From: Shimia sp. CNT1-13L.2
GTDB taxonomy: Bacteria > Pseudomonadota > Alphaproteobacteria > Rhodobacterales > Rhodobacteraceae
Length of the DNA stretch: 64,000 bases
Assembly (NCBI RefSeq): GCF_024331145.1
Contig: NZ_JANDJO010000002.1
Location: 62,001-126,000, forward strand
Direction: 5' to 3'
The translations under genes and the position numbers were made by a program. The notes beneath the pieces were generated by a model. The model made no database searches. It was not told the origin of the DNA and worked only from the letters and a program-made list of their open reading frames with translations. Shown here in pieces: positions 1-64,000 of the stretch; positions within the stretch are counted from its first letter, which is position 1; each line of letters starts with the position of its first letter.

Positions 1-1
1 G

Positions 2-1720
2 ATGGGCTACGTCTTCGAAGAGCTGGTCCGCAAGTTCAACGAACAAGCCAACGAAGAAGCTGGGGATCACTTCACCCCGCGCGAGGTCATCCGTCTGATG
101 GCCCACCTCATGTATACTCAGGATGAAGACGTCTACACACCCGGCATCGCGCGCACGATCTATGACCCGACCTGCGGGACCGGCGGCATGCTCTCAGTGT
201 CTGAGGAATACATCCGCGAACAAAACCCCCAAGCCAACCTCATCCTCTATGGCCAGGAATACAACGCCGAGTCCTACGCGATTTGTTGTTCTGACCTGCT
301 CATCAAGGATGAGCCGATCGACAATATCCGCTTCGGTGACACGTTGGGCGACGGAAAGACCGAAGACGGCCACCCGGACAAGAAATTCCACTACATGATG
401 GCCAACCCACCCTTTGGCGTGGAATGGAAAACTCAGCAATCCATCGTTCAGAAAGAGGCCGATGCGCTCGGCTTCTCGGGCCGCTTTGGCGCGGGTACGC
501 CGCGCATCAATGACGGTGCGCTTCTGTTCCTTCAAACCATGATCAGCAAGATGCGACCCAGCCCCGAGATCGGCGGTGATGGCTCCAAAATAGCCATTGT
601 CTTCAATGGCTCACCCCTCTTCACTGGCGATGCCGGTTCAGGCGAAAGCAACATCCGCCGTTGGATCATTGAAAACGACTGGCTCGACGCGATCATCGCG
701 CTGCCGGATCAGATGTTCTATAACACCGGGATTTTCACCTACATCTGGATTGTCTCGAACCGCAAACGCCCCGAGCGCCGCGGCAAGGTGCAGCTGATCG
801 ACGGCACCAAGCATTTCCTGAAGATGCGTAAGAGCCTGGGTAACAAGCGTAATGAGCTCGGCGATGGCGAGGACGGGAAGCCAGACCATATCGGCGATAT
901 CACGCGCCTCTATGCCGGCTTCAAACACGATGACACCTCGAGCGTCATAATCGACGGCGAGACCAAAGAGCGGATCTGTTCCAAGATCTTCGACAACCGC
1001 GACTTCGGCTATCTCAAAATCACGGTCGAACGCCCGCTCAAACTGAACTTCCAGGCCAACGCGGAACGCATCGCTCGGCTTGCGGGCGAAAATGCTTTTG
1101 TCAAACTGGCACAGAGCAAAAAGCGCAAGGACAGCGCCGCCATCGCGGCGGAGGAAGAGGCAGGCAAAGCACTACAGGCCCAGATCATTGCTGTGCTGGA
1201 AGGCATGCCCGATACGCTAGTCAAGAACCGTGCAGACTTCATCAAAACGCTGAACGCCGCGTTCAAAACCGCAGGCATCAAACTCGAAGCGCCGATCCGC
1301 AAGGCGATCCTCAGCGCGCTGTCGGAACGGGATGAGACCGCCGACACCTGCACCGACGCCAAAGGCAATCCTGAGCCGGATACTGAGCTGCGCGATACCG
1401 AACTGGTGCCGCTGCCCAAGGATATCGAACTGCCCATGCTGAACGTTCCTGAGGTCGAAGACGATGAGCCTCAGCCACTGACTGACGGCGATTTGCCTGA
1501 TCTCGTGAAAAGTCATGTAGAGACCTATCTCGCTGCCGAGGTGCATCCGCATGTGCCCGACGCCTGGGTCGAACACAAGAAGACCAAAATGGGCTACGAA
1601 ATCCCGCTGAACCGGCATTTCTACGTCTACAAGCCGCCGCGCAAGCTGGAGAAGATCGAAAAAGATATCGAGGATATCACCCGCGACATCATGGAAATGC
1701 TTAAGGGGATCACCGCATGA
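2..1720 (+). CDS. hsdM: Type I restriction-modification DNA methyltransferase subunit (5' part outside window)
   Basis: This is the modification subunit of a type I system; with HsdS it methylates adenine at the recognition sequence using S-adenosylmethionine. The visible 572 residues begin at the stretch with HFTPREV (about 23-29) that normally lies some 150 residues into HsdM, so the N-terminal helical domain is cut off by the window edge. The SAM-binding motif DPTCGTGGML is at 55-64 and the catalytic NPPF at 135-138. The C-terminal part is rich in charged helices and acidic residues. The stop overlaps the hsdS start as ATGA, so the two are translationally coupled. Family assignment is secure; the true start cannot be seen. 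Confidence 0.95.
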   Translation: MGYVFEELVRKFNEQANEEAGDHFTPREVIRLMAHLMYTQDEDVYTPGIARTIYDPTCGTGGMLSVSEEYIREQNPQANLILYGQEYNAESYAICCSDLLIKDEPIDNIRFGDTLGDGKTEDGHPDKKFHYMMANPPFGVEWKTQQSIVQKEADALGFSGRFGAGTPRINDGALLFLQTMISKMRPSPEIGGDGSKIAIVFNGSPLFTGDAGSGESNIRRWIIENDWLDAIIALPDQMFYNTGIFTYIWIVSNRKRPERRGKVQLIDGTKHFLKMRKSLGNKRNELGDGEDGKPDHIGDITRLYAGFKHDDTSSVIIDGETKERICSKIFDNRDFGYLKITVERPLKLNFQANAERIARLAGENAFVKLAQSKKRKDSAAIAAEEEAGKALQAQIIAVLEGMPDTLVKNRADFIKTLNAAFKTAGIKLEAPIRKAILSALSERDETADTCTDAKGNPEPDTELRDTELVPLPKDIELPMLNVPEVEDDEPQPLTDGDLPDLVKSHVETYLAAEVHPHVPDAWVEHKKTKMGYEIPLNRHFYVYKPPRKLEKIEKDIEDITRDIMEMLKGITA

Positions 1721-2970
1721 GCTACGCCCCTTATCCGGCATACAAGGACAGTGGCGTCCCTTGGCTTGGGCACGTGCCTGAAGAGTGGATGGTTGCACCG
1801 CTGAGGAGGTTTCTTCGTGTGCAGAGCGGCGACATCATTTCAAAAGACAAGGAAACGGATGAAGGGGTTCCTATCTACGGAGGGAACGGCATTCGAGGCT
1901 ACACGGATGAACCAAACACTCAAGGGCCGCTGATCCTCATTGGTCGCGTCGGAGCCCACTGTGGGAACGTGCATATTGCTCAAGGTCCACTATGGGCATC
2001 TGAACATGCATTTCGGGTGTACAAAAATCAGCCTTTTGAAATTGAGTTTTTTGCGTACCTGATCGAGAGCTTGAATCTCAATCAGTTTGCCATCCGGACA
2101 GCACAGCCGCTTTTGAACTCCTCAATTGTTGCTGAGCAAGTTGTGTCTGTGCCGTCCATCGAAGAACAAACCGCCATTGCGGATTTCTTGGATAAGAAGA
2201 CGGCCGAGATTGATGATCTGATCGCCAAGAAGGAAGAGCTTCTGCGCCTTCTGGCCGAACAACGCACAGCGCTGATCACTCACGCCGTCACCAAAGGCCT
2301 CAATCCTAACGCCCCCATGAAACCCAGCGGCATCGACTGGCTCGGTGACGTGCCAGAGGGGTGGGAAGTTAAGCCGCTTAAGTTCCTTGGGCGTTTTCAG
2401 AACGGCATCAGTATTGGCGGCGACAGCTTCGGATCCGGCTTTCCGTTCGTCAGCTATGGCGACGTATACAAGAACCTCAGCTTGCCCGAGACCGGCAGCG
2501 GATTGGTCGAATCAACAGCGAAGGACCGTGTTCTTTACTCAGTTGAACACGGCGATATCTTCTTTACGCGCACATCTGAAACGATTGAAGAAATCGCGAT
2601 CTCCTCGGTCTGCGAGACAACTATACCTGACGCCGTCTTTGCCGGTTTTCTCATCCGATGTCGCCCCTATCCAAAGCGATTGGACGTTGGATTTTCCAAA
2701 TACTATTTCAGAAACAGCAGGCTGCGCGACTATTTCGTCAAGGAGATGAATCTGGTGACGCGTGCATCACTGGGCCAGACGTTGCTGGGCAATCTGATGG
2801 TCGCCTTGCCACCCCTTGATGAACAAGAGCATATTTCTGTGTTTTTGGATGAGAAACTTGAGGACCTCGCAAAGGTTGAAGCTGACACCCGCACTTCGAT
2901 CCGACTACTGAATGAATACAGAACCTCAATCATCACCAGCGCAGTGACCGGTAAGATCAAGGTTGCGTAG
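1717..2970 (+). CDS. hsdS: Type I restriction-modification specificity subunit
   Basis: HsdS sets the DNA sequence recognised by the type I complex. The 417-residue protein has the expected two-fold internal repeat. Each half opens with a related segment ending WLG(H/D)VPE(E/G)W (near residues 15-25 and 205-215), followed by a target-recognition domain. Each half ends with a conserved helical spacer (about 148-194 and 370-415) containing EQ, a FLD(K/E)K segment and TSAVT- or THAVT-like endings. The two recognition domains differ, so the site should be bipartite and asymmetric. The gene starts inside the hsdM stop and is followed two bases later by the next gene of the operon. Confidence 0.95.
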   Translation: MSYAPYPAYKDSGVPWLGHVPEEWMVAPLRRFLRVQSGDIISKDKETDEGVPIYGGNGIRGYTDEPNTQGPLILIGRVGAHCGNVHIAQGPLWASEHAFRVYKNQPFEIEFFAYLIESLNLNQFAIRTAQPLLNSSIVAEQVVSVPSIEEQTAIADFLDKKTAEIDDLIAKKEELLRLLAEQRTALITHAVTKGLNPNAPMKPSGIDWLGDVPEGWEVKPLKFLGRFQNGISIGGDSFGSGFPFVSYGDVYKNLSLPETGSGLVESTAKDRVLYSVEHGDIFFTRTSETIEEIAISSVCETTIPDAVFAGFLIRCRPYPKRLDVGFSKYYFRNSRLRDYFVKEMNLVTRASLGQTLLGNLMVALPPLDEQEHISVFLDEKLEDLAKVEADTRTSIRLLNEYRTSIITSAVTGKIKVA

Positions 2971-2972
2971 CT

Positions 2973-3557
2973 ATGACCATCAATGCTCAAGGCTATTTCA
3001 ACCAGCTGCAAACCCAGCTTTCAGACAAATATTGCGTGTTGCCCAACGACGATGGGCAGCTAGTACTTTCCGAAAAACCTGAACCAGAGTCCCCCAAGCA
3101 AACCGTTCGCTTCACGTTTTCCGGTACAGCTCTGGCGGTCAAGCTCGATAAATTCCAAGCGCCTCTGTTCCATTTCTTGGAAAACAAAGGGCATCCTTGG
3201 TCGAAACGCTGCGACTTCGTTGTGTTCCATTGCCGGCGAAATGCCGTGCGGGCCTATTGCATCGAATTCAAAACTGCGCGCACTAATATCCCGGTCGATA
3301 AAGTGATCCCGCAGCTGAATGCAGGCCACCATTGGTGCGAGTCGCTTCACAACACGATCCGGAATTACACGGCATCGAAACGGCGTCTTCAGGTTTCAAA
3401 ATACCTCTTCACCGCGAGCCTAGATCCTTCTGCCGTTTTGGATCCAACCGGGCGCTACCTTTTGAAGGATACGTCAATTCGACATTACAACTTTGATGAA
3501 GTTGATAGGATGGACTTGGACGACATGGAAAATGACCATGTGTATACTGTTAGTTGA
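2973..3557 (+). CDS. Uncharacterised PD-(D/E)XK-like protein between hsdS and hsdR
   Basis: I do not recognise a named family. The 194-residue soluble protein starts two bases after hsdS and ends nine bases before the preferred hsdR ATG, so it is an in-operon insertion into a standard hsdMSR order. Residues 80-100 read as a beta strand with D81, then a second strand ending IEFK with E98 and K100, followed by Q114. This is the D-x(n)-E-x-K arrangement of PD-(D/E)XK nuclease folds. No signal peptide or membrane segment is seen. It may be a diverged nuclease, a structural derivative, or an accessory factor of the restriction complex. The gene call is firm; the function is inference. Confidence 0.85.
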   Translation: MTINAQGYFNQLQTQLSDKYCVLPNDDGQLVLSEKPEPESPKQTVRFTFSGTALAVKLDKFQAPLFHFLENKGHPWSKRCDFVVFHCRRNAVRAYCIEFKTARTNIPVDKVIPQLNAGHHWCESLHNTIRNYTASKRRLQVSKYLFTASLDPSAVLDPTGRYLLKDTSIRHYNFDEVDRMDLDDMENDHVYTVS

Positions 3558-3565
3558 TTGATATT

Positions 3566-6500
3566 ATGAGCAAACACACCGAAATCCGTTTTGAAGATGC
3601 TATCACCGAAAGCCTGACCACGGCGGGCGGATATGCCTTGGGCGACCCCGACGGCTTTGATGCCGAGCGCGGTTTGTTCCCAGATGAGGTCATCGCTTTC
3701 ATCGAGGCGACACAGGCTAAACGTTGGGCCAGCCTACAGGAGTTCCACGGCGACCGGGCTAAGATTGCACTGCTGGACTCGCTCTGCAAAGAGCTGTCGG
3801 CCAAAGGCTCACTGCATGTGCTGCGCCATGGGTTCAAGTGTTTCGGCAAGACGTGGAAGCTAGCCTATTTCGCGCCCGCTTCGGGCATGAACCCCGACGC
3901 GTTGGCCGACTATGCTGCCAACCGCCCGACCGCCACGCGGCAGGTGCATTTCGACCCCAAGCAAAAGGGCCTCTCGCTTGATCTGGTGCTGTCGGTGAAC
4001 GGCCTGCCCATCGTGACGATGGAATTGAAAAACCAGATGTCAGGCCAGACGGTCGAACATGCCAAGAAGCAATACAAGTTCGACCGTGATCCGACCTGTC
4101 CGATTTTCCGTTTCAAGGAACGCGCCCTGGTGCATTTCGCGGTTGATACCGATCTGGCCTATATGACCACGCGGCTGAGCGGGTCAAAAACTGTGTTCCT
4201 GCCTTTCAACAAGGGGCATGGGAACGGCGCGGGCAACCCGCCGGATGAAGACAATTATCGCACCGCCTATCTGTGGGAAGAGGTCCTGACCAAGGATAGC
4301 CTGATGGATATCCTGGCGCGTTTCTTGCATCTGGAGGTGAAGGAAACCAAAGTTGTGACCTCGCGCGGGATCAAGACCTCCCGCAAGGAAACGATGATCT
4401 TCCCGCGTTATCATCAGCTGGATTCGGTGCGGAAGCTGGTCGCCGATGCCAAGATGCAGGGGCCGAGCCACAACTACCTGATTCAACATTCTGCCGGGTC
4501 CGGTAAATCCAACTCGATCGCCTGGTTGGCACATCGCTTGTCGAGCCTGCACGATGAGAATGACCAGAAAGTTTTCAGCACTGTGATCGTGATCACCGAT
4601 CGCCGCGTGCTGGACCAACAGCTGCAAGACACGATCTATCAGTTCGAGCACAAGCAAGGTGTGGTCGAGAAGATCGACGAGAACACCCAGCAGTTGGCCA
4701 AAGCTTTGTCTGGTGGTGTGCCGATCGTAATAACCACGATCCAGAAATTCCCGTTCATCGCGCAGGCATTGGACACGTTGTCTAGGAAGGGCGAAAGCGT
4801 TCAGATCGATACGACCGGCAAGAGCTTTGCCGTGATCGTGGACGAGGCGCACAGTTCCCAAAGCGGCGAGACCGCCATGGAACTGCGCAAGGTACTGAAC
4901 CGCGAAGGCATCGCGGCCACTATCGCCGAACAGATCATTGACGATGAGGAGGAGCAGAACCTTTCGGATGACGCGAAAGAAGCACTGTTCCAAGAGATGC
5001 TAAAGCGCCCCCGCCAGAAGAACATCAGCTTTTTCGCGTTCACCGCGACGCCGAAGTACAAGACGCTGGCCGTTTTCAATGAGCCTGGACCGAACGGGAA
5101 GCCACCGTTTCATCATTACTCTATGAGGCAAGCCATCGAAGAAGGCTTCATCATGGACGTGCTCAGAAATTACACGACCTACAAAGCCTACTACGGGCTG
5201 ATCAAATCGATCGAAGACGACCCCGAGGTGCCGCGAAAAAAAGCCGCCAAGCAGCTTGCGCGCTTCATGAGCCTGCACCCGATCAATATTGCGCAAAAGG
5301 TGGAAGTGATCATCGAACACTTCCGCCATCACACCCGACATAAGATAGGTGGACGGGCCAAGGCTATGGTGGTCACCAGCTCGCGATTACATGCTGTGCG
5401 TTACAAGCTGGCCTTCGACAAATATGTGAAAGAAAAAGGCTACGGCGACATCAAAGCACTGGTCGCGTTTTCCGGTTCAATCAAAGACCCTGACTTTCCC
5501 GAGAAGGAATACACCGAAGTCGGGATGAACAAGGGTATGAAAGAAAGCGAGTTGCCCAAGAAGTTCAGCACCGAGGGATACCAGGTGCTGCTCGTGGCCG
5601 ATAAGTATCAGACCGGTTTTGACCAGCCTCTGCTTCACACGATGTACGTGGATAAACGCTTGTCAGGCATCCAGGCGGTACAGACGCTCTCTCGCCTCAA
5701 TCGGCGGACAGCGGGCAAAGAAGGCACGTTCGTACTGGATTTCGTGAACGAGCGCGATGAGATCTTCCAGTCATTCAAGGACTACTACGAGACAACTGAC
5801 GCTGGCGACGCGCCGGATCCACACCAGCTTTATGAGTTGCAACACTCTATCGAGGAATGGCGGATATTTGGCAGCGATGAAGTGGACCAGATTTGCGAGA
5901 TCTGGTTCAAGAACCGTAAGGAACCGACGGCTTCCGATCACCGCAACATGAACGCGCTGATTGACCTTGCAGTCGAACGGTTTGCTTCACTGGAAGAAGG
6001 TGACCGCGAATTGCTGCGCGGGAAACTGACTAGCTTCCGAAACCTCTACGCCTTCTTGTCCCAAATCGTACCGTACCAGGATTCTGAGCAGGAAAAACTC
6101 TACACCTATCTTCGGCTTCTAATCCCGAAGCTGCCGAAACGAGCAGAGGATGATCCGTTTCAACTCGGCGATGAGGTGGAGCTGCAATACTACCGGCTGC
6201 AGAAAATCAGCGAGGGTGGCATCGATCTGTCGCAAGGAGAAGCTGAACCGTTGAAAGGGCCAACAGAAGTTGGCTCCGGCGTCTCCAAGGATGAAGCCGT
6301 CCGGCTCAGCTTGCTTGTTGATACACTCAACGAGCGGTTCGGAACCGAATTCGACAAAGCAGACGAGTTGTTCTTCGATCAAGTTGTCGAGGTAGCCACA
6401 GGGAAAGAAAAACTACGGGAAGCTGCTCGAGCAAACACCCTGGACAACTTTTCTTTGGTCTTTAACTCCATGCTTGAAGGCATGTTCATTGAACGAATGG

Positions 6501-6679
6501 ATGGCAATGAAGAGATCTTTGCCAAACTGATGAATGATGATCGGTTTCGAGAGGCAGCTGCAAACGGTCTCGTAAAGCGTGTTTATGATTCAATTGTGGG
6601 AGTAAATGCCAGTTCGGACGATCCGGGCGACGACCCAGACACAGACGATCCCGGACCCATGATTGGCCGCGAGAAGTAG
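3566..6679 (+). CDS. hsdR: Type I restriction endonuclease/translocase subunit
   Basis: HsdR is the motor and nuclease of the type I complex; it translocates DNA with ATP and cleaves away from the site. The N-terminal nuclease domain shows D139 and the strand ending with ELK at about 153-155. The helicase part follows with Walker A SAGSGKS near residue 310, a DEAH box (IVDEAH) and FTATPK, then a RecA-like second lobe (DKYQTGFDQP, QTLSRLNR). The length of 1037 residues is normal. I chose ATG 3566; an in-frame TTG at 3554 would overlap the upstream stop. The acidic C-terminal tail with repeated D-D-P-G-like residues is low complexity. It is the last large gene of the hsd operon. Confidence 0.95.
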   Translation: MSKHTEIRFEDAITESLTTAGGYALGDPDGFDAERGLFPDEVIAFIEATQAKRWASLQEFHGDRAKIALLDSLCKELSAKGSLHVLRHGFKCFGKTWKLAYFAPASGMNPDALADYAANRPTATRQVHFDPKQKGLSLDLVLSVNGLPIVTMELKNQMSGQTVEHAKKQYKFDRDPTCPIFRFKERALVHFAVDTDLAYMTTRLSGSKTVFLPFNKGHGNGAGNPPDEDNYRTAYLWEEVLTKDSLMDILARFLHLEVKETKVVTSRGIKTSRKETMIFPRYHQLDSVRKLVADAKMQGPSHNYLIQHSAGSGKSNSIAWLAHRLSSLHDENDQKVFSTVIVITDRRVLDQQLQDTIYQFEHKQGVVEKIDENTQQLAKALSGGVPIVITTIQKFPFIAQALDTLSRKGESVQIDTTGKSFAVIVDEAHSSQSGETAMELRKVLNREGIAATIAEQIIDDEEEQNLSDDAKEALFQEMLKRPRQKNISFFAFTATPKYKTLAVFNEPGPNGKPPFHHYSMRQAIEEGFIMDVLRNYTTYKAYYGLIKSIEDDPEVPRKKAAKQLARFMSLHPINIAQKVEVIIEHFRHHTRHKIGGRAKAMVVTSSRLHAVRYKLAFDKYVKEKGYGDIKALVAFSGSIKDPDFPEKEYTEVGMNKGMKESELPKKFSTEGYQVLLVADKYQTGFDQPLLHTMYVDKRLSGIQAVQTLSRLNRRTAGKEGTFVLDFVNERDEIFQSFKDYYETTDAGDAPDPHQLYELQHSIEEWRIFGSDEVDQICEIWFKNRKEPTASDHRNMNALIDLAVERFASLEEGDRELLRGKLTSFRNLYAFLSQIVPYQDSEQEKLYTYLRLLIPKLPKRAEDDPFQLGDEVELQYYRLQKISEGGIDLSQGEAEPLKGPTEVGSGVSKDEAVRLSLLVDTLNERFGTEFDKADELFFDQVVEVATGKEKLREAARANTLDNFSLVFNSMLEGMFIERMDGNEEIFAKLMNDDRFREAAANGLVKRVYDSIVGVNASSDDPGDDPDTDDPGPMIGREK

Positions 6680-6685
6680 TAAGAA

Positions 6686-7102
6686 ATGACCGACACAGAA
6701 AAGAAAGCAGCGCACAAACAACGTCTGGAGCAAAAGACCGACGTTACTTCTCGGCTAAGCGAAACGACTCGGTTTGTTGCATTTGGAATTGTTGCTTGGG
6801 TTTTCGCTGTTCAGGCCTCTGACGCAGAATTCTCGAAGACCTACATCCAAACATATGAAATTTGGATCAACACAGCAGGAGCGCTGGCAGTCATATCGAT
6901 TGCGGGCGACTATTTTCAGTATCTATGCGCATATTTGTCCGTGAAGCATGCTTTGACGAGAAAGGAGCAAGGCTACAAATTCAACAGAAACCATCCCGCC
7001 TATTTTTTGCAGACGGCGTTCTTCATCATTAAGCAATTTGCCGTAGGACTTGGTTCAATTGCTATTGCCACGACCTTCGCGCTTCATGTTTTTCTGAACT
7101 AA
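6686..7102 (+). CDS. Small three-helix membrane protein downstream of hsdR
   Basis: Unrecognised 138-residue protein starting six bases after the hsdR stop, so probably the last gene of the hsd transcript. It has a charged N-terminus (residues 1-27, rich in K, E and R) and hydrophobic segments at about 29-44, 62-86 and 106-136. A basic loop lies between the second and third. There are no catalytic motifs. Membrane proteins beside restriction or defence genes sometimes act as effectors, but nothing here shows this. The position and tight spacing support a real gene; the role is unknown. Confidence 0.75.
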   Translation: MTDTEKKAAHKQRLEQKTDVTSRLSETTRFVAFGIVAWVFAVQASDAEFSKTYIQTYEIWINTAGALAVISIAGDYFQYLCAYLSVKHALTRKEQGYKFNRNHPAYFLQTAFFIIKQFAVGLGSIAIATTFALHVFLN

Positions 7103-7198
7103 GCCATCCTTGCAATCCGAAAGCTTAACCCAATTACTAATGGCTGAACGGTGACCTGCTACCCTAACAGCTTCACGACAGGAGAGAAAACTCGAGCC

Positions 7199-8335
7199 AT
7201 GTTCCGCGTTGACTTGAACCAAAATCGATTGTCCCGACTGTCCCAGAAGCGCTTTGCAGATTTGAATCTTCGCGAGCGAGATCACTTGCAGGAATGGCTG
7301 GCCAACCAGCCTGACGCGCTTGGTGAGGAGTTGTTGATCATTCAGAAAGAGTTCGACGGGTTCGATGAAACCCGCGAACGGCTAGACCTTCTTGCGCTAG
7401 ACAAGGATGGCAACCTTGTTGTGATCGAAAATAAGCTGGATGACAGCGGGCGCGATGTGGCTTGGCAGGCGCTAAAATACACCGCGTACGTGTCTGGTCT
7501 AACCAAGACCCAGATTGTCGATATCTACCAGCAATACCTCGATCGCTATGCTGGCGGCGGAAATGCTGCCGTTCGGCTCTGCGAATTCATGGAAGTGGAG
7601 GAGCTGGAAGAAACAGTGCTGAACCCTGGCAACGATCAGCGAATGATCTTTATTGCCGCCAATTTCCGTCGTGAGGTCACAGCGACGGTTCTATGGCTCT
7701 TGAGCCGTGGGATCCGGGCGCAGTGTTTTAAGGTAACGCCTTATGCTTTCGGGGATGAATTGATGGTCGATATTCAACAGATTATTCCTACGCCGGAAGC
7801 CGCCGACTTCATGATTGGAATGTCGAGCAAAGAAAACGAAGAGAAGGCGATCCAAGACACGCAGAAGAAGCGGCACAAGCTGCGCTTAGAATTCTGGGAA
7901 GCTGCCCTCGAACAGCTTCGTGTCGATGGGGTTACGCTCTACCAGAATATCAGCCCGACGAAGGACCATTGGCTAAGTGCTGGGTCCGGCACGAGGTCCT
8001 GCCCTTATCAAATGATTTTCTCGAGAGACGAGGCACGTGTGGAGATCAGCTTTCAGCGCTCTGAAACCTCAGAAAACAAATGGCTCTTCGATCAGCTCTA
8101 CAGTCAAAGGGACGCAATCCAAGCGGCATTCGGCGCTGAACTCGATTGGCGGAGGATGGACAACAAGAAAGCCAGCCGTATCGTTTACGCTCAACCCTTT
8201 GACGGCTTCAACCGCGAAGCTTGGCCCGAAATGATTGCCTGGCTGGCCACGCATATTCAGATGTTGGAAGCAGCGTTTAGCGAACCACTATCCCGCCTGA
8301 ACCGCGAGGTCCGCTCTAAAGACGAAGCAATTTAG
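7199..8335 (+). CDS. DUF4268-type protein with N-terminal PD-(D/E)XK nuclease-like domain
   Basis: This 378-residue protein resembles the DUF4268 proteins found in restriction and defence islands. The N-terminal half has a nuclease-fold signature: D63 in a RLDLLALD strand, E77 and K79 in VIENK, then Q90-A-L-K-Y94, the Q-x3-Y helix common in PD-(D/E)XK proteins. The C-terminal half (about 215-370), with W-rich aromatic stretches, fits DUF4268. I start at ATG 7199, preceded by GACAGGAGAG; a GTG at 7151 is in frame but lacks such a site. It follows the hsd operon after 96 bases and may have its own promoter. The nuclease activity is inferred from residues only. Confidence 0.85.
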   Translation: MFRVDLNQNRLSRLSQKRFADLNLRERDHLQEWLANQPDALGEELLIIQKEFDGFDETRERLDLLALDKDGNLVVIENKLDDSGRDVAWQALKYTAYVSGLTKTQIVDIYQQYLDRYAGGGNAAVRLCEFMEVEELEETVLNPGNDQRMIFIAANFRREVTATVLWLLSRGIRAQCFKVTPYAFGDELMVDIQQIIPTPEAADFMIGMSSKENEEKAIQDTQKKRHKLRLEFWEAALEQLRVDGVTLYQNISPTKDHWLSAGSGTRSCPYQMIFSRDEARVEISFQRSETSENKWLFDQLYSQRDAIQAAFGAELDWRRMDNKKASRIVYAQPFDGFNREAWPEMIAWLATHIQMLEAAFSEPLSRLNREVRSKDEAI

Positions 8336-8423
8336 TTCCGTTTCTCAGGTCTTGGGCGATAAGCAAATATGAGCCCTTCCTCGCGTTCATGATTGAAAGG
8401 TCGCCGGTTGTGGAGACCTTAGC

Positions 8424-8473
8424 AGGAGGGGGTAATGCTTAAAATTGAAAAGAAAATAGATACACTGCCGTGA
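8424..8473 (+). promoter_or_regulatory. Strong ribosome site and 12-codon leader ORF coupled to the polymerase-like gene
   Basis: A near-perfect Shine-Dalgarno run (AGGAGGGGG, 8424-8432) sits before an ATG at 8435 that opens a 12-codon frame, MLKIEKKIDTLP. Its TGA stop (8471-8473) overlaps the GTG start (8470-8472) of the next gene as GTGA. The large gene has no comparable ribosome site of its own. Translation of the leader followed by re-initiation at GTG is the simplest reading. It might alternatively be a regulatory leader peptide. Confidence 0.55.
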
Positions 8474-9876
8474 ATGCCCGCCCTTATGACCCACAATGGA
8501 CGACTGACAGTCCGACCTTGTCGGAGTGTTTGGATAGCTTGTGCGCGGAACTAACCAGTGCGCAAACGGGGAAGCGAAAGCGGAGAAGGGATGCCCAACC
8601 ACGATTCGAAGCTGCTGTGAAGGCTATTGCCCTAGATCTTTTCAGGGCACATCAGAGCGATCCTGCTTTGGAAGTGGGGATTGCAACCGGCTGGACTGCA
8701 CTACAGCGGAAGAGCAAGTCTAGATACGGAGCCAGCTTCATATCGGCCCGTACCTTCACCGACGCGATGGAAGTACTAGAAACATCTGGCTTGATAGCGT
8801 TGAGCACTCCACATTGGGACGATCCGGCCAACAGACACAGCCGTGTGGCCCGTTACATGGCATCTCCTGCCCTACTTGGTCGTTTTCAGAACGTAGGCGC
8901 ATCTGTGGTCGATCTTCGGAGGAACGAGACTGCAGAAGGTATTCGGCTTAAGGATTCCAAAAAGCGTTTGGTCGAGTATGGCGATAACGGTTTCGCCAAC
9001 AACGCGCGTGGCAAGTTGCGGATCATAAATGATATGCTTGAAAGCCATTGGGCGGATATTGCACTGACAAATGAGCAACTTGCCGCAGAGTTGAAGCGCA
9101 TTTCCAGAAACCGGGAGGATGAAGCTGCTCAGTCTTTTGACTTCGCTGCGCGTACCGTGCACCGCGTCTTCAACAACGACGATTGGGAGCAGGGCGGGCG
9201 CTTTTATGGTGCTTGGTGGATGAGTTGTCCAAGTAGGCTTAGGCCCTACATACTGATCGACGGGAAGCGCACGGTTGAGGTGGACTACGCGGGGCTGCAC
9301 GCAGCCATGCTCTATGCGCTAGAGGGCTTGCCCATTCCAGATGATCCCTATCAGCGATGCTTGGCTCACGCGGGGAACAAGGCAGAGCGGCGACTGGTCA
9401 AGCGAACTTTCAACGCGCTCCTTAACGCTGACGGGGTGCAGGGTATCAACGAGATTGAAGGTTACACGGCGGACCTGACGGGCCGACAGTGGAATGAGTT
9501 CAAGCAGTTTGTCGTCAGTAGCTATCCCGAGTTCGAACGGCACTTCGGTTCAGGTGTCGGGCTAAAATTGCAGCGCAAGGATAGTGATCTGGCCGAGGCC
9601 GTTATGCTGAAGTTCGCGGCGATGGGCTATTCCTGCCTTCCTGTCCATGACAGCTTTATTGTCCATCACGGGCTAGAACAGGACCTTGCAAACGCGATGA
9701 ATAGCGCATTTCACGCGGAGTTCGGTATCGACAGCAAGGTCGGTGTTGATGTTGGACTTGGTGAAACTGTTGAAGGTGGTGGCTCGCATATTGAGGCTGA
9801 CATAGGAGAACTACTTAACCCAACTGGCTATGAGGCGAGATTGACCGCATACCGGCTAAACCATGGTGTTGCGTGA
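8470..9876 (+). CDS. Protein with family A / T7-like polymerase palm motifs, function unknown
   Basis: I know no named family for this 468-residue protein. Its second half carries three spaced motifs matching the palm and fingers of single-subunit polymerases. Motif A-like VEVDYAGLH has D272. RRLVKRTFNALLN (307-319) fits the R-R-x-x-K O-helix of DNA polymerase I with K311, but has N319 where Tyr is usual. Motif C-like PVHDSFIV has H393-D394. The N-terminal half looks helical with a winged-helix-like piece near 85-115; there is no exonuclease or 5' nuclease domain. The GTG start is coupled to a 12-codon leader. It faces the integrase, so it may serve replication or mobility of the element. Motif reading is mine and not searched. 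Confidence 0.8.
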   Translation: MNARPYDPQWTTDSPTLSECLDSLCAELTSAQTGKRKRRRDAQPRFEAAVKAIALDLFRAHQSDPALEVGIATGWTALQRKSKSRYGASFISARTFTDAMEVLETSGLIALSTPHWDDPANRHSRVARYMASPALLGRFQNVGASVVDLRRNETAEGIRLKDSKKRLVEYGDNGFANNARGKLRIINDMLESHWADIALTNEQLAAELKRISRNREDEAAQSFDFAARTVHRVFNNDDWEQGGRFYGAWWMSCPSRLRPYILIDGKRTVEVDYAGLHAAMLYALEGLPIPDDPYQRCLAHAGNKAERRLVKRTFNALLNADGVQGINEIEGYTADLTGRQWNEFKQFVVSSYPEFERHFGSGVGLKLQRKDSDLAEAVMLKFAAMGYSCLPVHDSFIVHHGLEQDLANAMNSAFHAEFGIDSKVGVDVGLGETVEGGGSHIEADIGELLNPTGYEARLTAYRLNHGVA

Positions 9877-10005
9877 GCCGAGCACATCTGGACTTTCTCT
9901 ACAGACGAGGGACTAAGAGAGCACCCCCCAAGCAAAATAAAAAAGGCTGAGGCATTCTGCCGATCGAGATAAGCCGGGTATTCCACTGATCGCTCACGCC
10001 CTCCC

Positions 10006-10044
10006 GGCGCTCCCCCCTCATTACTGGTAACGATAAGGAGCGCC
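10006..10044. repeat. Inverted repeat at the 3' end of the integrase gene
   Basis: GGCGCTCC (10006-10013) and GGAGCGCC (10037-10044) form a perfect 8-bp inverted repeat around a 23-base loop. It lies nine bases beyond the integrase stop and in the convergent space after the polymerase-like gene. There is no T-run, so it is a weak terminator candidate or a protein-binding site. The rest of the 9877-10052 gap shows nothing else. Confidence 0.4.
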
Positions 10045-10052
10045 GAGCCGGT

Positions 10053-11633
10053 TCAGACCTGAAACCGGCCGATGGCCTCTTTGAGCTGGGCCAACGTGTA
10101 GCCTTCGCGGTTGTAAACCTCCTGCGTGACGCCAGAGCGCGCGTGGCCGACTATGCATTGCACAATGGGTTCGGGAACATCTGCTTGGCTCAGTCGCGTT
10201 ACTACAGTGTGCCGCAGGCTATGGAAAACAAGGCCTGGCTGCTTGATCCCCAGCTTGGGTAAGAAACTCTCATTGCACCAGCGGCCTAAGTTGCGGCCAT
10301 AGCCGCCATTGGCGCTGTAGCTGTAGTCAGGAAACAGCCGTGTGCCATTGCGGCGGCTGTCCACGAAGTCAAGAAAGCCAAGGCTGATCAAATCTGAATG
10401 CAGCGGCACCTTGCGCCTTCCTGCTTTCGACTTGATGCGCTTATTATCGTCGCCTTCGTCCGTGATATTCAGAAACCATGTGTCGCCGTCTTGCTGCACG
10501 TCTGCAATGTCGAGTTGGCAAATCTCGTTCAGTCGTGCCCCGGTAAACATTCCCAAGAGCATTCCCCATTTGTGGCTGTCTTTGCGCACCAGCCCTGACG
10601 GCTTCTCCGTCAACGCGCTGTAGATCAACTGCGCCTGATCCGGTGTGAAAGGCTTCCGCTCGCTGTCGCTGGCTTTGTCCTTCCGTACCTTCATTCCTTC
10701 AAAGAGCGTGTGCGGCGCATGTCCGTGCCGCTCCGCCCAGTCGAAGAACATCTTGAACATCTGAATATGGCTGTTGATCGTCTTCGCCGCGATCTTCTTG
10801 TGACCGGGTTCCTTGATGACCTGCATCAACGGCATTGCCTTCAACTTGGGTTTGGTGTTCCGGCTGGACGGTAGCGCCTGTAAGACTTTCTTAACCTCGC
10901 TCGCATCCTGCTTGGTGATCGTGGCAAGCAGCCGGTCAGGACCAAAGAACTCAACAAGAATGCTTAGGTAGGCGCGATTCTGACTAGTCGTCTTTGAGGT
11001 CCATTGTCGCGAATGCTCTGTGATGAAGTCCTCTATCGTCGAGCCTAGGGATGAAGATGCTGGTAAAGCGCTAGCTGAGCGGGCACTGGGTCGCACTGGA
11101 ACTTCGTCGAATGAATAATGCTCTAGTTTCTCGGCTGCTTCTAGGACGCGTTTGAGCATGTCTCTGCGCCCTTTTCTTAACTCAATGGATATACCGGGAA
11201 GACTGGCATTCCACTCGTCATCAGAAATCTGCATCTTTCGTTTAAATCGAGCGATCGGCAGGTATTGGGGATTCAGACTTTCGATGTCCACCATGCAGCC
11301 ATGGTCCAACATCTCTTCCCGTGCATCTGCCAGTGCATTCTTTGAAATGCCGTAGCAGTGTAGACGGTCGAGATACTGTTCCAATTGGGCCTTAAAATAT
11401 GCTTTCACCCTGTCGCGTATCTCATCTTGCCTTAAGCGTGCCAATGCGTTGTTCTCACTGATAACTTTTCCACAAGATGCAAGATAGCGTGCAAGATCAC
11501 CAGCTTGTTTTGGGCAACATGTTCTCAGCGATAGCCTTACACTTCCTCTAGAAGGGGCACTTAGGGAATGGAGGGGCCAGCGGAAGTAATAAATCCCATG
11601 TCGAGACTTCGATAAGTAAGTTGGCATCTTCAT
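10053..11633 (-). CDS. Tyrosine site-specific integrase of the genomic island
   Basis: A phage-type tyrosine recombinase of about 526 residues that would integrate and excise the island. The N-terminal third resembles the short SAM-independent N-terminal domains of alphaproteobacterial island integrases (a YYFRWPL-like strand near the start). A core-binding domain is in the middle. Catalytic residues are visible in GARLNEI (first Arg, about residue 365), the KAGRRKVPLH strand with Lys, HSLRHT (His-x-x-Arg), GHARSG (second His) and the Tyr in EVYNREGY. I prefer ATG 11633; a GTG at 11651 and an ATG at 11627 are alternatives. The gene sits 70 bases from the 3' end of tRNA-Cys, the usual arrangement for tRNA-targeted islands. 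Confidence 0.93.
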   Translation of the reverse strand: MKMPTYLSKSRHGIYYFRWPLHSLSAPSRGSVRLSLRTCCPKQAGDLARYLASCGKVISENNALARLRQDEIRDRVKAYFKAQLEQYLDRLHCYGISKNALADAREEMLDHGCMVDIESLNPQYLPIARFKRKMQISDDEWNASLPGISIELRKGRRDMLKRVLEAAEKLEHYSFDEVPVRPSARSASALPASSSLGSTIEDFITEHSRQWTSKTTSQNRAYLSILVEFFGPDRLLATITKQDASEVKKVLQALPSSRNTKPKLKAMPLMQVIKEPGHKKIAAKTINSHIQMFKMFFDWAERHGHAPHTLFEGMKVRKDKASDSERKPFTPDQAQLIYSALTEKPSGLVRKDSHKWGMLLGMFTGARLNEICQLDIADVQQDGDTWFLNITDEGDDNKRIKSKAGRRKVPLHSDLISLGFLDFVDSRRNGTRLFPDYSYSANGGYGRNLGRWCNESFLPKLGIKQPGLVFHSLRHTVVTRLSQADVPEPIVQCIVGHARSGVTQEVYNREGYTLAQLKEAIGRFQV

Positions 11634-11702
11634 GACGGTATGGTGTCTCACTTTGTGTCACACCCGACGCCAAAGCCTGTAACCGTCTGATTTAGAAGAA
11701 AA

Positions 11703-11776
11703 TGGAGGCGAGTACCGGAATCGAACCGGTGTACACGGATTTGCAATCCGCTGCGTCACCACTCCGCCAACTCGCC
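11703..11776 (-). tRNA. tRNA-Cys (anticodon GCA), probable island attachment site
   Basis: On the minus strand the 74 bases fold as a full cloverleaf. A 7-bp acceptor stem (GGCGAGT with ACTCGCC) is followed by discriminator T and an encoded CCA. The anticodon loop TTGCAAA reads GCA on a GCGGA/TCCGT stem, and the T arm contains the GGTTCGATTCC loop. U73 and GCA are diagnostic for cysteine. The integrase gene begins just past its 3' end, so the 3' half is the likely attB core; I found no second copy of that half in the window. Confidence 0.96.
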
Positions 11777-11925
11777 GACCTTGTGGTGGAGTGGGCAATA
11801 GCTGATCTGTCGCAGGGCCGCAAGAGGCTTTGAGAGGGAAATCACGTCGCGGGACGTTGCCGCTTGGGGCGATCTGTGGCAAGACAGGCTTAATTCCCGA
11901 GTCTGAACGAACGAGTTTAGTTAAG

Positions 11926-12579
11926 ATGACCGACTACAAGACCCTTCGCACCACAATGGTAGATACACAGGTTCGTCCGGCGGATGTGACCAAATACACC
12001 GTTATCGATGCCCTGCTTGCAGTTCCAAGGGAGAATTTCGTGCCGCGTGACAAGCGTGACGCAGCCTATGTCGGGGAACATGTGACCCTGGATACCGGTC
12101 GCGTCGTGCTGGATGCGCGCTGTCTTTCGAAGATGCTGGATGCGCTGGACATTCAAAATGACGAGCTGGTCCTGGATATCGGTTCGGGCCTTGGGTATTC
12201 GGCGGCGGTTATTGCCCGCATGGCGGAAGCTGTGGTCGCGGTGGAAGACGATGAGGACCGCGTGGCCGACGCGCAGGCGGCGCTGGCCGAGTTCGGCGCG
12301 GACAACGTGATCATGCACCAGGGCGAGTTGGTGGCCGGTGCCGCTGAACATGGTCCCTATGACGTGATCGTCGTGGAAGGCGCGGTAGAAATTATGCCCG
12401 ACAGTCTGCTTGACCAGTTGAAAGAAGGCGGTCGGATCGTATCTTTGTTCATGGACGGCGCGTTGGGTGTCGTGCGTGTTGGCTACAAGATTGACGGCGT
12501 GATGAACTGGCGTCAGGCGTTCAACGCCGGTGCGCCGGTGTTGCCGGGCTTTGAAAAGCATCGGGCCTTCACGCTGTAA
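11926..12579 (+). CDS. Protein-L-isoaspartate O-methyltransferase family protein
   Basis: This 217-residue cytoplasmic protein belongs to the Pcm family, which uses S-adenosylmethionine to methylate isoaspartyl residues in damaged proteins. The Rossmann SAM-binding motif VLDIGSGLGYSAA lies at about residues 83-95, and the opening MVDTQVRPADVT-like segment is typical of the roseobacterial version. I start at ATG 11926 because the frame upstream runs back towards the tRNA without conservation. It is the first gene outside the island and precedes tolC by 45 bases in the same direction, a common pairing in the lineage. Whether it keeps true isoaspartate repair activity is not shown by sequence. 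Confidence 0.9.
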   Translation: MTDYKTLRTTMVDTQVRPADVTKYTVIDALLAVPRENFVPRDKRDAAYVGEHVTLDTGRVVLDARCLSKMLDALDIQNDELVLDIGSGLGYSAAVIARMAEAVVAVEDDEDRVADAQAALAEFGADNVIMHQGELVAGAAEHGPYDVIVVEGAVEIMPDSLLDQLKEGGRIVSLFMDGALGVVRVGYKIDGVMNWRQAFNAGAPVLPGFEKHRAFTL

Positions 12580-12624
12580 AACAATAAAGCTGCAAAGCGG
12601 CAGGACAGTAACGGGGGAGAGCGG

Positions 12625-14046
12625 ATGGCTCTGGGGTTTGCGAAATCGGTGAAAGCGGGCGTTGCAGCCCTGGCACTCATGGCGGCGGCGCCTGTCCAGG
12701 TCGCCGCAGAGACCCTTGGGGAGGCGCTGGTCAGCGCTTATAACCACAGCGGTCTTCTGCAACAGAACCGTGCCCTTCTGCGGGCAGCTGATGAAGACGT
12801 TGCCGCGACCTTTGCCTTGTTGCGCCCGGTGATTAACTGGACGGGATCGGTGGGGCGGGGATACAGCCACTTCGCAAGTCAGCAGACAGGCGGTCTGGCT
12901 CGTACCAATGCGGCTACGGAGATCGAGCTTGGCCTGAGTTTCAGCCTGCTGTTGTACGATGGCGGCGCCACCCAGGCGGCGGTTGAAGCATCCAAGCAAA
13001 CCGTTTTGGCCACACGCCAGCAGCTGGTTTCGGTTGAGCAGAATGTTCTTCTGCAAGCGGTGCAGGCCTATATGAATGTGGTGCGTGATGCGCAGATCGT
13101 CGAGCTGCGCCGCAACAACCTGCGCCTAGTATCGCGTGAGCTTCAGGCTGCGAAAGATCGTTTCGAAGTGGGGGAAGTCACCCGGACCGATGTGGCGCTT
13201 GCGGAAGCGCGCCTTGCCGGTGGGCGTGCTGAGCTCGCGGTTGCCCAAGGCAACCTGATGCAGTCGAAGGAACAATATGCGGCGGCTGTCGGGCATGCGC
13301 CGGGTGCGCTTGTTGCACCGCGTGGTGCCCCCTCGACGCCAGCACGGTCTGAAGAGGCCAAGCAGATTGCGGTACGCGGTCACCCGGACCTGCGGGCCGT
13401 GCAACATAACATCAAGGCTGCGGAATTTGGCGTGCAGCGTGCCGAAGCCGCGTTGAAGCCGACGGTGCGGCTGAATAGCGGTGTGACCTTGACCCAGGAC
13501 CTTGGGCATTCGAACTTTTATTCCAATGGCGGTTCGGTTTCTCTTGGACTGGAAGCACCGATTTATCAGGGTGGCCGTCTTTCGGCGCTGATCCGTCAGG
13601 CGATGGCCAACCGGGATGCCCAGAAGGGCAACCTGCACGTGGTGCGCCATTCGGTGCGCGAGAATGCGGGGGTTGCATGGGCGACGCTGGCCGCAGCCGG
13701 TGCGCAGTTGGAGGCAAGTGGACGTCAGATCGAGGCTTCGCGGATCGCCTTTGATGGTGTGCGCGAGGAAGCCAAACTGGGATCGCGCACGACTCTGGAT
13801 GTTTTGATTGCCGAGCAGGACCTGCTGGACGCCGAATCGAATCGCATCACCGCGCAGACCGGCAAGATCACGGCGGCCTATAGCCTGCTTGCATCCATGG
13901 GGCTTTTGACGGCGGATCATCTCAACCTCAAGGTCGAGCAATACGATCCCGAAGCCTATTATAATATGGTCAAGGATGCGCCTGCGATGAAATCCAAGCG
14001 CGGTAAGCAGCTGGATAACGTGTTGCGCGCATTGGGAAAAGAATAA
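12625..14046 (+). CDS. tolC: TolC-family outer membrane efflux protein
   Basis: A 473-residue outer-membrane channel protein for type I secretion and tripartite efflux. A Sec signal peptide ends near residue 29 (ALMAAAPVQVAAE). The mature protein shows the two-fold repeat of long amphipathic helices with beta-strand segments (WTGSVGRGYSH and VRLNSGVTLTQ) that make the 12-stranded barrel and periplasmic tunnel. The late G-x-R-T-T-L-D-V-L segment (GSRTTLDVLIAEQDL) is characteristic of TolC. The start is preceded by GGGGGAGAG. It lies downstream of the Pcm-like gene. No partner pump is adjacent; an ABC exporter lies about 5 kb away on the other strand. Confidence 0.93.
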   Translation: MALGFAKSVKAGVAALALMAAAPVQVAAETLGEALVSAYNHSGLLQQNRALLRAADEDVAATFALLRPVINWTGSVGRGYSHFASQQTGGLARTNAATEIELGLSFSLLLYDGGATQAAVEASKQTVLATRQQLVSVEQNVLLQAVQAYMNVVRDAQIVELRRNNLRLVSRELQAAKDRFEVGEVTRTDVALAEARLAGGRAELAVAQGNLMQSKEQYAAAVGHAPGALVAPRGAPSTPARSEEAKQIAVRGHPDLRAVQHNIKAAEFGVQRAEAALKPTVRLNSGVTLTQDLGHSNFYSNGGSVSLGLEAPIYQGGRLSALIRQAMANRDAQKGNLHVVRHSVRENAGVAWATLAAAGAQLEASGRQIEASRIAFDGVREEAKLGSRTTLDVLIAEQDLLDAESNRITAQTGKITAAYSLLASMGLLTADHLNLKVEQYDPEAYYNMVKDAPAMKSKRGKQLDNVLRALGKE

Positions 14047-14119
14047 CAATTCTTCCTATCTGTTGTGCGGATTGTGGGCTGAGGCTACACTTGCCCGGAG
14101 GCAAGAGTGGTGAATTGGT

Positions 14120-15088
14120 ATGTCTAACCCTGTAACGAATGTAGAAATCGAAGACGTTCTGTCGTCGATCCGTCGGCTGGTGTCCGAGGGAAGCCGTACT
14201 GCGCCTGCCGAAGACATGGAAAAGCCCGAAACGGCGATTGTTCCAGAGGTCGCGGCCACCCCGGAGCCTGAAATCGATGACCGGCTTGTTCTGACGCCGG
14301 CCCTGCGTGTGGCCGAGGTTGAGGACGAGCCGTCCGACGACATCCTGCGCAGTGTCGAGGCCGATCTAGAAGCGATTGAAGACGGTGCGAGCGAGGAAGT
14401 AGAGGCCGCTCTTTCCGAGGCGCACGATCACGCGTGGGAAGATCCTGGCGCGACTTTTGAAGTGGCGGAGGCCGTGGAGGAAGCGCCATTCGTTGCGGTG
14501 GAAGATGTTGCCGAAGATGAGGTCGAAGACGGTATTGCCCTTGAGCGTGCCAAAGAGCTGGATGCGCGGATTGTTCGCTGGGAGCATCTGAGCGAGATTG
14601 ATGCGGCTCCTTATGAGCCTGATGAGGCTGGGGACAGCGAATACGCGGGCACCGATGTCGAGCGTCTTCAATGGGAAGATGCCGAAGAGGTCGAGGCGCC
14701 CGAGGTGGAAACCGCGGCAGAGCCGGATATTGCACCTGAAGATGCCGCCCCAGCGGTCGAGGCATTGGAAGAACGTGTTGCCGAACTTTCCGATGAAGAT
14801 GCGGAGACGTCCGAGGACGTGCTTGAGGGGCTGGCGCAGCAGCTTGAGCAAGAGGCCGTGTCCGGTGTTCATCGCGCCGTGGAGACGGCTGCCGCGGATG
14901 AAATGGACCTGGGCGATCTGAATGACGACAGTGTCGTCACGCTGGATGAGGGCTCATTACGCGATCTGGTTGCCGATATTGTTCGGCAGGAATTGCAGGG
15001 TGCGCTGGGGGAACGTATCACCCGCAATGTCCGTAAGCTGGTGCGCCGCGAAATCCATCGTGCGCTGGCGGCGCATGATCTGGACTGA
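14120..15088 (+). CDS. PopZ-like / DUF2497 acidic protein
   Basis: The 322-residue protein has the architecture of the polar organising protein PopZ. A short N-terminal helix (EIEDVLSSIRRLVSEG, about 9-24) and a C-terminal helical module (about 281-322: LRDLVADIVRQEL, then VRKLVRREIHRAL) flank a long, strongly acidic, probably disordered linker. In Caulobacter, PopZ forms polar condensates that anchor centromere and signalling proteins. The linker here is longer and very rich in E, D and A. It stands alone behind tolC. Homology to DUF2497 is from end motifs only, so confidence in the polar role is moderate. Confidence 0.75.
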   Translation: MSNPVTNVEIEDVLSSIRRLVSEGSRTAPAEDMEKPETAIVPEVAATPEPEIDDRLVLTPALRVAEVEDEPSDDILRSVEADLEAIEDGASEEVEAALSEAHDHAWEDPGATFEVAEAVEEAPFVAVEDVAEDEVEDGIALERAKELDARIVRWEHLSEIDAAPYEPDEAGDSEYAGTDVERLQWEDAEEVEAPEVETAAEPDIAPEDAAPAVEALEERVAELSDEDAETSEDVLEGLAQQLEQEAVSGVHRAVETAAADEMDLGDLNDDSVVTLDEGSLRDLVADIVRQELQGALGERITRNVRKLVRREIHRALAAHDLD

Positions 15089-15193
15089 GCCCGTCTTTTC
15101 CCGGCTGTAGAAATCGCGCCTGCTGTAGGCAATAGACAAAAGAAAAGCGCGCCTGAAAGCGGCGCGCCATTCTTCTAAAGACGTGCGAAAGGA

Positions 15194-15514
15194 TCAGGCG
15201 GCTTCGGCCTGTTGCGCAGCGTTGCGGCGCTCGCTTTCTTCACGCGACAGGGCAACCGAGGTGCGAACACCTTTGCCCACGAATTCCATCAGACCCTGAA
15301 CGACACGTTCGTTCGGATCGATACCGGCACAGCTCAGCACTTCGCGGCCATCGCGCGAACGTGCCCAGCGGGCGATTTGTTCAGGGCCGTTACCGTACTT
15401 CTTGTCGTCGGCAATGGCATCATCAAGTGCGGCAAGAACAACGGCCGCAAAAAGCTTGCGAGCACGGTTGCCCTGTTCATTATTGAAAGCCGTACCATCA
15501 ACGAAATCTCGCAT
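15194..15514 (-). CDS. Conserved small protein, DUF6280-like
   Basis: A 106-residue soluble helical protein of a type conserved in Rhodobacterales, which I recall as DUF6280. The N-terminal [20 protein letters not shown] segment and the [12 protein letters not shown] segment are the distinctive parts. No catalytic motif, signal peptide or membrane segment is visible. It is divergent from efp across 216 bases that contain A/T-rich promoter-like sequence, including repeated TGCATAT (around 15600 and 15622). Function is unknown. The high conservation I recall suggests a housekeeping role. Confidence 0.8.
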
Positions 15515-15730
15515 CTCGTCGTCCTTGTATTATTGCTCTTGTCTTTTCGGCGTGGCGCCCCTTATGGCGTAGTTGTGTTGATTCGGGTAGTGCAGTTTTG
15601 CATATCTTCTATGCAAATTGTGCATATCTTTCTGCAGCTGCACAACGAGATCGGTGCCTTGCCACATGTCAACCTGCCAGATATAGGTGCGTGCAAATTC
15701 CGATCAACCTTTAAGTCATGGTTTTGTCAC

Positions 15731-16294
15731 ATGCCCAAAATCAACGGTAATGAAATTCGCCCTGGCAACGTGCTGGAGCACAGCGGTGGTCTTTGGGCTG
15801 CTGTCAAAGTCGACCACGTCAAGCCCGGCAAGGGCGGGGCATTTGCCCAGGTGGAAATGCGCAACCTTCGCAACGGTTCCAAGCTGAACGAGCGTTTCCG
15901 CAGCGCCGACAAAGTCGAGCGCGTACGTCTGGAGCAGAAAGACCAGCAATTCCTCTATGAGGATGACGGCATGCTGATCTTCATGGACACCGAGACCTAT
16001 GAGCAGATCCAGCTTCCGGCGGATCTTCTGGGGGAACGTCGTCCGTTCCTGCAAGACGGCATGACCATCGTCGTGGAATTCTACGAGAGCGAGGCGCTGA
16101 ATGCCACGCTGCCCCAGAAGGTGACCTGCACCATCGAAGAGACCGAGCCGGTTGTTAAGGGGCAGACCGCGGCGAACTCGTTCAAGCCTGCACTGCTGGA
16201 CAATGGCGTGCGCGTAATGGTGCCGCCGTTTGTTGGCACGGGTGAGGCGATCATCGTCAACACCGAGACCATGGAATATTCGGAACGCGCCTGA
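15731..16294 (+). CDS. efp: Translation elongation factor P
   Basis: EF-P relieves ribosome stalling at polyproline stretches. The 187-residue protein has the normal three beta-barrel domains: a KOW-like N-terminal domain, an OB domain ([17 protein letters not shown]) and a C-terminal OB domain ending [17 protein letters not shown]. The tip loop is [10 protein letters not shown], with the Lys that is modified in many bacteria at about residue 33. I start at ATG 15731 ([13 protein letters not shown]), since sequence upstream in the same frame is not EF-P-like. It is monocistronic and followed by a strong terminator at 16320-16346. Confidence 0.97.
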
Positions 16295-16319
16295 TTTCAG
16301 GCTGTTTCCAAGTGATTTG

Positions 16320-16346
16320 GGCCTGCCCTTCGGGGTGGGCCTTTTT
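16320..16346 (+). terminator. Rho-independent terminator of efp
   Basis: GGCCTGCCC (16320-16328), tetraloop TTCG and GGGTGGGCC (16333-16341) make a 9-bp stem with two G-T pairs, followed by TTTTT. It lies 26 bases after the efp stop and reaches the stop of the convergent kinase-like gene. Confidence 0.85.
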
Positions 16347-17152
16347 CATGCGCCGAGTTTGGTGAGGCAGTCATTCACCATTGAGCGGTAGGAGGCACCA
16401 AACAGGCGCAGGTGCACGATCGCGGGCCAAAGCTGGTAGGCGGGGCGTCGTTCGAGGATGTCAGGCGCGATCTCGCCATATCCGTCATAAAAAGCGCGGG
16501 GCGGTGTGCCGAACAAGTGCAACATCGCAAGGTCGACTTCTGCATCGCCGTAATAGCAGGCCGGGTCGATCAGGAAGGCCTGATTGCCGGAAAAGAGGGC
16601 GTTCCCGGTCCAGAGGTCACCGTGAAGAAGCGAGGCCGGTGGCGTAGTGGGCAGGAGGTCCTGAAGGTGGGGGACAAGGTTTTCGAGACGATGGGCAATG
16701 TCCGTAGGCACATGTGGCAGAAAGGGCAGGATGCGGTTGCTCGCCCAGAATGCTGGCCAGTCGTCTGATTGCGTGTTGTGAATGGCGACATCGCCAAATG
16801 CATAGTCTTCCGACCAGCCATAGGCGGCGCTCTGCGTTCCATGCAGTTGACGAAGGCCGGATCCAAGGGTGCGCCATGCCGTTTCCGAGCCGCGCGCTTC
16901 CGCGATGTATTGCAGGAAAAGGGTGTTTGCAGCCTCACCCAGCACCTCTGGCACCGGAGCCCCAGCCCGGGACATGGCGGCCAGCATCCGACCTTCTGTC
17001 GCGACGAGGGTGCCGCGCTTTGCGATCACCTCCCGACCGTCCGAGAAGGTAAGGTGCCAGACTTCGGAGAGGTCACCGCCGTGCAGGCGGCGCTGGTTTG
17101 TCGGGAAGACCCCGAAAACCTTTGCAGCCGCCTGTTCAAGGGGTGGTGTCAT
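16346..17152 (-). CDS. Fructosamine kinase family protein
   Basis: A 268-residue member of the fructosamine/ketosamine-3-kinase family, which phosphorylates sugars attached to amines so that the adduct breaks down. The aminoglycoside-phosphotransferase-like fold is recognisable from the Lys in VIAKRGT (about residue 45), HGDLWTGN (about 178-185, catalytic Asp and Asn) and the metal-binding Asp in LIDPACYYGDAEVDLAM. The length is slightly short of the usual 285-295. Its start overlaps the stop of the YgfZ gene by four bases (ATGA), so it is translationally coupled as the second gene of a two-gene operon. The real substrate is unknown. Confidence 0.88.
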   Translation of the reverse strand: MTPPLEQAAAKVFGVFPTNQRRLHGGDLSEVWHLTFSDGREVIAKRGTLVATEGRMLAAMSRAGAPVPEVLGEAANTLFLQYIAEARGSETAWRTLGSGLRQLHGTQSAAYGWSEDYAFGDVAIHNTQSDDWPAFWASNRILPFLPHVPTDIAHRLENLVPHLQDLLPTTPPASLLHGDLWTGNALFSGNQAFLIDPACYYGDAEVDLAMLHLFGTPPRAFYDGYGEIAPDILERRPAYQLWPAIVHLRLFGASYRSMVNDCLTKLGA

Positions 17153-17886
17153 TCTGCAAGCTGTACCGTGGCACTTCCGGCTGTCATGTCATCGCCAGCG
17201 CGGTCAAAGCGCAGGTAGGCGATGGCCTTGTCGCCAGAGCGGGTGAGCAGGGTGCCGATGTCGCGGTCATTGCGTTGAATGGGGGTTCCGGCTGTGGCCT
17301 CGCCCGAGACGTTGACGATGGCCAGACCTTTGCGCAGTTCGGTCTTGTGCTTCATGCGTGCGGTCACTTCTTGCCCAACGTAACAGCCCTTGCGGAAATC
17401 GACGCCGTGCAGGCGTTCGAAACCCGCCTCGAGAATATAGGTGTCAGGCGTCAGTTCGATGCCAGTTTCCGGGACACAATGGGCCACGCGCAGGGCGTCC
17501 CAGTCAGTGGTGTCGGTGTCCTGCGGGGTGTCGCGATAGGCGCGCCAGCCCAGTTCGGGATGCCGGGGGTCGGCAAAGCCATCGGCGGGCACCGCGTCTA
17601 GGCCGCGATGCAGGTGCAGGCCGGTTTCGGAAATCGTCACGTCGGCGCGCAGTTTGTACATGTTGAGGCGGGTCATGAGGCCAGTCGCCAGAGAGGTATC
17701 TACATCGAGCAAGATGGAGTCATCCGCAGGCACAAGGAAGAAATCCGCGAGATACTTGCCCTGCGGTGTCAGGATCGCCGCGTAGACCAGACCGTCCTGC
17801 AACCGTTCGATATCGTTGGTGACAAGCCCCTGCAGAAAATGCTGGGTGTCCGGTCCGGTAAGTGAAAAAATCGTGCGCTGGGTCAT
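17149..17886 (-). CDS. ygfZ: YgfZ/GcvT-domain folate-binding protein
   Basis: A 245-residue protein of the YgfZ (IbaG/CAF17-like) group that uses tetrahydrofolate and supports maturation of iron-sulfur enzymes. The signature K-G-C-Y-x-G-Q-E appears as KGCYVGQEVTARM near residue 165, with the conserved cysteine. The N-terminal part is GcvT-like (SLTGPDTQHFLQGLVTNDI). It is the first gene of the leftward pair with the kinase-like gene and is divergent from the glycosyltransferase gene 75 bases away. The assignment is secure from the motif. Confidence 0.92.
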   Translation of the reverse strand: MTQRTIFSLTGPDTQHFLQGLVTNDIERLQDGLVYAAILTPQGKYLADFFLVPADDSILLDVDTSLATGLMTRLNMYKLRADVTISETGLHLHRGLDAVPADGFADPRHPELGWRAYRDTPQDTDTTDWDALRVAHCVPETGIELTPDTYILEAGFERLHGVDFRKGCYVGQEVTARMKHKTELRKGLAIVNVSGEATAGTPIQRNDRDIGTLLTRSGDKAIAYLRFDRAGDDMTAGSATVQLAE

Positions 17887-17960
17887 CTGTCGCGGTCCTG
17901 TTCCTTGTTCCCAGAGTCATATAGAGAGAATGCGGCCATGCAACAGGGCAGGAGAGAGAA

Positions 17961-18638
17961 ATGCGCGCACCAATCTCGGTTGTGATCCCGACGCTGAATG
18001 CCGAGGCGGCCTTGCCTGGTTGTCTGGCAGCGCTGTTTGAAGGGTTGAACGCCGGGGTGATCCGCGAGTTGGTGATCGTGGATGGCGGCTCAATGGATGA
18101 GACCGTGAAGATCGCGGAAGAGGCCGGGGCGACGGTTGTTCAATCGGCCCCCTCGCGCGGCGGGCAGTTGCGGGCCGGGGTTGCCGCGTCGAAAGGCGAC
18201 TGGGTGCTTGCGCTGCACGCGGATACGCAGTTGGCGGAAGGCTGGAGTGACGTGGTGGCTGGGCATCTGTCCAGCGAGAAGGCGGGCTATTTCAAGCTGT
18301 GTTTTGATCGCAAAGGGCTGGCGCCCCGCATCGTGGCAGGATGGGCCAATCTAAGGTCACGCCTTTTGGGGTTGCCTTACGGGGATCAGGGCATGTTGGT
18401 GAGCCGCGCTCTCTATACCGAAGTGGGCGGCTACCCTGATATCCCGTTGATGGAGGATGTGGCGCTGGCGCGGGCGCTGAAGGGGCGGATGGTGCCTTTG
18501 CAGGCCCATGCCGTGACCAGCGCCGGGAAATACGTGCGGCAAGGATGGCTGCGCCGGGGCGGGCGCAACCTTTGGACGCTTGCCCGGTACTTTACCGGGG
18601 TATCGCCCGAGAAACTGGCCGACGCCTACCGGCGTTAA
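17961..18638 (+). CDS. TIGR04283-type family 2 glycosyltransferase
   Basis: A 225-residue GT-A glycosyltransferase. It shows SVVIPTLNAE at the N-terminus, the VDGGSMDET motif, the acidic ALHADTQL motif (DxD position modified to HAD) and a GDQGMLVSRALY segment. The pattern matches the TIGR04283 group, sometimes linked to arsenosugar synthesis. No arsenic gene is next to it here, so the acceptor is unknown. A GGCAGGAGAGAG site precedes the ATG. Its TAA stop overlaps the stop of the convergent ABC transporter gene within the bases TTAA. Confidence 0.88.
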   Translation: MRAPISVVIPTLNAEAALPGCLAALFEGLNAGVIRELVIVDGGSMDETVKIAEEAGATVVQSAPSRGGQLRAGVAASKGDWVLALHADTQLAEGWSDVVAGHLSSEKAGYFKLCFDRKGLAPRIVAGWANLRSRLLGLPYGDQGMLVSRALYTEVGGYPDIPLMEDVALARALKGRMVPLQAHAVTSAGKYVRQGWLRRGGRNLWTLARYFTGVSPEKLADAYRR

Positions 18639-20503
18639 CCCACAAGGCGGCCGAGGATGCGGCCAAACCAGCTGCGGGGCGCTGTATCTGTGGCGGGTTC
18701 GGTCACGATGGCGTTCTTCATGGCGCGCTCTTCGGCGGTCATGCCGTCGGTGTTGAACTGCATGTTGTAGAGGCTGGCATAGATGCCGCCACGCGCGATC
18801 AACTCGTCATGGGTGCCTTCGTCGACCACCTGACCCTTGTCCATGACCACGATCTTGTCGGCTTCGCGCACGGTGCTGAGACGGTGGGCGATCACAAGGG
18901 TGGTCCGTCCCTTGGCAAGCTTGTCGAGGGCTTCCTGAACCACGGTTTCCGATTGGGCGTCCAGCGCGCTGGTGGCCTCGTCCAGCAGGAGGATCGGGGT
19001 GTTGCGCAGGAGCGCACGCGCAATCACGACGCGCTGGCGCTGGCCGCCTGACAGGTTGGTGCCGCGCGGTCCAACCGGGGTATCAAGACCCTGTGGCAGC
19101 TTCTTGAGGAAATCGGTGACATGGGCCGCGTCGAGGGCCGATTTCAGCTTGGCTTCGCTGACGTCGGTGCGGCCCAGCACGATGTTCTCGCGCACGGTTT
19201 CGTCGAACAGGAGGGCCTCTTGCGAGACAACCGAGAACATGTCGCGCAGGTCTTCAAGCCGCATGGCACCGGTCGGCACGCCGCCGATCGTGACGCGGCC
19301 TGATTGGGGATCGACAAGGCGGGTCAGGAGGTTGAAGACGGTGGATTTGCCGGCGCCCGAGGCCCCGACAATCGCGGTGGTCTTGCCGGCCTCGGCGGTG
19401 AAGGTCGCGCCACGTAGAACCTTGGCGTCGCCATAGGCGAGTTTCGTGGCTTCGAGGCGGATTTCCGGTGTGTCCTGTGGCGCAGGCATCGGGTTCTTAG
19501 GCGAGACCAGTGTCGGTTCGCTTTCGATCAGTTCCTTGATGCGTTCGATGCCAGAGGCCGCAACCTGCCAGATGCCCGAGATCGCGCCGAGACGCCGCAA
19601 TGGTTCGAAGGCAAAGCCGATGGCGGTGAAGAAGCTCATGAACTGGCCAACGGTTTTTTCGCCGGAAATGATTTCGCCACCGCCGAAAATGAGGACCGCG
19701 AGGAAGCCGAGGCCGGCCATGACATCTGCCATCGCGGTGATGGTTGCAGAGCCCGCCATGACGCGCACTTCAGTTTTCACATAGGTGTTGGTGATCTCGT
19801 TGAAGCGGTTGGACTGGTAGTCCTCAAGACGATTCAGTTTGACGGGAATGATGCCGTGGAACACCTCGTCGAGCCGCGTCGCCAGGGTTGCGCCAAGGTC
19901 CCGTGCCTCGCGGGCGCGACGGCGGACGAACCGCTGGGCGGCAACGGTGGGCAGGATCAGGATCGGGGTGCCGATCAGGGCAACGACGGTCCATTTCCAG
20001 TCAATGCTGATGGCGACGCCCAGAAGCGCAATGAGCGAGATCGTGTCACGCCCCGCGCCGGTGATGACCGCGGACCAGACGTTGTTGATGGATTGCACGT
20101 CGGTCTGGACACGCTGGATCAGGTAGCCGGGGGGGTGGGTCTGGTGAAAGCTGTTGTCCTGGATCATCATCCGTTCCAGCAGCTTGCGGCGTACGTCGGC
20201 GGCGGTGTTCTGGGCAATGTGAGACATGGTGACCTTCTGGACCAGGCCCGACAGGCCACGGGTGCAGAAGATGCCAAGGAAGATCAGGCCAACTGTCCAG
20301 AGAGCGCCCGTGTTGCCGGTGGCAAAGACGTTGTCGAACATCGGCTTCATCATGTAGCTGAGTGCGCCCAGCATTGAGCCTTCGATGGCCATGAAGAAGA
20401 TCGAGATCAGGAGCAGCCAGGCGTATTTTTTGAGGAAGCTCCGCCACAACCAGACGAGAAGGCCCTTGCCCGGTTTGCTTTCGGTCTTGTCGGTCTCGCT
20501 CAC
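18635..20503 (-). CDS. MsbA-like ABC exporter (fused membrane and ATPase domains)
   Basis: A 622-residue half-transporter that would work as a homodimer to export lipid, peptide or drug substrates. Six membrane helices occupy about residues 20-320. The ATPase domain has Walker A GASGAGKS (about 405), the signature LSGGQ, Walker B ILLLDEATSALD and the H-loop in IAHRLSTV. Similarity in layout is to MsbA and related lipid or multidrug exporters. The gene stands alone, with an unannotated 202-base space to the next divergent gene that shows nothing besides presumed promoters. The substrate cannot be told from sequence. Confidence 0.9.
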   Translation of the reverse strand: MSETDKTESKPGKGLLVWLWRSFLKKYAWLLLISIFFMAIEGSMLGALSYMMKPMFDNVFATGNTGALWTVGLIFLGIFCTRGLSGLVQKVTMSHIAQNTAADVRRKLLERMMIQDNSFHQTHPPGYLIQRVQTDVQSINNVWSAVITGAGRDTISLIALLGVAISIDWKWTVVALIGTPILILPTVAAQRFVRRRAREARDLGATLATRLDEVFHGIIPVKLNRLEDYQSNRFNEITNTYVKTEVRVMAGSATITAMADVMAGLGFLAVLIFGGGEIISGEKTVGQFMSFFTAIGFAFEPLRRLGAISGIWQVAASGIERIKELIESEPTLVSPKNPMPAPQDTPEIRLEATKLAYGDAKVLRGATFTAEAGKTTAIVGASGAGKSTVFNLLTRLVDPQSGRVTIGGVPTGAMRLEDLRDMFSVVSQEALLFDETVRENIVLGRTDVSEAKLKSALDAAHVTDFLKKLPQGLDTPVGPRGTNLSGGQRQRVVIARALLRNTPILLLDEATSALDAQSETVVQEALDKLAKGRTTLVIAHRLSTVREADKIVVMDKGQVVDEGTHDELIARGGIYASLYNMQFNTDGMTAEERAMKNAIVTEPATDTAPRSWFGRILGRLVG

Positions 20504-20705
20504 GTCGCTTGCACCTTGTTCTTTCGCGGTTGGCGACCGCAGAGATCCTTGGGAACTTTACGCAGTGCCCCCGCGTTTTGTCCAGTTGTCGCCGTGCTGC
20601 TGCCTACTGCAAGGGGGAAGGGGGGGCAAGCCTGCGGAAAAACGTCAGCGGGAGATTGACGACGCAATTGTTGGGCGTAGTGTTTGCCATTCAAGGGAGC
20701 AGAAC

Positions 20706-21905
20706 ATGACACTATCCAACGGACGAAGCTATCTGGCCATTCCGGGGCCATCGGTGATGCCTGACCGGGTGCTGCGCGAAATGCACCGTGCGGCGCCGAA
20801 CATCTATGAGGGCGAGGTGGTCGATATGACCGCCGGACTTATCGGCGATTTGAAGCGGGTGGCGGGCACGCGGCACTTTGCAACGATTTATATCGGCAAC
20901 GGCCATGCCGCCTGGGAGGCGGCGCTGTCGAACGTGGTGGCCCCCGGTGAAAAGGTTCTGGTGCCTGCGACGGGTCTGTTCGGCATGGGCTGGGCCGAGA
21001 TGGCGCGCGGCATCGGGGCCGAGGTAGAGGTGGTTGATTTCGGACTGAAGGACGGAATGGATCTTGGGCGAGTGCAGGAGATTCTGGTGGCTGACGAGGC
21101 GCATGAGATCAAGGCGGTGTTGGGTGTGCATGTCGATACGTCGACATCCCTCAAGACGGACGTGCAGGGCCTGCGTGCGGCGATGGATGCGGCGGAGCAT
21201 CCGGCGCTTTTGATGGCAGATTGCATTGCCTCGCTGGGGTGTGACCGTTTCGAAATGGACGCCTGGGGCGTGGACGTGATGGTGGCGGCCTCGCAAAAGG
21301 GGCTGATGGTGCCGCCGGGCATGGGGTTTGTGTTCTTCAACGACAAGGCCGCAGCCGTGCGGGCCGCTATGCCTCGTGTGAGCCGTTACTGGGACTGGGC
21401 TCCGCGCGCCGAACCGGAGGCGTTTTATCAGTATTTTGGCGGCACTGCCCCGACGCATCACCTTTATGGTCTGCGGGCGGCGCTGGACATGATTGTCCGG
21501 GAAGAAGGGCTCGAGGCCGTCTGGGCGCGGCACGAGACACTGGCGCGGGCGATCTGGTCCGCGGTTGAGGCCTGGGGGCAGGGTGGACCGATTGCCCTGA
21601 ATGTTGCCGATCCCGCCAAGCGCAGCCACGCCGTGACATCGCTGCATATCGGCGCGCCGCATGGCACCGACCTGCGCCGCTGGACCGAAGCCAACGTAGG
21701 CGTCACCCTTGGTATCGGGCTGGGCATGTCGAATGCGGATGATCCGCAAGGCGACGGGTATTTCCGCTTTGGACATATGGGGCACGTCAATGCGCACATG
21801 GTTCTTGGGATGCTGTCCACGGTTCAGGCGGGCATGAAAGCCCTTGGCATCCCCTTTGGCGATGGTGCGCTGGATGCGGCTGTAGAGGTGGTGTCCGGGG
21901 CCTAG
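20706..21905 (+). CDS. Class V pyridoxal-phosphate aminotransferase
   Basis: A 399-residue fold-type I enzyme resembling serine-glyoxylate or alanine-glyoxylate aminotransferases. It opens with IPGPSVMP-type sequence (substrate-binding N-terminus). It has an ADCIASLGCDRFEMDAWG segment with the cofactor-binding Asp and the Schiff-base lysine K198 in AASQKGLM. I start at ATG 20706, preceded by GGGAGCAG; longer versions of the frame run through non-coding sequence. It is a single gene facing the small membrane protein and HisC-like gene. The exact amino donor is uncertain; the family often uses serine, alanine or hypotaurine-like donors. Confidence 0.9.
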   Translation: MTLSNGRSYLAIPGPSVMPDRVLREMHRAAPNIYEGEVVDMTAGLIGDLKRVAGTRHFATIYIGNGHAAWEAALSNVVAPGEKVLVPATGLFGMGWAEMARGIGAEVEVVDFGLKDGMDLGRVQEILVADEAHEIKAVLGVHVDTSTSLKTDVQGLRAAMDAAEHPALLMADCIASLGCDRFEMDAWGVDVMVAASQKGLMVPPGMGFVFFNDKAAAVRAAMPRVSRYWDWAPRAEPEAFYQYFGGTAPTHHLYGLRAALDMIVREEGLEAVWARHETLARAIWSAVEAWGQGGPIALNVADPAKRSHAVTSLHIGAPHGTDLRRWTEANVGVTLGIGLGMSNADDPQGDGYFRFGHMGHVNAHMVLGMLSTVQAGMKALGIPFGDGALDAAVEVVSGA

Positions 21906-22084
21906 CGGTTCCGGACCCTTCGTTCGAGGAAGGTGATCGCGTAGTTCATGGCAAGGCCCGTCAGCATCACGGCGGGCAGGCCCCAGACCACCCAGATCAC
22001 CCCGAAAACCCAGATCAGGTTGACGAAGCCCATGACAAGGGCCGGTGTCGTGTAGTTCTCAACGCGTTGGATGGGGCGTGCCAT
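21902..22084 (-). CDS. 60-residue hydrophobic membrane protein
   Basis: A short gene starting at ATG 22084 with a clear GGAGAGC ribosome site, giving MARPIQRVENYTTP and then two hydrophobic stretches (about 15-35 and 36-50) before a basic ARG-rich end (RRVRNR). It overlaps the last bases of the convergent aminotransferase gene. It lies downstream of the HisC-like gene in the same direction, after 73 bases. It looks like a small two-helix inner-membrane protein of unknown function. The ribosome site and the sharp switch in composition support it. Confidence 0.65.
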   Translation of the reverse strand: MARPIQRVENYTTPALVMGFVNLIWVFGVIWVVWGLPAVMLTGLAMNYAITFLERRVRNR

Positions 22085-22157
22085 TCTTGCTCTCCTTCGG
22101 TAACAGGATAGCGCAGAATTGGTAGATGTCTGTTGAAAGACGCGTGAGCCTGCGTGA

Positions 22158-23261
22158 TCAGCCGAGTTCCGCCAAGACCTTGGGAAGTTCTTGGGCGAGG
22201 ATAGCAAGGTCTTCGGGGCGTCCACAGCTGACGCGGATGCAGCGGTTCTGGGGCGCGACAAAGGGCATGCGCACAAAGACGCCGCGTGCCACCAGCCCGT
22301 CAAGGACAGCCTTGGCATAGGCCCCGTCGCGACCGCAGTCGATGGCAACGAAGTTGGTGGCCGACGGAAGGGCAGACAGGCCGTTGTCGGTGGCGATTCG
22401 GGCAATAGTCTCGCGGGATTCGGCGACGTTTCGGCAGGTTGTGTCCAGCCACGCCTGATCGTTCAGGGCTTCGAGGGCCGCGGCCTGTGCCGCGCGGTTC
22501 ATGCCAAAGTGATTGCGGATTTTCTCGAAGTTGCGGATGAGATCGGTCGCGCCCATCGCATAGCCGACGCGTGCGCCTGCCATGCCGTAAGCCTTGGAGA
22601 AGGTGCGCATGCGGATCACGCGCGGGTCTTCGATGTCGAGGTCCGGCGCGGTGCCTTCGGGGGCAAATTCCACATAGGCCTCGTCAAGAACCAGCAATGT
22701 GCCGTCGGGCAATGCGTCGAGCGCCGCCTTGATGCTGTCGCCGGATACCCATGTGCCCATCGGGTTGTCGGGATTGGCGAAATAGACCAGCTTGGCATCG
22801 ACCTCGGCGGCCCTTGCGATCAGGGCGGGGAGGTCTTCGTGATCGTCCGTGTAGGGCACCTTGTGAAGGACCCCACCGAAACCGGCGACGTGGTAGTTGA
22901 ACGTCGGATAGGCGCCTTCAGAGGTGACCACCGCGTCGCCCTGTTCCACGACAAGGCGGACGAGGTAGCACAGCAACCCGTCGATGCCTTCGCCCACTAC
23001 GAGGTTTGGGGGCGCTATGCCGTGATGGGAGGCCAGGGCCTGACGCAGGTCGTGGCTTTCGGGATCGCCATACATCCAGATGCCGTCGGATGCGCCTTTC
23101 AAGGCCGCGATCGCGCGGGGCGAGGGGCCGAAGATGTTCTCATTCGCACCAAGGCGGGCGCGGAAGCCTTCGCCTTGGGCGCGTTCCTGGGCTTCGGGGC
23201 CGACGAAGGGCACCGTTGCGGGCAATGTCTGGGCGAGGGCGGTATAGCGTGGTCCGGTCAT
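22158..23261 (-). CDS. HisC-like class I/II aminotransferase
   Basis: A fold-type I aminotransferase of 367 residues from ATG 23261 (MTGPRYTAL). An in-frame ATG at 23279 is possible but lies in weakly conserved sequence. LGANENIFGPSP near the N-terminus is the histidinol-phosphate aminotransferase-like substrate-binding motif. FSKAYGMAGARVGY contains the catalytic lysine, and RVSCGRPED has the carboxylate-binding Arg. In this lineage such genes are often second copies of hisC used for other substrates; no his operon is adjacent. It is divergent from the crotonase gene. Confidence 0.88.
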   Translation of the reverse strand: MTGPRYTALAQTLPATVPFVGPEAQERAQGEGFRARLGANENIFGPSPRAIAALKGASDGIWMYGDPESHDLRQALASHHGIAPPNLVVGEGIDGLLCYLVRLVVEQGDAVVTSEGAYPTFNYHVAGFGGVLHKVPYTDDHEDLPALIARAAEVDAKLVYFANPDNPMGTWVSGDSIKAALDALPDGTLLVLDEAYVEFAPEGTAPDLDIEDPRVIRMRTFSKAYGMAGARVGYAMGATDLIRNFEKIRNHFGMNRAAQAAALEALNDQAWLDTTCRNVAESRETIARIATDNGLSALPSATNFVAIDCGRDGAYAKAVLDGLVARGVFVRMPFVAPQNRCIRVSCGRPEDLAILAQELPKVLAELG

Positions 23262-23391
23262 GGGCGGAAAGTGACGCAAGGCCGGTGTCAGGGCAAGCGG
23301 GATTTTGCATCGGTTTGTGCCCTCACGTCAGGGTGGATTTCGTTTGGCGCATTGGCGAGACTGCCGCCATCCCAGCCGGAGGAGAGAGCTT

Positions 23392-24186
23392 ATGTCGCGC
23401 GTGTCCGTTACCGTTGAAAACCACATTGCCCGTGTCACCCTGACCCGCGGTGACAAGATGAACGCGCTGGACCCGAAGATGATCGACGCGATCATCGAGG
23501 CCGGGGAGAGCCTGATCGAGCGGACGGATGTCCGCGCCGTGGTTCTGTCTGGCGAGGGCGAGTCCTTTTGTGCGGGGCTGGACGTGATGAGCTTTGGCGC
23601 GCTCGCGATGCAGGATCCGGTCGAGGTTCTGGTGCCGCGCAGCCACGGCGACAGCAACCGGTTCCAGCAGGTCTGCATGGTCTGGCAGAAAGTTCCCGTT
23701 CCGGTGATCGCGGCATTGCAGGGCGCGGTGCTGGGCGGCGGTTTGCAGATCGCGCTTGGGGCGGACATTCGCATCGCCGCGCCGGGAACGCGCCTGTCGG
23801 TTCTCGAGATGAAGTGGGGTCTGGTACCGGACATGGGCGGGATGGTGATCCTGCCGCGCCTGTTGCGCTCTGACGTGTTGCGTAAACTGACCTATACCAA
23901 CGAGATGGTGGATGCCGCGCAGGCCGAGGCCTGGGGGCTGGTGACGGAACTGGCTGACGATCCGCTGGCCGCGGCGATGGCGCTGGCCGAGCAGATCGCG
24001 GGTAAGAGCCCCTCGGGTATCCGCTCGGCGAAGGCGCTGATTGGCTATGCCGAGGCGCATCTGCATGACGTGGATGCGGTGCTGGTCGAGGAAAGCAAGG
24101 CGCAGGCCGCCCTGATCGGCAAGCCGCACCAGATGGAAGTGATTGCCGCCAACATGCAGAAGCGGGCGCCGGTGTTCAAAGACTGA
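23392..24186 (+). CDS. Crotonase / enoyl-CoA hydratase family protein
   Basis: A 264-residue crotonase-fold enzyme acting on an acyl-CoA. The oxyanion-hole segments are GEGESFCAGLDVMSF (about 50-65) and the GAVLGGGLQIALGADIRIA stretch (about 108-126). A catalytic-type Glu falls in the usual place in LEMKWGLVPDMGGM. I start at ATG 23392 after GGAGGAGAG. The typical enoyl-CoA hydratase Glu pair is not fully evident, so isomerase or another activity is possible. It stands alone between the HisC-like gene and the leftward DUF1992 gene. Confidence 0.88.
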   Translation: MSRVSVTVENHIARVTLTRGDKMNALDPKMIDAIIEAGESLIERTDVRAVVLSGEGESFCAGLDVMSFGALAMQDPVEVLVPRSHGDSNRFQQVCMVWQKVPVPVIAALQGAVLGGGLQIALGADIRIAAPGTRLSVLEMKWGLVPDMGGMVILPRLLRSDVLRKLTYTNEMVDAAQAEAWGLVTELADDPLAAAMALAEQIAGKSPSGIRSAKALIGYAEAHLHDVDAVLVEESKAQAALIGKPHQMEVIAANMQKRAPVFKD

Positions 24187-24187
24187 C

Positions 24188-24514
24188 CTAGCGCAGGAAC
24201 TTGCGGTAGGCGTCGCGCTCCATTTCATAACGCATTTCCAGATCGGCGATTTTCGCCATCAGGTCTTTGCGCTGTTCCGGGTCCGTGCAGTCGCGATAAG
24301 CGGCGCGGGCCTTTTCGAGGTCTTCCTTCAGGGCAAATTCACGCGGGACCACGCCGGCTTCGGCCATGATGCGGTGGCCTGCGGCGGTTGCGGGATCCTC
24401 GAACAGGTGGCGTTCGGGCAGCGGTTTGCCTTCGCCAGCAAGGCCCGACAACTGGCCCTCGGCCTCTGCCTTGAGGATCTGCCGTTCGATGAGTTTTCGA
24501 AGTCCGCCAAGCAT
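24188..24514 (-). CDS. DUF1992 (DnaJC28-like) small protein
   Basis: A 108-residue soluble protein matching the DUF1992 family, named from the domain shared with the eukaryotic DNAJC28 proteins. Visible family features are the opening LRKLIERQILKAEAEGQ, the L-x-G-E-G-K-P-L-P segment and the C-terminal helices. The molecular function is not established. It begins 12 bases after the stop of the upstream MFS gene, so the two are likely cotranscribed. Its end is one base from the convergent crotonase stop. Confidence 0.9.
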   Translation of the reverse strand: MLGGLRKLIERQILKAEAEGQLSGLAGEGKPLPERHLFEDPATAAGHRIMAEAGVVPREFALKEDLEKARAAYRDCTDPEQRKDLMAKIADLEMRYEMERDAYRKFLR

Positions 24515-24526
24515 GGGGGACTTATA

Positions 24527-25714
24527 TCATTTCGCGGCGGGTTTGCGACCTGCAAAGAAGGTTGCCACTGCCAGTGCCCCGAACAGGGCCATGGTGATCG
24601 GGATGGCGCGGTGTGATCCGTCGAAGATGACCGAGGCCAGGGCCGCGCCTGCCGCGCCGAACCCCATCTGGATCGCGCCCATCAGCGAGGCGGCAAAGCC
24701 GGGCATTTCGCCTGCGGGTTCCATCGCCAGCGCGACGGAGGTGGGAAGGACCATGCCGAAGGAGATTACGTAGAGGCAGATCATGCCCCAGTAGAGTGGC
24801 AGCGTCGGTGTGGTGGCGACCGTCGCTAGGCTGACGAGCGTTGCCACGCCCATCAGTGCGACGGCCATGGCGTTGACGCGGGCAACGGGAATGTCGCGCA
24901 GGAGGCGGCGGATGGTCATGGCGCCTGCGGTGTTGGAGAGGGCCGCAAGGGCAAAGAGCGAGCCGAAGGCCTGTGGCGAGACCTCGTAGACCGTTTCCGT
25001 CAGGACCGCCCCGACCGAAAGCATGGCCGAATAGCCGGCGAAAGCGAAACTGCCCAGAAGCATCGGGATCAGGAAGGCCTTCATCGACATCAGCTTGCGC
25101 GAAGCGGTGGAGACGAAGCCATAGGTAAAGCGTTCGGGGCGACGCTGGCCGCCGGTCTCTTCCAGAAGGAAGATCGTGTAGAGCAGGAAGACGATGCCCA
25201 ACCCGCCAAGCGCCCAGAAGATCGCGCGCCATTCGAACAGCACCAGCATACCGGAGCCGAAAACCGGAGCGATCAGGGTGGCAATGGTCAGGATGGCGGT
25301 GAGCACGGCCAGTGTCTTGGCGGCCTCGTTGCCCGAGGAGACATCCCGTACCATGGCGCGTGCGATGACCGGGGTGCCACCGGTGAGGCCCTGAAGGGCG
25401 CGCATCCAGATCAGGAATTCGAAGGTCGGCGCCATGGCACAGGCGATGGTCGAGGCGGTGAAGCCGATGAGCGCGAGGATCAGCGCAAGACGGCGGCCAA
25501 AAGCGTCCGAGAACAGGCCCCAGAACAGCTGACCCACCGCGTAGGCAATGAAGTAGGCCCCGATCAACAGAGATCCCATCGCGTCTTCGACACCAAAGTC
25601 GCGCGCAATCACGCCGGTTGCGGGCAGGACGATGTCGATGGAAATCGCGGTGAGGGCGGTGATGCCCCCGAAAAAGATCAGCGCATCAGAACGGTCAAAG
25701 GCGGATTTGGACAT
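24527..25714 (-). CDS. Bcr/CflA-like MFS drug efflux transporter
   Basis: A 395-residue integral inner-membrane protein with 12 predicted helices. It belongs to the DHA1 drug:proton antiporter group, closest in pattern to Bcr/CflA. Seen are the D-x-x-L-P motif region (ISIDIVLPATGVIARDFG), the GQLFWGLFSDAFGRRLAL motif A between helices 2 and 3, and the RALQGLTGGTPVIARAMVRD motif C-like segment. It lies downstream of valS beyond a terminator and upstream of DUF1992. Likely substrates are hydrophobic drugs or metabolites; none can be specified. Confidence 0.9.
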   Translation of the reverse strand: MSKSAFDRSDALIFFGGITALTAISIDIVLPATGVIARDFGVEDAMGSLLIGAYFIAYAVGQLFWGLFSDAFGRRLALILALIGFTASTIACAMAPTFEFLIWMRALQGLTGGTPVIARAMVRDVSSGNEAAKTLAVLTAILTIATLIAPVFGSGMLVLFEWRAIFWALGGLGIVFLLYTIFLLEETGGQRRPERFTYGFVSTASRKLMSMKAFLIPMLLGSFAFAGYSAMLSVGAVLTETVYEVSPQAFGSLFALAALSNTAGAMTIRRLLRDIPVARVNAMAVALMGVATLVSLATVATTPTLPLYWGMICLYVISFGMVLPTSVALAMEPAGEMPGFAASLMGAIQMGFGAAGAALASVIFDGSHRAIPITMALFGALAVATFFAGRKPAAK

Positions 25715-25734
25715 GGGGCCTCGTGAAAGGAAAA

Positions 25735-25757
25735 GGGCGCCCCTTGGTGGGACGCCC
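25735..25757 (-). terminator. Rho-independent terminator after valS
   Basis: On the minus strand GGGCGTCCC, loop ACCAA and GGGGCGCCC form a 9-bp stem (one T-G pair) followed by TTTTCC. It starts 28 bases beyond the valS stop and separates valS from the MFS gene. Confidence 0.75.
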
Positions 25758-25784
25758 TGAAAGGTTGTTCATATGTTAAGGGAG

Positions 25785-28700
25785 TTAGCCGATCTCGGCA
25801 AGGCGTTCCAGGGCAGCCTTGAGCTTGGCTTCTTCCTCTTCGCGGGCGGCGAGGTTCTCGCGGGCTTCTTCAACCACTTCTTCCGGGGCCGAGGCCACGA
25901 ATTTCGGGTTGTTGAGACGGCCGCGCAGGCCACCCAGTTCCTTGGCGAGTTTGCCAAGGGTCTTTTCGAGACGGGCCTTTTCTTCGTCCACGTCGATGAT
26001 GTCGGCCAGCGGCAGGCCGAAGGTGCCGCCCTCGACGGCCACGGTGGCGCAGCCTTTGGGGAATTCGGTAACCTCGGTCAGGCTGTCGATGCGGGCCAGC
26101 TTCATGATCAGCGCCTCGTTGCGCGCCCATGCGCCCTTGCCTGCCTCGTCCAGCTGGCTGACCAGCATCGGCACCTTGAGACCGGCCGGAACGTGCATCT
26201 GCGACCGGGCCGAACGGACGTTTTCAATCACCGAGATCACCCAGTTCATTTCGCGGTCGGCTGCATCGTCTACCAGATCGGTGCCGTAGGCCGGCCAGTC
26301 GGCGTGAACCAGCATACCCTCGCGGCTTGCGGTTTCGCCCCAGAGCTCTTCGGTGATGAAGGGCATGATCGGGTGCAGCATGACAAGACACTGGTCAAGA
26401 ACCCAGCCCATGGTGGCGCGGGTTTCGGCCTTGATGGCGTCGTCTTCGCTGTTCAGCAGCGGCTTGGAGAATTCCACGTACCAGTCGCAGACCTTGCCCC
26501 AGACAAAGGCATAGAGGCCAAGGGCCGCATCGTTGAAGCGGAAGCTGTCAAAGGCGGCATCGACAGTTTCGCGGATTTTCGCGGTTTCGCCGATGATCCA
26601 CTTGTTCACGGTGGCCGTTGCGGCGGGAACCTCGGCCGAAGGCGCGCCGTTTGCGTAGACTTCGTTCATCTCGGCAAAGCGAACGGCGTTCCAGATCTTG
26701 GTGCCGAAGTTGCGGTAACCCGCGATACGCTGCATGTCGAGTTTCAGAACCCCACCCAGCGAGGCCATGGCCGCGTTGGTGAAACGCAGGGCGTCGGCAC
26801 CGTATTCGTCGATGATTTCCAGCGGGTCGACCACGTTGCCGGTGGATTTCGACATCTTCTTGCCCTTGGCATCGCGGACGAGGCCGTGCAGGTAGACGGT
26901 GTCGAACGGGATCTGATCCACGACGGCGAGTTGCATCATCATCATCCGGGCCACCCAGAAGAACAGGATGTCCTGACCGGTGATGAGGGTCGAGGTCGGG
27001 AAATACTTCTGCATCTCCGAGGTGTCCTCGGGCCAGCCAAGCGTACCGATCGGCCAGAGACCGGAGGAGAACCAGGTGTCGAGGACGTCGGCATCGCGCC
27101 AAACCGGGTAGACCAGTTTGGTGGGGTCCTGGCTGACTTCGTATTCGGCCAGAGCGGCCGCGAACTTCTGGATCGCCTCGGCGCGGTCCGCGACTTCGAT
27201 CACGGTTGCGTTGTTGAGCGGCGTCGGCAGCGCAGCTTCGACGTCGGCGAACTGGGCTTTCACTTCATCAAAGCTGGCGGCGCAGTGATGGGTCTCGTCG
27301 CCGATCAGAAGTTGCTGGTCGGCCAGCAGACGACCCATTTCCACGAGGTCGAGGACACCGTCGCCTTCGTCGTCATAGACACCCTGAGCCTTGAGGTTCA
27401 GGCCATACCAAACCGGGATCTGGTGGCCCCACCAGAGCTGACGGGAGATACACCAGGGTTCGATGTTTTCCAGCCAGTGGTAGTACACCTTTTCGCCGCT
27501 TTCCGGCAGGATTTTCACGTCACCGTTGCGCACCGCATCCAGCGCCGGGCCGACAACTTTCTCGGCGTCGACGAACCATTGGTCGGTCAGCATCGGTTCG
27601 ATGACCACCTTGGAGCGGTCGCCGAAGGGCTGCATGATCGGCTTGTTCTCGACGTAGGGCACCATCTGTTCAACGAGGTTGCCGTCTTCGTCGGTACTGC
27701 TTTCCTTGACCATCACCGCGAGGCCTTCGTCGGTGATCTGCTGGACCACGATCTTGCGGGCTTCGAAACGGTCGAGGCCGCGAATGTCGTCGGGCACGAG
27801 GTTGATGGCGTCGACCTCGTTCTCGGTGAAGGCGGCACCTTTGGCGTGCCCCTGTGCCTTGGCGGCTTCGTCCGCATAGGGCGCGCCGTCGGCGCGCATG
27901 TGGCCCTTCATGTCCATCAGGCGGTACATCGGGATGCCACCACGTTTGGCGACCTGATAGTCGTTGAAGTCATGCGCGCCGGTGATCTTTACCGCACCCG
28001 AGCCGAAATCGGGATCGGGGTATTCATCGGTGATGATCGGGATCAGGCGGCGATGTTCTTTCGGGCCGACGGGGATTTCGCAGAGCTTGCCCACGATGGG
28101 CGCATAGCGTTCGTCCGACGGGTGCACCGCAACCGCGCCGTCGCCCAGCATGGTTTCGGGGCGGGTGGTGGCGATCGAGATGTAATCGCGCTCTTCCTCG
28201 AGGATGACGTTGCCGTCTTCGTCTTTCTCGACGTAGGTGTAGGTCGCGCCACCGGCCAGCGGGTATTTGAAGTGCCACATGTGGCCTGCGACTTCGATGT
28301 TCTCGACTTCGAGATCCGAGATCGCGGTTTCAAAATGCGGGTCCCAGTTCACGAGGCGTTTGCCGCGGTAGATGTAGCCCTTGTTGTACATGTCAACGAA
28401 GACCTTGATGACGGCATCGTGGAAGTTGCCGTGGGCTTCGTCTTCGGGGGCGCCGGGGGCGCCGGACATGGTAAAGGCGGTGCGGCCAAAGTCGCAAGAG
28501 GCGCCAAGGCGCTTGAGCTGGTTGATGATGGTGCCGCCGGACTGGGCTTTCCAGTCCCAGACCTTTTCAAGGAACTTCTCGCGGCCCAGATCGCGGCGGC
28601 CCGGTTCGCCCGCTTCGGCCAGCTTGCGCTCAACCACCATCTGGGTGGCGATGCCCGCGTGGTCGGTGCCCGGCTGCCAGAGGGTGTCAAAGCCCTGCAT

Positions 28701-28907
28701 GCGTTTCCAGCGGATCAGGATGTCCTGAAGCGTGTTGTTGAAGGCGTGCCCCATGTGCAGAACGCCAGTCACGTTCGGGGGCGGGATCATGATGCAATAG
28801 GTAGAGGCACCGGGTTTTGCATTGGCGCCCGCGGTGAAACATCCGGCCTTTTCCCAGGCCTCGTAAAGACGGCCTTCGGCTTCGGCCGCGTTGAAGGTTT
28901 TTTCCAT
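25785..28907 (-). CDS. valS: Valyl-tRNA synthetase with enlarged catalytic insertion
   Basis: Class I synthetase charging tRNA-Val. It is about 1040 residues from ATG 28907 ([11 protein letters not shown]); ATGs at 28913 and 28952 are alternatives. HIGH motif appears as [18 protein letters not shown] as KKMSKSTGN (coded near 26850). The editing domain and the C-terminal coiled coil ([20 protein letters not shown]) are present. Between [11 protein letters not shown] and DADVLDTWF (27090-27405) about 100 residues occur where E. coli has about 45, so this copy is longer than average. It is monocistronic, between terminators on both sides. Confidence 0.97.
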
Positions 28908-28978
28908 CGCCATGGGTTCGTGATCCTGCGTGAAGAAATGGTTTGGGATCACTTATCGAATGCATGGGCAAAGGGAAA

Positions 28979-29010
28979 GCGGGCTTTGGGGAAAATGGTC
29001 CAAAGCCCGC
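28979..29010 (-). terminator. Terminator of the PanB-like operon
   Basis: On the minus strand GCGGGCTTTGG, a 10-base loop and CCAAAGCCCGC form a perfect 11-bp stem (29010-28979), followed by TTTCCCTTT. It begins 13 bases after the stop of the panB-like gene and ends before valS. Confidence 0.85.
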
Positions 29011-29022
29011 GGTTTTGTGGCC

Positions 29023-29847
29023 TCAGAGCTTGTCGAGGGCCTCGTTCAGCTTGTCGAGTTCTCCGTCTTTCATGGTGATCGACTGTGCGGGGTAGGGGAA
29101 GTTGTGGCTGGTGACCTCGGATTGGAAGGCTTTCAGGGCGTCCACGCGCTCGGCGTACATCTGTTCGTGAAGGCGGACGAGGTTGCCGAAGGCGTGGGCG
29201 TGGCGTGGCGGGTTTTCGGCTTCGCCGCAGATGTCGGCCATGAAGAGAAAGATCACGTCGCCCGCGTTGCCCGACCCAAGCGAGATGGTGACCATCGAGG
29301 TCCGGTCGTTCAGCAGGCGCAGGGTGTCTTCGGCGACGCATTCGATTTCGCAGGCAAAGGCACCCACGTCTTCGTATCGCTTGAAGGTGCGCAGGAGTTC
29401 CATCGCGCCTTCGGCGGTGCGCCCATAGGCCCGCAGGCCCCCGACCCAGTGGCTGATCGTCGGGACAAGGCCCATGTGGACCTGTACCGGAATGCTCTCC
29501 TTGGCGAGCATTTCGACGATGTCGTAGGAGCGGTTGGTGTAATACATGTCCGCGCCGCGCTCCATGCAGTCGATGGCATGGCGCAGGATTTCCTCTTTGG
29601 TGGCGAACTGGCCCCATGTGATGCCGACGCCCTGAAAGTGGGTGGGGGCGGTCTGGCGGGCCATGTCGAGCTGCGTGTCCCAAACCGTGAGCAGGTCGAT
29701 GCCCGCATCGACACAGGCGCGGATTTCAACCTCGTTGGCGGGGTTGCACATGGTCAGACGCTTGCCCGAGCCCTTGAGGTCGATCAGATCGCGGACGGTG
29801 TAGTTGCGTTGCGCCGGTTTGCGGCCGAAGTCGTAGATGTTTCTCAT
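29023..29847 (-). CDS. Divergent ketopantoate hydroxymethyltransferase (PanB-like) protein
   Basis: A 274-residue TIM-barrel protein clearly related to PanB, which makes ketopantoate from 2-oxoisovalerate and methylene-tetrahydrofolate. Matching parts are GITWGQFATKEEIL, VQVHMGLVPTISHWVGGLRAYGR and VGAFACEIECVAEDTL with the conserved Glu. The usual GIGAGxxxDGQVL motif is replaced by SLGSGNAGDVIFLFMADICG, and the metal-ligand region is altered (NPANEVEIRACVDAG). panC is not adjacent. The gene is the last of a leftward run with a hydroxylase-like gene and a PhyH-like dioxygenase gene. I think it is a paralogue with a different aldol-type substrate, but a pantothenate role is not excluded. Confidence 0.8.
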   Translation of the reverse strand: MRNIYDFGRKPAQRNYTVRDLIDLKGSGKRLTMCNPANEVEIRACVDAGIDLLTVWDTQLDMARQTAPTHFQGVGITWGQFATKEEILRHAIDCMERGADMYYTNRSYDIVEMLAKESIPVQVHMGLVPTISHWVGGLRAYGRTAEGAMELLRTFKRYEDVGAFACEIECVAEDTLRLLNDRTSMVTISLGSGNAGDVIFLFMADICGEAENPPRHAHAFGNLVRLHEQMYAERVDALKAFQSEVTSHNFPYPAQSITMKDGELDKLNEALDKL

Positions 29848-29916
29848 TTCCTGTCCTGTTCGCTTGGATGGGAAAGGGCGGCACAGAGCCGCCCTTGTCG
29901 GGTTGGGTGAGTGGGG

Positions 29917-30915
29917 TCAGTTGGTGGACCAGATCTTGCGCCGGCGTTCCTTGACCAGTTCGTTGCCGTCATCCGAGCCGTCGTGGAAGGTGTTGAACCA
30001 CTTGTCCCATGGCGTCTCCCAGGTGCCATAGTTGCAGTCGAAGAACCGGTGGTGAAGCTGGTGGAAGAAATCCCCCATCGGCAAGTTCACCCGCTTGCCG
30101 ATCTTCACATGTTCGAACCCTGCGTGGCTGGTCGGGGCGCCGATCAGGTGGTGGAAGATCAGGAACAAGACGTGCAGCGGATTGGCGGCGATCAGGAAGA
30201 AGATCATCGTGTCAAACAGCAGAAAGAAGCTTTCGACAGGGTGCATTGCAAGGCCGGACCACGGGCCGGTGTTGATGTTGCGATGATGCCAGGAATGCAC
30301 CCAGGTATAGAGCTTGCCAACGTGCAGCAGGCGGTGCAGCCAGTAGAAGTGAAACCCCGCCCAGATCGGGATCAGCAGGATCAGGGCGAGGAACCAGACG
30401 GGGTTGCTTTCAAAGGTGATCATGCGCGCCCAGCCGTTGGCATAGGCGTACCACATCAGGGCCTCCCAGAAGGTCACGAACAGGAGCGCAGGGCCGAGTG
30501 TCCAGAACATGTTGTCCCAGACCTGGTTCCTGAAGGTGAAGGCGCGGGCGCCTTTCATCATCGGGCGCATGTCATAGCGGTAGTCGTCGTCCTGCACGCG
30601 GTATTTCCAGAGTGCGAGGTGCAGGCCCCCGGCGATGATCAGCAGGATCACGAGATCGCGCAGCCAGATCTCGAAGATCCAGTCGAACGCCAGTGTTTGG
30701 GTGCGTTCGAGATCGGGAGTGAACCATGTCCAGACGACGACGGCCATCAGGAGGATGAAGAAGCGTTGCGCAATCGGGTTCCAGCTTGCCAGCAGGTATT
30801 TGACCGAGGCCAGGGGGCGCAGCGGCCAGTCCCAGTAGGGGGCGAGTTGCAGCGGCAGCTGGGGGGTGTAGTTCCAGAGTTGCCGTTTGGGGCGGGGCGT
30901 GGGCGTGTCAGTCAT
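29917..30915 (-). CDS. Sterol desaturase / fatty acid hydroxylase family membrane protein
   Basis: A 332-residue integral membrane di-iron oxygenase of the fatty acid hydroxylase superfamily. Histidine clusters are HRLLHVGKLYTWVHSWHH (about 180-200), HHLIGAPTSHAGFEH and FHQLHHRFFD; together they make the eight-His di-iron site. Four or so hydrophobic segments span about 65-170 and 205-235. The substrate may be a lipid, sterol-like or carotenoid compound. It lies between the PanB-like gene (69 bases downstream) and the PhyH-like gene (33 bases upstream), all leftward, suggesting one pathway with two oxygenases. Confidence 0.9.
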   Translation of the reverse strand: MTDTPTPRPKRQLWNYTPQLPLQLAPYWDWPLRPLASVKYLLASWNPIAQRFFILLMAVVVWTWFTPDLERTQTLAFDWIFEIWLRDLVILLIIAGGLHLALWKYRVQDDDYRYDMRPMMKGARAFTFRNQVWDNMFWTLGPALLFVTFWEALMWYAYANGWARMITFESNPVWFLALILLIPIWAGFHFYWLHRLLHVGKLYTWVHSWHHRNINTGPWSGLAMHPVESFFLLFDTMIFFLIAANPLHVLFLIFHHLIGAPTSHAGFEHVKIGKRVNLPMGDFFHQLHHRFFDCNYGTWETPWDKWFNTFHDGSDDGNELVKERRRKIWSTN

Positions 30916-30948
30916 GTGTTTGTCTTGGCTTGAGAAATTCGCGTTGGC

Positions 30949-31824
30949 TCAGTCGTAACTGGCCTTCTGGTCCGACCCCTTCATCAGGATCGCGTTTTGC
31001 GCGTCCCGAATGGTTTCGAACATGGCAAGGCTGTCGGCGGAAAAGTCCGAGGCGGCGCCGTCGTAGTGGTGGAAATTGCCGAACCGGTCCTCGCCCCGCA
31101 CCAGCATGGCATAGTCCTTCGCACCACCCATCTGTGCCATGTCGGGGCGCAGGAAGCGCATGGCGATGGCGATGCGGCGGTCGTCGCTGGTGTTGGGCCC
31201 CGAGCCGTGGATGGTGAGACCGTGGTGCAGGGACATCTGGCCGGGCTGGAGTTCGACGCTGACGCGGTCTTCGGGGGCGACCTCGACCTTGATCTCCTGT
31301 CCGCGCGACAAGAGGTTGTTGTCTCCGTGCGTGTCCTGATGCGGCAGGATCGGGTTCTTGTGACTTCCCGCGACGAACTCCATGCACCCCGAGGCAATGG
31401 TGGCGGGGGACAGGGCGATCCATGCCGTGACCAGACCGTCGATTTCGCCCATGCCCCAATAGGTCAGATCCTGGTGCATCGAGACATAGGCGCTGGTGTG
31501 GGGTTCCTTGATGAAAAGTTCTGCGCCCCAAAGCAGGATGTCGGGGCCAAGAATACCTTCGACCACGTTCAGCACGCGTGGGTCAGAGGCGATGCGGGCG
31601 GCAAGGGAGATGGTGCAGTTGGCGTTGAGGCGCTTGTAGGTGTTGAGGGGGCGGGGCAGGTCCGCATCGAGCCAGTTGGCTTCGAGGGTTTCCAGCTCGT
31701 GGCGCAGCGTGGCGGCCTCCTCCTCGGAGATCACCTGCATCGGGAAGAGATACCCGTCTTGCCAGTAGTTGTCTTTCTGGGATGCGTTTAAGTGCCCGTT
31801 TTCAAGGGGTTGCAGGTTTGTCAT
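30949..31824 (-). CDS. Phytanoyl-CoA dioxygenase family protein
   Basis: A 291-residue 2-oxoglutarate and Fe(II)-dependent oxygenase of the PhyH family. The metal triad is visible as H and D in SMHQDLTYWG (about residues 117-126) and the distal His in HHGLTIHGSGPNTS, with R in DRRIAIAMRF positioned to bind 2-oxoglutarate. The closest recalled pattern is bacterial PhyH-like hydroxylases including ectoine hydroxylase, but the flanking genes do not include ectoine synthesis. It is the first gene of the leftward operon and divergent from the LysR gene across a 102-base space with a LysR box. Confidence 0.9.
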   Translation of the reverse strand: MTNLQPLENGHLNASQKDNYWQDGYLFPMQVISEEEAATLRHELETLEANWLDADLPRPLNTYKRLNANCTISLAARIASDPRVLNVVEGILGPDILLWGAELFIKEPHTSAYVSMHQDLTYWGMGEIDGLVTAWIALSPATIASGCMEFVAGSHKNPILPHQDTHGDNNLLSRGQEIKVEVAPEDRVSVELQPGQMSLHHGLTIHGSGPNTSDDRRIAIAMRFLRPDMAQMGGAKDYAMLVRGEDRFGNFHHYDGAASDFSADSLAMFETIRDAQNAILMKGSDQKASYD

Positions 31825-31899
31825 CGGGTTGGTCCTGTGTCGCTTTGGGGCAGGTTAGCGCAAGTGATCGGGATCGCAGCACGATGGTTCTTGCGGGAG

Positions 31900-31920
31900 A
31901 GGCTAAGTTTTGCTTAGCCT
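31900..31920. promoter_or_regulatory. LysR-type operator (T-N11-A inverted repeat)
   Basis: AGGCTAAG (31900-31907), TTTTG and CTTAGCCT (31913-31920) form a perfect 8-bp inverted repeat. Inside it TAAGTTTTGCTTA fits the T-N11-A rule for LysR proteins. It ends six bases before the LysR ATG at 31927 and lies 75 bases upstream of the divergent PhyH-like gene. This position would allow autorepression and control of the oxygenase operon. Confidence 0.7.
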
Positions 31921-31926
31921 TGAGGC

Positions 31927-32817
31927 ATGACCAGTCGCATTCCCTCCCTCAACTGGCTGCGAGTCTTCGAGGCCGCGGCACGCACCCAGAGTTTCGCCCG
32001 GGCGGCGGCGCAGTTGCATATGTCGCCAGCGGCGGTGAGCCAGCAGGTGAAGGCGCTTGAGGATCGGTTGGGCCTGCCGCTGTTCCAGCGCAAGGCGCAG
32101 GCGGTGGTGCTGACCGAAGCGGGGCGGGCCTATCTGCCGCCGGTGCAACAGGCGCTGATGACACTGGAGGGGGCGACCGAGGCCCTGTTCGGAGCAAGCC
32201 GCGAGCAGGGGCTTTACGTGCAATGCGTTCTGATCTTTGCGCATGGTATCCTCGCGCGGGGTGTCGAGGCCTTTGAAGCGGCCAATCCGGGGGTGTCGCT
32301 GGTTCTGTCAACGGGCAATTCGGCCTCTGATTTCGACAGCAGTTTCAGTGACTTGAAGATTGTTTTTGGAAACCCGCATTCGTTTGGCGCAGAAAGTGAC
32401 CGGATCATGGGAGAGCGGTTGTTTCCGGTGGCCCGCCCGGAGGTTGCGGCGCAGATCACGCAGCCTTCGGACCTTTTGAACTGGCCTCTGGTCGAGGTGG
32501 CGTCGCATCGATCAGGGTGGACGCAGTTCCTTGACGAGACGCGGGTGATGCCGGGGCAGAGGCGGATGATGCACGCCGACAGCACCATCATGTCGATGCG
32601 GATTGCCGAGGCAGGCCAAGCTGTTGCGCTGGCGCGGTCTCCGGCCAGTGATGCGGTGATGAAGGGGGGCGGATTGGTGCCCTGCCTGCCGGGTGTCGAG
32701 GTTGCGGGCAGTGAGGCGTATCATCTGGTTTACGACAGCCTGAGCGGTTTGCGCCCCCCTGCGCGGCGGTTCCGGGAATGGCTTTTGGACTGGGTGAAGG
32801 CGCAGGGCTGGACCTGA
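31927..32817 (+). CDS. LysR-family transcriptional regulator (GcvA-like)
   Basis: A 296-residue LysR-type regulator. The winged helix-turn-helix is at residues 5-65 (SLNWLRVFEAAARTQSFARAAAQLHMSPAAVSQQVKALE interrupted here only by description), followed by a periplasmic-binding-like effector domain. The first part is typical of the GcvA subgroup (PSLNWLRVFEAAART). It is divergent from the PhyH, hydroxylase and PanB-like genes and has a matching T-N11-A box next to its start, so it probably controls them. The ligand is unknown. It is followed by an 11-base tandem repeat, then the molybdenum hydroxylase gene in the same direction. Confidence 0.92.
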   Translation: MTSRIPSLNWLRVFEAAARTQSFARAAAQLHMSPAAVSQQVKALEDRLGLPLFQRKAQAVVLTEAGRAYLPPVQQALMTLEGATEALFGASREQGLYVQCVLIFAHGILARGVEAFEAANPGVSLVLSTGNSASDFDSSFSDLKIVFGNPHSFGAESDRIMGERLFPVARPEVAAQITQPSDLLNWPLVEVASHRSGWTQFLDETRVMPGQRRMMHADSTIMSMRIAEAGQAVALARSPASDAVMKGGGLVPCLPGVEVAGSEAYHLVYDSLSGLRPPARRFREWLLDWVKAQGWT

Positions 32818-32845
32818 GCAAGGGGCCGAAAAACGGCATATGTAT

Positions 32846-32878
32846 CACGTCGGTATTACGTCGGTATTGCGGCGGTGC
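32846..32878. repeat. 11-base tandem repeat, copy A (3 units)
   Basis: Three adjacent 11-base units (CACGTCGGTAT, TACGTCGGTAT, TGCGGCGGTGC) lie 29 bases after the LysR stop. The same unit recurs at 44067-44110. The space 32818-32979 holds no other visible feature besides a presumed promoter. Confidence 0.6.
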
Positions 32879-32979
32879 GAAAATGGCCAAGGGCCTTGTT
32901 GTGCCGTTGCGTTTCGGGTGGACAGTCTGGCGATGGAGCCTAGAGTTGCCATTAACATGTTAGGCGCGAGGGGAGTGGC

Positions 32980-35277
32980 ATGGAAAAGTTTGGACGCAGC
33001 CAGTCAGTGAAACGGATCGAGGACCTGCGGTTCCTGCGCGGTGAGGGGCAGTATGTCGATGACGTCGCGCCGCGGGATGCGCTGTTTGCGGTCTTTTTCC
33101 GGTCGCCGGTGGCCCATGCGGTGATCACCGAGCTGGATGTCGAAGACGCGCGGGAGGCCGATGGCGTTCATGCGGTTCTGACCCATGCCGATCTTGCGGC
33201 GGCGGGCATGAAGACCGAGATGTTTGCGGTGACGCTTGAGAACCGCGACGGTAGCCCAGCGGCGGCACCTGTGCGGCATATGCTTGCCAAGGACAGGGTG
33301 CGCTTTGTGGGCGAACCGGTGGCCATTGTCGTGGCCGAAAGCGCCGAGCAGGCCCGCGATGCGGCCGAGATGATCATGTTCGATTATGAAGACCTGCCCG
33401 TGCACATGGCCCGCGAAGCCGGCGGCGAGGCGCTGCACGAGGATGTGGCCGACAACCGGGCTTTTGACTGGGAACTTGGGGACGAGGCCAAGGTGGCGGC
33501 TGTGTTCGACAGCGCGGCGCATGTGGTTTCGCTGGAGGTGGATGACAACCGGGTGATCGTGAACCCGCTAGAGACCCGCGGCTGTTTTGCCGAATGGGAC
33601 GGCGGGCGGCTGCATGTCTCGGTGAACGCGCAGGGCGTCTGGGTGCCCAAGGATCAGCTGGCGGCGGCTTTTGGCGTGGCGAAAGATCTTGTGCGGGTGA
33701 CCAACCCCGATGTGGGCGGCGGTTTCGGCATGAAGGCGATGGTGCATCCCGAGATGTTCTCGGTCGCGGAGGCGGCGCGGGTCACGGGGCGGGCAGTGCG
33801 CTGGATGGCGGACCGGAGCGAGGCGATGCTGGCCGACAATGGCGCGCGTGACTTGGTGTCGATGGTCGAGATGGCCTTTGACACCGATCACAAGGCGATT
33901 GGCTACCGAGTACACAGCAAGTGCAACCTCGGGGCCTATAACTCGCAGTTCGGGCAGATCATCCAGACCCGCCTGTTCAGCCGCGTGCTGGCCGGTGTCT
34001 ATGATCTTCAGGACACCTATCTGCGGGTGGAGGGGATCTATACCAACACCTCGCCCGTGGATGCCTATCGCGGGGCTGGTCGCCCCGAGGCGATCTATGT
34101 GCTGGAGCGGCTGATGGATCGGGCGGCGCGGGAGTTGGGTGTGGACCCGTGGGAGCTGCGCCGCAAGAGTTTCATTCCGAGCGATGCCTTTCCCTATGCG
34201 GCCTCAACAGGCGAAACCTATGACGTGGGGGACTTCGAACGGGTGCTGGCGCGGGTTGACGGGCTGTCGGATCGCGCGGGCTTTGAGGCGCGCAAGGCAG
34301 AGAGCGCGGCGCGGGGCAAACTGCGTGGTCAGGGCCTGTGTTACTATATCGAAAGTATTCTCGGTGATCCTTCGGAAGGCGCGAAGATCGAATTCAACGA
34401 GGATGGCACGGTGACGATATATGTCGGTACGCAAAGCAACGGGCAGGGGCACGAAACTGTCTATGCTACGTTCCTTTCGGATCAGACCGGCATTCCTGTC
34501 GAGAAAATCGCGGTTGTTCAGGGCGACAGTGACCGGATTGCCAAGGGCGGCGGCACCGGTGGGTCGCGGTCTGTGACGACGCAGGCCAATGCCACGCTGG
34601 CGACCGTGTCGAAGATGATCGCCGCAATGGTGCCCTATTTGTCGGATAAGATGGGGGTCGACGAAAGCGCGATCCGGTTTGACGACGAACGCTTTCGCGC
34701 GGAGGGGTCGAACCTGACCCCAAGCATGTTGGAGGTCGCCGAAATGGCACGGGCAGATGGCCGTCACGATCTTTTGACCCACGAGGAGCGGGCCACTCTC
34801 GAGGCGCGGTCCTTCCCAAATGGTGCCCATGTCTGCGAAGTTGAAGTCGACCCGGAAACCGGTATGGTAGAGGTTGACCGATATACGGTCGTCGATGATT
34901 TCGGCAATCTTATCAACCCGATGCTGGCCGAGGGGCAGGTGCATGGGGGTGTTGCCCAGGGTGTCGGCCAGGCGCTGATGGAACATGTGGGCTATGATGA
35001 GGATGGGCAACTGCTCACGGCAACGTTCATGGACTATGCGATGCCAAGAGCCAATGATTTGCCTATGTATGTGTTTGACACCGAGGCCGTGCCGTCAACA
35101 GCCAATCCGATGGGGATGAAGGGCTGTGGCGAGGCCGGAACGGTTGGCGCGATGGCGGCAACGGCAAACGCGGTACAGGATGCCCTGTGGGAACGGGGCG
35201 TGCGGCAGGCGGATATGCCATTCACGCCGCAAAGAGTATGGGAACTGTTGAAGGATGGATCTGTCACGGCTCAGTAA
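32980..35277 (+). CDS. Molybdenum hydroxylase large subunit (xanthine dehydrogenase / form II CoxL family)
   Basis: A 765-residue catalytic subunit binding the molybdenum cofactor. It shows the N-terminal RIEDLRFLRGEGQYVDD segment, the active-site loop DAYRGAGRPEA near residue 360 and GCGEAGTVGA near 717 with the catalytic Glu. The loop sequence AYRGAGR marks it as form II; true CO dehydrogenases have AYRCSFR. The FAD-binding medium subunit and the iron-sulfur small subunit that normally accompany it are absent on both sides. Its last 23 bases overlap the DUF2235 gene. Substrate may be an aldehyde or N-heterocycle; unknown. Confidence 0.9.
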   Translation: MEKFGRSQSVKRIEDLRFLRGEGQYVDDVAPRDALFAVFFRSPVAHAVITELDVEDAREADGVHAVLTHADLAAAGMKTEMFAVTLENRDGSPAAAPVRHMLAKDRVRFVGEPVAIVVAESAEQARDAAEMIMFDYEDLPVHMAREAGGEALHEDVADNRAFDWELGDEAKVAAVFDSAAHVVSLEVDDNRVIVNPLETRGCFAEWDGGRLHVSVNAQGVWVPKDQLAAAFGVAKDLVRVTNPDVGGGFGMKAMVHPEMFSVAEAARVTGRAVRWMADRSEAMLADNGARDLVSMVEMAFDTDHKAIGYRVHSKCNLGAYNSQFGQIIQTRLFSRVLAGVYDLQDTYLRVEGIYTNTSPVDAYRGAGRPEAIYVLERLMDRAARELGVDPWELRRKSFIPSDAFPYAASTGETYDVGDFERVLARVDGLSDRAGFEARKAESAARGKLRGQGLCYYIESILGDPSEGAKIEFNEDGTVTIYVGTQSNGQGHETVYATFLSDQTGIPVEKIAVVQGDSDRIAKGGGTGGSRSVTTQANATLATVSKMIAAMVPYLSDKMGVDESAIRFDDERFRAEGSNLTPSMLEVAEMARADGRHDLLTHEERATLEARSFPNGAHVCEVEVDPETGMVEVDRYTVVDDFGNLINPMLAEGQVHGGVAQGVGQALMEHVGYDEDGQLLTATFMDYAMPRANDLPMYVFDTEAVPSTANPMGMKGCGEAGTVGAMAATANAVQDALWERGVRQADMPFTPQRVWELLKDGSVTAQ

Positions 35278-36316
35278 GAGGGTATTCGGATGGCTCGGGC
35301 GACCGCTGCGCGAGGACCATACGAAGACGCGCAAGCGCGGGCCGCAGACCCATGTGATCATCCTTGATGGCACCATGTCGACGCTTGAGCCGGGGTTCGA
35401 GACCAATGCCGGGCGGACCTTTCGGCTGTTGCAGGAAATGAACGGGCAGATGACCCTCTACTACGAGGCGGGCGTGCAGTGGCAAAGCTGGCGCAACACG
35501 CTGGACGTGATGATGGGGCGGGGATTGAACCGGCAGATCCGCCGCGCCTATGGGTTTCTGGCGTCCCGTTATCGCCCGGGCGACCGGATTTTCCTGTTCG
35601 GCTATTCGCGCGGGGCGTTTGCGGTGCGATCGCTGGCCGGGGTGATTGACCGGGTTGGCCTCGTGAAGGCCTCCTGCGCGACAGAGCGCAATATCCGGCA
35701 GGTTTACCGGCTTTATGAATGCAATCCGGACGGCGATGCGGCGCGGGCCTTTGCAGCGGAGCATTGCCATCCCTATACCGAGGTCGAGATGATCGGGGTT
35801 TGGGACACGGTCAAGGCGCTGGGCCTGCGGTTGCCGGTGTTGTGGCGTTTCACGGAAGAGCGCCACGCCTTTCACAACCACCACCTTGGCCACTCGATCC
35901 GGCACGGGTTTCACGCTTTGGCGCTGGACGAAACGCGGGAAGTGTTTGAACCCGTCATGTGGGAATGTCCGCAGGGCTGGGGAGGGCGGGCAGACCAGGT
36001 GTGGTTCCGCGGCTCGCATGGGGACATCGGCGGGCAACTGGGTGGTTTCGAAGAGGCGCGGCCGCTGGCCAATGTGCCGCTGGTCTGGATGCTGGAGAAT
36101 GCCGAGACCTGTGGCTTGCCCTTGCCCGAGGGGTGGCGGGACCGCTATCCGATGGATGCGGATGCGCCTTCGGTGGGCACCTGGCAGAGCTGGGGCAAGA
36201 TGTTCCTGTTCCGCAAGGGCCGTGTTGTTGGCAATGACCGGTCAGAGCGCATTCACGAAACGGCGCGCGGCCATGTGGATGTCACATCCATCAAGGCCTT
36301 GCAGATGGCCGAGTAG
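35255..36316 (+). CDS. DUF2235 alpha/beta-hydrolase-like protein
   Basis: A 353-residue protein of the DUF2235 family. The nucleophile motif is GYSRG at residues 116-120 with Ser118; an Asp in IGVWDTVKALG and a His in FRGSHGDIGG complete a plausible triad, all typical of the family. Members include the Tle1 phospholipase effectors of type VI secretion, but this one is short, lacks a secretion-linked partner here, and overlaps the molybdenum hydroxylase gene by 23 bases, hinting at coupled expression. No signal peptide is seen. A lipase or esterase activity is a fair guess. Confidence 0.88.
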   Translation: MDLSRLSKRVFGWLGRPLREDHTKTRKRGPQTHVIILDGTMSTLEPGFETNAGRTFRLLQEMNGQMTLYYEAGVQWQSWRNTLDVMMGRGLNRQIRRAYGFLASRYRPGDRIFLFGYSRGAFAVRSLAGVIDRVGLVKASCATERNIRQVYRLYECNPDGDAARAFAAEHCHPYTEVEMIGVWDTVKALGLRLPVLWRFTEERHAFHNHHLGHSIRHGFHALALDETREVFEPVMWECPQGWGGRADQVWFRGSHGDIGGQLGGFEEARPLANVPLVWMLENAETCGLPLPEGWRDRYPMDADAPSVGTWQSWGKMFLFRKGRVVGNDRSERIHETARGHVDVTSIKALQMAE

Positions 36317-36322
36317 ACCTGC

Positions 36323-37000
36323 CTAGTCGCGCCAGTCGACCATTTCCGCGAGCGTTGCCCGTTCGGTGCGAAAGCCGTTGGCGGGGTGTGTATCATCCCG
36401 ATAGCCAAAGGAGATGGCGGCGAGGATCAGCTGGTCTTCGGGGATCTCGAAATGGGCGCGTACGGTATCGGCATAGAAGGCGAGGGCCGCCTGCGGGATG
36501 GTGGCGATGCCCTGTGACTGGGCGCTGAGACAGAAGGCGGTGATGAAGCCGCCGCAATCCAGCGCACCGTAGGCACCGAGTTCTGCCGCCGTGGTGATGA
36601 GCGCGACGTGCGGTGCGCCAAAGAAGGCATAGTTCTCGCGCATCTGGGCGGTGCGGCCGGCCTTGTCCGCACGTTCGATCCCGACAGCTTCGTAGAGTTG
36701 CAGGCCGCAGGTCTGGCGGCGGGCCTTGCGGGCGCCGCTATAGCCGGAAGGGGGCGGGAAATCGGTGGTGGCGCTTTCGCTGTCAAAGGCCGTGAGCATG
36801 ACCTTGCGAAAGGCCTCGGTTGCCTCGCCCGACGTGACGGTGACCTGCCACGGCTGGGCATTGCACCACGAGGGTACGCGGCCTGCATCGGCGAGGATGG
36901 TTTCGATCACCGGGCGCGGCACGGGATCGGGGCGGAACCCACGGCAGGAATGGCGGGTGGTCAAAAGTTCTTGCAGGGTGGAATGCGGTGTCATTGTCAT
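36323..37000 (-). CDS. Nitroreductase family protein
   Basis: A 225-residue FMN-dependent oxidoreductase of the nitroreductase fold. It shows the opening LLTTRHSCRGFRPDPVP (FMN phosphate-binding Arg residues), PSWCNAQPWQVTV and the ISFGYRDDTHPANGFRTER end. Such enzymes reduce nitro groups, quinones or enones with NAD(P)H; the real substrate cannot be told. It starts one base after the stop of the zinc-ribbon gene, so it is the last gene of that leftward run. It is convergent with DUF2235. Confidence 0.9.
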   Translation of the reverse strand: MTMTPHSTLQELLTTRHSCRGFRPDPVPRPVIETILADAGRVPSWCNAQPWQVTVTSGEATEAFRKVMLTAFDSESATTDFPPPSGYSGARKARRQTCGLQLYEAVGIERADKAGRTAQMRENYAFFGAPHVALITTAAELGAYGALDCGGFITAFCLSAQSQGIATIPQAALAFYADTVRAHFEIPEDQLILAAISFGYRDDTHPANGFRTERATLAEMVDWRD

Positions 37001-38107
37001 CTATTGGTTCTGGGCCACGAAATAGCCGATGGTTCCGGCAAGGATCAGGCCGAGGATCACCGCGAAGGTGATTTTCCAGGCCGACCACGGGCGTTCGCCC
37101 TGGACCCGGCCTGTCTGGCCGTTGACCACGAAGCGATAGCTTTTGCCGCGGTATTTATAGGCCGCGAGCCAGACCGGAAGCAGGATGTGCTTGAAGGTGA
37201 CGTCGCTGACCGTGGTGTCGATGCGGTGAATTTGCTGACGGTCGCCGCCGATGTCAAAACGGACGTCGCGTTCGATGGAGCGGTCCATGATGGCGCGGGC
37301 CTCATCATAGCCTTCGTCCAGTTCGACGGTGTAGGCCTCGGCGCGGAACCCGGCGAGGTATTCGGGGCTATAGGGCTGGAGGGCGCCGAGATCCCAGGGT
37401 TGCAGCGCGTCGGTATAGCGTTTGGGCAGGGCGCGGGAGGCGAGGACCAGCACGTCATCGAAGAAGCGCGCGGTGCGGCCCGAGACCGGCGTCCAGCGGA
37501 TTTTCTGCACCTGCCGCTGTTCGCGTTTGCCATCGACCATCACGGACTGGGATTCGTAGTAGACGATGCCGCGCTGGCCGGAGTAGCGCGATTTCGTGTC
37601 GGCGTCGTAGGTCCAGTAGGGAACATAGATGCCTTCGAGGCGGCGGCCCTTGCGGGCGTATTCCTGAAGGCCGTTGGGCGCGAACCAGAGGCGGCCCAGC
37701 CAGTCGTTCATCGCCTCGCGGGCGGCGCGTTCGTTCATGGCAAAGGGCAGGACCGCGCGGGGTTTGATGTGCCGGTTGGTGCCGGTGTCGGCCACGATGG
37801 GCGTGGCGCAGAAAGGGCATTCGGCGGCATGGGTGGCGGGGTCGAATTCGACCGCCGCGGCGCAGTTCGAACAGGTGGCCACGCGGGTTTCCTCGATCTC
37901 CTGCGCGGGCAGCTGATCGGCCAGCGCCTTGCGAAAGTCGAGTTCGCGGATCGCGGGGCCGCCTTCTTTCATCGCCACGCTGTGCCCGCAGTGATCGCAG
38001 GTCAGCTGGCCGTTTGTCGGATCGAAACGGTAATCGGCACCGCATTGTTCGCAGGGAAAGCGGTGCAGGTCTTCTGGCGTTGGGGGTGGTGGCGGGGTCG
38101 CGACCAT
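37001..38107 (-). CDS. TFIIB-type zinc-ribbon membrane protein (YdjG-like)
   Basis: A 368-residue protein with two zinc ribbons: CEQCG with CDHCG (about residues 18-40) and CSNC with CPFC (about 78-101). A long beta-rich middle follows, then a single C-terminal membrane helix (KITFAVILGLILAGTIGYFVA). This layout matches Bacillus subtilis YdjG, which with YdjH recruits the SPFH-domain YdjI to the membrane in the PspA stress operon. An SPFH gene of YdjI type is directly upstream here, supporting the match. The comparison is from recall of architecture and has not been aligned. Confidence 0.85.
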   Translation of the reverse strand: MVATPPPPPTPEDLHRFPCEQCGADYRFDPTNGQLTCDHCGHSVAMKEGGPAIRELDFRKALADQLPAQEIEETRVATCSNCAAAVEFDPATHAAECPFCATPIVADTGTNRHIKPRAVLPFAMNERAAREAMNDWLGRLWFAPNGLQEYARKGRRLEGIYVPYWTYDADTKSRYSGQRGIVYYESQSVMVDGKREQRQVQKIRWTPVSGRTARFFDDVLVLASRALPKRYTDALQPWDLGALQPYSPEYLAGFRAEAYTVELDEGYDEARAIMDRSIERDVRFDIGGDRQQIHRIDTTVSDVTFKHILLPVWLAAYKYRGKSYRFVVNGQTGRVQGERPWSAWKITFAVILGLILAGTIGYFVAQNQ

Positions 38108-38116
38108 GGATTTTCT

Positions 38117-38150
38117 TGCCTCCGGCGGGAGTATTTCAGGTGCATTGAAG
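38117..38150. repeat. Interspersed 34-base repeat, copy 1
   Basis: A stretch beginning TGCCTCCGGCGGGAGTATTT and ending GCATTGAAG lies between the SPFH and zinc-ribbon genes. It recurs with a single difference at 47132-47165. I recall closely similar short sequences scattered between genes of many Rhodobacteraceae. The function is unknown. Confidence 0.65.
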
Positions 38151-38190
38151 GCGCAAAGGCCGGTTTGTGCAAGAGGGGTCTGCCCCGGTG

Positions 38191-39321
38191 TCAGGCACCG
38201 GGGGGTGGCGGCGGCAGGATGGTGAAGAGCTGCGCCAGCTCAGCCACGTCTTCGGCGTGTTTCCAGCCATCCTGGCCGGCGGTCCAGACGTAGGTTTCGC
38301 GGGTGATCTCCCCAGCGGTTGCCATCCGCCCCAGCGCGGCCTTGGAGAAGGGACCCTTGGTGGCGCCGTTCTCGGCGATGTGCCAGACGTGTTCGACCGG
38401 CGGAGGCGGTGGTGGGGCCGCCTGTGCCGCTTGCGGTGCCGGTGCAGCTGTCGCAGGGGCCGCGCCCCAGGGGCCGGTGTTGGCCATCTGCTGGGCCATG
38501 GCCATGCCCATTCCCATGCCGAGGCCCGCGCCCATGCCGGAGTTCGGGGTTTGCGCCGCAGCGGTCATGGCTTCGGCGGCGGAAAACTGGGTGTAGCGGC
38601 CAAGATCGCCGGCGATGCCCATCGAGGTGCGCTTGTCCATCGCCTCTTCGACGGCGGGGGGCAGCGAGATGTTCTCGATATAGAGTTCGGGCATGGTGAG
38701 GCCGTATTCCGACAGGGTGCCGGAGATTTCGGCGGCGACCAGTTTGCCGAGGTCGGCGGTGTTGGCTGCCATGTCGAGGACGGGGATGCCTGAGCCGGCA
38801 ATCACGCGCGAGAATTCCTGAACGATGATGTTGCGGATCTGGTAGGAGATCTCGTCCATGGTGAACTCGCCGTCGGTGCCGACGATTTCGGTCAGGAAGC
38901 GGGCGGGATCGGTGATGCGGATGGCATAGGTGCCATAGGCGCGCAGGCGAACGGGGCCGAATTCCGGATCGCGGCAGATGATCGGGTTCTTGGTGCCCCA
39001 TTTCAGATCGGCAAAGCGGGTCGTGTTGACGTAGTAGATTTCCGATTTGAAGGGGGATTTGAAGCCGTGATCCCAGTGGTTGAGGGTGGTCAGGATCGGC
39101 ATGTTGTTGGTCTCGAGCATGTAGAGACCGGGGGTGAAGACATCGGCCAGCTGGCCTTCGTGGACGAAGACGGCGGCCTGGCCTTCGCGCACCGTCAGCT
39201 TGGCGCCGTATTTGATCTCGTGGCCTTCACGCTCGAACCGCCAGACCATTGTATCGCGGGTGTCGTCCACCCAATGGATGACGTCGATGAATTCACCGGT
39301 GAGAAAATCGAAGATGCCCAT
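38191..39321 (-). CDS. SPFH-domain protein with C-terminal GYF_2 domain (YdjI-like)
   Basis: A 376-residue protein of the virion-core/YdjI class. The N-terminal 200 residues form an SPFH (band 7-like) domain opening with FDFLTGEFIDVIHWVDD. A low-complexity linker follows, rich in G, M, A and P (about 285-325). The C-terminus has a GYF_2-type domain (WHIAENGATKGPFS, then W in AGQDGWKHAED). SPFH proteins scaffold membrane microdomains; the GYF_2 domain binds proline-rich peptides. It is upstream of the YdjG-like gene, with a short space holding the 34-base repeat, and downstream of the DUF2927 lipoprotein gene. Confidence 0.88.
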   Translation of the reverse strand: MGIFDFLTGEFIDVIHWVDDTRDTMVWRFEREGHEIKYGAKLTVREGQAAVFVHEGQLADVFTPGLYMLETNNMPILTTLNHWDHGFKSPFKSEIYYVNTTRFADLKWGTKNPIICRDPEFGPVRLRAYGTYAIRITDPARFLTEIVGTDGEFTMDEISYQIRNIIVQEFSRVIAGSGIPVLDMAANTADLGKLVAAEISGTLSEYGLTMPELYIENISLPPAVEEAMDKRTSMGIAGDLGRYTQFSAAEAMTAAAQTPNSGMGAGLGMGMGMAMAQQMANTGPWGAAPATAAPAPQAAQAAPPPPPPVEHVWHIAENGATKGPFSKAALGRMATAGEITRETYVWTAGQDGWKHAEDVAELAQLFTILPPPPPGA

Positions 39322-39341
39322 GGGTCAGGTCTCCTTCAGGT

Positions 39342-40262
39342 TCAAAGGTTTTGGCCCGTCTGTTCGCGGGCGAGGATGCGGATGATGGGGCGGGCCTGTT
39401 CGAGGGGCATGCCGATGGACAGGCGCGGATCGTAGAGGATGCGCAGGAGGGCCTCGTCGTGGGTGGTCAGCAGTGCGAATTCGTCGTCGTCGTTGAAGAT
39501 CGAGGGACGGGCTTCGGGGCTGTCGTTGGCGAGGCCGAGGCCCTGCGAGATTTCCTCGTGGTAGCAGGATTTGCGCAGGAGGTCGGGGTGTTCGGCGCGC
39601 ACCAGCGCGATGGCGGTGCGGTAATCGTTGTCGTCATCGGGGCGCGAGAAGGCCACGACGAGGCAATGGATCGAGCGCGGCAGGTTGCGGAACAGCGAAA
39701 GCGTCGAGGTGCTGGCGCCGGGGATGATGGTGTTGACGCGATCGAGCAGGTAGTCGCGGTCGTCCTCGCCCATGACCATGACGTGGAAGTTGGTGCGCCG
39801 GTTGGCCATGCTGATCGGGTGGCCGGTGATCGTGGCAAGGCGGGCTGTGAAATCCGAGACGATTGCCGTGTCTTCGCTGCGAATGGCCTGTGGCACGCTT
39901 GGGCCGAATTCGACGGCGAGGCGCACGGGGCGCGACCAGCGGCGCAGGGTGCCGGCCTCGCCCGAGGAACGTTCGAGGCCCTGACCGCGGGCATATTCGT
40001 CGAAGAAGGCGATTTGCTCGAAGTTGCGGGCCAGCATGTCGGCGGTAAAGGGCGTGTCCGGGCCGCCGCCATCGGTGCGCAGGAGGCCGCGGGTCAGGAG
40101 ATCGGTCTCGGTATGGGCATAGTAGACACGCAGCTGTTCCGAAGCCGCCGAGGTGGTCGGCGGCTTGGGGGTGGTTTGGCCGGGGCGGCTCGGGAGCAGG
40201 TCGTCGCAGGCGGCCAGGGCCGTCAGAGCGATCAGGAGAAAGGTGGTCTTGAGCCGCGTCAC
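39342..40262 (-). CDS. DUF2927 lipoprotein
   Basis: A 306-residue secreted lipoprotein. The signal peptide MTRLKTTFLLIALTALAAC has a lipobox LAAC, giving Cys19 as the lipidated residue. The mature part fits DUF2927, a family with metalloprotease-like features seen mostly in Rhodobacteraceae; a KSCYHEEISQGLGLAND segment contains an H-E pair that resembles the zinc-binding motif. It lies 20 bases upstream of the SPFH gene and eight bases downstream of telA, so all appear to form one operon. The enzymatic role is inferred only. Confidence 0.85.
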   Translation of the reverse strand: MTRLKTTFLLIALTALAACDDLLPSRPGQTTPKPPTTSAASEQLRVYYAHTETDLLTRGLLRTDGGGPDTPFTADMLARNFEQIAFFDEYARGQGLERSSGEAGTLRRWSRPVRLAVEFGPSVPQAIRSEDTAIVSDFTARLATITGHPISMANRRTNFHVMVMGEDDRDYLLDRVNTIIPGASTSTLSLFRNLPRSIHCLVVAFSRPDDDNDYRTAIALVRAEHPDLLRKSCYHEEISQGLGLANDSPEARPSIFNDDDEFALLTTHDEALLRILYDPRLSIGMPLEQARPIIRILAREQTGQNL

Positions 40263-40270
40263 TTGGGGTA

Positions 40271-41470
40271 TCAGGCTCCCGGAACGGAAGTGGCGGCGGT
40301 GTCGCCAAGGCCGGTCTGCTTGGCCTTGGCGGCGGCGAGGGTGTCGCGCAGGTCGGCTTCCATCTTCTTGAGGTCTTCCTCGGCGGCGGCACGGCGGGCC
40401 TTGCCTTCATCGGCGATTTGCAGGCTTTCCTCGATGGTGCCGATCAGGTCGGCGTTGGCCTGTTTGACCGCCTCGATATCAAAGACGCCGCGTTCCATTT
40501 CCTCGCGGATCATCTTGTTGGACTGGCGCAGGTTGGCGGCGTTCGAGGTCAGGAGTTCGTTGGTCAGGTCATTGGCGTCGCGCACGGCAGCGGCGGCTTC
40601 GGCGCTGCGCTGAATGGTGACGGCCTGTGCCAGCTGGGTTTCCCAGAGCGGTACGGTGTTGACCAGAGTCGAGTTGATCTTGGTGACCAGCGACTTGTCG
40701 TTTTCCTGAACCAGTCGGATCGAGGGCAGGGACTGCATGGTGACCTGACGGGTGAGTTTCAGGTCATGCACGCGGCGTTCGAGATCGTCCCGCGCTGCGC
40801 GCAGGTCGCGCAACTCCTGGGCCTTCATCACCTGATCGTTCTCGTCTGCGGCCTGAACCTCGGCTTCCTTGGCCGGGATGTCATTGGCATCAAGATCGGC
40901 GATCTTGGCCTCGCCCGCGGCGATGTAGAGGGCCAGTTCGTCATAGAAGCTCAGGGTCTTTTCGTAGAGCAGGTCGAGCGACTTGATGTCCTTGAGAAGC
41001 GTGTGTTCGTGTTCCAGAAGGTTGTCGGTAATGCGGTCGATCTGGTCCTGCACCTGTTCGTAGCGCGCGGTGAACTTGGCAAAGGGCGCGGCGCGGCCCA
41101 GCAGCTTTTCCCAGAAGGAGCGTTCACGGCGCACGTCGAGTTCGGAGATCGAGAAACCGCGGATGGTGGTGACGATGTTGCGCAGGGAGTCGCCCGCGGG
41201 GCCGACATCCTTGTTGCGGACGTCCTGAAGCATGGCCTGGCTGATTTCCTGCAGTTCGGCCTGTGCGGCCGAGCCGAAATGCACAATCGAGGTGGTGTCG
41301 GTCATGTCGAGTTCGCCCATGCGGCGGGTGATCTCGGCCGAAAGTGGCGCATCGGCATCGGCCAGGGCGATTACCGCGTTGGCCTCGGTGGGTTCGGGCA
41401 GGATCACGGCGGTCACCTGATCCACTTCGGCCAGCGCGGCCTCGGCCTTTTGACGAACTGTGTCAGACAT
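40271..41470 (-). CDS. telA: TelA-family toxic anion resistance protein
   Basis: A 399-residue soluble, largely helical, coiled-coil-forming protein of the TelA family, named for tellurite resistance and also linked to membrane or cell-envelope stress. Characteristic parts are the mid-section RSFWEKLLGRAAPFAKFTARYEQVQDQID and the C-terminal half with SVTIQRSAEAAAAV-like helices. In many bacteria telA is paired with an xpaC-type gene, as here: xpaC ends 21 bases upstream. No tellurite reductase is nearby, so resistance to tellurite itself is doubtful. Confidence 0.9.
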   Translation of the reverse strand: MSDTVRQKAEAALAEVDQVTAVILPEPTEANAVIALADADAPLSAEITRRMGELDMTDTTSIVHFGSAAQAELQEISQAMLQDVRNKDVGPAGDSLRNIVTTIRGFSISELDVRRERSFWEKLLGRAAPFAKFTARYEQVQDQIDRITDNLLEHEHTLLKDIKSLDLLYEKTLSFYDELALYIAAGEAKIADLDANDIPAKEAEVQAADENDQVMKAQELRDLRAARDDLERRVHDLKLTRQVTMQSLPSIRLVQENDKSLVTKINSTLVNTVPLWETQLAQAVTIQRSAEAAAAVRDANDLTNELLTSNAANLRQSNKMIREEMERGVFDIEAVKQANADLIGTIEESLQIADEGKARRAAAEEDLKKMEADLRDTLAAAKAKQTGLGDTAATSVPGA

Positions 41471-41491
41471 AAAACTTCCCCCTTGTTGGGC

Positions 41492-42370
41492 TTACAGGGT
41501 GTCGCGGGCGACACCTTCGCGCTGCAACCTGTCGCGCAGCACTTCAATTTCGATTGTCAGGTCGCTCTTGTCATCCAGCAAGAGCTTTTCGGTGCGGGCG
41601 GCGAAATTCTGCTCCAGATCGTCGAGCAGCGCCTCGTAATCGTCCCGTGCGGCGGTATCGCGCTTGCGGGCGTAGATGTCGGCGAACTTGACCGTGGCAT
41701 CGCGGGCACCGCGCAAATAGACGCTCAGGTACTTGCGGGCGGCGCTCAGGTCGCGGGGGTCTTCCTCGACCGTGCGGAAGAGATCGCGGACGGTGGTCTG
41801 GAACTGCGCGACGCGGCCTTCAAGGCGGCGGTCGCCACAGCGCAGGATCGCGTCTGTCATGGCGGTGAGGTGTTTCTCGGCCTCTTCCACGGCGCGGGCG
41901 ACGCGGTCGGTCTGGTAGAGATCGACGCCTTCGATGCCCTTGTCCTTGAGCGGATCGAGGCCGAAGGCAAAGCCGTGCAGAAGGGTGCCGATCACCGCAT
42001 AGATGGCCGGCGCGATGATGCCGCCAGTGGCGGCCCAGCCGGCCAGCGCCAGGCCGGCACCGGTGAGAACAGAGCCTGCCATCTTGCGCGGAAAGGCGGG
42101 ACGGCGGGCAACCTTGCGGGCTTCATAAGCCTCTTGCGCCAGCAGGCCTTCGCGGGTCAGCCATGCGGCCAGCAGAAGAAGGCCAAGCGCGGCAAGGTTC
42201 AGGGCAAGCTGCACCGGGCCGTTGCCGAAGGCCTGCCAGATCAGGGGCAGGGGGGCGATGAACAGCAGGTTCACGCGGCCACCAACGCGGCTGCGGCGGG
42301 CGTTCTGGAAGGTGCCCGAGGCCCCTGCGTTTCCGTCGGGGCTGTACTTGCCGCCAAATTTCTGAGCCAT
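41492..42370 (-). CDS. XpaC-like (5-bromo-4-chloroindolyl phosphate hydrolysis) membrane protein
   Basis: A 292-residue protein from ATG 42370 (MAQKFGGKYSPDG), with AGGAGGCG as its ribosome site. Two hydrophobic pairs lie near residues 33-65 and 90-125, followed by a helical soluble C-terminal half. The family takes its name from a Bacillus phenotype; the activity is not understood, but XpaC and TelA commonly co-occur. Longer readings from 42463 run across a coupled small gene and are not likely. The start overlaps the stop of that 27-residue gene as TGATG. Confidence 0.85.
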   Translation of the reverse strand: MAQKFGGKYSPDGNAGASGTFQNARRSRVGGRVNLLFIAPLPLIWQAFGNGPVQLALNLAALGLLLLAAWLTREGLLAQEAYEARKVARRPAFPRKMAGSVLTGAGLALAGWAATGGIIAPAIYAVIGTLLHGFAFGLDPLKDKGIEGVDLYQTDRVARAVEEAEKHLTAMTDAILRCGDRRLEGRVAQFQTTVRDLFRTVEEDPRDLSAARKYLSVYLRGARDATVKFADIYARKRDTAARDDYEALLDDLEQNFAARTEKLLLDDKSDLTIEIEVLRDRLQREGVARDTL

Positions 42371-42453
42371 CAGACGCCTCCTGCGATGGAAACGTAGACG
42401 ATCAGTATGACAAGAAGACCAAAGGCAAGTTTTTGCAACGTCGTGCCGGTCAT
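42370..42453 (-). CDS. 27-residue single-helix membrane protein coupled to xpaC
   Basis: A short reading frame from ATG 42453 to a TGA that overlaps the XpaC start (TGATG). It begins MTGTTLQKLAFGLLV and continues as one hydrophobic helix to a Gly-Gly-Val end. The next gene's ribosome site (GGAGG) lies inside its final codons. It is probably the first gene of the telA operon. Too short for usual gene calling; its regular hydrophobic pattern and the stop-start overlap support it. It may be a membrane anchor or regulator. Confidence 0.6.
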   Translation of the reverse strand: MTGTTLQKLAFGLLVILIVYVSIAGGV

Positions 42454-42673
42454 GTGGTTCCATCCCCTCGTAAACCTGCCAGAAACCTAGGAGTTTCGGC
42501 GGGTTTTCGCTAGGGGGAAGATTGGTGCTTGGGCGTCAGATTGCCAATGCGGTGTTCGGCATTTGGGCAAGGGGACAAGGAATGGTCGTCAATCGCGCAT
42601 CTGGCCAACGCTGTTTCCGACGCGGTTAGAGACGGTCCTGTGGGCTTCGGACGATGTCAAACGGCAGGTCGAC

Positions 42674-43546
42674 CTAGCGGCGCGGTCCCTTGCGAGGAGG
42701 TTTGGCACTCTTAGACGTGCCGGGTTTGCCCGGGCGCGCGCCGTCTCGTGCCGTGGGCTTGGGGCCGGGTTTGCGTTTGCGGGTTGGCTTGGGGCGTTCT
42801 TCGGCGGGCTTGGCCCCGTCGAGGCCAAGCTGGTCGCGCATGACGCGGCGGCGCACTTCCTCGACCTCACCGGATTTCAGGTTGCCCAACTGGAACGGCC
42901 CGTAGGAGACCCGCATCAGGCGGTTCACCGGCAGGCCGACGGCCTCCATTGCGCGGCGGATTTCGCGGTTGCGGCCTTCGCGGATGCCGACGGTGAGCCA
43001 GGCGTTGGCGCCCTGCTGGCGATCCAGCGAGACCTGCATGGGCTGAAAGGTCTCGCCGTCGATGGTGATGCCCTTGCGCAGCGGGGTGAAAGTGTCTTCG
43101 GTGGGCCTGCCGTTCACGCGGACGCGGTATTTGCGCAGCCAGCCTGTCGCCGGCAACTCGAGCTGGCGTTTGACGCCGCCGTCGTTGGTGAGCAGCAGCA
43201 GGCCCTCGGAGTTGAGATCGAGGCGGCCGACCGACATCACGCGGGGCAGGTCTTCGGGCAGGTGATCAAAGATCGTCTCGCGGCCCTGTTCGTCCTTGTG
43301 GGTGGTCACGAGGCCGGTGGGCTTGTGATAGAGCCAGAGTCGCGCGGGTTCCGGTTCGGCCAGCGGCTTGCCGTCGACAAGGATGCGGTCGCGGCCGGTC
43401 ACGTTCAGCGCCGGACTGTCGATTGTCTTGCCGTTAACCGCAATGCGGCCAGCTTCGATCATGCGTTCGGCTTCGCGGCGGCTGGCAACACCGGCGCGGG
43501 CGAGGACCTTGGCGATGCGGTCGCCTTTGGGGGTATCTGTGCTCAT
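42674..43546 (-). CDS. RsuA/RluB/RluF-family rRNA pseudouridine synthase
   Basis: A 290-residue enzyme that turns a specific uridine in ribosomal RNA into pseudouridine. The S4 RNA-binding domain is at about residues 8-60 (RIAKVLARAGVASRREAERMI). The catalytic domain has GRLDLNSEGLLLLTNDG with Asp in the RLD motif (about 138). The C-terminal 40 residues are a very basic, Pro- and Lys-rich tail. The pattern is nearest the RluB group; the exact target is not certain. It stands alone and is divergent from tadA. Confidence 0.92.
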   Translation of the reverse strand: MSTDTPKGDRIAKVLARAGVASRREAERMIEAGRIAVNGKTIDSPALNVTGRDRILVDGKPLAEPEPARLWLYHKPTGLVTTHKDEQGRETIFDHLPEDLPRVMSVGRLDLNSEGLLLLTNDGGVKRQLELPATGWLRKYRVRVNGRPTEDTFTPLRKGITIDGETFQPMQVSLDRQQGANAWLTVGIREGRNREIRRAMEAVGLPVNRLMRVSYGPFQLGNLKSGEVEEVRRRVMRDQLGLDGAKPAEERPKPTRKRKPGPKPTARDGARPGKPGTSKSAKPPRKGPRR

Positions 43547-43608
43547 GGCAGGGCCATAGCGTGGATTGGGGGATTGCGAAAGGGGGCTTGTCGGGGGTAC
43601 GGGAGGGC

Positions 43609-44061
43609 ATGGCGTTTCGCAGTTTCATGCATATCGCGCTGGAAGAGGCGCGGGCGGCGGCCGATCGGGGCGAGGTTCCGGTGGGGGCGGTCGTGGTCTC
43701 TCCTGCGGGCGAGGTGGTGGCGCGGGCGGGCAACCGGACCCGCGAGCTGAGCGATCCGACGGCGCATGCGGAAATCCTTGCGATGCGCGCGGCCTGTCGG
43801 GCGATTGGCTCGGAACGTCTTGTAAATCATGATCTTTTTGTCTCGCTTGAGCCGTGCCCCATGTGCGCGAGCGCGATTTCACAGACCCGGATCGCGCGGC
43901 TTTACTATGGTGCCTCCGATCCCAAGTCGGGCGGCGTCGCGCAGGGTCCGCGCGTGTTTTCCCATCCGCAAAGCCACCATGTGCCCGAGGTCTATGACGG
44001 CCTCGCGGCACAGGAATGCGAAGACCTGCTGAAGCGGTTCTTCGAGGCGAGAAGGGGCTGA
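43609..44061 (+). CDS. tadA: tRNA-specific adenosine deaminase
   Basis: A 150-residue cytidine-deaminase-fold enzyme converting the wobble adenosine of tRNA-Arg(ACG) to inosine. Zinc and catalytic residues are visible in AHAEILA (His and Glu, about 51-57) and EPCPMC (two Cys, about 82-87). The GGV and FSHPQSHH segments near the C-terminus agree with TadA rather than guanine deaminase. I start at ATG 43609 with GGGAGGG upstream. It is followed at once by the 11-base tandem repeat. Confidence 0.92.
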   Translation: MAFRSFMHIALEEARAAADRGEVPVGAVVVSPAGEVVARAGNRTRELSDPTAHAEILAMRAACRAIGSERLVNHDLFVSLEPCPMCASAISQTRIARLYYGASDPKSGGVAQGPRVFSHPQSHHVPEVYDGLAAQECEDLLKRFFEARRG

Positions 44062-44066
44062 AAATC

Positions 44067-44110
44067 AACGTCGGTATCACGTCGGTATTGCGACGGTATC
44101 ACGGAGGTGC
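44067..44110. repeat. 11-base tandem repeat, copy B (4 units)
   Basis: Four adjacent 11-base units (AACGTCGGTAT, CACGTCGGTAT, TGCGACGGTAT, CACGGAGGTGC) start five bases after the tadA stop. The same units occur at 32846-32878, also just after a stop codon. The consensus is close to YACGTCGGTAT. A period of 11 would put each unit near the same face of the helix. Confidence 0.6.
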
Positions 44111-44407
44111 GGTTTTCCGGCATGGGTTGAGGCCCGGTTAACCCGCGTCGTCCCGGTTCACATACCATTAAGGTTAACGCCTTGTTCAGACCTGCGGAAA
44201 TCGCGGCGTTCGGGGTTTTCATTTCCTGTTCATTGCGCGAATTTGAAATCGGAATTTCAGGCAGGGATTGAGTGATGAAGGTTCAGAGGTTTCTTGATGG
44301 CGTGGCGATTAGAGGTTGTTGCGGAATTGGCTCAAAGGTTCAGACAATCGAGCCATTCAAGGAAATCAACTTGTTTGTTGGTGTGGACACCCTTTCGGGC
44401 TAGCGGG
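44111..44407. other. Largely featureless intergenic stretch between tadA and the ectoine-hydrolase-like gene
   Basis: Besides one short open frame at 44275-44403, listed separately, I see no gene, terminator or tRNA. It includes two GGTTAAC sequences (near 44135 and 44171) of the kind found in CtrA-like sites, but the spacing does not fit the TTAA-N7-TTAA consensus. Confidence 0.4.
44275..44403 (+). CDS. Possible 42-residue ORF
   Basis: An ATG at 44275, preceded by GGCAGGGATTGAGTG, opens 42 codons (MKVQRFLDGVAIRGCCG at the start) that end at TAG four bases before the palindromic repeat. No homology is recognised. The spacing is a little long for the ribosome site. It may be chance; reported because it fills most of an otherwise empty gap. 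Confidence 0.2.
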   Translation: MKVQRFLDGVAIRGCCGIGSKVQTIEPFKEINLFVGVDTLSG

Positions 44408-44450
44408 AAGGCGTTTCGAAACGCCTTGGGAAGCGGTTTGAAAACCGCTT
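44408..44450. repeat. Twin palindromic element, copy 1
   Basis: Two 20-base palindromes, AAGGCGTTTCGAAACGCCTT (44408-44427) and AAGCGGTTTGAAAACCGCTT (44431-44450), are separated by three bases. They abut the TAG of the leftward ectoine-hydrolase-like gene. A second copy lies at the far end of that gene (45656-45699). They could act as RNA hairpins at 3' ends or as DNA sites. Confidence 0.8.
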
Positions 44451-45626
44451 CTAGGGTGCGACCACCACCAGGTCGCGCGGGATATCTGCCAGGGGTTTGC
44501 CGCCTTCGGGAGTGATCACGAAGCTTTCGGTGATGGCGAGGCCCCAGTCCGGGGTCCAGAGGCCGGGCATGAGGTGGAAGGTCATGTTTTCCTCAAGCGG
44601 TGTGATGTCGCCCGGGCGCAGGCTCATGGTGCGTTCGCCCCAGTCGGGGGGGTAGCTGAGGCCGATGGGATAACCGGTACGGTTGCCTTTGACATAGCCT
44701 GCGCGGGCGAAACTGTCGTAGACGCAGGCGGCGACCTCTTCGCAGGTGGTTCCGGGGCGGGCGGCGGCAAAGGCGTCTTCGATGGCGCGCAGCACGGCGG
44801 TTTCGGCGCGGCGGATGTCGTCGGGTGGGGTGCCGAGGAAGAGCGTGCGGCTGACCGGGCAGTGATAGCGGTGGTAGCAGCCGGAAATCTCGAAATAGGT
44901 GGCCTCGTCGCGGGTGAGGGGGCGGTCGTTCCAGGTGATGTGCGAGGCCGAGGCTTCGCGGCCCGACGGTGCGATGGGTGCGATGGCGGGATAGTCGCCG
45001 GCGAGGCCGGGCAGGCCCGCGACACCGGCGGCCTGCACCTCGGCCACGAGTTCGTGTTTGGCGCGGCCTTCGCGAAAGCCCGCGCGCAGGGTGGCGTGCA
45101 TATGGGCGCTGAGCTGGCCGGCTTTTGTCATCAGGGCAAGTTCGGCGGGGCTTTTTATGGCGCGTTGCCAGTTCACGAGGCCGGTGGCGTCGGCGATGGT
45201 GTCACGGCCGAAGGCGGTTTCGAGGATGCGGTGGGCGGCGGCGGAATAGTAGTAGTTATCCATCTCGACCCCGAGATGGGTTGTCCAGCCCTGCTCGCGC
45301 AGGAGGGTGACAAGGGCGTCATAGGGGTGGTGGTCGGGGTGCTGAACGTGGTCTTCGGGCCAGTCGAAGAGGGCCTCGGGGGGCAGGTAGGTGGTCTGCG
45401 CGGCACCGGGTTTGTCCTGCGTGCGGCCCCACCAGAGCGGGCTGCCGGAGGCGTGCAGGATGACGGCCTGCGGGACATAGAAGCTCCAGCCGTCATAGCC
45501 GGTAAGCCAGGCCATGTTGGAAGGGTCGGCGACGATCAGCGTGTCGATGCCGCGAGTGGCCATCGCGGCGCGGGTGCGGGCGAGGCGGTCGGCGTATTCG
45601 GCGGGAGAAAAATCGGTGGCGGGCAT
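44451..45626 (-). CDS. doeA: Ectoine hydrolase-like M24 peptidase family protein (DoeA/EutD)
   Basis: A 391-residue pita-bread-fold protein close in pattern to DoeA, which opens the ring of ectoine to acetyl-diaminobutyrate. Seen are VADPSNMAWLTGYDGWSFYVPQ near residue 33, the YFEISGCYHRYHCPVSRT stretch and GYPIGLSYPPDWGE. The usual metal-binding GHGxG of aminopeptidases is replaced by GYPIG, as in creatinase-type members. doeB, doeC and ectoine uptake genes are not adjacent, which is unusual. The gene lies between two copies of a twin palindrome. The substrate assignment is from recalled similarity. Confidence 0.82.
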   Translation of the reverse strand: MPATDFSPAEYADRLARTRAAMATRGIDTLIVADPSNMAWLTGYDGWSFYVPQAVILHASGSPLWWGRTQDKPGAAQTTYLPPEALFDWPEDHVQHPDHHPYDALVTLLREQGWTTHLGVEMDNYYYSAAAHRILETAFGRDTIADATGLVNWQRAIKSPAELALMTKAGQLSAHMHATLRAGFREGRAKHELVAEVQAAGVAGLPGLAGDYPAIAPIAPSGREASASHITWNDRPLTRDEATYFEISGCYHRYHCPVSRTLFLGTPPDDIRRAETAVLRAIEDAFAAARPGTTCEEVAACVYDSFARAGYVKGNRTGYPIGLSYPPDWGERTMSLRPGDITPLEENMTFHLMPGLWTPDWGLAITESFVITPEGGKPLADIPRDLVVVAP

Positions 45627-45655
45627 GGGCTGTGCTTTGCGAGGGAGGGGCGGGC

Positions 45656-45699
45656 AAGGCGTTTCGAAACGCCTTGCACAAGCGGTTTGGAAACCGCTT
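45656..45699. repeat. Twin palindromic element, copy 2
   Basis: AAGGCGTTTCGAAACGCCTT (45656-45675), identical to copy 1, is followed after four bases by AAGCGGTTTGGAAACCGCTT (45680-45699), with one base changed and still nearly palindromic. It lies ten bases after the stop of the leftward UPF0173 gene and 29 bases before the start of the ectoine-hydrolase-like gene. Confidence 0.8.
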
Positions 45700-45709
45700 T
45701 TGCGAAGGC

Positions 45710-46402
45710 CTAGAGGGTGATCGGCACCATGACCTCGGGCTCGATCACCTCGACGCCGGGCAGGCCGTCGACCAGCGCCTCAGCCGATTGTTCGAGGATC
45801 GGGAAGGTCTTGTAGTGGCAGGGGATCACCGTCTTGAAGTCGAAGTAGCGTTTCGCGGCATAGGCGGTGCCTTTCATGTCCATGGTGAAATGGCCGCCGG
45901 CCGAGAGGATGCCGACGTCGGGTTTGTAGTAGTCCCCCATCCAGTCCATGTCGGCCATGATGTCGGTGTCGCCGGAGATATAGACCGTGCGGCCCTCGGC
46001 CATGAGCATGTAGCCGACCTCGGAGCCGGCGGCCTTGGGGCCTTCTTCGGTGGCGAAGGTGGAGCTGTGCGAGGCGGGCACCATTGCCAGCGACGCGCCG
46101 CCGAGATCGACGGTGCCGCCCTTGTTGAAGCCCACGGTGTCGAGGTGTTCGTGTTCGTTCCAGTAGGACATCAGGTCGTACTGGCCGACGATGGGCACGC
46201 CGAGTTTGCGGGCCAGCGGCAGCATGTCGGCAACGTGGTCGAAATGGGCATGGGTGAGGATCAGGTGGGTGGCCCCTGCAATGGCGGCCTCGTGCTGGTC
46301 TTCGGGCAGGACGGGGTTGCCGGTGAGCCAGGGATCGACCAGCAGGACGAGGTCATTTGTTTCGATGCGGAAAGAACCGTGGCCAAGCCAGATGATTTTC
46401 AT
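45710..46402 (-). CDS. UPF0173 metallo-beta-lactamase-fold hydrolase
   Basis: A 230-residue metal-dependent hydrolase of the UPF0173 (YtkL/UlaG-like) group. The start at ATG 46402 gives MKIIWLGHGSFRIE, the typical opening. The HxHxDH motif is THAHFDHVADM at about residues 57-67. Other metal ligands are in PASHSSTF and SGDTDIMADMDW, and CHYKTFP is near the end. Its physiological substrate is unknown. It is probably the first gene of a leftward pair with the ectoine-hydrolase-like gene, separated by the twin palindrome. It is divergent from the ceramidase-like gene. Confidence 0.92.
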   Translation of the reverse strand: MKIIWLGHGSFRIETNDLVLLVDPWLTGNPVLPEDQHEAAIAGATHLILTHAHFDHVADMLPLARKLGVPIVGQYDLMSYWNEHEHLDTVGFNKGGTVDLGGASLAMVPASHSSTFATEEGPKAAGSEVGYMLMAEGRTVYISGDTDIMADMDWMGDYYKPDVGILSAGGHFTMDMKGTAYAAKRYFDFKTVIPCHYKTFPILEQSAEALVDGLPGVEVIEPEVMVPITL

Positions 46403-46469
46403 GAAAGGGCTCCCTATTTCATAACATGTTGAAGACAGGTTAGCACGGACTGGGATTGAGGGAAGAGCC

Positions 46470-47123
46470 ATGGATTTGATGCAGGCGATTGACGGCTATT
46501 GCGAGCGCACCGGGCCGGAGTACTGGTCGGAGCCGGTGAATGCGGTGACCAATGCGGCCTTTCTGATCGCGGCCCTGGTGATGTGGCGGCGGCTGGGCGA
46601 TATGCAGGCCCCGATGGCGCGGCTTCTGGTGGTGGTTCTGGCGCTGATCGGGTTGGGCAGCTACTTGTTTCACACCCACGGTCAGGTGTGGTCGGCGATT
46701 GCCGATGTGGCCCCGATTGCGGGTTTCGTGCTGATCTATGTCTTTGTCGCCAACCGGGCCTATTGGGGCATGCCGACCCTTTGGGCGCTGGGCGCGACGG
46801 CGCTGTTCTTTCCCTATGCGGCGCTGACGGTGCCTTTGTTCCAGAAGGTGCCGGGCCTTGGGTCGTCAGCGGGCTATGCGCCGGTGGCCTTGCTGATCTT
46901 TCTTTACGCCGTGGCCCTGTGGCGGCGGTTGCCCGAGGTGGCACGGGGGCTGGCGATCGGGGCGGGCATCCTGAGCCTGTCGATCTTTTTCCGCAGCCTT
47001 GACGAGCCGGTCTGCGGGGCCTTTCCGCTGGGCACGCATTTCCTGTGGCACGTGCTGAACGGGATCATGCTGGGCTGGATGATCGAGGTGTACCGGAGCT
47101 TTCTGCTGTCGGGGCGGGCCTGA
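46470..47123 (+). CDS. Ceramidase-family (CREST) integral membrane protein
   Basis: A 217-residue protein with about seven hydrophobic segments, matching the alkaline ceramidase/CREST family of membrane hydrolases. Key parts are YCERTGPEYWSEPVNAVTNAAF (about 9-30), GSYLFHTHGQVWSAIADVAPI (about 63-83; Ser, His, Asp) and GTHFLWHVLNG near 190. In eukaryotes the zinc site is made of Asp, three His and Ser, and these are all represented here. The bacterial substrate is not known; it might be a sphingolipid or another N-acyl lipid. It stands alone between the UPF0173 gene and the cupin gene. Confidence 0.85.
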   Translation: MDLMQAIDGYCERTGPEYWSEPVNAVTNAAFLIAALVMWRRLGDMQAPMARLLVVVLALIGLGSYLFHTHGQVWSAIADVAPIAGFVLIYVFVANRAYWGMPTLWALGATALFFPYAALTVPLFQKVPGLGSSAGYAPVALLIFLYAVALWRRLPEVARGLAIGAGILSLSIFFRSLDEPVCGAFPLGTHFLWHVLNGIMLGWMIEVYRSFLLSGRA

Positions 47124-47131
47124 CGGGCAGG

Positions 47132-47165
47132 TGCCTCCGGCGGGAGTATTTCGGGTGCATTGAAG
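47132..47165. repeat. Interspersed 34-base repeat, copy 2
   Basis: Same sequence as 38117-38150 with one A to G change; it begins TGCCTCCGGCGGGAGTATTT. It lies eight bases after the ceramidase-like stop and ends four bases before the stop of the cupin gene. Confidence 0.65.
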
Positions 47166-47169
47166 CCGC

Positions 47170-47481
47170 TTATGTGGGCTGTGGTTCGAGGAGTTCGATC
47201 TCGATGAAAGCGCATTCGAAATCATTGCCGTTGATCACGTCATGTTCGACGCCGAGGTCACGATAGTAGGGCACGCCCTTTTGCAGTGTGGCGGTGGTGC
47301 GTTCGCCATTGCCGAGGTCGATTTCGAGGATGCCGTCAAACTGTGGCACGACGATGTAGTCATAGGCGTGGCGGTGCCAGCCGGTGTTGTCGCCACGTTT
47401 CCTGAAGCGCCATTCGGTGACGCGGACGCGATCATTGTCGATCATGACCGTTGGAATCGCGGTGCCTGTTGCGCTGCACAT
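47170..47481 (-). CDS. Small cupin-domain protein
   Basis: A 103-residue single-domain cupin. Motif 1 residues are in GWHRHAYDYIVVP (two His), and the later GVEHDVIN carries the third His. Cupins of this size often bind a metal and act as sensors, isomerases or dioxygenases; no substrate can be given. I start at ATG 47481 (MCSATGTAIPT), preceded by AAAGGAGAC. The same reading frame runs open far upstream, opposite gatA, but that part is not coding. It is convergent with the ceramidase-like gene and divergent from gatC. Confidence 0.85.
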   Translation of the reverse strand: MCSATGTAIPTVMIDNDRVRVTEWRFRKRGDNTGWHRHAYDYIVVPQFDGILEIDLGNGERTTATLQKGVPYYRDLGVEHDVINGNDFECAFIEIELLEPQPT

Positions 47482-47671
47482 GGCGTGGTCTCCTTTCGGG
47501 CTGGGTTGAGTGTGCCGTCGATGCGCGGTTTCGGCTAGGGCCAGACTGCCGGAAGCGATGGCATCAGGGCGCGTGCGGCGGGCTTTCGGCGGGTGGTTCC
47601 GGGGTGAGTGCTTGCACCGCAGTTCCGGGGGCGCTAAAGGCTTGGGCCAAGTTGCAACCGGAGAACACCCG

Positions 47672-47959
47672 ATGTCGATTGACAAGGACACCGCCGCGCG
47701 CGTGGCCAAGCTCGCGCGGATCAAGGTCGAAGATGACGCGCTGCCTGCGCTGGCGAATGAATTCAACACCATTCTCGGCTTTATCGAACAGCTGAACGAA
47801 GTCGATGTTGACGGCGTGGAGCCGATGACCTCGGTGACGCCGATGCGTCTGAAGCGGCGCGAAGACGTGGTGACCGACGGAAGCCAGCAGGAAAAAGTGC
47901 TGAAGAACGCGCCGGATGCGCGCGAAGGGTTCTTTGCCGTGCCGAAGGTGGTGGAATAA
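47672..47959 (+). CDS. gatC: Asp/Glu-tRNA amidotransferase subunit C
   Basis: A 95-residue small subunit that holds GatA and GatB together in the transamidation of Glu-tRNA-Gln and Asp-tRNA-Asn. The pattern matches Gat[22 protein letters not shown] near the start and the FFAVPKVVE end. ATG 47672 is preceded by GGAGAAC. The stop overlaps the gatA ATG by one base (TAATG), giving coupled synthesis. gatB is not in the window next to gatA, as is common in this lineage. Confidence 0.95.
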
Positions 47960-49446
47960 TGACTGAGCTGAACAAACTCACCCTTGCCGAGGCCCGCGAC
48001 AAGCTGCGTGCCAAGGACGTGACCTCGGTTGAACTGACCGAAGCCTGCCTGTCGGCCATTGACGGCGCCGGTGCGCTGAATGCCTTTGTTCACAACACGC
48101 CCGAGCTTGCGCTGGAGCAGGCCAAGGCGGCGGATGCGCGTCTGGCGACGGGTGATGCGCCCGCGATGTGTGGCCTGCCGCTGGGCATCAAGGACCTGTT
48201 CTGCACCAAGGGCGTGCCGTCGCAGGCGGCCTCGGGCATCCTGGAAGGGTTCACGCCGGAATATGAATCGACCGTGACCCAGAACCTGTTCGATGCCGGT
48301 GCGGTCATGCTTGGCAAACTGAACATGGACGAGTTCGCGATGGGGTCTTCGAACGAGACTTCGGTTTATGGCAACGCGGTGAGCCCGTGGCGTCGTGGCA
48401 ACGAAGAGACCCCGCTGACGCCGGGTGGCTCGTCGGGTGGTTCGGCTTCGGCGGTTGCGGCTGACCTGTGCCTTGCGGCAACCGGCACCGATACCGGTGG
48501 TTCGATCCGCCAGCCTGCGGCCTTTACCGGCACTGTTGGTATCAAGCCGACCTATGGCCGCTGCTCGCGTTGGGGCATCGTGGCCTTTGCCTCTTCGCTT
48601 GATCAGGCCGGTCCGATGACCAAGTCGGTGCGCGATGCGGCGATCATGCTGGAAGCGATGTGCGGTCATGACCCGAAGGATTCGACCAGTGCCGATCTGG
48701 CGGTGCCGAATTTCGAGGCCATGCTGACCGGTGACATCAAGGGCAAGAAGATCGGTATTCCCAAGGAATACCACATGGACGGTATGCCCGAGGAGATCGA
48801 GCAGCTGTGGGCCGACGGTCGTGCGATGCTGGAAGCCGCGGGTGCCGAGATGGTCGAGATCAGCCTGCCGCACACCAAGTATGCGCTGCCTGCCTACTAT
48901 GTGATTGCGCCGGCGGAAGCCTCGTCGAACCTTGCCCGTTACGACGGTGTGCGCTTCGGCCACCGCGCCACGCTTTCTGCGGGGGACGGCATCACCGAGA
49001 TGTACGAGAAAACCCGCGCCGAAGGGTTCGGTTCGGAGGTCCAGCGCCGCGTGATGGTGGGGACTTACGTTCTGTCGGCGGGTTTCTATGACGCCTATTA
49101 CAATCGTGCCCGTCGGGTGCGTGCACTGATCAAGAAGGACTTTGACGACGCCTTTGCCGCCGGGATCGATGCGATCCTGACACCGGCCACGCCGTCGGCG
49201 GCCTTTGGTCTGGGCGAGATGAACGACGAAGATCCGGTCAAGATGTACCTGAACGACGTCTTCACCGTAACCGTGAACCTTGCCGGACTGCCGGGCATCT
49301 CGGTGCCGACCGGTCTGGATCATCAGGGTCTGCCGCTGGGTCTGCAGCTGATTGGCCGTCCGTGGGAAGAGGGTGATCTGCTGAACACCGCCTATGCGCT
49401 CGAGAGCGCGGCGGGGTTTGTAGCCAAACCGGGCAAATGGTGGTAA
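47959..49446 (+). CDS. gatA: Asp/Glu-tRNA amidotransferase subunit A
   Basis: The 495-residue amidase subunit that releases ammonia from glutamine for transamidation. The Ser-cisSer-Lys triad is visible: Lys in [10 protein letters not shown] (about 77), cis-Ser in [18 protein letters not shown] (about 155) and the nucleophile Ser in [13 protein letters not shown] (about 179). The length is normal. It is coupled to gatC by a one-base overlap. The next gene follows after 35 bases and encodes an unrelated lipoprotein. Confidence 0.97.
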
Positions 49447-49481
49447 AGAAGCTCAAAACAAACTGAGCAGGCATTGCACCC

Positions 49482-50285
49482 ATGTTGCGAGCATTTCTGA
49501 GCGGCTGTGCCCTTGTGGCCATGGCCGCCTGTCAACCCGCGATCCCCGATAGCGCGGCAGGCGTCGGTTTCGACAACCAGAACCTGTCGCCGCGACCCGT
49601 CAGGAACAATCGAACCGTGACATCGGCCATTCCGCCCGCGGATGCAGTGTCGGAAGAGGCGCTTTTGGCGCCTGCGCCGGTGCGGACCGCGCGGGTTGCG
49701 ACGCCGCAACCGGTGGCGAGCCCTGCGCCAGAACCGGCCCCGGCTCCGCAGCCACGGGTGCGGACGGCGCCTGCGCCCGCTGCGACGGGAGAGGATACGC
49801 CGCGCGTGCGTCAGGCGGGGGCACCTCAGACCACCGAGGACGGTATCGTGCATGCCAGCCCGTCGAACCCTGCGCCGACGGTTGTGACCAATGCGGGTAT
49901 CTCCGACGAGAATGATTTCGAGGCCGTGGGCGCGCGCCGTTCCATCGAGGATGACGCGCAGCGCCTTCAGGCGAACCGGCAGAATTACCAGGTGATTGCG
50001 CCGACGGCCCTTCCGGAACGCACCGGCAATGCGCCCAACGTGGTGCAATATGCGCTGTCGACACGGCATCCGGTGGGCACCAAGCTGTTCCGTCGTCTTG
50101 GACTGAATACCAAGGCGCGGTACGAGAAGGCCTGTGCGGCGTTCCCGTCGTCGGGCGAGGCGCAGGCGGCGTTTCTGGCCAAGGGTGGCCCCAAGCGGGA
50201 TCGTCTTGGGGTGGATCCGGACGGTGACGGATATGCCTGCGACTGGAACCCCGAAATCTATCGCAAGGCGGCGCGCGGCGGGTGA
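49482..50285 (+). CDS. Proline-rich lipoprotein with Excalibur-like calcium motif
   Basis: A 267-residue secreted lipoprotein. The signal peptide ends at a lipobox MAAC (Cys17). A long Pro/Ala/Arg-rich, disordered region covers about 60-125. The C-terminal 60 residues form a compact domain with RLGLNTKARYEKACAAF and DPDGDGYACDW, the D-x-D-x-D-G loop with Cys of Excalibur-type calcium-binding domains. It overlaps the amidase gene by GTGA, so the two are made together and probably act in the envelope. Precise function is unknown. Confidence 0.8.
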   Translation: MLRAFLSGCALVAMAACQPAIPDSAAGVGFDNQNLSPRPVRNNRTVTSAIPPADAVSEEALLAPAPVRTARVATPQPVASPAPEPAPAPQPRVRTAPAPAATGEDTPRVRQAGAPQTTEDGIVHASPSNPAPTVVTNAGISDENDFEAVGARRSIEDDAQRLQANRQNYQVIAPTALPERTGNAPNVVQYALSTRHPVGTKLFRRLGLNTKARYEKACAAFPSSGEAQAAFLAKGGPKRDRLGVDPDGDGYACDWNPEIYRKAARGG

Positions 50286-50956
50286 GCGGCTTGGGCGAGG
50301 TCATTCAGGCGCGCTGCGAGAGTTTTGGGCCGCGCAGGGATGGTTTGGAGCCGCAGTTCATCGTGCTGCACTATACCGCCATGGAAAGCGCCGAGGCGGC
50401 GCTGGAGCGGCTGTGTGATCCCGTGGTCGAGGTTTCGGCGCATTATCTGATTGGGGAGGATGGCCGCGTCTGGCAGATGGTGGACGAGGCGTTGCGCGCC
50501 TGGCACGCGGGGGCCGGATCGTGGCGGGGGCTTGATGATATCAATTCCCGTTCGATCGGGATCGAGTTGGCCAATCGCGGGGATCATCCGTTTTCCGAAC
50601 CGCAGATGGCGGCGCTTGAGGTGCTGATGGGCGGGATCATGGCGCGGTGGTCGATTGGCCCCGAGGATGTGATCGGCCATAGCTGCATGGCGCCGGGGCG
50701 CAAGATTGATCCGGGGCCGCGTTTCGACTGGCACCGGCTGGCGCGGCGGGGGCTGGCGGTTTGGCCAGATGTCGGCGCGGCGCGGGACGTTGATGCGGTG
50801 CGTTTCCGCGAAGCCGCGCTGGCCTATGGGTTCCCGGATGTGCCGGATGATCTCTTGGTGCAGGCGGTGCGGTTGCGGTTTCGCCCCTGGGGATGCGGCG
50901 CGCTTGGCGGTGAAGATATGGCCGTGGCAGAGGCGCTGGCCGCGCAATCCGTTTGA
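50282..50956 (+). CDS. N-acetylmuramoyl-L-alanine amidase (Amidase_2, AmpD-like)
   Basis: A 224-residue zinc amidase that cuts between muramic acid and the peptide stem. Zinc ligands are the His in FIVLHYTAM (about 32), the His in IGHSCMAPGRKIDPGPRFDW and the Asp in KIDPG (motif IGH...K-x-D-P-G). IGIELAN carries the usual Glu. A C-terminal peptidoglycan-binding-like helix region follows (about 170-215). No signal peptide is seen, so recycling in the cytoplasm, as for AmpD, is plausible. GTG start overlaps the lipoprotein stop by three bases. Confidence 0.9.
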   Translation: MSGLGEVIQARCESFGPRRDGLEPQFIVLHYTAMESAEAALERLCDPVVEVSAHYLIGEDGRVWQMVDEALRAWHAGAGSWRGLDDINSRSIGIELANRGDHPFSEPQMAALEVLMGGIMARWSIGPEDVIGHSCMAPGRKIDPGPRFDWHRLARRGLAVWPDVGAARDVDAVRFREAALAYGFPDVPDDLLVQAVRLRFRPWGCGALGGEDMAVAEALAAQSV

Positions 50957-50987
50957 CGAGACGCATGTGACACCCTAAGTGGGGCGG

Positions 50988-51405
50988 GCGCAGAGGGCCG
51001 GATGGCCGCCTTCGGCGGGGCAACCCGCCTGGGAGGAAAGTCCGGACTCCACAAGGCAACGGTGCCGGGTAACGCCCGGCCGGAGCGATCCGAGGGAAAG
51101 CGCCACAGAGAACAGACCGCCCGGCGGCGTCGCTTGCGACAGGTCCGGGTAAGGGTGAAACGGTGGGGTAAGAGCCCACCGCGGGCCTGGCAACAGGACC
51201 GGCATGGCAAGCCCCACCGGGAGCAATGCCGAATAGGGACCGCGCGCGGGCTGATCCTTTCGGGGATATCGCCGCAGGGGCGCCTTGCCCCGAGCAGGTC
51301 CGGGTTGGCAGCTAGAGGGTGTCCGGTAACGGGCGCTCCAGATGAATGGTCATCACGGGCGGGGCGACTCGCCCGGACAGAATCCGGCTTACAGGCCTTC
51401 TGCGC
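50988..51405 (+). ncRNA. rnpB: RNase P RNA, bacterial class A
   Basis: The catalytic RNA that matures tRNA 5' ends. Ends are set by the P1 pair GCGCAGA (50988-50994) with TCTGCGC (51399-51405). Conserved segments include GAGGAAAGTCCGGACTCCA (P4 side, about 51032), ACAGAGAACAGACC, GGTAAGGGTGAAACGGTG, GCAACAGGACCGG-like sequence, and CAGAATCCGGCTTACAGGCC near the 3' end. The whole order is typical of the alphaproteobacterial form. The ends are set to about 10 bases. Confidence 0.97.
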
Positions 51406-51449
51406 ATGAATTTTTCGAAGGTCGGGGGCGAAAATGGCCGCTGACAGGC

Positions 51450-51471
51450 CCGGTTTCGCGGAAGAAACCGG
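51450..51471 (+). terminator. Hairpin after rnpB
   Basis: CCGGTTTC (51450-51457), a six-base loop and GAAACCGG (51464-51471) form a perfect 8-bp hairpin 44 bases after rnpB. There is no T-run, so termination is uncertain. A TTGACT hexamer near 51512 with A/T-rich sequence after it could be the rpmG promoter. Confidence 0.4.
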
Positions 51472-51591
51472 AGCGATGGCCGCAAAGTCATTTTTCTTGC
51501 ATATACGGTGTTGACTCGGAGCGGTGCATCATTAAAAGGCAGGCTTCATGAGAATTTCACGGGCGCTGCTGCCCGGCGCAGGAGAAGAACA

Positions 51592-51759
51592 ATGGCGAAG
51601 CCGACGACTATCAAGATCCGTCTGAACTCGACCGCGGGCACGGGCCATTTCTACGTGACCAAGAAAAACGCACGCACCATGACCGAAAAGATGGTCGTAC
51701 GTAAGTACGACCCGGTGGTGCGCAAGCATGTCGAGTACAAGGAAGGCAAGATCAAGTAA
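51592..51759 (+). CDS. rpmG: 50S ribosomal protein L33
   Basis: A 55-residue basic ribosomal protein of the large subunit, from ATG 51592 preceded by [27 protein letters not shown] and the [17 protein letters not shown] end are the normal L33 pattern. The zinc-binding Cys pairs of the C+ form are absent, so this is the C-minus (zinc-independent) type. It is monocistronic with a strong terminator. Confidence 0.97.
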
Positions 51760-51782
51760 GATCCCCTTTCGAGACCATGCAA

Positions 51783-51812
51783 AAGCCGCGCCAGACCAAG
51801 GCGCGGCTTTTT
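51783..51812 (+). terminator. Rho-independent terminator of rpmG
   Basis: AAGCCGCGCC (51783-51792), loop AGACCAA and GGCGCGGCTT (51800-51809) make a 10-bp stem running into TTTTT. It starts 23 bases after the rpmG stop. Confidence 0.92.
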
Positions 51813-51871
51813 GCTTTTGAAGCTCCCGGTCGCGCCCTGAGACCCCAGATTTCTTTTCAGGACGCAGACCC

Positions 51872-52378
51872 ATGTCAGAGCCCATACAAATCAGAGCCGC
51901 CAACCCCGCCGACAGATCGGCGGTGACGCAGCTGTTCCGGCGGTCCTATCCCCGCCTTCTGCCCGACCATTACGATGCCAAGACCCTGCAGGCGGTTTTG
52001 CCGCTGATCACCACGGCGCAGCCGGCGCTGTTGGAGTGTGGTACCTATTTCCTTGCCCATGACGAGAGGGGCCGCGTGATCGGTGCAGGCGGGTGGACCG
52101 ATGTCAGCCCGGCGCGGGGTGTAGGGGCGATCGACGAGGGCCATGTGCGCCATGTGGCGACCGACCCCTGCCATCTTAGGAAAGGGGTGGCCCGGCAGTT
52201 GATCGAAACCTCGGTGGCCTCTGCGGCGGCCTACGGGATGCGCAGGATGCATTGCATGAGCACGCGCACGGCGCGAGCGTTCTACGAGGCGATGGGGTTT
52301 CAGCCAACCGGCGAGATCGAGTTGACGCTGGCACCGGGGGTGTATTTCCCGGCGGTGCAGATGGTGCGGGAGCTGTAA
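51872..52378 (+). CDS. GNAT-family N-acetyltransferase
   Basis: A 168-residue acetyl-CoA-dependent acetyltransferase. The acetyl-CoA pyrophosphate-binding motif A is VRHVATDPCHLRKGVARQLIE (first strand and R/Q-x-x-G-x-A form, about 91-110), followed by motif B with ARAFYEAMGFQPTGE. The substrate, amine or protein, is not evident. It lies 112 bases after rpmG, beyond the terminator, and converges on the aminotransferase gene. Confidence 0.9.
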   Translation: MSEPIQIRAANPADRSAVTQLFRRSYPRLLPDHYDAKTLQAVLPLITTAQPALLECGTYFLAHDERGRVIGAGGWTDVSPARGVGAIDEGHVRHVATDPCHLRKGVARQLIETSVASAAAYGMRRMHCMSTRTARAFYEAMGFQPTGEIELTLAPGVYFPAVQMVREL

Positions 52379-52395
52379 GGCCCCCGCAGTCGGTG

Positions 52396-53733
52396 TCAGG
52401 CGGGTTGAACCGTCGCGAGGGTGCTGTCGATGGCGCGTGAGAGCGCGTCGAGCGCGCCGTCGAGTTCGGCCTCGGAGGCGATGAAGGGCGGTGCGAGCAG
52501 GATGTGGTCGCCGTTGCGGCCATCGCGGGTGCCGGGCATCGGGTAGCAGATCAGACCTTCGGCAAAGGCGGCTTTCTTAAGCTTGCCGGCAAGCCCGTTG
52601 GCGGGATCGAAGGGGGCTTTGCTGTCGCGATCTGCGACGAATTCCAACCCCCAGAACATGCCGCGGCCACGGATATCACCGATATGGGGGTGCTGGGCAA
52701 AGCGGCTGCGCAGTTGCTGTTCGAGATAGGTGCCGCGATTGCGGGCCTGGGTGACGAGATCGCCTTCGAGGAGTTCCTGAACCACGGCGAGGCCTGCGGC
52801 AGCGGCGACCGGGTGGCCAAGGTAGGTGTGGCCGTGCTGGAAGAAGCCCGAACCGTCGGCGATGGCCTGATAGACCTCGGAAGAGCAGAGCATTGCGCCG
52901 ATGGGTTGGTAGCCTGCGCCCAGACCCTTGGCGATGCAGAGGATGTCGGGGGCGATGCCCTCGGCCTCGCAGGCAAAGAGATGGCCGGTGCGGCCCATGC
53001 CGCACATGACCTCGTCAAGGATCAGGAGGACACCGTATTTGTCGCAGATTTCGCGGATGCGGGTGTAGTAGCCTTCGACGGGTGGCACGGCGCCAAGGGT
53101 GGCCCCGACGACCGGTTCGGCAATAAAGGCCATGACGGAATCAACCCCGAGGCGCAGGATTTCCTCTTCGAGTTCGTTGGCGACGCGCTGGCCGTAATCG
53201 TAGAGCGTTTCGTCCTCGCTGCGTTCGGCGTATTCGTAGCAGGGAGCGATGTGGCTCATTTCGACCAGCAGCGGGGCGAATTGCTGGCGGCGCCATGCGT
53301 TGCCACCTGCCGACAGTGCGCCAAGGGTGTTGCCGTGATAGCTCTGGCGGCGGGCGATCAGGTGGCGGCGGTTCGGCTCGCCGCGTTCGAGGTGGTACTG
53401 GCGGGCCAGTTTGATGGCGCTTTCCACCGCTTCCGAGCCGCCGGAGACGAAATAGACCCGATCCAGCGTGCCGGGGGCGTTGGCGATCAGCAGATCGGCA
53501 AGCTGTTCTGCGGGTTCAGTCGTGAAAAAGCCGGAGTGGGCAAAGGCCAGTTGATCGACCTGTTTCTTGACGGCCTCGGCGACGCGCGGGTTGGAGTGGC
53601 CGAGGCAGGAGACGGCAGCGCCGCCCGAGCCGTCGAAATAGCGTTTGCCTGTCTGGTCGATCAGGAAGCAACCGTCGCCTGAGGTGGCGGTGGGTAAGCT
53701 GGCGTGACAGTGGCGCGGGAATACGTGGCTCAT
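52396..53733 (-). CDS. Class III aminotransferase (aspartate aminotransferase family)
   Basis: A 445-residue fold-type I enzyme of class III, which includes omega-amino acid:pyruvate, beta-alanine and diamine aminotransferases. GSEAVESAIKLARQY (about residue 80-95), ILDEVMCGMGRTG with the cofactor-contacting Asp (about 230) and the Lys in CIAKGLGAGYQPIGA (about 260) are typical. It is the last gene of a leftward run; its start overlaps the stop of the BKACE gene by four bases, so they are coupled. An omega-amino acid or N-containing intermediate is a likely substrate. Confidence 0.92.
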   Translation of the reverse strand: MSHVFPRHCHASLPTATSGDGCFLIDQTGKRYFDGSGGAAVSCLGHSNPRVAEAVKKQVDQLAFAHSGFFTTEPAEQLADLLIANAPGTLDRVYFVSGGSEAVESAIKLARQYHLERGEPNRRHLIARRQSYHGNTLGALSAGGNAWRRQQFAPLLVEMSHIAPCYEYAERSEDETLYDYGQRVANELEEEILRLGVDSVMAFIAEPVVGATLGAVPPVEGYYTRIREICDKYGVLLILDEVMCGMGRTGHLFACEAEGIAPDILCIAKGLGAGYQPIGAMLCSSEVYQAIADGSGFFQHGHTYLGHPVAAAAGLAVVQELLEGDLVTQARNRGTYLEQQLRSRFAQHPHIGDIRGRGMFWGLEFVADRDSKAPFDPANGLAGKLKKAAFAEGLICYPMPGTRDGRNGDHILLAPPFIASEAELDGALDALSRAIDSTLATVQPA

Positions 53734-54488
53734 GCGGCCTTCCTTTCAAGCATCTGGCAGAGGGTGGCCACGGATGTGGCGTTGTCTGTGTGAGGGGTGC
53801 CGTTGGCGGCGGTGAGGCTGTTTTCAAAACCGACGCGCAGGTTGCCGCCAAGGGCGGCGGCAGCGGCGAGGCAGGCGTGTTCCTGCGGGCCGAAGGCGCA
53901 GACCATCCAGTTGGTGACCTGCGGCAGGGCGGCGCGGAAGGGTGCGATGTCTGCCGGGGACGAGCCGTCGGCGGTGGCGTAGCGGCCCAGCACGAAGATG
54001 GCGCTGGTCTGGTGGGCGTGGACGATGCCGCGATCCCACCAGTCCCGCAAGAGGGCGGCGTCATCGGTGTTGTAGAGGATATGCTGTACCTCGGTGCCCT
54101 GCGCGGCGCAGAGATCGTAGACGCGGGGCGCGAGGGCGGGATCGCGGGCCATTTCGCGTACCGAGATCGAGGCCCATTCCGGTTTCACATCCCGCAAGCA
54201 GGCATGTTGGGTGCGCACATCGAAAAGGCCTGCGGCCTCGGTGGTGATCTGGATGCGCAGGGTCGGTAGATGCGCCCCGAGTTCGGCCAGCGCCTCTTTG
54301 TAGCGGTCCGCGTCGAGGGTGTGCCTGCCGTCGGCGTCGCGGACGTGCAGGTGTAAACCATCCGCGCCTGCAAGGTGGCAGGCGCGGGCGGTGTCGAGGA
54401 TGTCGGTCAGGGTGACGGGCAGGGCGGGGTGATCCGCCTTGCCGCGCCGGGCCCCGTTGGGGGCGACCATGATGAAGGGTCGGGACAC
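53730..54488 (-). CDS. Beta-keto acid cleavage enzyme (BKACE, DUF849)
   Basis: A 252-residue TIM-barrel, zinc-dependent enzyme of the 3-keto-5-aminohexanoate cleavage family, which exchanges a beta-keto acid with acetyl-CoA to give acetoacetate and a CoA ester. Zinc ligands are the His pair in LHLHVRDADG (about 46-55). GFENSL near residue 222 has the Glu usually seen as RVGLED. It is slightly shorter than the usual 275-310. It is coupled to the aminotransferase gene (four-base overlap) and starts five bases after the flavoprotein gene, so the three enzymes form one operon. Confidence 0.9.
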   Translation of the reverse strand: MSRPFIMVAPNGARRGKADHPALPVTLTDILDTARACHLAGADGLHLHVRDADGRHTLDADRYKEALAELGAHLPTLRIQITTEAAGLFDVRTQHACLRDVKPEWASISVREMARDPALAPRVYDLCAAQGTEVQHILYNTDDAALLRDWWDRGIVHAHQTSAIFVLGRYATADGSSPADIAPFRAALPQVTNWMVCAFGPQEHACLAAAAALGGNLRVGFENSLTAANGTPHTDNATSVATLCQMLERKAA

Positions 54489-54493
54489 GTGGG

Positions 54494-56887
54494 TCAGCCT
54501 TTCATGCGGGTGCCGTCCGGGTCGAACAGCGGCCCGTGGACGATGGTGGCATCAAAGAGGGTGCGGGCGATATCGATCTGCACGCGCGCGCCATCTTCGA
54601 GCGGGGTGTGGGTGTGGCCAAGGGCAACGGGTTTGCCGACCCGGTAGCCAAAGGCGCAGGAGGATGTCTGGCCGACGATCTTGCCCTCGAAATAGATCGG
54701 CTCGTGACCAAGGGGCATGGCGGCCTCGTCGTCGAGCCTGATCGAGACCACCTTGTTGGTTGCGCCGCCGTCGCGGGCTTCGGCAAGGGCCTCGGCGCCG
54801 ATGAAGCCGCCTTTCTTGCGGGTGGCGAAATCGAGGCCGGTGGCGATCGGGGTGGTATCGCCGTCGAGTTCATGACCCATCGCGCAGAAGCCCTTTTCGA
54901 TCCGCATCGAGGTCTGCGCAAACAGGCCCGCAGGCTTGGCCCCTGCTGCGGTGAGGGCGGCGTAGACGGCGGATGCGTTCTCGGCCTTCATGGTGATCTC
55001 CCAGCCGGCCTCGCCCACATAGGACATGCGGGCCGCACGGACGTGTTTGCCCGCGATATGGGCGGGGCCGACCTTGAAGTAGCCCAGCTCGTTCAGCTCG
55101 GGCGCACCGCATTCGGCGACGATGCGTGCGGCTTCGGGACCCATGAGACCAAGGACGGCATAGTCTTCGGTCGAGTCGGTCAGGGTGACGTCAAAGCCCT
55201 CAGAATGGCGACGGAACCACGCGAGATCGCGTTTGATTGCGGCGGTGCCGACGAAGAGGCGATAGTGGTCTTCGGCGATGCGTTGGGCGGTGATGTCACT
55301 TTCAAAAGTGCCACGTTCATTGAGAACAGAGGTATAGATCACCGACCCCGGTGTGCGGCCGAGGAAACCGGCGCAGGTTTTCAGAAGGAAGGCTTCGGCA
55401 TCAGGGCCTTGCACTTCGATCTTGCCAAAGGGCGAGGCGTCGAAGATGGCCGCGCTTTCGTGGGCGGCGGCGACTTCGGCCTTTACATTTTCGAACCAGT
55501 CGGGCCGTTCGAAGGTCATGCGTGGCTCTTCGGTCTTGCCAAAGTAGAGCGGGCGTTCCCAGCCGTAGAACTGGCCCATGTGCGCGCCTGCCGCGCGGTA
55601 TTCGCTATCGAGCGGCAGGGCGCGGAGGTTCCGGGCGGTTGAGAGCTGTTTGCCCGGATAGGCGATGTCGTAGTGGGTGCCGAGGATCTCGGGCGCGCGG
55701 GCCATAAGGTGTTCGACCGAGTTGAAGAACGGGGCAAAGCGTTTGGCGTCGGCTTCGCCGAGATCATAGGCGGTGTGGCCGTGCACGATGGCATGGGCGA
55801 GGTTCATGCCCGCGCCGCCACCCGAGGCGATGCCGACCGAGTTCATGCCGCAGCCAAGGAACAGGCCCTTGGTCTCGGCGGTTTCGCCCAGCATGAAGGT
55901 GCCGTCCGGGGTAAAGCTTTCGGGGCCGTTGAGGAGCATTTTGACTTCGGCGTTTTCCAGCGCGGGCAGGCGGTGGAGCGCGTTCATCATCATCGGCTCA
56001 AAGTGGTCCCAGTCTTCGGGCAGGAGGCCGAATTCGAAGCTTCCATCGAGGCGGCCGGGTTCGATGGGTTTGCCCATGGGCTCAAAACAGCCGACCAGAA
56101 GGCCACCGGAATCGTCGCGGATGTAGAGATGGTTGTCGTGGTCCGAGAGGGTGGGGGTGTTGCCGACGATGCCGTCGATCGGCTTGGTCAGCAGGTAGAA
56201 GTGTTCACAGGCCAGTGCGGGAACCTCGGCGCCTGCCATCGCGCCCACTTCGCGGGACCAGAGACCGGTGCAGAGCGCGATGGCATCGCACATGACCGTG
56301 CCTTGGGTGGTCTCGACCCCCTTGATGCGGCCGTTTTCTGTCAGGATGCCAGTGACGCCAGTGCGTTCGAACAGTTTTGCGCCAAGCCCCTTGGCGGCCT
56401 TGATCAGCGCGGCACAGACATCGGAGGGCGAAACGCGGCCATCGTCGGGCGACCAGACGGCGCCCAGGACGTCATCGGCATTCATCAGCGGCCAGCGTTC
56501 CTTGGCCTCTTCGGGGCTGACGGACACGGCGTCGATGCCGTAGGCGTGGGCGAGGGCCTCCTGACGTTTGACGTGGATCAGGCGGTCGGGATTGGTGGCA
56601 ATCGAGAGCGAGCCTTTTTGAATCCAGCCGACGTTCTGGCCGGTTTCCTGCTCGAGTTGCGAGTAGAGATCGACGGAATACTGGATCATGCGGGTGAGGT
56701 TCTGCGAGTGGCGCAGGGCGCGCACCTGGGCCGCCGAGTGCCATGTGGTGCCAGAAGTAAGTGCATTGCGTTCCAGCAGGATCGCGTCGGAAACGCCCAT
56801 CTTTGCAAGGTGATAGAGCGTCGAACAGCCCATGATGCCGCCGCCGATAACGACGACTGAAGCGTGTGCGGGCAGGGTTTGTGCCAT
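54494..56887 (-). CDS. FAD oxidoreductase fused to GcvT domain (dimethylglycine/sarcosine dehydrogenase-like)
   Basis: A 797-residue cytoplasmic enzyme. The N-terminal DAO domain has VVVIGGGIMGCSTLYHLA (about 11-28) and the SGTTWHSAAQ segment, with the His that can bind FAD covalently. The FAO_M linker follows, then the GcvT folate domain from about residue 430 with a C-terminal GcvT barrel (SSCAFGYRVGKPVALGHTHT). Family members demethylate N-methylated amines or glycine derivatives and transfer the methyl carbon to tetrahydrofolate. It is the first gene of the leftward operon, divergent from the RpiR regulator. The precise N-methyl substrate is unknown. Confidence 0.92.
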   Translation of the reverse strand: MAQTLPAHASVVVIGGGIMGCSTLYHLAKMGVSDAILLERNALTSGTTWHSAAQVRALRHSQNLTRMIQYSVDLYSQLEQETGQNVGWIQKGSLSIATNPDRLIHVKRQEALAHAYGIDAVSVSPEEAKERWPLMNADDVLGAVWSPDDGRVSPSDVCAALIKAAKGLGAKLFERTGVTGILTENGRIKGVETTQGTVMCDAIALCTGLWSREVGAMAGAEVPALACEHFYLLTKPIDGIVGNTPTLSDHDNHLYIRDDSGGLLVGCFEPMGKPIEPGRLDGSFEFGLLPEDWDHFEPMMMNALHRLPALENAEVKMLLNGPESFTPDGTFMLGETAETKGLFLGCGMNSVGIASGGGAGMNLAHAIVHGHTAYDLGEADAKRFAPFFNSVEHLMARAPEILGTHYDIAYPGKQLSTARNLRALPLDSEYRAAGAHMGQFYGWERPLYFGKTEEPRMTFERPDWFENVKAEVAAAHESAAIFDASPFGKIEVQGPDAEAFLLKTCAGFLGRTPGSVIYTSVLNERGTFESDITAQRIAEDHYRLFVGTAAIKRDLAWFRRHSEGFDVTLTDSTEDYAVLGLMGPEAARIVAECGAPELNELGYFKVGPAHIAGKHVRAARMSYVGEAGWEITMKAENASAVYAALTAAGAKPAGLFAQTSMRIEKGFCAMGHELDGDTTPIATGLDFATRKKGGFIGAEALAEARDGGATNKVVSIRLDDEAAMPLGHEPIYFEGKIVGQTSSCAFGYRVGKPVALGHTHTPLEDGARVQIDIARTLFDATIVHGPLFDPDGTRMKG

Positions 56888-57026
56888 TTTGGTATCTCTC
56901 GTGGCCTGCCGGTGGGCAGGGGTGGGGTGTGATACGAAAAGGATGGAGAAATTACGGAATCAGTCAATCTTTCGGAAAAATAACTTATGTTTTGAACTCG
57001 AGGATGGGCAAAGGGGATGATTCGCG

Positions 57027-57914
57027 ATGGATCCGACATTAAAAAACAAAACGATTTCAGAGCTTAAGGCGACGCTGCCTGACCTTTCGCCGCGCCTGAA
57101 GTCGGTGGCGAAGTACATCGTGGACAACCAATCGGACTTTGGATTGGACTCGATCCGGGAGACGGCGCGCAAGGCGGGAGTGAGCACTTATACCCTTGTG
57201 AGGATGGCCGAGAGGATGGGGTTCGAGGGCTATGACGAGATGCGCGAGCCGTTTCGCCATGCGCTTGTTTCGGCCACCGCGGTGGTGGATCGGCCCGAGT
57301 GGATCGACACCCTGCGGGAAGACGGGGAGCTAGGGCGCGTGCAGGCAGATGCTGCGTTCAACACGATGGCGATTGTGGAGCGGTCTCTGGAACGGCAATC
57401 TTCGGACCAGATGGAGCGGGTGGCAGAGATGTTGCTTGGGGCGCGGAATGTTTACCTGACGGCAGTCCGTGCGAGCTATGCGTTGGCGTACTATCTGCAT
57501 TACGTTGGCCGTATGGCTTTGCCATCATTACAATTAATTCCCAGACACATGAACAGCGCCATCGACGAGTTGAACTATGCCGGCGAGGGAGATGTGATGA
57601 TTGCGATCACTTTCACGCCCTATTCGCGGGAAACAATCGAGGCCTGCAAGTTCGCGGTTCGCAAGGGCGTGAAGTTGATCATGATCTCGGACAGCGACGT
57701 GATTTCCTCAGAATTCACGGCCCAGGAGACGCTTGTTGCCTCGGTTCTGTCGACCCATCATTTCGGATGTTACGCAGGGGCAATGGCCGTCATCGAAAAC
57801 CTGCTCGCGCTGTTGGTGGCGCAGGGTGGAGTTGATGCAAAACACCGAATCAAGTCTTATGAAAGCCTGCGCAAAGAAAATAACGCCTACTGGATCGCCC
57901 AAAAAAAACATTAG
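57027..57914 (+). CDS. MurR/RpiR-family transcriptional regulator with SIS domain
   Basis: A 295-residue regulator. The N-terminal HTH_6 domain is at about 1-77 (LSPRLKSVAKYIVDNQ, then DFGLDSIRETARKAGVSTYTLVRMAERMGFEGYDE as described). The C-terminal SIS domain lies about 125-265 and would bind a sugar phosphate or metabolite. It is divergent from the enzyme operon across 139 bases and is followed after 90 bases by the TAXI solute-binding gene. It probably senses an intermediate of the pathway and controls both sides. The space has an A/T-rich part (near 56975) but no clear operator. Confidence 0.92.
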   Translation: MDPTLKNKTISELKATLPDLSPRLKSVAKYIVDNQSDFGLDSIRETARKAGVSTYTLVRMAERMGFEGYDEMREPFRHALVSATAVVDRPEWIDTLREDGELGRVQADAAFNTMAIVERSLERQSSDQMERVAEMLLGARNVYLTAVRASYALAYYLHYVGRMALPSLQLIPRHMNSAIDELNYAGEGDVMIAITFTPYSRETIEACKFAVRKGVKLIMISDSDVISSEFTAQETLVASVLSTHHFGCYAGAMAVIENLLALLVAQGGVDAKHRIKSYESLRKENNAYWIAQKKH

Positions 57915-58004
57915 TTTTTAGGTGACATAAAAAATAACCTTGGCGACTCTGCGCATGTTCTTTAGGCGCCTCGGCGCTAGACCACTGACAGGGAGATTAT
58001 CAGT

Positions 58005-58976
58005 ATGTCGATCAAACAGACCATTTTTGGCGCAGTTGCCGTTGCGGCGATGGGCGTTGCGGGTGCAGCTTCGGCAGCAGACCAGCAGTTCGTGACCATC
58101 GGGACCGGCGGTGTGACTGGCGTTTACTATCCGACTGGCGGCGCGATCTGCCGTCTGGTCAACAAGGGCCGCAAAGAGCACGGCATCCGTTGCTCGGTGG
58201 AATCGACCGGTGGTTCGGTCTACAACACCCGCACCATCCGCCAGGGTGAGCTGGACTTTGGTGTTGTTCAGTCCGACGTTCAGGCCGCTGCTGTTGCAGG
58301 TACCGGCAAGTTCGCGGAAGACGGTGCTTATCCGGGCCTGCGCGCTCTGTTCTCGGTACACCCGGAGCCGATGCACCTGATGGCGCGTGCCGACGCTGGC
58401 ATCGCATCGGTTGACGACCTGAAAGGCAAGAAGGTCAACATCGCGAACCCCGGTTCAGGTACCCGCGTTCTGGCGGAAACCCTGATGAAATACTCGGGTC
58501 TGACCGCGGATGACTTCTCGCTGGCAGCCGAGCTGAAATCGTCGGAGCAGGCAGCAGCGCTGTGCGACGGCAAGATCGACGCGACCATCTGGGCCGCAGG
58601 TCTGCCGAACGGCTCTTCGCAAGAGGCCACCTCGACCTGTGACGTGACCCTGGTTCCGCTGGCCGGCGCCAACATCGACACCCTGCTGGGCGAGAACTCG
58701 GCCTATGCCGCGGCCACCATCCCGGGCGGCATGTACCCCAACAACCCCAACGACGTTCCGTCGTGGGGCCCGAAAGCCACCTTTGTGACCTCGGCTGACG
58801 TGTCGGACGAAGTGGCTTATGCCGTTGTTTCGGCTGTCTTCGAAAACTTCGATGCCTTCAAGAAACTGCACCCTGCCTTCGGTCGTCTGAAGGAAAGCGA
58901 AATGATCGTTGACGGTCTGACCGCCGAGATCCACCCCGGTGCGATGAAGTACTACAAAGAGCGCGGCTGGAAGTAA
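58005..58976 (+). CDS. TAXI-family TRAP transporter solute-binding protein
   Basis: A 323-residue periplasmic protein with a Sec signal peptide (cleavage after ASA near residue 22). The TAXI signature begins TIGTGGVTGVYYPTGGAICRLVN, and KVNIANPGSGTR and ALCDGKIDATIWAAG are typical of the family. It delivers an organic acid or similar anion to the TRAP permease encoded next. Strong ribosome site CAGGGAG precedes ATG 58005. A terminator after the gene should let it be made in excess of the permease. Confidence 0.93.
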   Translation: MSIKQTIFGAVAVAAMGVAGAASAADQQFVTIGTGGVTGVYYPTGGAICRLVNKGRKEHGIRCSVESTGGSVYNTRTIRQGELDFGVVQSDVQAAAVAGTGKFAEDGAYPGLRALFSVHPEPMHLMARADAGIASVDDLKGKKVNIANPGSGTRVLAETLMKYSGLTADDFSLAAELKSSEQAAALCDGKIDATIWAAGLPNGSSQEATSTCDVTLVPLAGANIDTLLGENSAYAAATIPGGMYPNNPNDVPSWGPKATFVTSADVSDEVAYAVVSAVFENFDAFKKLHPAFGRLKESEMIVDGLTAEIHPGAMKYYKERGWK

Positions 58977-59000
58977 GCCTGTGATTTGACGAAGAAATCG

Positions 59001-59032
59001 CCTCCGGCGCCCAAGCGGTGCCGGGGGTTTTT
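59001..59032 (+). terminator. Intra-operon terminator between solute-binding protein and permease
   Basis: CCTCCGGCGC (59001-59010), loop CCAAGCG and GTGCCGGGGG (59018-59027) pair over 10 bp with two G-T pairs, followed by TTTTT. It is 24 bases after the solute-binding gene and 29 before the permease ATG. Partial read-through would give more binding protein than permease. Confidence 0.8.
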
Positions 59033-59061
59033 GTGATACGAATAAACGCAACGAGGGTGGT

Positions 59062-61677
59062 ATGGCTCAGAACGAGACCGCAGCGGCGCAGGATACCTCG
59101 CTAGAGGATTTTGTAGCTGACAGCGACACCGGCGGACGGCTTCCGCAAGACAAATTCGGGCGCAGTGCGCTTTGGTATATTCCTCTGGTTTGGTCGCTCT
59201 ACCAGTTATGGATCGCATCTCCGCTTCCGTTCATCCTTGGGGTGGGCGTGTGGAACGACACGCAGACACGGGCCATTCACCTCGGGTTTGCGGTGCTTCT
59301 GGCCTTCATCGCCTTCCCGGGTTTCAAGAACAGCCCGCGCAACCGGATTCCGATTGATACCTGGGTGATCGCCATCGTGGGCGCGCTTTGTGCCTCGTAC
59401 CTGTTCTATGCCTATAGCGGCGTGGCGGCGCGGACCGGGAACCCGAACACAACCGATGTTGCTGTGTCGGTTGTCGGCATCGTGCTTCTTCTGGAAGCGG
59501 CGCGGCGATCGCTGGGCTTCCCGCTCATGGGCGTGGCCCTGTTCTTCCTGGCCTACGTGTTCTTTGGATCATGGGACGGGTTGCCGGAAGTGGTGCAATG
59601 GAAAGGCGCTTCGCTGAACAAGGCGATGAGCCATATGTGGCTGACCACCGAAGGGGTCTTTGGGGTCGCGCTGGGTGTGTCCTCCGGCTTTGTGTTCCTG
59701 TTCGTGCTGTTTGGTGCCTTGTTGAACCAGGCGGGCGCGGGCAACTATTTCCTGCAACTGGCCTTTGCGGCGCTGGGGCACCTGCGTGGCGGCCCCGCCA
59801 AGGCGGCGGTGATCGCGTCTGCGGCAACCGGCCTGATTTCGGGCTCGTCGATTGCCAACGTGGTGACAACCGGCACCTTTACCATCCCGCTGATGAAGAA
59901 GGTCGGTTTCCCGGCCACCAAGGCAGGCGCGGTTGAAGTCTCGTCCTCGATCAACGGGGTTCTGACACCGCCGGTGATGGGGGCCGTGGCCTTCCTGATG
60001 ACGGAATATGTCGGCATCTCTTATGTCGAAGTGGTGAAAACCGCGATTGTTCCGGCGGCGATTTCCTATGTCGCGCTGGTTTATATCGTGCACCTTGAGG
60101 CCCTGAAGATGGGCATGACCGGCACCAGCCGCATGCACCCGATCAAGTTCATCCTTGGCGCGATCTTCATCATTGCCTCGTCGATCGTGATTGCCGGTGG
60201 CACCCTGTTCCTTTGCGGTGTGATCGTGGATACGCTGCAAGGTATGTTCGGCGGCGCGTCGACATGGGTTATCGTGGTGGCGATGGCGGTGCTTTACGTG
60301 CTGGCCGTGCGCTTTGCCGCGAGCCGTCCGGACCTTGAGATGAGCATCGAGTCGATGCAGCATCTGCCGCCCGCGCGCGAGATCTTCAAGACCGGCATCC
60401 ACTATATCATGCCGATCCTCTTGCTGATGTACCTGCTGATGATCGAACGGAAATCGCCGGGCCTTTCGGCCTTCTGGTCGGCGATTGCGATGCTGGTGAT
60501 CCTGGCAACGCAGAACCCGCTCAAGGCGTTCTTCCGTGGCAACAGCGACATCATGGGCGAGTTGAAGCGCGGCTTGGACGATATTGCCGAGGGGCTGATC
60601 ATCGGCGCGCGCAACATGATCGGCCTTGCGGCCGCGATGGGTGTTGCGGGGATCATCGTTGGCGCCGTGACCCTGACCGGGATCGGGCAGGTGATGGCCG
60701 AGTTCGTCGAATTCCTGTCGGGCGGCAACCTGCTGGCGATGCTGTTCTTCGTGGCGCTGATCTCGATTGTGTTGGGTATGGGGCTGCCGACCACTGCGAA
60801 CTATATCGTGGTGTCGTCACTCATGGCCGGTGTGGTTGTCGAACTGGGCGCGCAGTCTGGCCTGATCGTGCCGCTGGTTGCGGTGCACATGTTCGTCTTC
60901 TACTTCGGGATCATGGCGGATGTGACGCCACCTGTGGGGCTTGCGAGTTTCGCGGCCGCGGCGATTTCGAAAGGCGATCCGCTGCGCACAGGTTTCCAGG
61001 CGTTCTTCTATTCGATCCGGACCGCGCTGTTGCCGTTCCTGTTCATCTTCAACACCGATCTTCTGTTGATCGACGTTGGACCGGTGCAGGCGGTGTTCGT
61101 GTTCGTGGTGGCGCTGATCGCGATGCTTTTGTTCGCGGCGGGGACGATGAACTATTTCATGGTCAAGTCGCAGATTTGGGAAAGCGCGGTTCTTCTGCTG
61201 GTGGCCTTTACGCTGTTCCAGCCGGGGTTCTGGCTGGATCAGGTTTCACCCAAGTATTCGGTTGTGACCGGGTCTGATGGTCTGGCGCAGATGAGCGCGC
61301 AGGCCGATGGTCACGAGGTGCGATTGTCGATCTCGGGGCCGGACTTTGGCAGCGGAGAGATCACGCCAACCACGATCATCGTGCCCACCAAGGCGGGTGA
61401 TGCCGAAGGGGCGCTGATGGATCAGGGACTTGCCGTGATGGAAGACGGTGGCCAGCTGGTTCTGGAAGAGCCGTTCCCGGGCACACCGCATTTCGAAACA
61501 CTTGGCAATGATTACGATTTCTATGGTGATACGCCGGTCACGATCTCGGCCATCGAGATCGAGAACGAGCGGATGCCGAAAGAGGTGTTCTATCTGCCGG
61601 GGTTCCTGTTGCTGGGTCTTGTGTACCTGCTTCAGATGCGCCGCAAACGTAAAGAGACGGAAGGAGTGCCAGCATGA
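59062..61677 (+). CDS. TRAP transporter fused permease (4TM/12TM)
   Basis: An 871-residue inner-membrane protein in which the small DctQ-like and large DctM-like TRAP subunits are fused, as in TAXI systems. It has many hydrophobic helices, a motif-rich central part GLISGSSIANVVTTGTFTIP (about 254-273), and VLGMGLPTTANYIVV near residue 575. A soluble C-terminal section (about 735-850) precedes one last helix and a basic tail. It uses a sodium or proton gradient for uptake. ATGA overlap couples it to the next gene, a universal stress protein. Confidence 0.93.
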   Translation: MAQNETAAAQDTSLEDFVADSDTGGRLPQDKFGRSALWYIPLVWSLYQLWIASPLPFILGVGVWNDTQTRAIHLGFAVLLAFIAFPGFKNSPRNRIPIDTWVIAIVGALCASYLFYAYSGVAARTGNPNTTDVAVSVVGIVLLLEAARRSLGFPLMGVALFFLAYVFFGSWDGLPEVVQWKGASLNKAMSHMWLTTEGVFGVALGVSSGFVFLFVLFGALLNQAGAGNYFLQLAFAALGHLRGGPAKAAVIASAATGLISGSSIANVVTTGTFTIPLMKKVGFPATKAGAVEVSSSINGVLTPPVMGAVAFLMTEYVGISYVEVVKTAIVPAAISYVALVYIVHLEALKMGMTGTSRMHPIKFILGAIFIIASSIVIAGGTLFLCGVIVDTLQGMFGGASTWVIVVAMAVLYVLAVRFAASRPDLEMSIESMQHLPPAREIFKTGIHYIMPILLLMYLLMIERKSPGLSAFWSAIAMLVILATQNPLKAFFRGNSDIMGELKRGLDDIAEGLIIGARNMIGLAAAMGVAGIIVGAVTLTGIGQVMAEFVEFLSGGNLLAMLFFVALISIVLGMGLPTTANYIVVSSLMAGVVVELGAQSGLIVPLVAVHMFVFYFGIMADVTPPVGLASFAAAAISKGDPLRTGFQAFFYSIRTALLPFLFIFNTDLLLIDVGPVQAVFVFVVALIAMLLFAAGTMNYFMVKSQIWESAVLLLVAFTLFQPGFWLDQVSPKYSVVTGSDGLAQMSAQADGHEVRLSISGPDFGSGEITPTTIIVPTKAGDAEGALMDQGLAVMEDGGQLVLEEPFPGTPHFETLGNDYDFYGDTPVTISAIEIENERMPKEVFYLPGFLLLGLVYLLQMRRKRKETEGVPA

Positions 61678-62102
61678 CCGAACATGTTCTTTGCGCAATC
61701 GACCTGACCCACCTTGAAGACGAGGCCGGCCTGCTGAAGCAGGCCGCCGCCCTTGCCAAGTTTCACGATGCCAGCCTGAGTGTGGTGACCGTGGTGCCGG
61801 ACTATGGGATGACCATTGTGGGGTCGTATTTCAAGGAAGGCACGATGCGGGAGGCGCTTGATGCGGCGAACGCGCAGTTGCATGACTTTGTCGCGCGGAC
61901 CCTGCCGGATTTCGGAACGGTCCAGCATATTGTCGAGAAGGGGACCGCCTATGAGCAGATCCTTGCGGCGGCAGAGCTGAGCAAGGCGGACCTGATCGTG
62001 TTGGGGGCGCACAAGCCGAACCTGATGGATCACTTGCAGGGGCCGAACTCGGCCCGCGTGGCGCGTCACGCCAAGTGTTCCGTGCTGGTTGTGCGGGACT
62101 AA
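61674..62102 (+). CDS. Universal stress protein linked to the TRAP permease
   Basis: A 142-residue UspA-fold protein. The ATP-binding type motif G-x2-G-x9-G-(S/T) is only partly kept: LGAHKPNLMDHLQGPNSARVARHAKCSVLVVRD. The start overlaps the permease stop as ATGA. In TRAP systems such a protein (for example TeaD) binds ATP and regulates the transporter, and that is the probable role here. It closes the rightward operon. Confidence 0.92.
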   Translation: MTEHVLCAIDLTHLEDEAGLLKQAAALAKFHDASLSVVTVVPDYGMTIVGSYFKEGTMREALDAANAQLHDFVARTLPDFGTVQHIVEKGTAYEQILAAAELSKADLIVLGAHKPNLMDHLQGPNSARVARHAKCSVLVVRD

Positions 62103-62156
62103 GAGAAGGCGGGCCGCCTGTTCCCTTCCCGATTCCGGGATGGGCGGCCTGACCGA

Positions 62157-62588
62157 TTATTCGACGAGAATTGTCGCGTTCTCGAGAATGGCCGACTGCC
62201 AGGTTTCCGGATCGGTCACCGGGGTCAGAGCACCCCGCAGTGTCATGCGGCGGCTTTCGTCAAAGGTTTCGATCGGATCGGCCAGCGTGATTTGCAGGCT
62301 GGCACCATGTTCGGCGCTGCCACAAAGCGGGCAGAGGCCCATGTCGGAGACAAGGATCAACTCGCGGATGGCTTCGCCCGGCAGGGCAGGGACGGCATAG
62401 CCGGTGATTTCCACGTCCAGAGCGCCCTGTTGCAGGGCCTCGGGGAAGGTTTTGCGCACCTCGTAGGAGGTTTCGGTGACGATCTCTTCGATCTCGATCT
62501 GGTCGAGGATCTGCCAGGCATCGGCATGGGCCGTGGACCCGTAAGCGGCGGCGAAGGCGGCGGCAATGGCAATGGGTCTGGTGGTCAT
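62157..62588 (-). CDS. Secreted DUF3299-like protein
   Basis: A 143-residue protein with a Sec signal peptide (MTTRPIAIAAAFAAAYGSTAHA, cleavage near 22). The mature part resembles DUF3299: the FPEALQQGALDVEITGYAVPALPGE segment is followed by LVSDMGLCPLCG with a Cys pair. I start at ATG 62588; the same frame continues upstream without coding character. It is convergent with the universal stress gene and 88 bases from the oxidoreductase gene upstream. Function is unknown; related proteins are often near metal or ABC transport genes. Confidence 0.75.
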   Translation of the reverse strand: MTTRPIAIAAAFAAAYGSTAHADAWQILDQIEIEEIVTETSYEVRKTFPEALQQGALDVEITGYAVPALPGEAIRELILVSDMGLCPLCGSAEHGASLQITLADPIETFDESRRMTLRGALTPVTDPETWQSAILENATILVE

Positions 62589-62676
62589 TGATATTGGTCC
62601 TGCGTGTCGTCTTGTCCGGCGCATATGACACCAAGGCCGCGCGGTTTTGAAGTCTCTTTGTCGACGAAGACGGGAA

Positions 62677-63675
62677 TTAGGCCGATTCTTGCAGGTCGAA
62701 GAGAATTTCCGCAGCCATTTCAAAGGATTTTATGCGGGCGGCGGGGGCGTGGATCATGCCGGTGACCATCAGTTCATCAGGTTGGTAGCTGTCGATGATC
62801 TGTTTCAGACGCGCGTGGGCGGTGCCGGGGCTACCGGTGGCCGACACCGACAGGGCGTGCTGAACCTGCGCGAGCACCGGGCCGGGGATGTGATCGGCGA
62901 TGGTGTCGACGGGCAGGGGGAGCTTGCCGGGCTTGCCGGTGCGCAAGCGGGCAAAGGCGAGCATCTGGGAGGACCGCAGGAAGGCGGCCTCTTCATCGGT
63001 GTCGGCAATGCAAACGCCGGCGGCCACGATGGCGTAGGGCTCTTTCAGGGTGTCGGACGGGCGGAAGGTGGTGCGGTAGACGTGCAGGGCCTCTTCCAGC
63101 ATGGCGGGCGCGAAATGCGAGGCAAAGGCATAGGGCAGGCCCAGCATGGCCGCGAGTTGTGCGCCATAAAGGCTTGAGCCGAGCAGCCAGATCGGCACGT
63201 TGGTGCCCTGGCCGGGAATGGCACGGACGCGGGAGGTCTCGTTGGTGTCGGTCATATAGCCCATGAGTTCCTGAACGTCCTGCGGAAACCCGTCTTCCGG
63301 GGCCATGTGGCGGCGCAGGGCGCGGGCGGTGGCCATGTCGGTGCCGGGGGCGCGCCCGAGGCCAAGGTCGATGCGGTCGGGGAAGAGGGTGGCAAGGGTG
63401 CCGAACTGTTCGGCCACAACGAGGGGTGCGTGGTTGGGCAGCATGATTCCGCCCGCGCCGATGCGCATGGTGTTGGTGGCGGCGGCGACCTGTCCGATCA
63501 TGATGGCGGTGGCGGAGCTGGCGATACCGGGCATGTTGTGATGCTCGGCCAGCCAGTAGCGGTGATAGCCCGCAGCCTCGGCCGCGCGGGCGAGGTTCAG
63601 GGTGTTGGTCAGCGCGTCGGCGGCGGTGCCGCCTTCGGGGATCGGGACGAGGTCGAGCAGGGAAAAGCGTTTCAT
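62677..63675 (-). CDS. LLM-class flavin-dependent oxidoreductase
   Basis: A 332-residue luciferase-like monooxygenase of the single-component group (as in MsnO8/YhbW proteins). Features are the N-terminal [39 protein letters not shown] (about 38-61) with the conserved His and Asn, [15 protein letters not shown] and [14 protein letters not shown]-like sequence. These use FMN and NAD(P)H; the substrate is unknown. It lies downstream of the YccA gene beyond a terminator. Confidence 0.92.
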
Positions 63676-63725
63676 GAATGGCAGTTAGGTGTGACGGGGC
63701 GGGGCTGCAAGGTGAAGGGGGACAC

Positions 63726-63759
63726 AAAAAATCCCGCCGGGGCAGGGCCGCGGCGGGAT
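63726..63759 (-). terminator. Rho-independent terminator of the YccA gene
   Basis: On the minus strand ATCCCGCC (63759-63752), a 13-base loop and GGCGGGAT (63738-63731) make an 8-bp stem followed by TTTTT. It begins 25 bases after the stop of the YccA gene. Confidence 0.85.
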
Positions 63760-63784
63760 CGGGATTTTCAGCTGTTCGCGATTT

Positions 63785-64000
63785 TTATTCGCGGTTGCCC
63801 AGCAGCGAGAGCAGCATCATGAACAGGTTGATGAAGTCCAGGTACAGGTTCAGCGCACCCATGATCGCCGCCTTGCCCAGCCATTCGGTGTCGCCGTGGT
63901 GGGCGTGAGCCAGGTAGGTGTTCTTGATGTTCTGGGTGTCGTAGGCGGTGAGGCCTGCGAAGACGAGAACACCGATCACCGAGATGGCGAATGCCATTGC
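63785..64000 (-). CDS. YccA/Bax inhibitor-1 family membrane protein (3' part; 5' end outside window)
   Basis: Only the C-terminal 72 or so residues are inside the window. They show AYDTQNIKNTYLAH, then GKAAIMGALNLYLDFINLFMMLLSLLGNRE, the typical end of Bax-inhibitor-1 family proteins. The Asp-x-x-Asn and the LYLDFINLF helix are family hallmarks. E. coli YccA modulates the FtsH protease; others carry calcium. The gene is transcribed leftwards and continues past base 64000. Confidence 0.93.
   Translation of the reverse strand, partial: AMAFAISVIGVLVFAGLTAYDTQNIKNTYLAHAHHGDTEWLGKAAIMGALNLYLDFINLFMMLLSLLGNRE

Follow-up and report, generated by a model that had tools for sequence, protein, structure and literature searches.

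The window, the whole 64,000-nucleotide stretch of Shimia sp. CNT1-13L.2 DNA analysed here, encodes an A-family polymerase core with its catalytic residues. The gene lies in an island that computation, based on att repeats, identifies as a 12.8-kb tRNA-Cys integrative element. We lean slightly towards a role of this gene as the replication polymerase of the element, copying the island.

Polymerase gene and domain organization

The gene and the parts of its product are as follows.

8470..9876, forward strand: A-family (divPolA2/TV-Pol-like) polymerase, GTG start, 468 aa
8470..8904, forward strand: N-terminal domain, residues 1-145, possibly winged-helix-like (weak)
8905..9159, forward strand: thumb-like segment, residues about 146-230, with helices 174-192 and 201-214, from the model alignment with PolA and T7 RNAP
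9160..9876, forward strand: palm and small fingers, residues 231-468, with hairpin R244, motif A D272, fingers D292/R307/K311 and motif C H393-D394

The 468-aa open reading frame and its motifs were originally claimed from the letters alone, and this observation is confirmed, since the frame is present and the motifs are conserved among relatives. Motif A (VEVDYAGLH, D272), motif B (RRLVKRTFNALLN, with R307, K311 and N319) and motif C (PVHDSFIV, H393 and D394) all sit at the residues given by that sequence-only reading. The spacing from A to C, put there at about 120 residues, is 122. The exonuclease domains were said to be missing, and indeed no exonuclease family matches the polymerase in the Pfam scan. 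The N-terminal half was said to be unrelated; residues 1 to ~146 are set apart, but from about residue 147 onward the model superposes on PolA and T7 RNAP. DNA polymerases outscore RNA polymerases in this fold comparison. Strands 231-234 and 242-246 are found around R244 and are predicted to pair as a beta-hairpin. The modelled N-terminal domain holds strands besides helices, and its winged-helix-like character is a possible, weak assignment.

Family searches give little else. Up to E 1, Pfam and NCBIfam return 0 families for the polymerase. In PHROG a single match is strong, phrog_4756 (E 2e-39), a family without assigned function; the second, an HTH family, is at E 0.15. A PDB search by phmmer or profile yields only S-adenosylmethionine synthase, DtpM and phosphorylase at E 0.1-0.9. 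A PADLOC match to REase_II at E 0.025 was dropped as chance.

Conserved residues and relation to PolA and T7 RNA polymerase

Residues R244, R258, D272, Y294, K311, H393 and D394 are identical in 57/57 rows, window protein included, of an alignment that keeps, out of 84 hits, those which are non-identical and 380 aa or longer. In an 80-row alignment of sequences over 250 aa, a selection also used for the profile-profile comparison, the same seven residues are kept in 80/80 rows, R307 in 78/80 and D292 in 76/80; the 80/80 of H393 and D394 is partly circular because part of the rows was fetched with a motif-C DNA pattern. AUR84708, the published divPolA2 model protein, stands outside both sets. 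It keeps both Asp, the R and the K, and has Phe for H393. The sequence-only reading had staked its polymerase claim on the conservation of D272 and D394 among homologues, and both are kept in all 57 rows and in AUR84708. Thus the catalytic Asp pair is firm, and the residues that sense the sugar differ from those of Pol I.

The positions of Pol I Glu710, Phe762 and Tyr766 in this family are those that we assume from the RxxxK and motif-A registers, and the Tyr766 position presumably corresponds to Tyr639 of T7 RNAP. The Glu710 position is H277 in the window polymerase, with His in 55 and Glu in none of the 80 rows; AUR84708 has Glu here, as read from the alignment. The Phe762 position is N315 (Asn in 35 and Leu in 24 of 80 rows). 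N319 does replace the usual Tyr, as was noticed early, and the Tyr766 position is Asn in 61/80 rows. Bebel et al. 2020 (PMC7581432) describe Glu710 and Phe762 of Pol I as ribonucleotide sensors. With the usual ribonucleotide-excluding residues missing, the substrate choice of the family, dNTPs or NTPs, becomes a question of enzymology.

A profile-profile alignment of the family with PolA of the host and related PolA places 200 columns in register at E 3.1e-4, with an HH probability of only 39%. The PolA profile scores exceed 40/40 column-permuted controls, and DNA polymerases are the only full-length profile match. With T7 RNAP, a local hhalign match round motif C beats the permuted controls while the global alignment does not rise above them. 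Of the proposed family A or T7-like polymerase, the family A part has the PolA alignment and the A-family fold of the model behind it, and the T7-like part the local match at motif C. PF00476 (DNA_pol_A) does not match the window polymerase above the Pfam gathering score and is absent from the 12 families matched by any of 32 family members at E up to 1. PF00940 (T7-like RNA polymerase) also gives the window polymerase no match above the gathering score, and one of the 32 members reaches E 0.042.

The tRNA-Cys island

An island with an integrase at tRNA-Cys and restriction genes is found as originally described by ORF, tRNA and family scans. Its features in the window are listed here.

2..1720 (start before the window), forward strand: HsdM-like methylase, cargo, named by reading the sequence
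1717..2970, forward strand: HsdS specificity subunit, cargo (PF01420, E 3.2e-23)
2973..3557, forward strand: 194-aa protein, weakly matching the candidate defence families PDC-M47B (E 3.8e-6) and PD-T4-4 (E 1.7e-5)
3554..6679, forward strand: HsdR restriction subunit, cargo (PF18766, PF04313; TIGR00348 at E 2.5e-61, below the model's cut-off score)
6686..7102, forward strand: 138-aa protein, 0 families in Pfam, NCBIfam and PADLOC scans
7151..8335, forward strand: DUF4268 protein, candidate defence PDC-S11, cargo (PF14088, E 3e-40; PDC-S11, E 6e-178)
10053..11651, reverse strand: tyrosine integrase, 532 aa (PF00589, E 3e-13; phrog_1, E 6.6e-45)
11703..11776, reverse strand: tRNA-Cys, integration target and right island end (tRNA scan)
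11703..11719, forward strand: right attachment repeat, the 3' end of tRNA-Cys, with its 17-bp partner outside the window

The left 17-bp att copy (G000:C7:60876-60892) lies 12.8 kb leftward, 1,125 to 1,109 bases before the first base of the window. A 22-base att pattern with up to two mismatches occurs only at these two places in the whole host genome. Between the repeats the gene order is hsdM, hsdS, the 194-aa gene, hsdR, the small protein, DUF4268/PDC-S11, polymerase and integrase, and left of the left repeat are ordinary chromosomal genes, by reading. With the left flank, the host itself is the sole match in 21 genomes of the genus, a check that is uninformative on empty sites. Phage structural families are not found among the scanned island proteins (Pfam, PHROG), and no D5 helicase, MP or replicative helicase is recognised in the island. 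The PDC-S11 match of the DUF4268 protein is near full length, and this protein has weak NucS-like nuclease matches as well.

Distribution of the family and its genomic neighbours

The family occurs in phages besides bacterial islands. A tblastn search with the window polymerase matches 62 of 50,697 phage records, including 45 Vibrio and 13 Aeromonas phages, and sizes are 91-146 kb among the 40 matched phage records listed. By the same search, 4 of 72,556 plasmid records match. In the host's family 40/295 drawn genomes match the window polymerase, and in its phylum 25/398 drawn genomes match phrog_4756 (0/14 control genomes). Seven named loci have 60-72% identity to the window polymerase, all presumably from marine Rhodobacteraceae-type bacteria, judged by their titles. 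The family is common in genomes and phages, yet no Pfam or NCBIfam family matches the window protein. Viral scans with the window polymerase and with a protein of phage HNL01 gave no confirmed relative.

Several loci are unusual. One 21-kb viral contig from IMG/VR carries three identical 422-aa members at unequal spacing (L111:3748-5013, 7095-8360 and 11754-13019), reflecting either repeated gain or an assembly artefact. Another contig of a viral collection has two different members of 436 and 339 aa (L086:3087-4394 and 7816-8832), and behind each lies the type of element found in its clade. On plasmid pTElox9 of Thioclava electrotropha, IS21 istA-istB directly precede a shortened polymerase gene with a 326-aa ORF (L072:5806-8885). 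Shewanella phage KASIA carries a T7-like RNA polymerase gene (L069:2663-5302) about 2 kb away from its family member; thus both coexist in one phage.

A survey of homologues for linkage to integrases was proposed at the outset. A tyrosine integrase is in reach at 41/54 family loci, and since two places were counted twice, the count is 39/52. At 20 of these 39 loci the integrase adjoins a tRNA gene (Cys, Leu, Ser, Ala, Glu, Asn), by reading of the listing. The profile used for integrases started from the integrase of the window and was then iterated, and the larger stretches were fetched round 40 hand-chosen places from the family and phylum surveys, mostly longer matches. As background, Pfam Phage_integrase has 8 matches in the 4.14-Mb host genome and 2 to 26 per genome in 21 genomes, so that chance would place an integrase in about 4% of 20-kb host stretches, and up to about 11% in the richest genome. 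Other neighbours vary from locus to locus with a few recurring clusters (clustering done without L146, L149 and L086), and polymerase and integrase recur. Six of 32 members were left out of the clade A6 set, five with short or missing N-terminal parts plus L111.

Some neighbours deserve mention in their own right. A recombinase-like gene (median 222 aa), of the serine-resolvase type by reading, is near the polymerase at 13 loci (L168:10673-11233 and 12 others); recombinase neighbours are reported for TV-Pol elements too. A 230-260-aa Cys/His-containing protein is present at six loci (L180:10450-11205, L176:10954-11697 and four further) and is a candidate partner of the polymerase. In one clade (L158, L160, L161, L155) a tRNA-Gln gene with no integrase next to it lies about 200-670 bp from the polymerase gene, which may be another attachment arrangement. 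AbiE, methyltransferase or Vsr genes are found at other family loci. No D5-helicase-linked relatives were found in the short stretches examined.

Conserved DNA element behind the gene

Two features are located between the polymerase and integrase genes.

10013..10038, forward strand: conserved 26-bp element, candidate replication origin or recognition site, at 11/11 window-clade loci
10006..10044, no strand assigned: hairpin GGCGCTCC...GGAGCGCC round the 26-bp element, by eye; stem in some clade members only

The element, CTCCCTCATTACTGGTAACGATAAGG, is present in one copy at each of the 11 window-clade loci, window included, matching at 22-26 of its 26 positions; the best value in 2000 shuffles was 18. 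Its strand is that of the polymerase gene, whose stop codon precedes it by 59-142 bp. In L064, L065, L066 and L148 the integrase is located elsewhere, so that the element is tied to the polymerase.

An unguided scan covered 250 bp on each side of the gene, with ten loci for the window clade (L067 left out). Downstream, the mean matches of 20 are 18.9 for the window clade, 13.8 for A3 and 15.4 for A4, against shuffled maxima of 12.0, 12.5 and 12.6. Upstream they are 12.8, 13.0 and 12.2, against 12.2, 12.5 and 13.0. With 12.8 against a shuffled maximum of 12.2, an upstream element in the window clade is at most weak. A fourth clade of seven loci (L173 and others) shows nothing on either side, its downstream best of 12.3 equalling the shuffled maximum of 12.3. 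In the sister clade A3, 7/8 loci score at least 13 of 20 downstream (the reference scoring 20, L150 scoring 10), and a form read by eye as CCCAYTACYGGG..AAATAAGG lies 23-77 bp behind 7/8 genes. The A4 form, CATTACT-ATAC, is clear (at least 16 of 20) behind 4 of the 12 loci shown, the reference among the four.

An extended pattern was searched round 90 unique genes. It occurs within 160 bp downstream of 16 genes, two of which (L172 and L181) may be chance, and upstream of none; of at most 4000 random stretches taken from the same loci, 20 contain it. Because the 160-base limit truncates the element in the window and in a few others, the count misses them. This pattern was derived from the same sequences and therefore shows placement and conservation, not independent discovery. 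The flanks of the element pair into a stem in some loci, with arms that differ yet pair in several, by eye; no stem is evident by eye in L064, L065, L066 and L148. From its conservation and position, the 26-bp element is a candidate replication origin or recognition site. Separately, several clade members have an ATAGATA-like stretch immediately ahead of the start codon of the polymerase (window 8440-8469); this signal is weak and may be translational.

Proposed function and alternatives

It was proposed from the sequence that the protein could replicate, prime or repair the element, or act in defence. This interpretation is partly supported; its repair and defence readings rank low. Considering the core polymerase, the front domain, the integrase, the att sites and the DNA element tied to the polymerase, an element replication protein fits best. 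We infer the following steps. The integrase would excise the island. DNA of the island, most probably the 26-bp element following the gene, would then be recognised by the N-terminal domain, which may be a winged helix, and the core would synthesise a primer or a new strand at that site. The island polymerase would use a host helicase and host replication proteins; as no partner or replicative helicase is recognised, the host would have to supply both. The resulting copies would be available for re-integration and transfer. Priming by the window polymerase is plausible by the precedent of CCPol-MP.

A more specific version, which we hold only tentatively, is a single-protein initiator-primase-polymerase. 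Here an A-family core with a winged-helix DNA reader would start at its own 26-bp site with no helicase or SSB partner from the element. If so, polymerase and site would be a portable replicon common to integrative islands. To our knowledge, the copying of small integrative islands without plasmid-type Rep genes is largely open, and a single polymerase gene paired with its DNA site would account for it. Such an enzyme would also join CCPol-MP among the primase-like enzymes outside DnaG and AEP.

The main rivals of the replication polymerase are a repair enzyme and an RNA polymerase. A repair, gap-filling or translesion polymerase would help the element or phage without initiating replication. 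Such a role is among those suggested for divPolA2, whose placement in barbaviruses is variable while PolB sits in the replication neighbourhood, according to PMC11348598, and the lack of any exonuclease family in the Pfam scan also suits it. The integrase linkage of the family argues against it, and a conserved cis element adjoining the gene is unexpected for a repair enzyme, so that we regard this role as unlikely. A T7-like RNA polymerase would transcribe element or phage genes, with the N-terminal domain as promoter binder and the element as promoter or terminator. It would be compatible with the altered sugar-sensing residues, but DNA polymerases score higher in fold and are the sole full-length profile match, the T7 RNAP Tyr639 position is mostly Asn (61/80 rows), AUR84708 has Glu at the gate position by reading, and phage KASIA has a separate T7-like RNAP gene near its member. 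We find this quite improbable.

Very little weight falls on a role in defence, in which the polymerase would work together with the restriction and PDC-S11 genes: defence genes do lie upstream in the island, and AbiE, methyltransferase or Vsr genes at other loci, but no PADLOC family matches the polymerase below E 0.02, polymerase and integrase recur in company that differs from locus to locus, and phages also carry the family. We give equally little credence to the idea that the transcript of the polymerase contains a structured RNA which, in the manner of a retron, acts as its dedicated template or partner: the element, on the same strand and some 20-160 bases after the stop codon, and its differing yet pairing arms would suit this, but four loci show no evident stem by eye and A-family enzymes are not known to use such an RNA.

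Comparison with known systems

No characterised relative was recognised from the sequence alone, but the protein has relatives in print. Since divPolA2, TV-Pol and CCPol are in print, the kind of protein is already known.

Yutin et al. 2024 (PMC11348598) describe divPolA2 in phages, from barbaviruses outwards, using PSI-BLAST against Caudoviricetes. They detect no resemblance of its N-terminal globular domain to any known domain, a role in repair or RNA synthesis is put forward, and in barbaviruses divPolA2 is in variable places while PolB holds the replication neighbourhood. The model protein AUR84708 (MG592441.1) is ORF L190:2614-3906. It matches the window family profile, built without it, at E 1.7e-38 (Z set to 10000) over residues 20-426, and the window polymerase finds its locus at E 1e-4. 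The window family is thus homologous to divPolA2 and shares a palm with catalytic residues, no 3' exonuclease found, and an N-terminal domain unlike other polymerases. The published set, however, comes from tailed phages that encode a regular DNA polymerase besides, whereas the window copy lies in a bacterial tRNA-Cys island with an integrase.

TV-Pols, minimal polymerases of the A family, occur in transposons and viruses (Iyer, Abhiman, Aravind 2008, PMC2579912). Their core traits are a hairpin Arg, two Asp in an RRM-type palm, a fingers Asp with RxxxK, and a thumb of two antiparallel helices. They are often tied to D5 helicases, and a subset has an extra N-terminal domain, predicted all-helical, and lies beside integrases, resolvases and restriction operons. 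The window family shares the A-family fold, the hairpin Arg (R244, 80/80), the two metal-binding-type Asp (D272 and D394, 80/80) and the fingers Asp with RxxxK (D292 76/80, R307 78/80, K311 80/80), three of the four core traits, likened by description only; for the thumb, the model predicts helices 174-192 and 201-214. The integrase linkage is as in the subset with the N-terminal domain. In contrast, no D5 helicase is recognised in the island, and the modelled N-terminal domain has strands too.

CCPol of SCCmec, counted among TV-Pols, primes DNA when bound to the SSB-like protein MP, which it needs for priming, works with helicase Cch2 and keeps the E710 and F762 equivalents (PMC7581432). A 2023 paper carries this further, to polymerase-SSB pairs of Bacillota. 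The window polymerase is alike in its A-family core without exonucleases in an integrating element, a likely replication module with an origin-like site nearby. It differs in H277 and N315 and in that no MP or replicative helicase is recognised; its neighbours are the DUF4268 protein and the integrase, with the 138-aa and 194-aa proteins nearby. From phage T7 and mitochondrial RNA polymerases it differs further, with only the local motif-C profile match, no global one, and about half the size.

In the accessible text of the literature searched, the name divPolA2 is not applied to an integrative-island branch and no DNA element adjoining the gene is mentioned; Yutin et al. 2024, in the accessible text, mention no cis element and do not read the N-terminal domain as a winged helix. 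New here are the integrative-island setting and the cis element next to the polymerase gene, which make the function testable.
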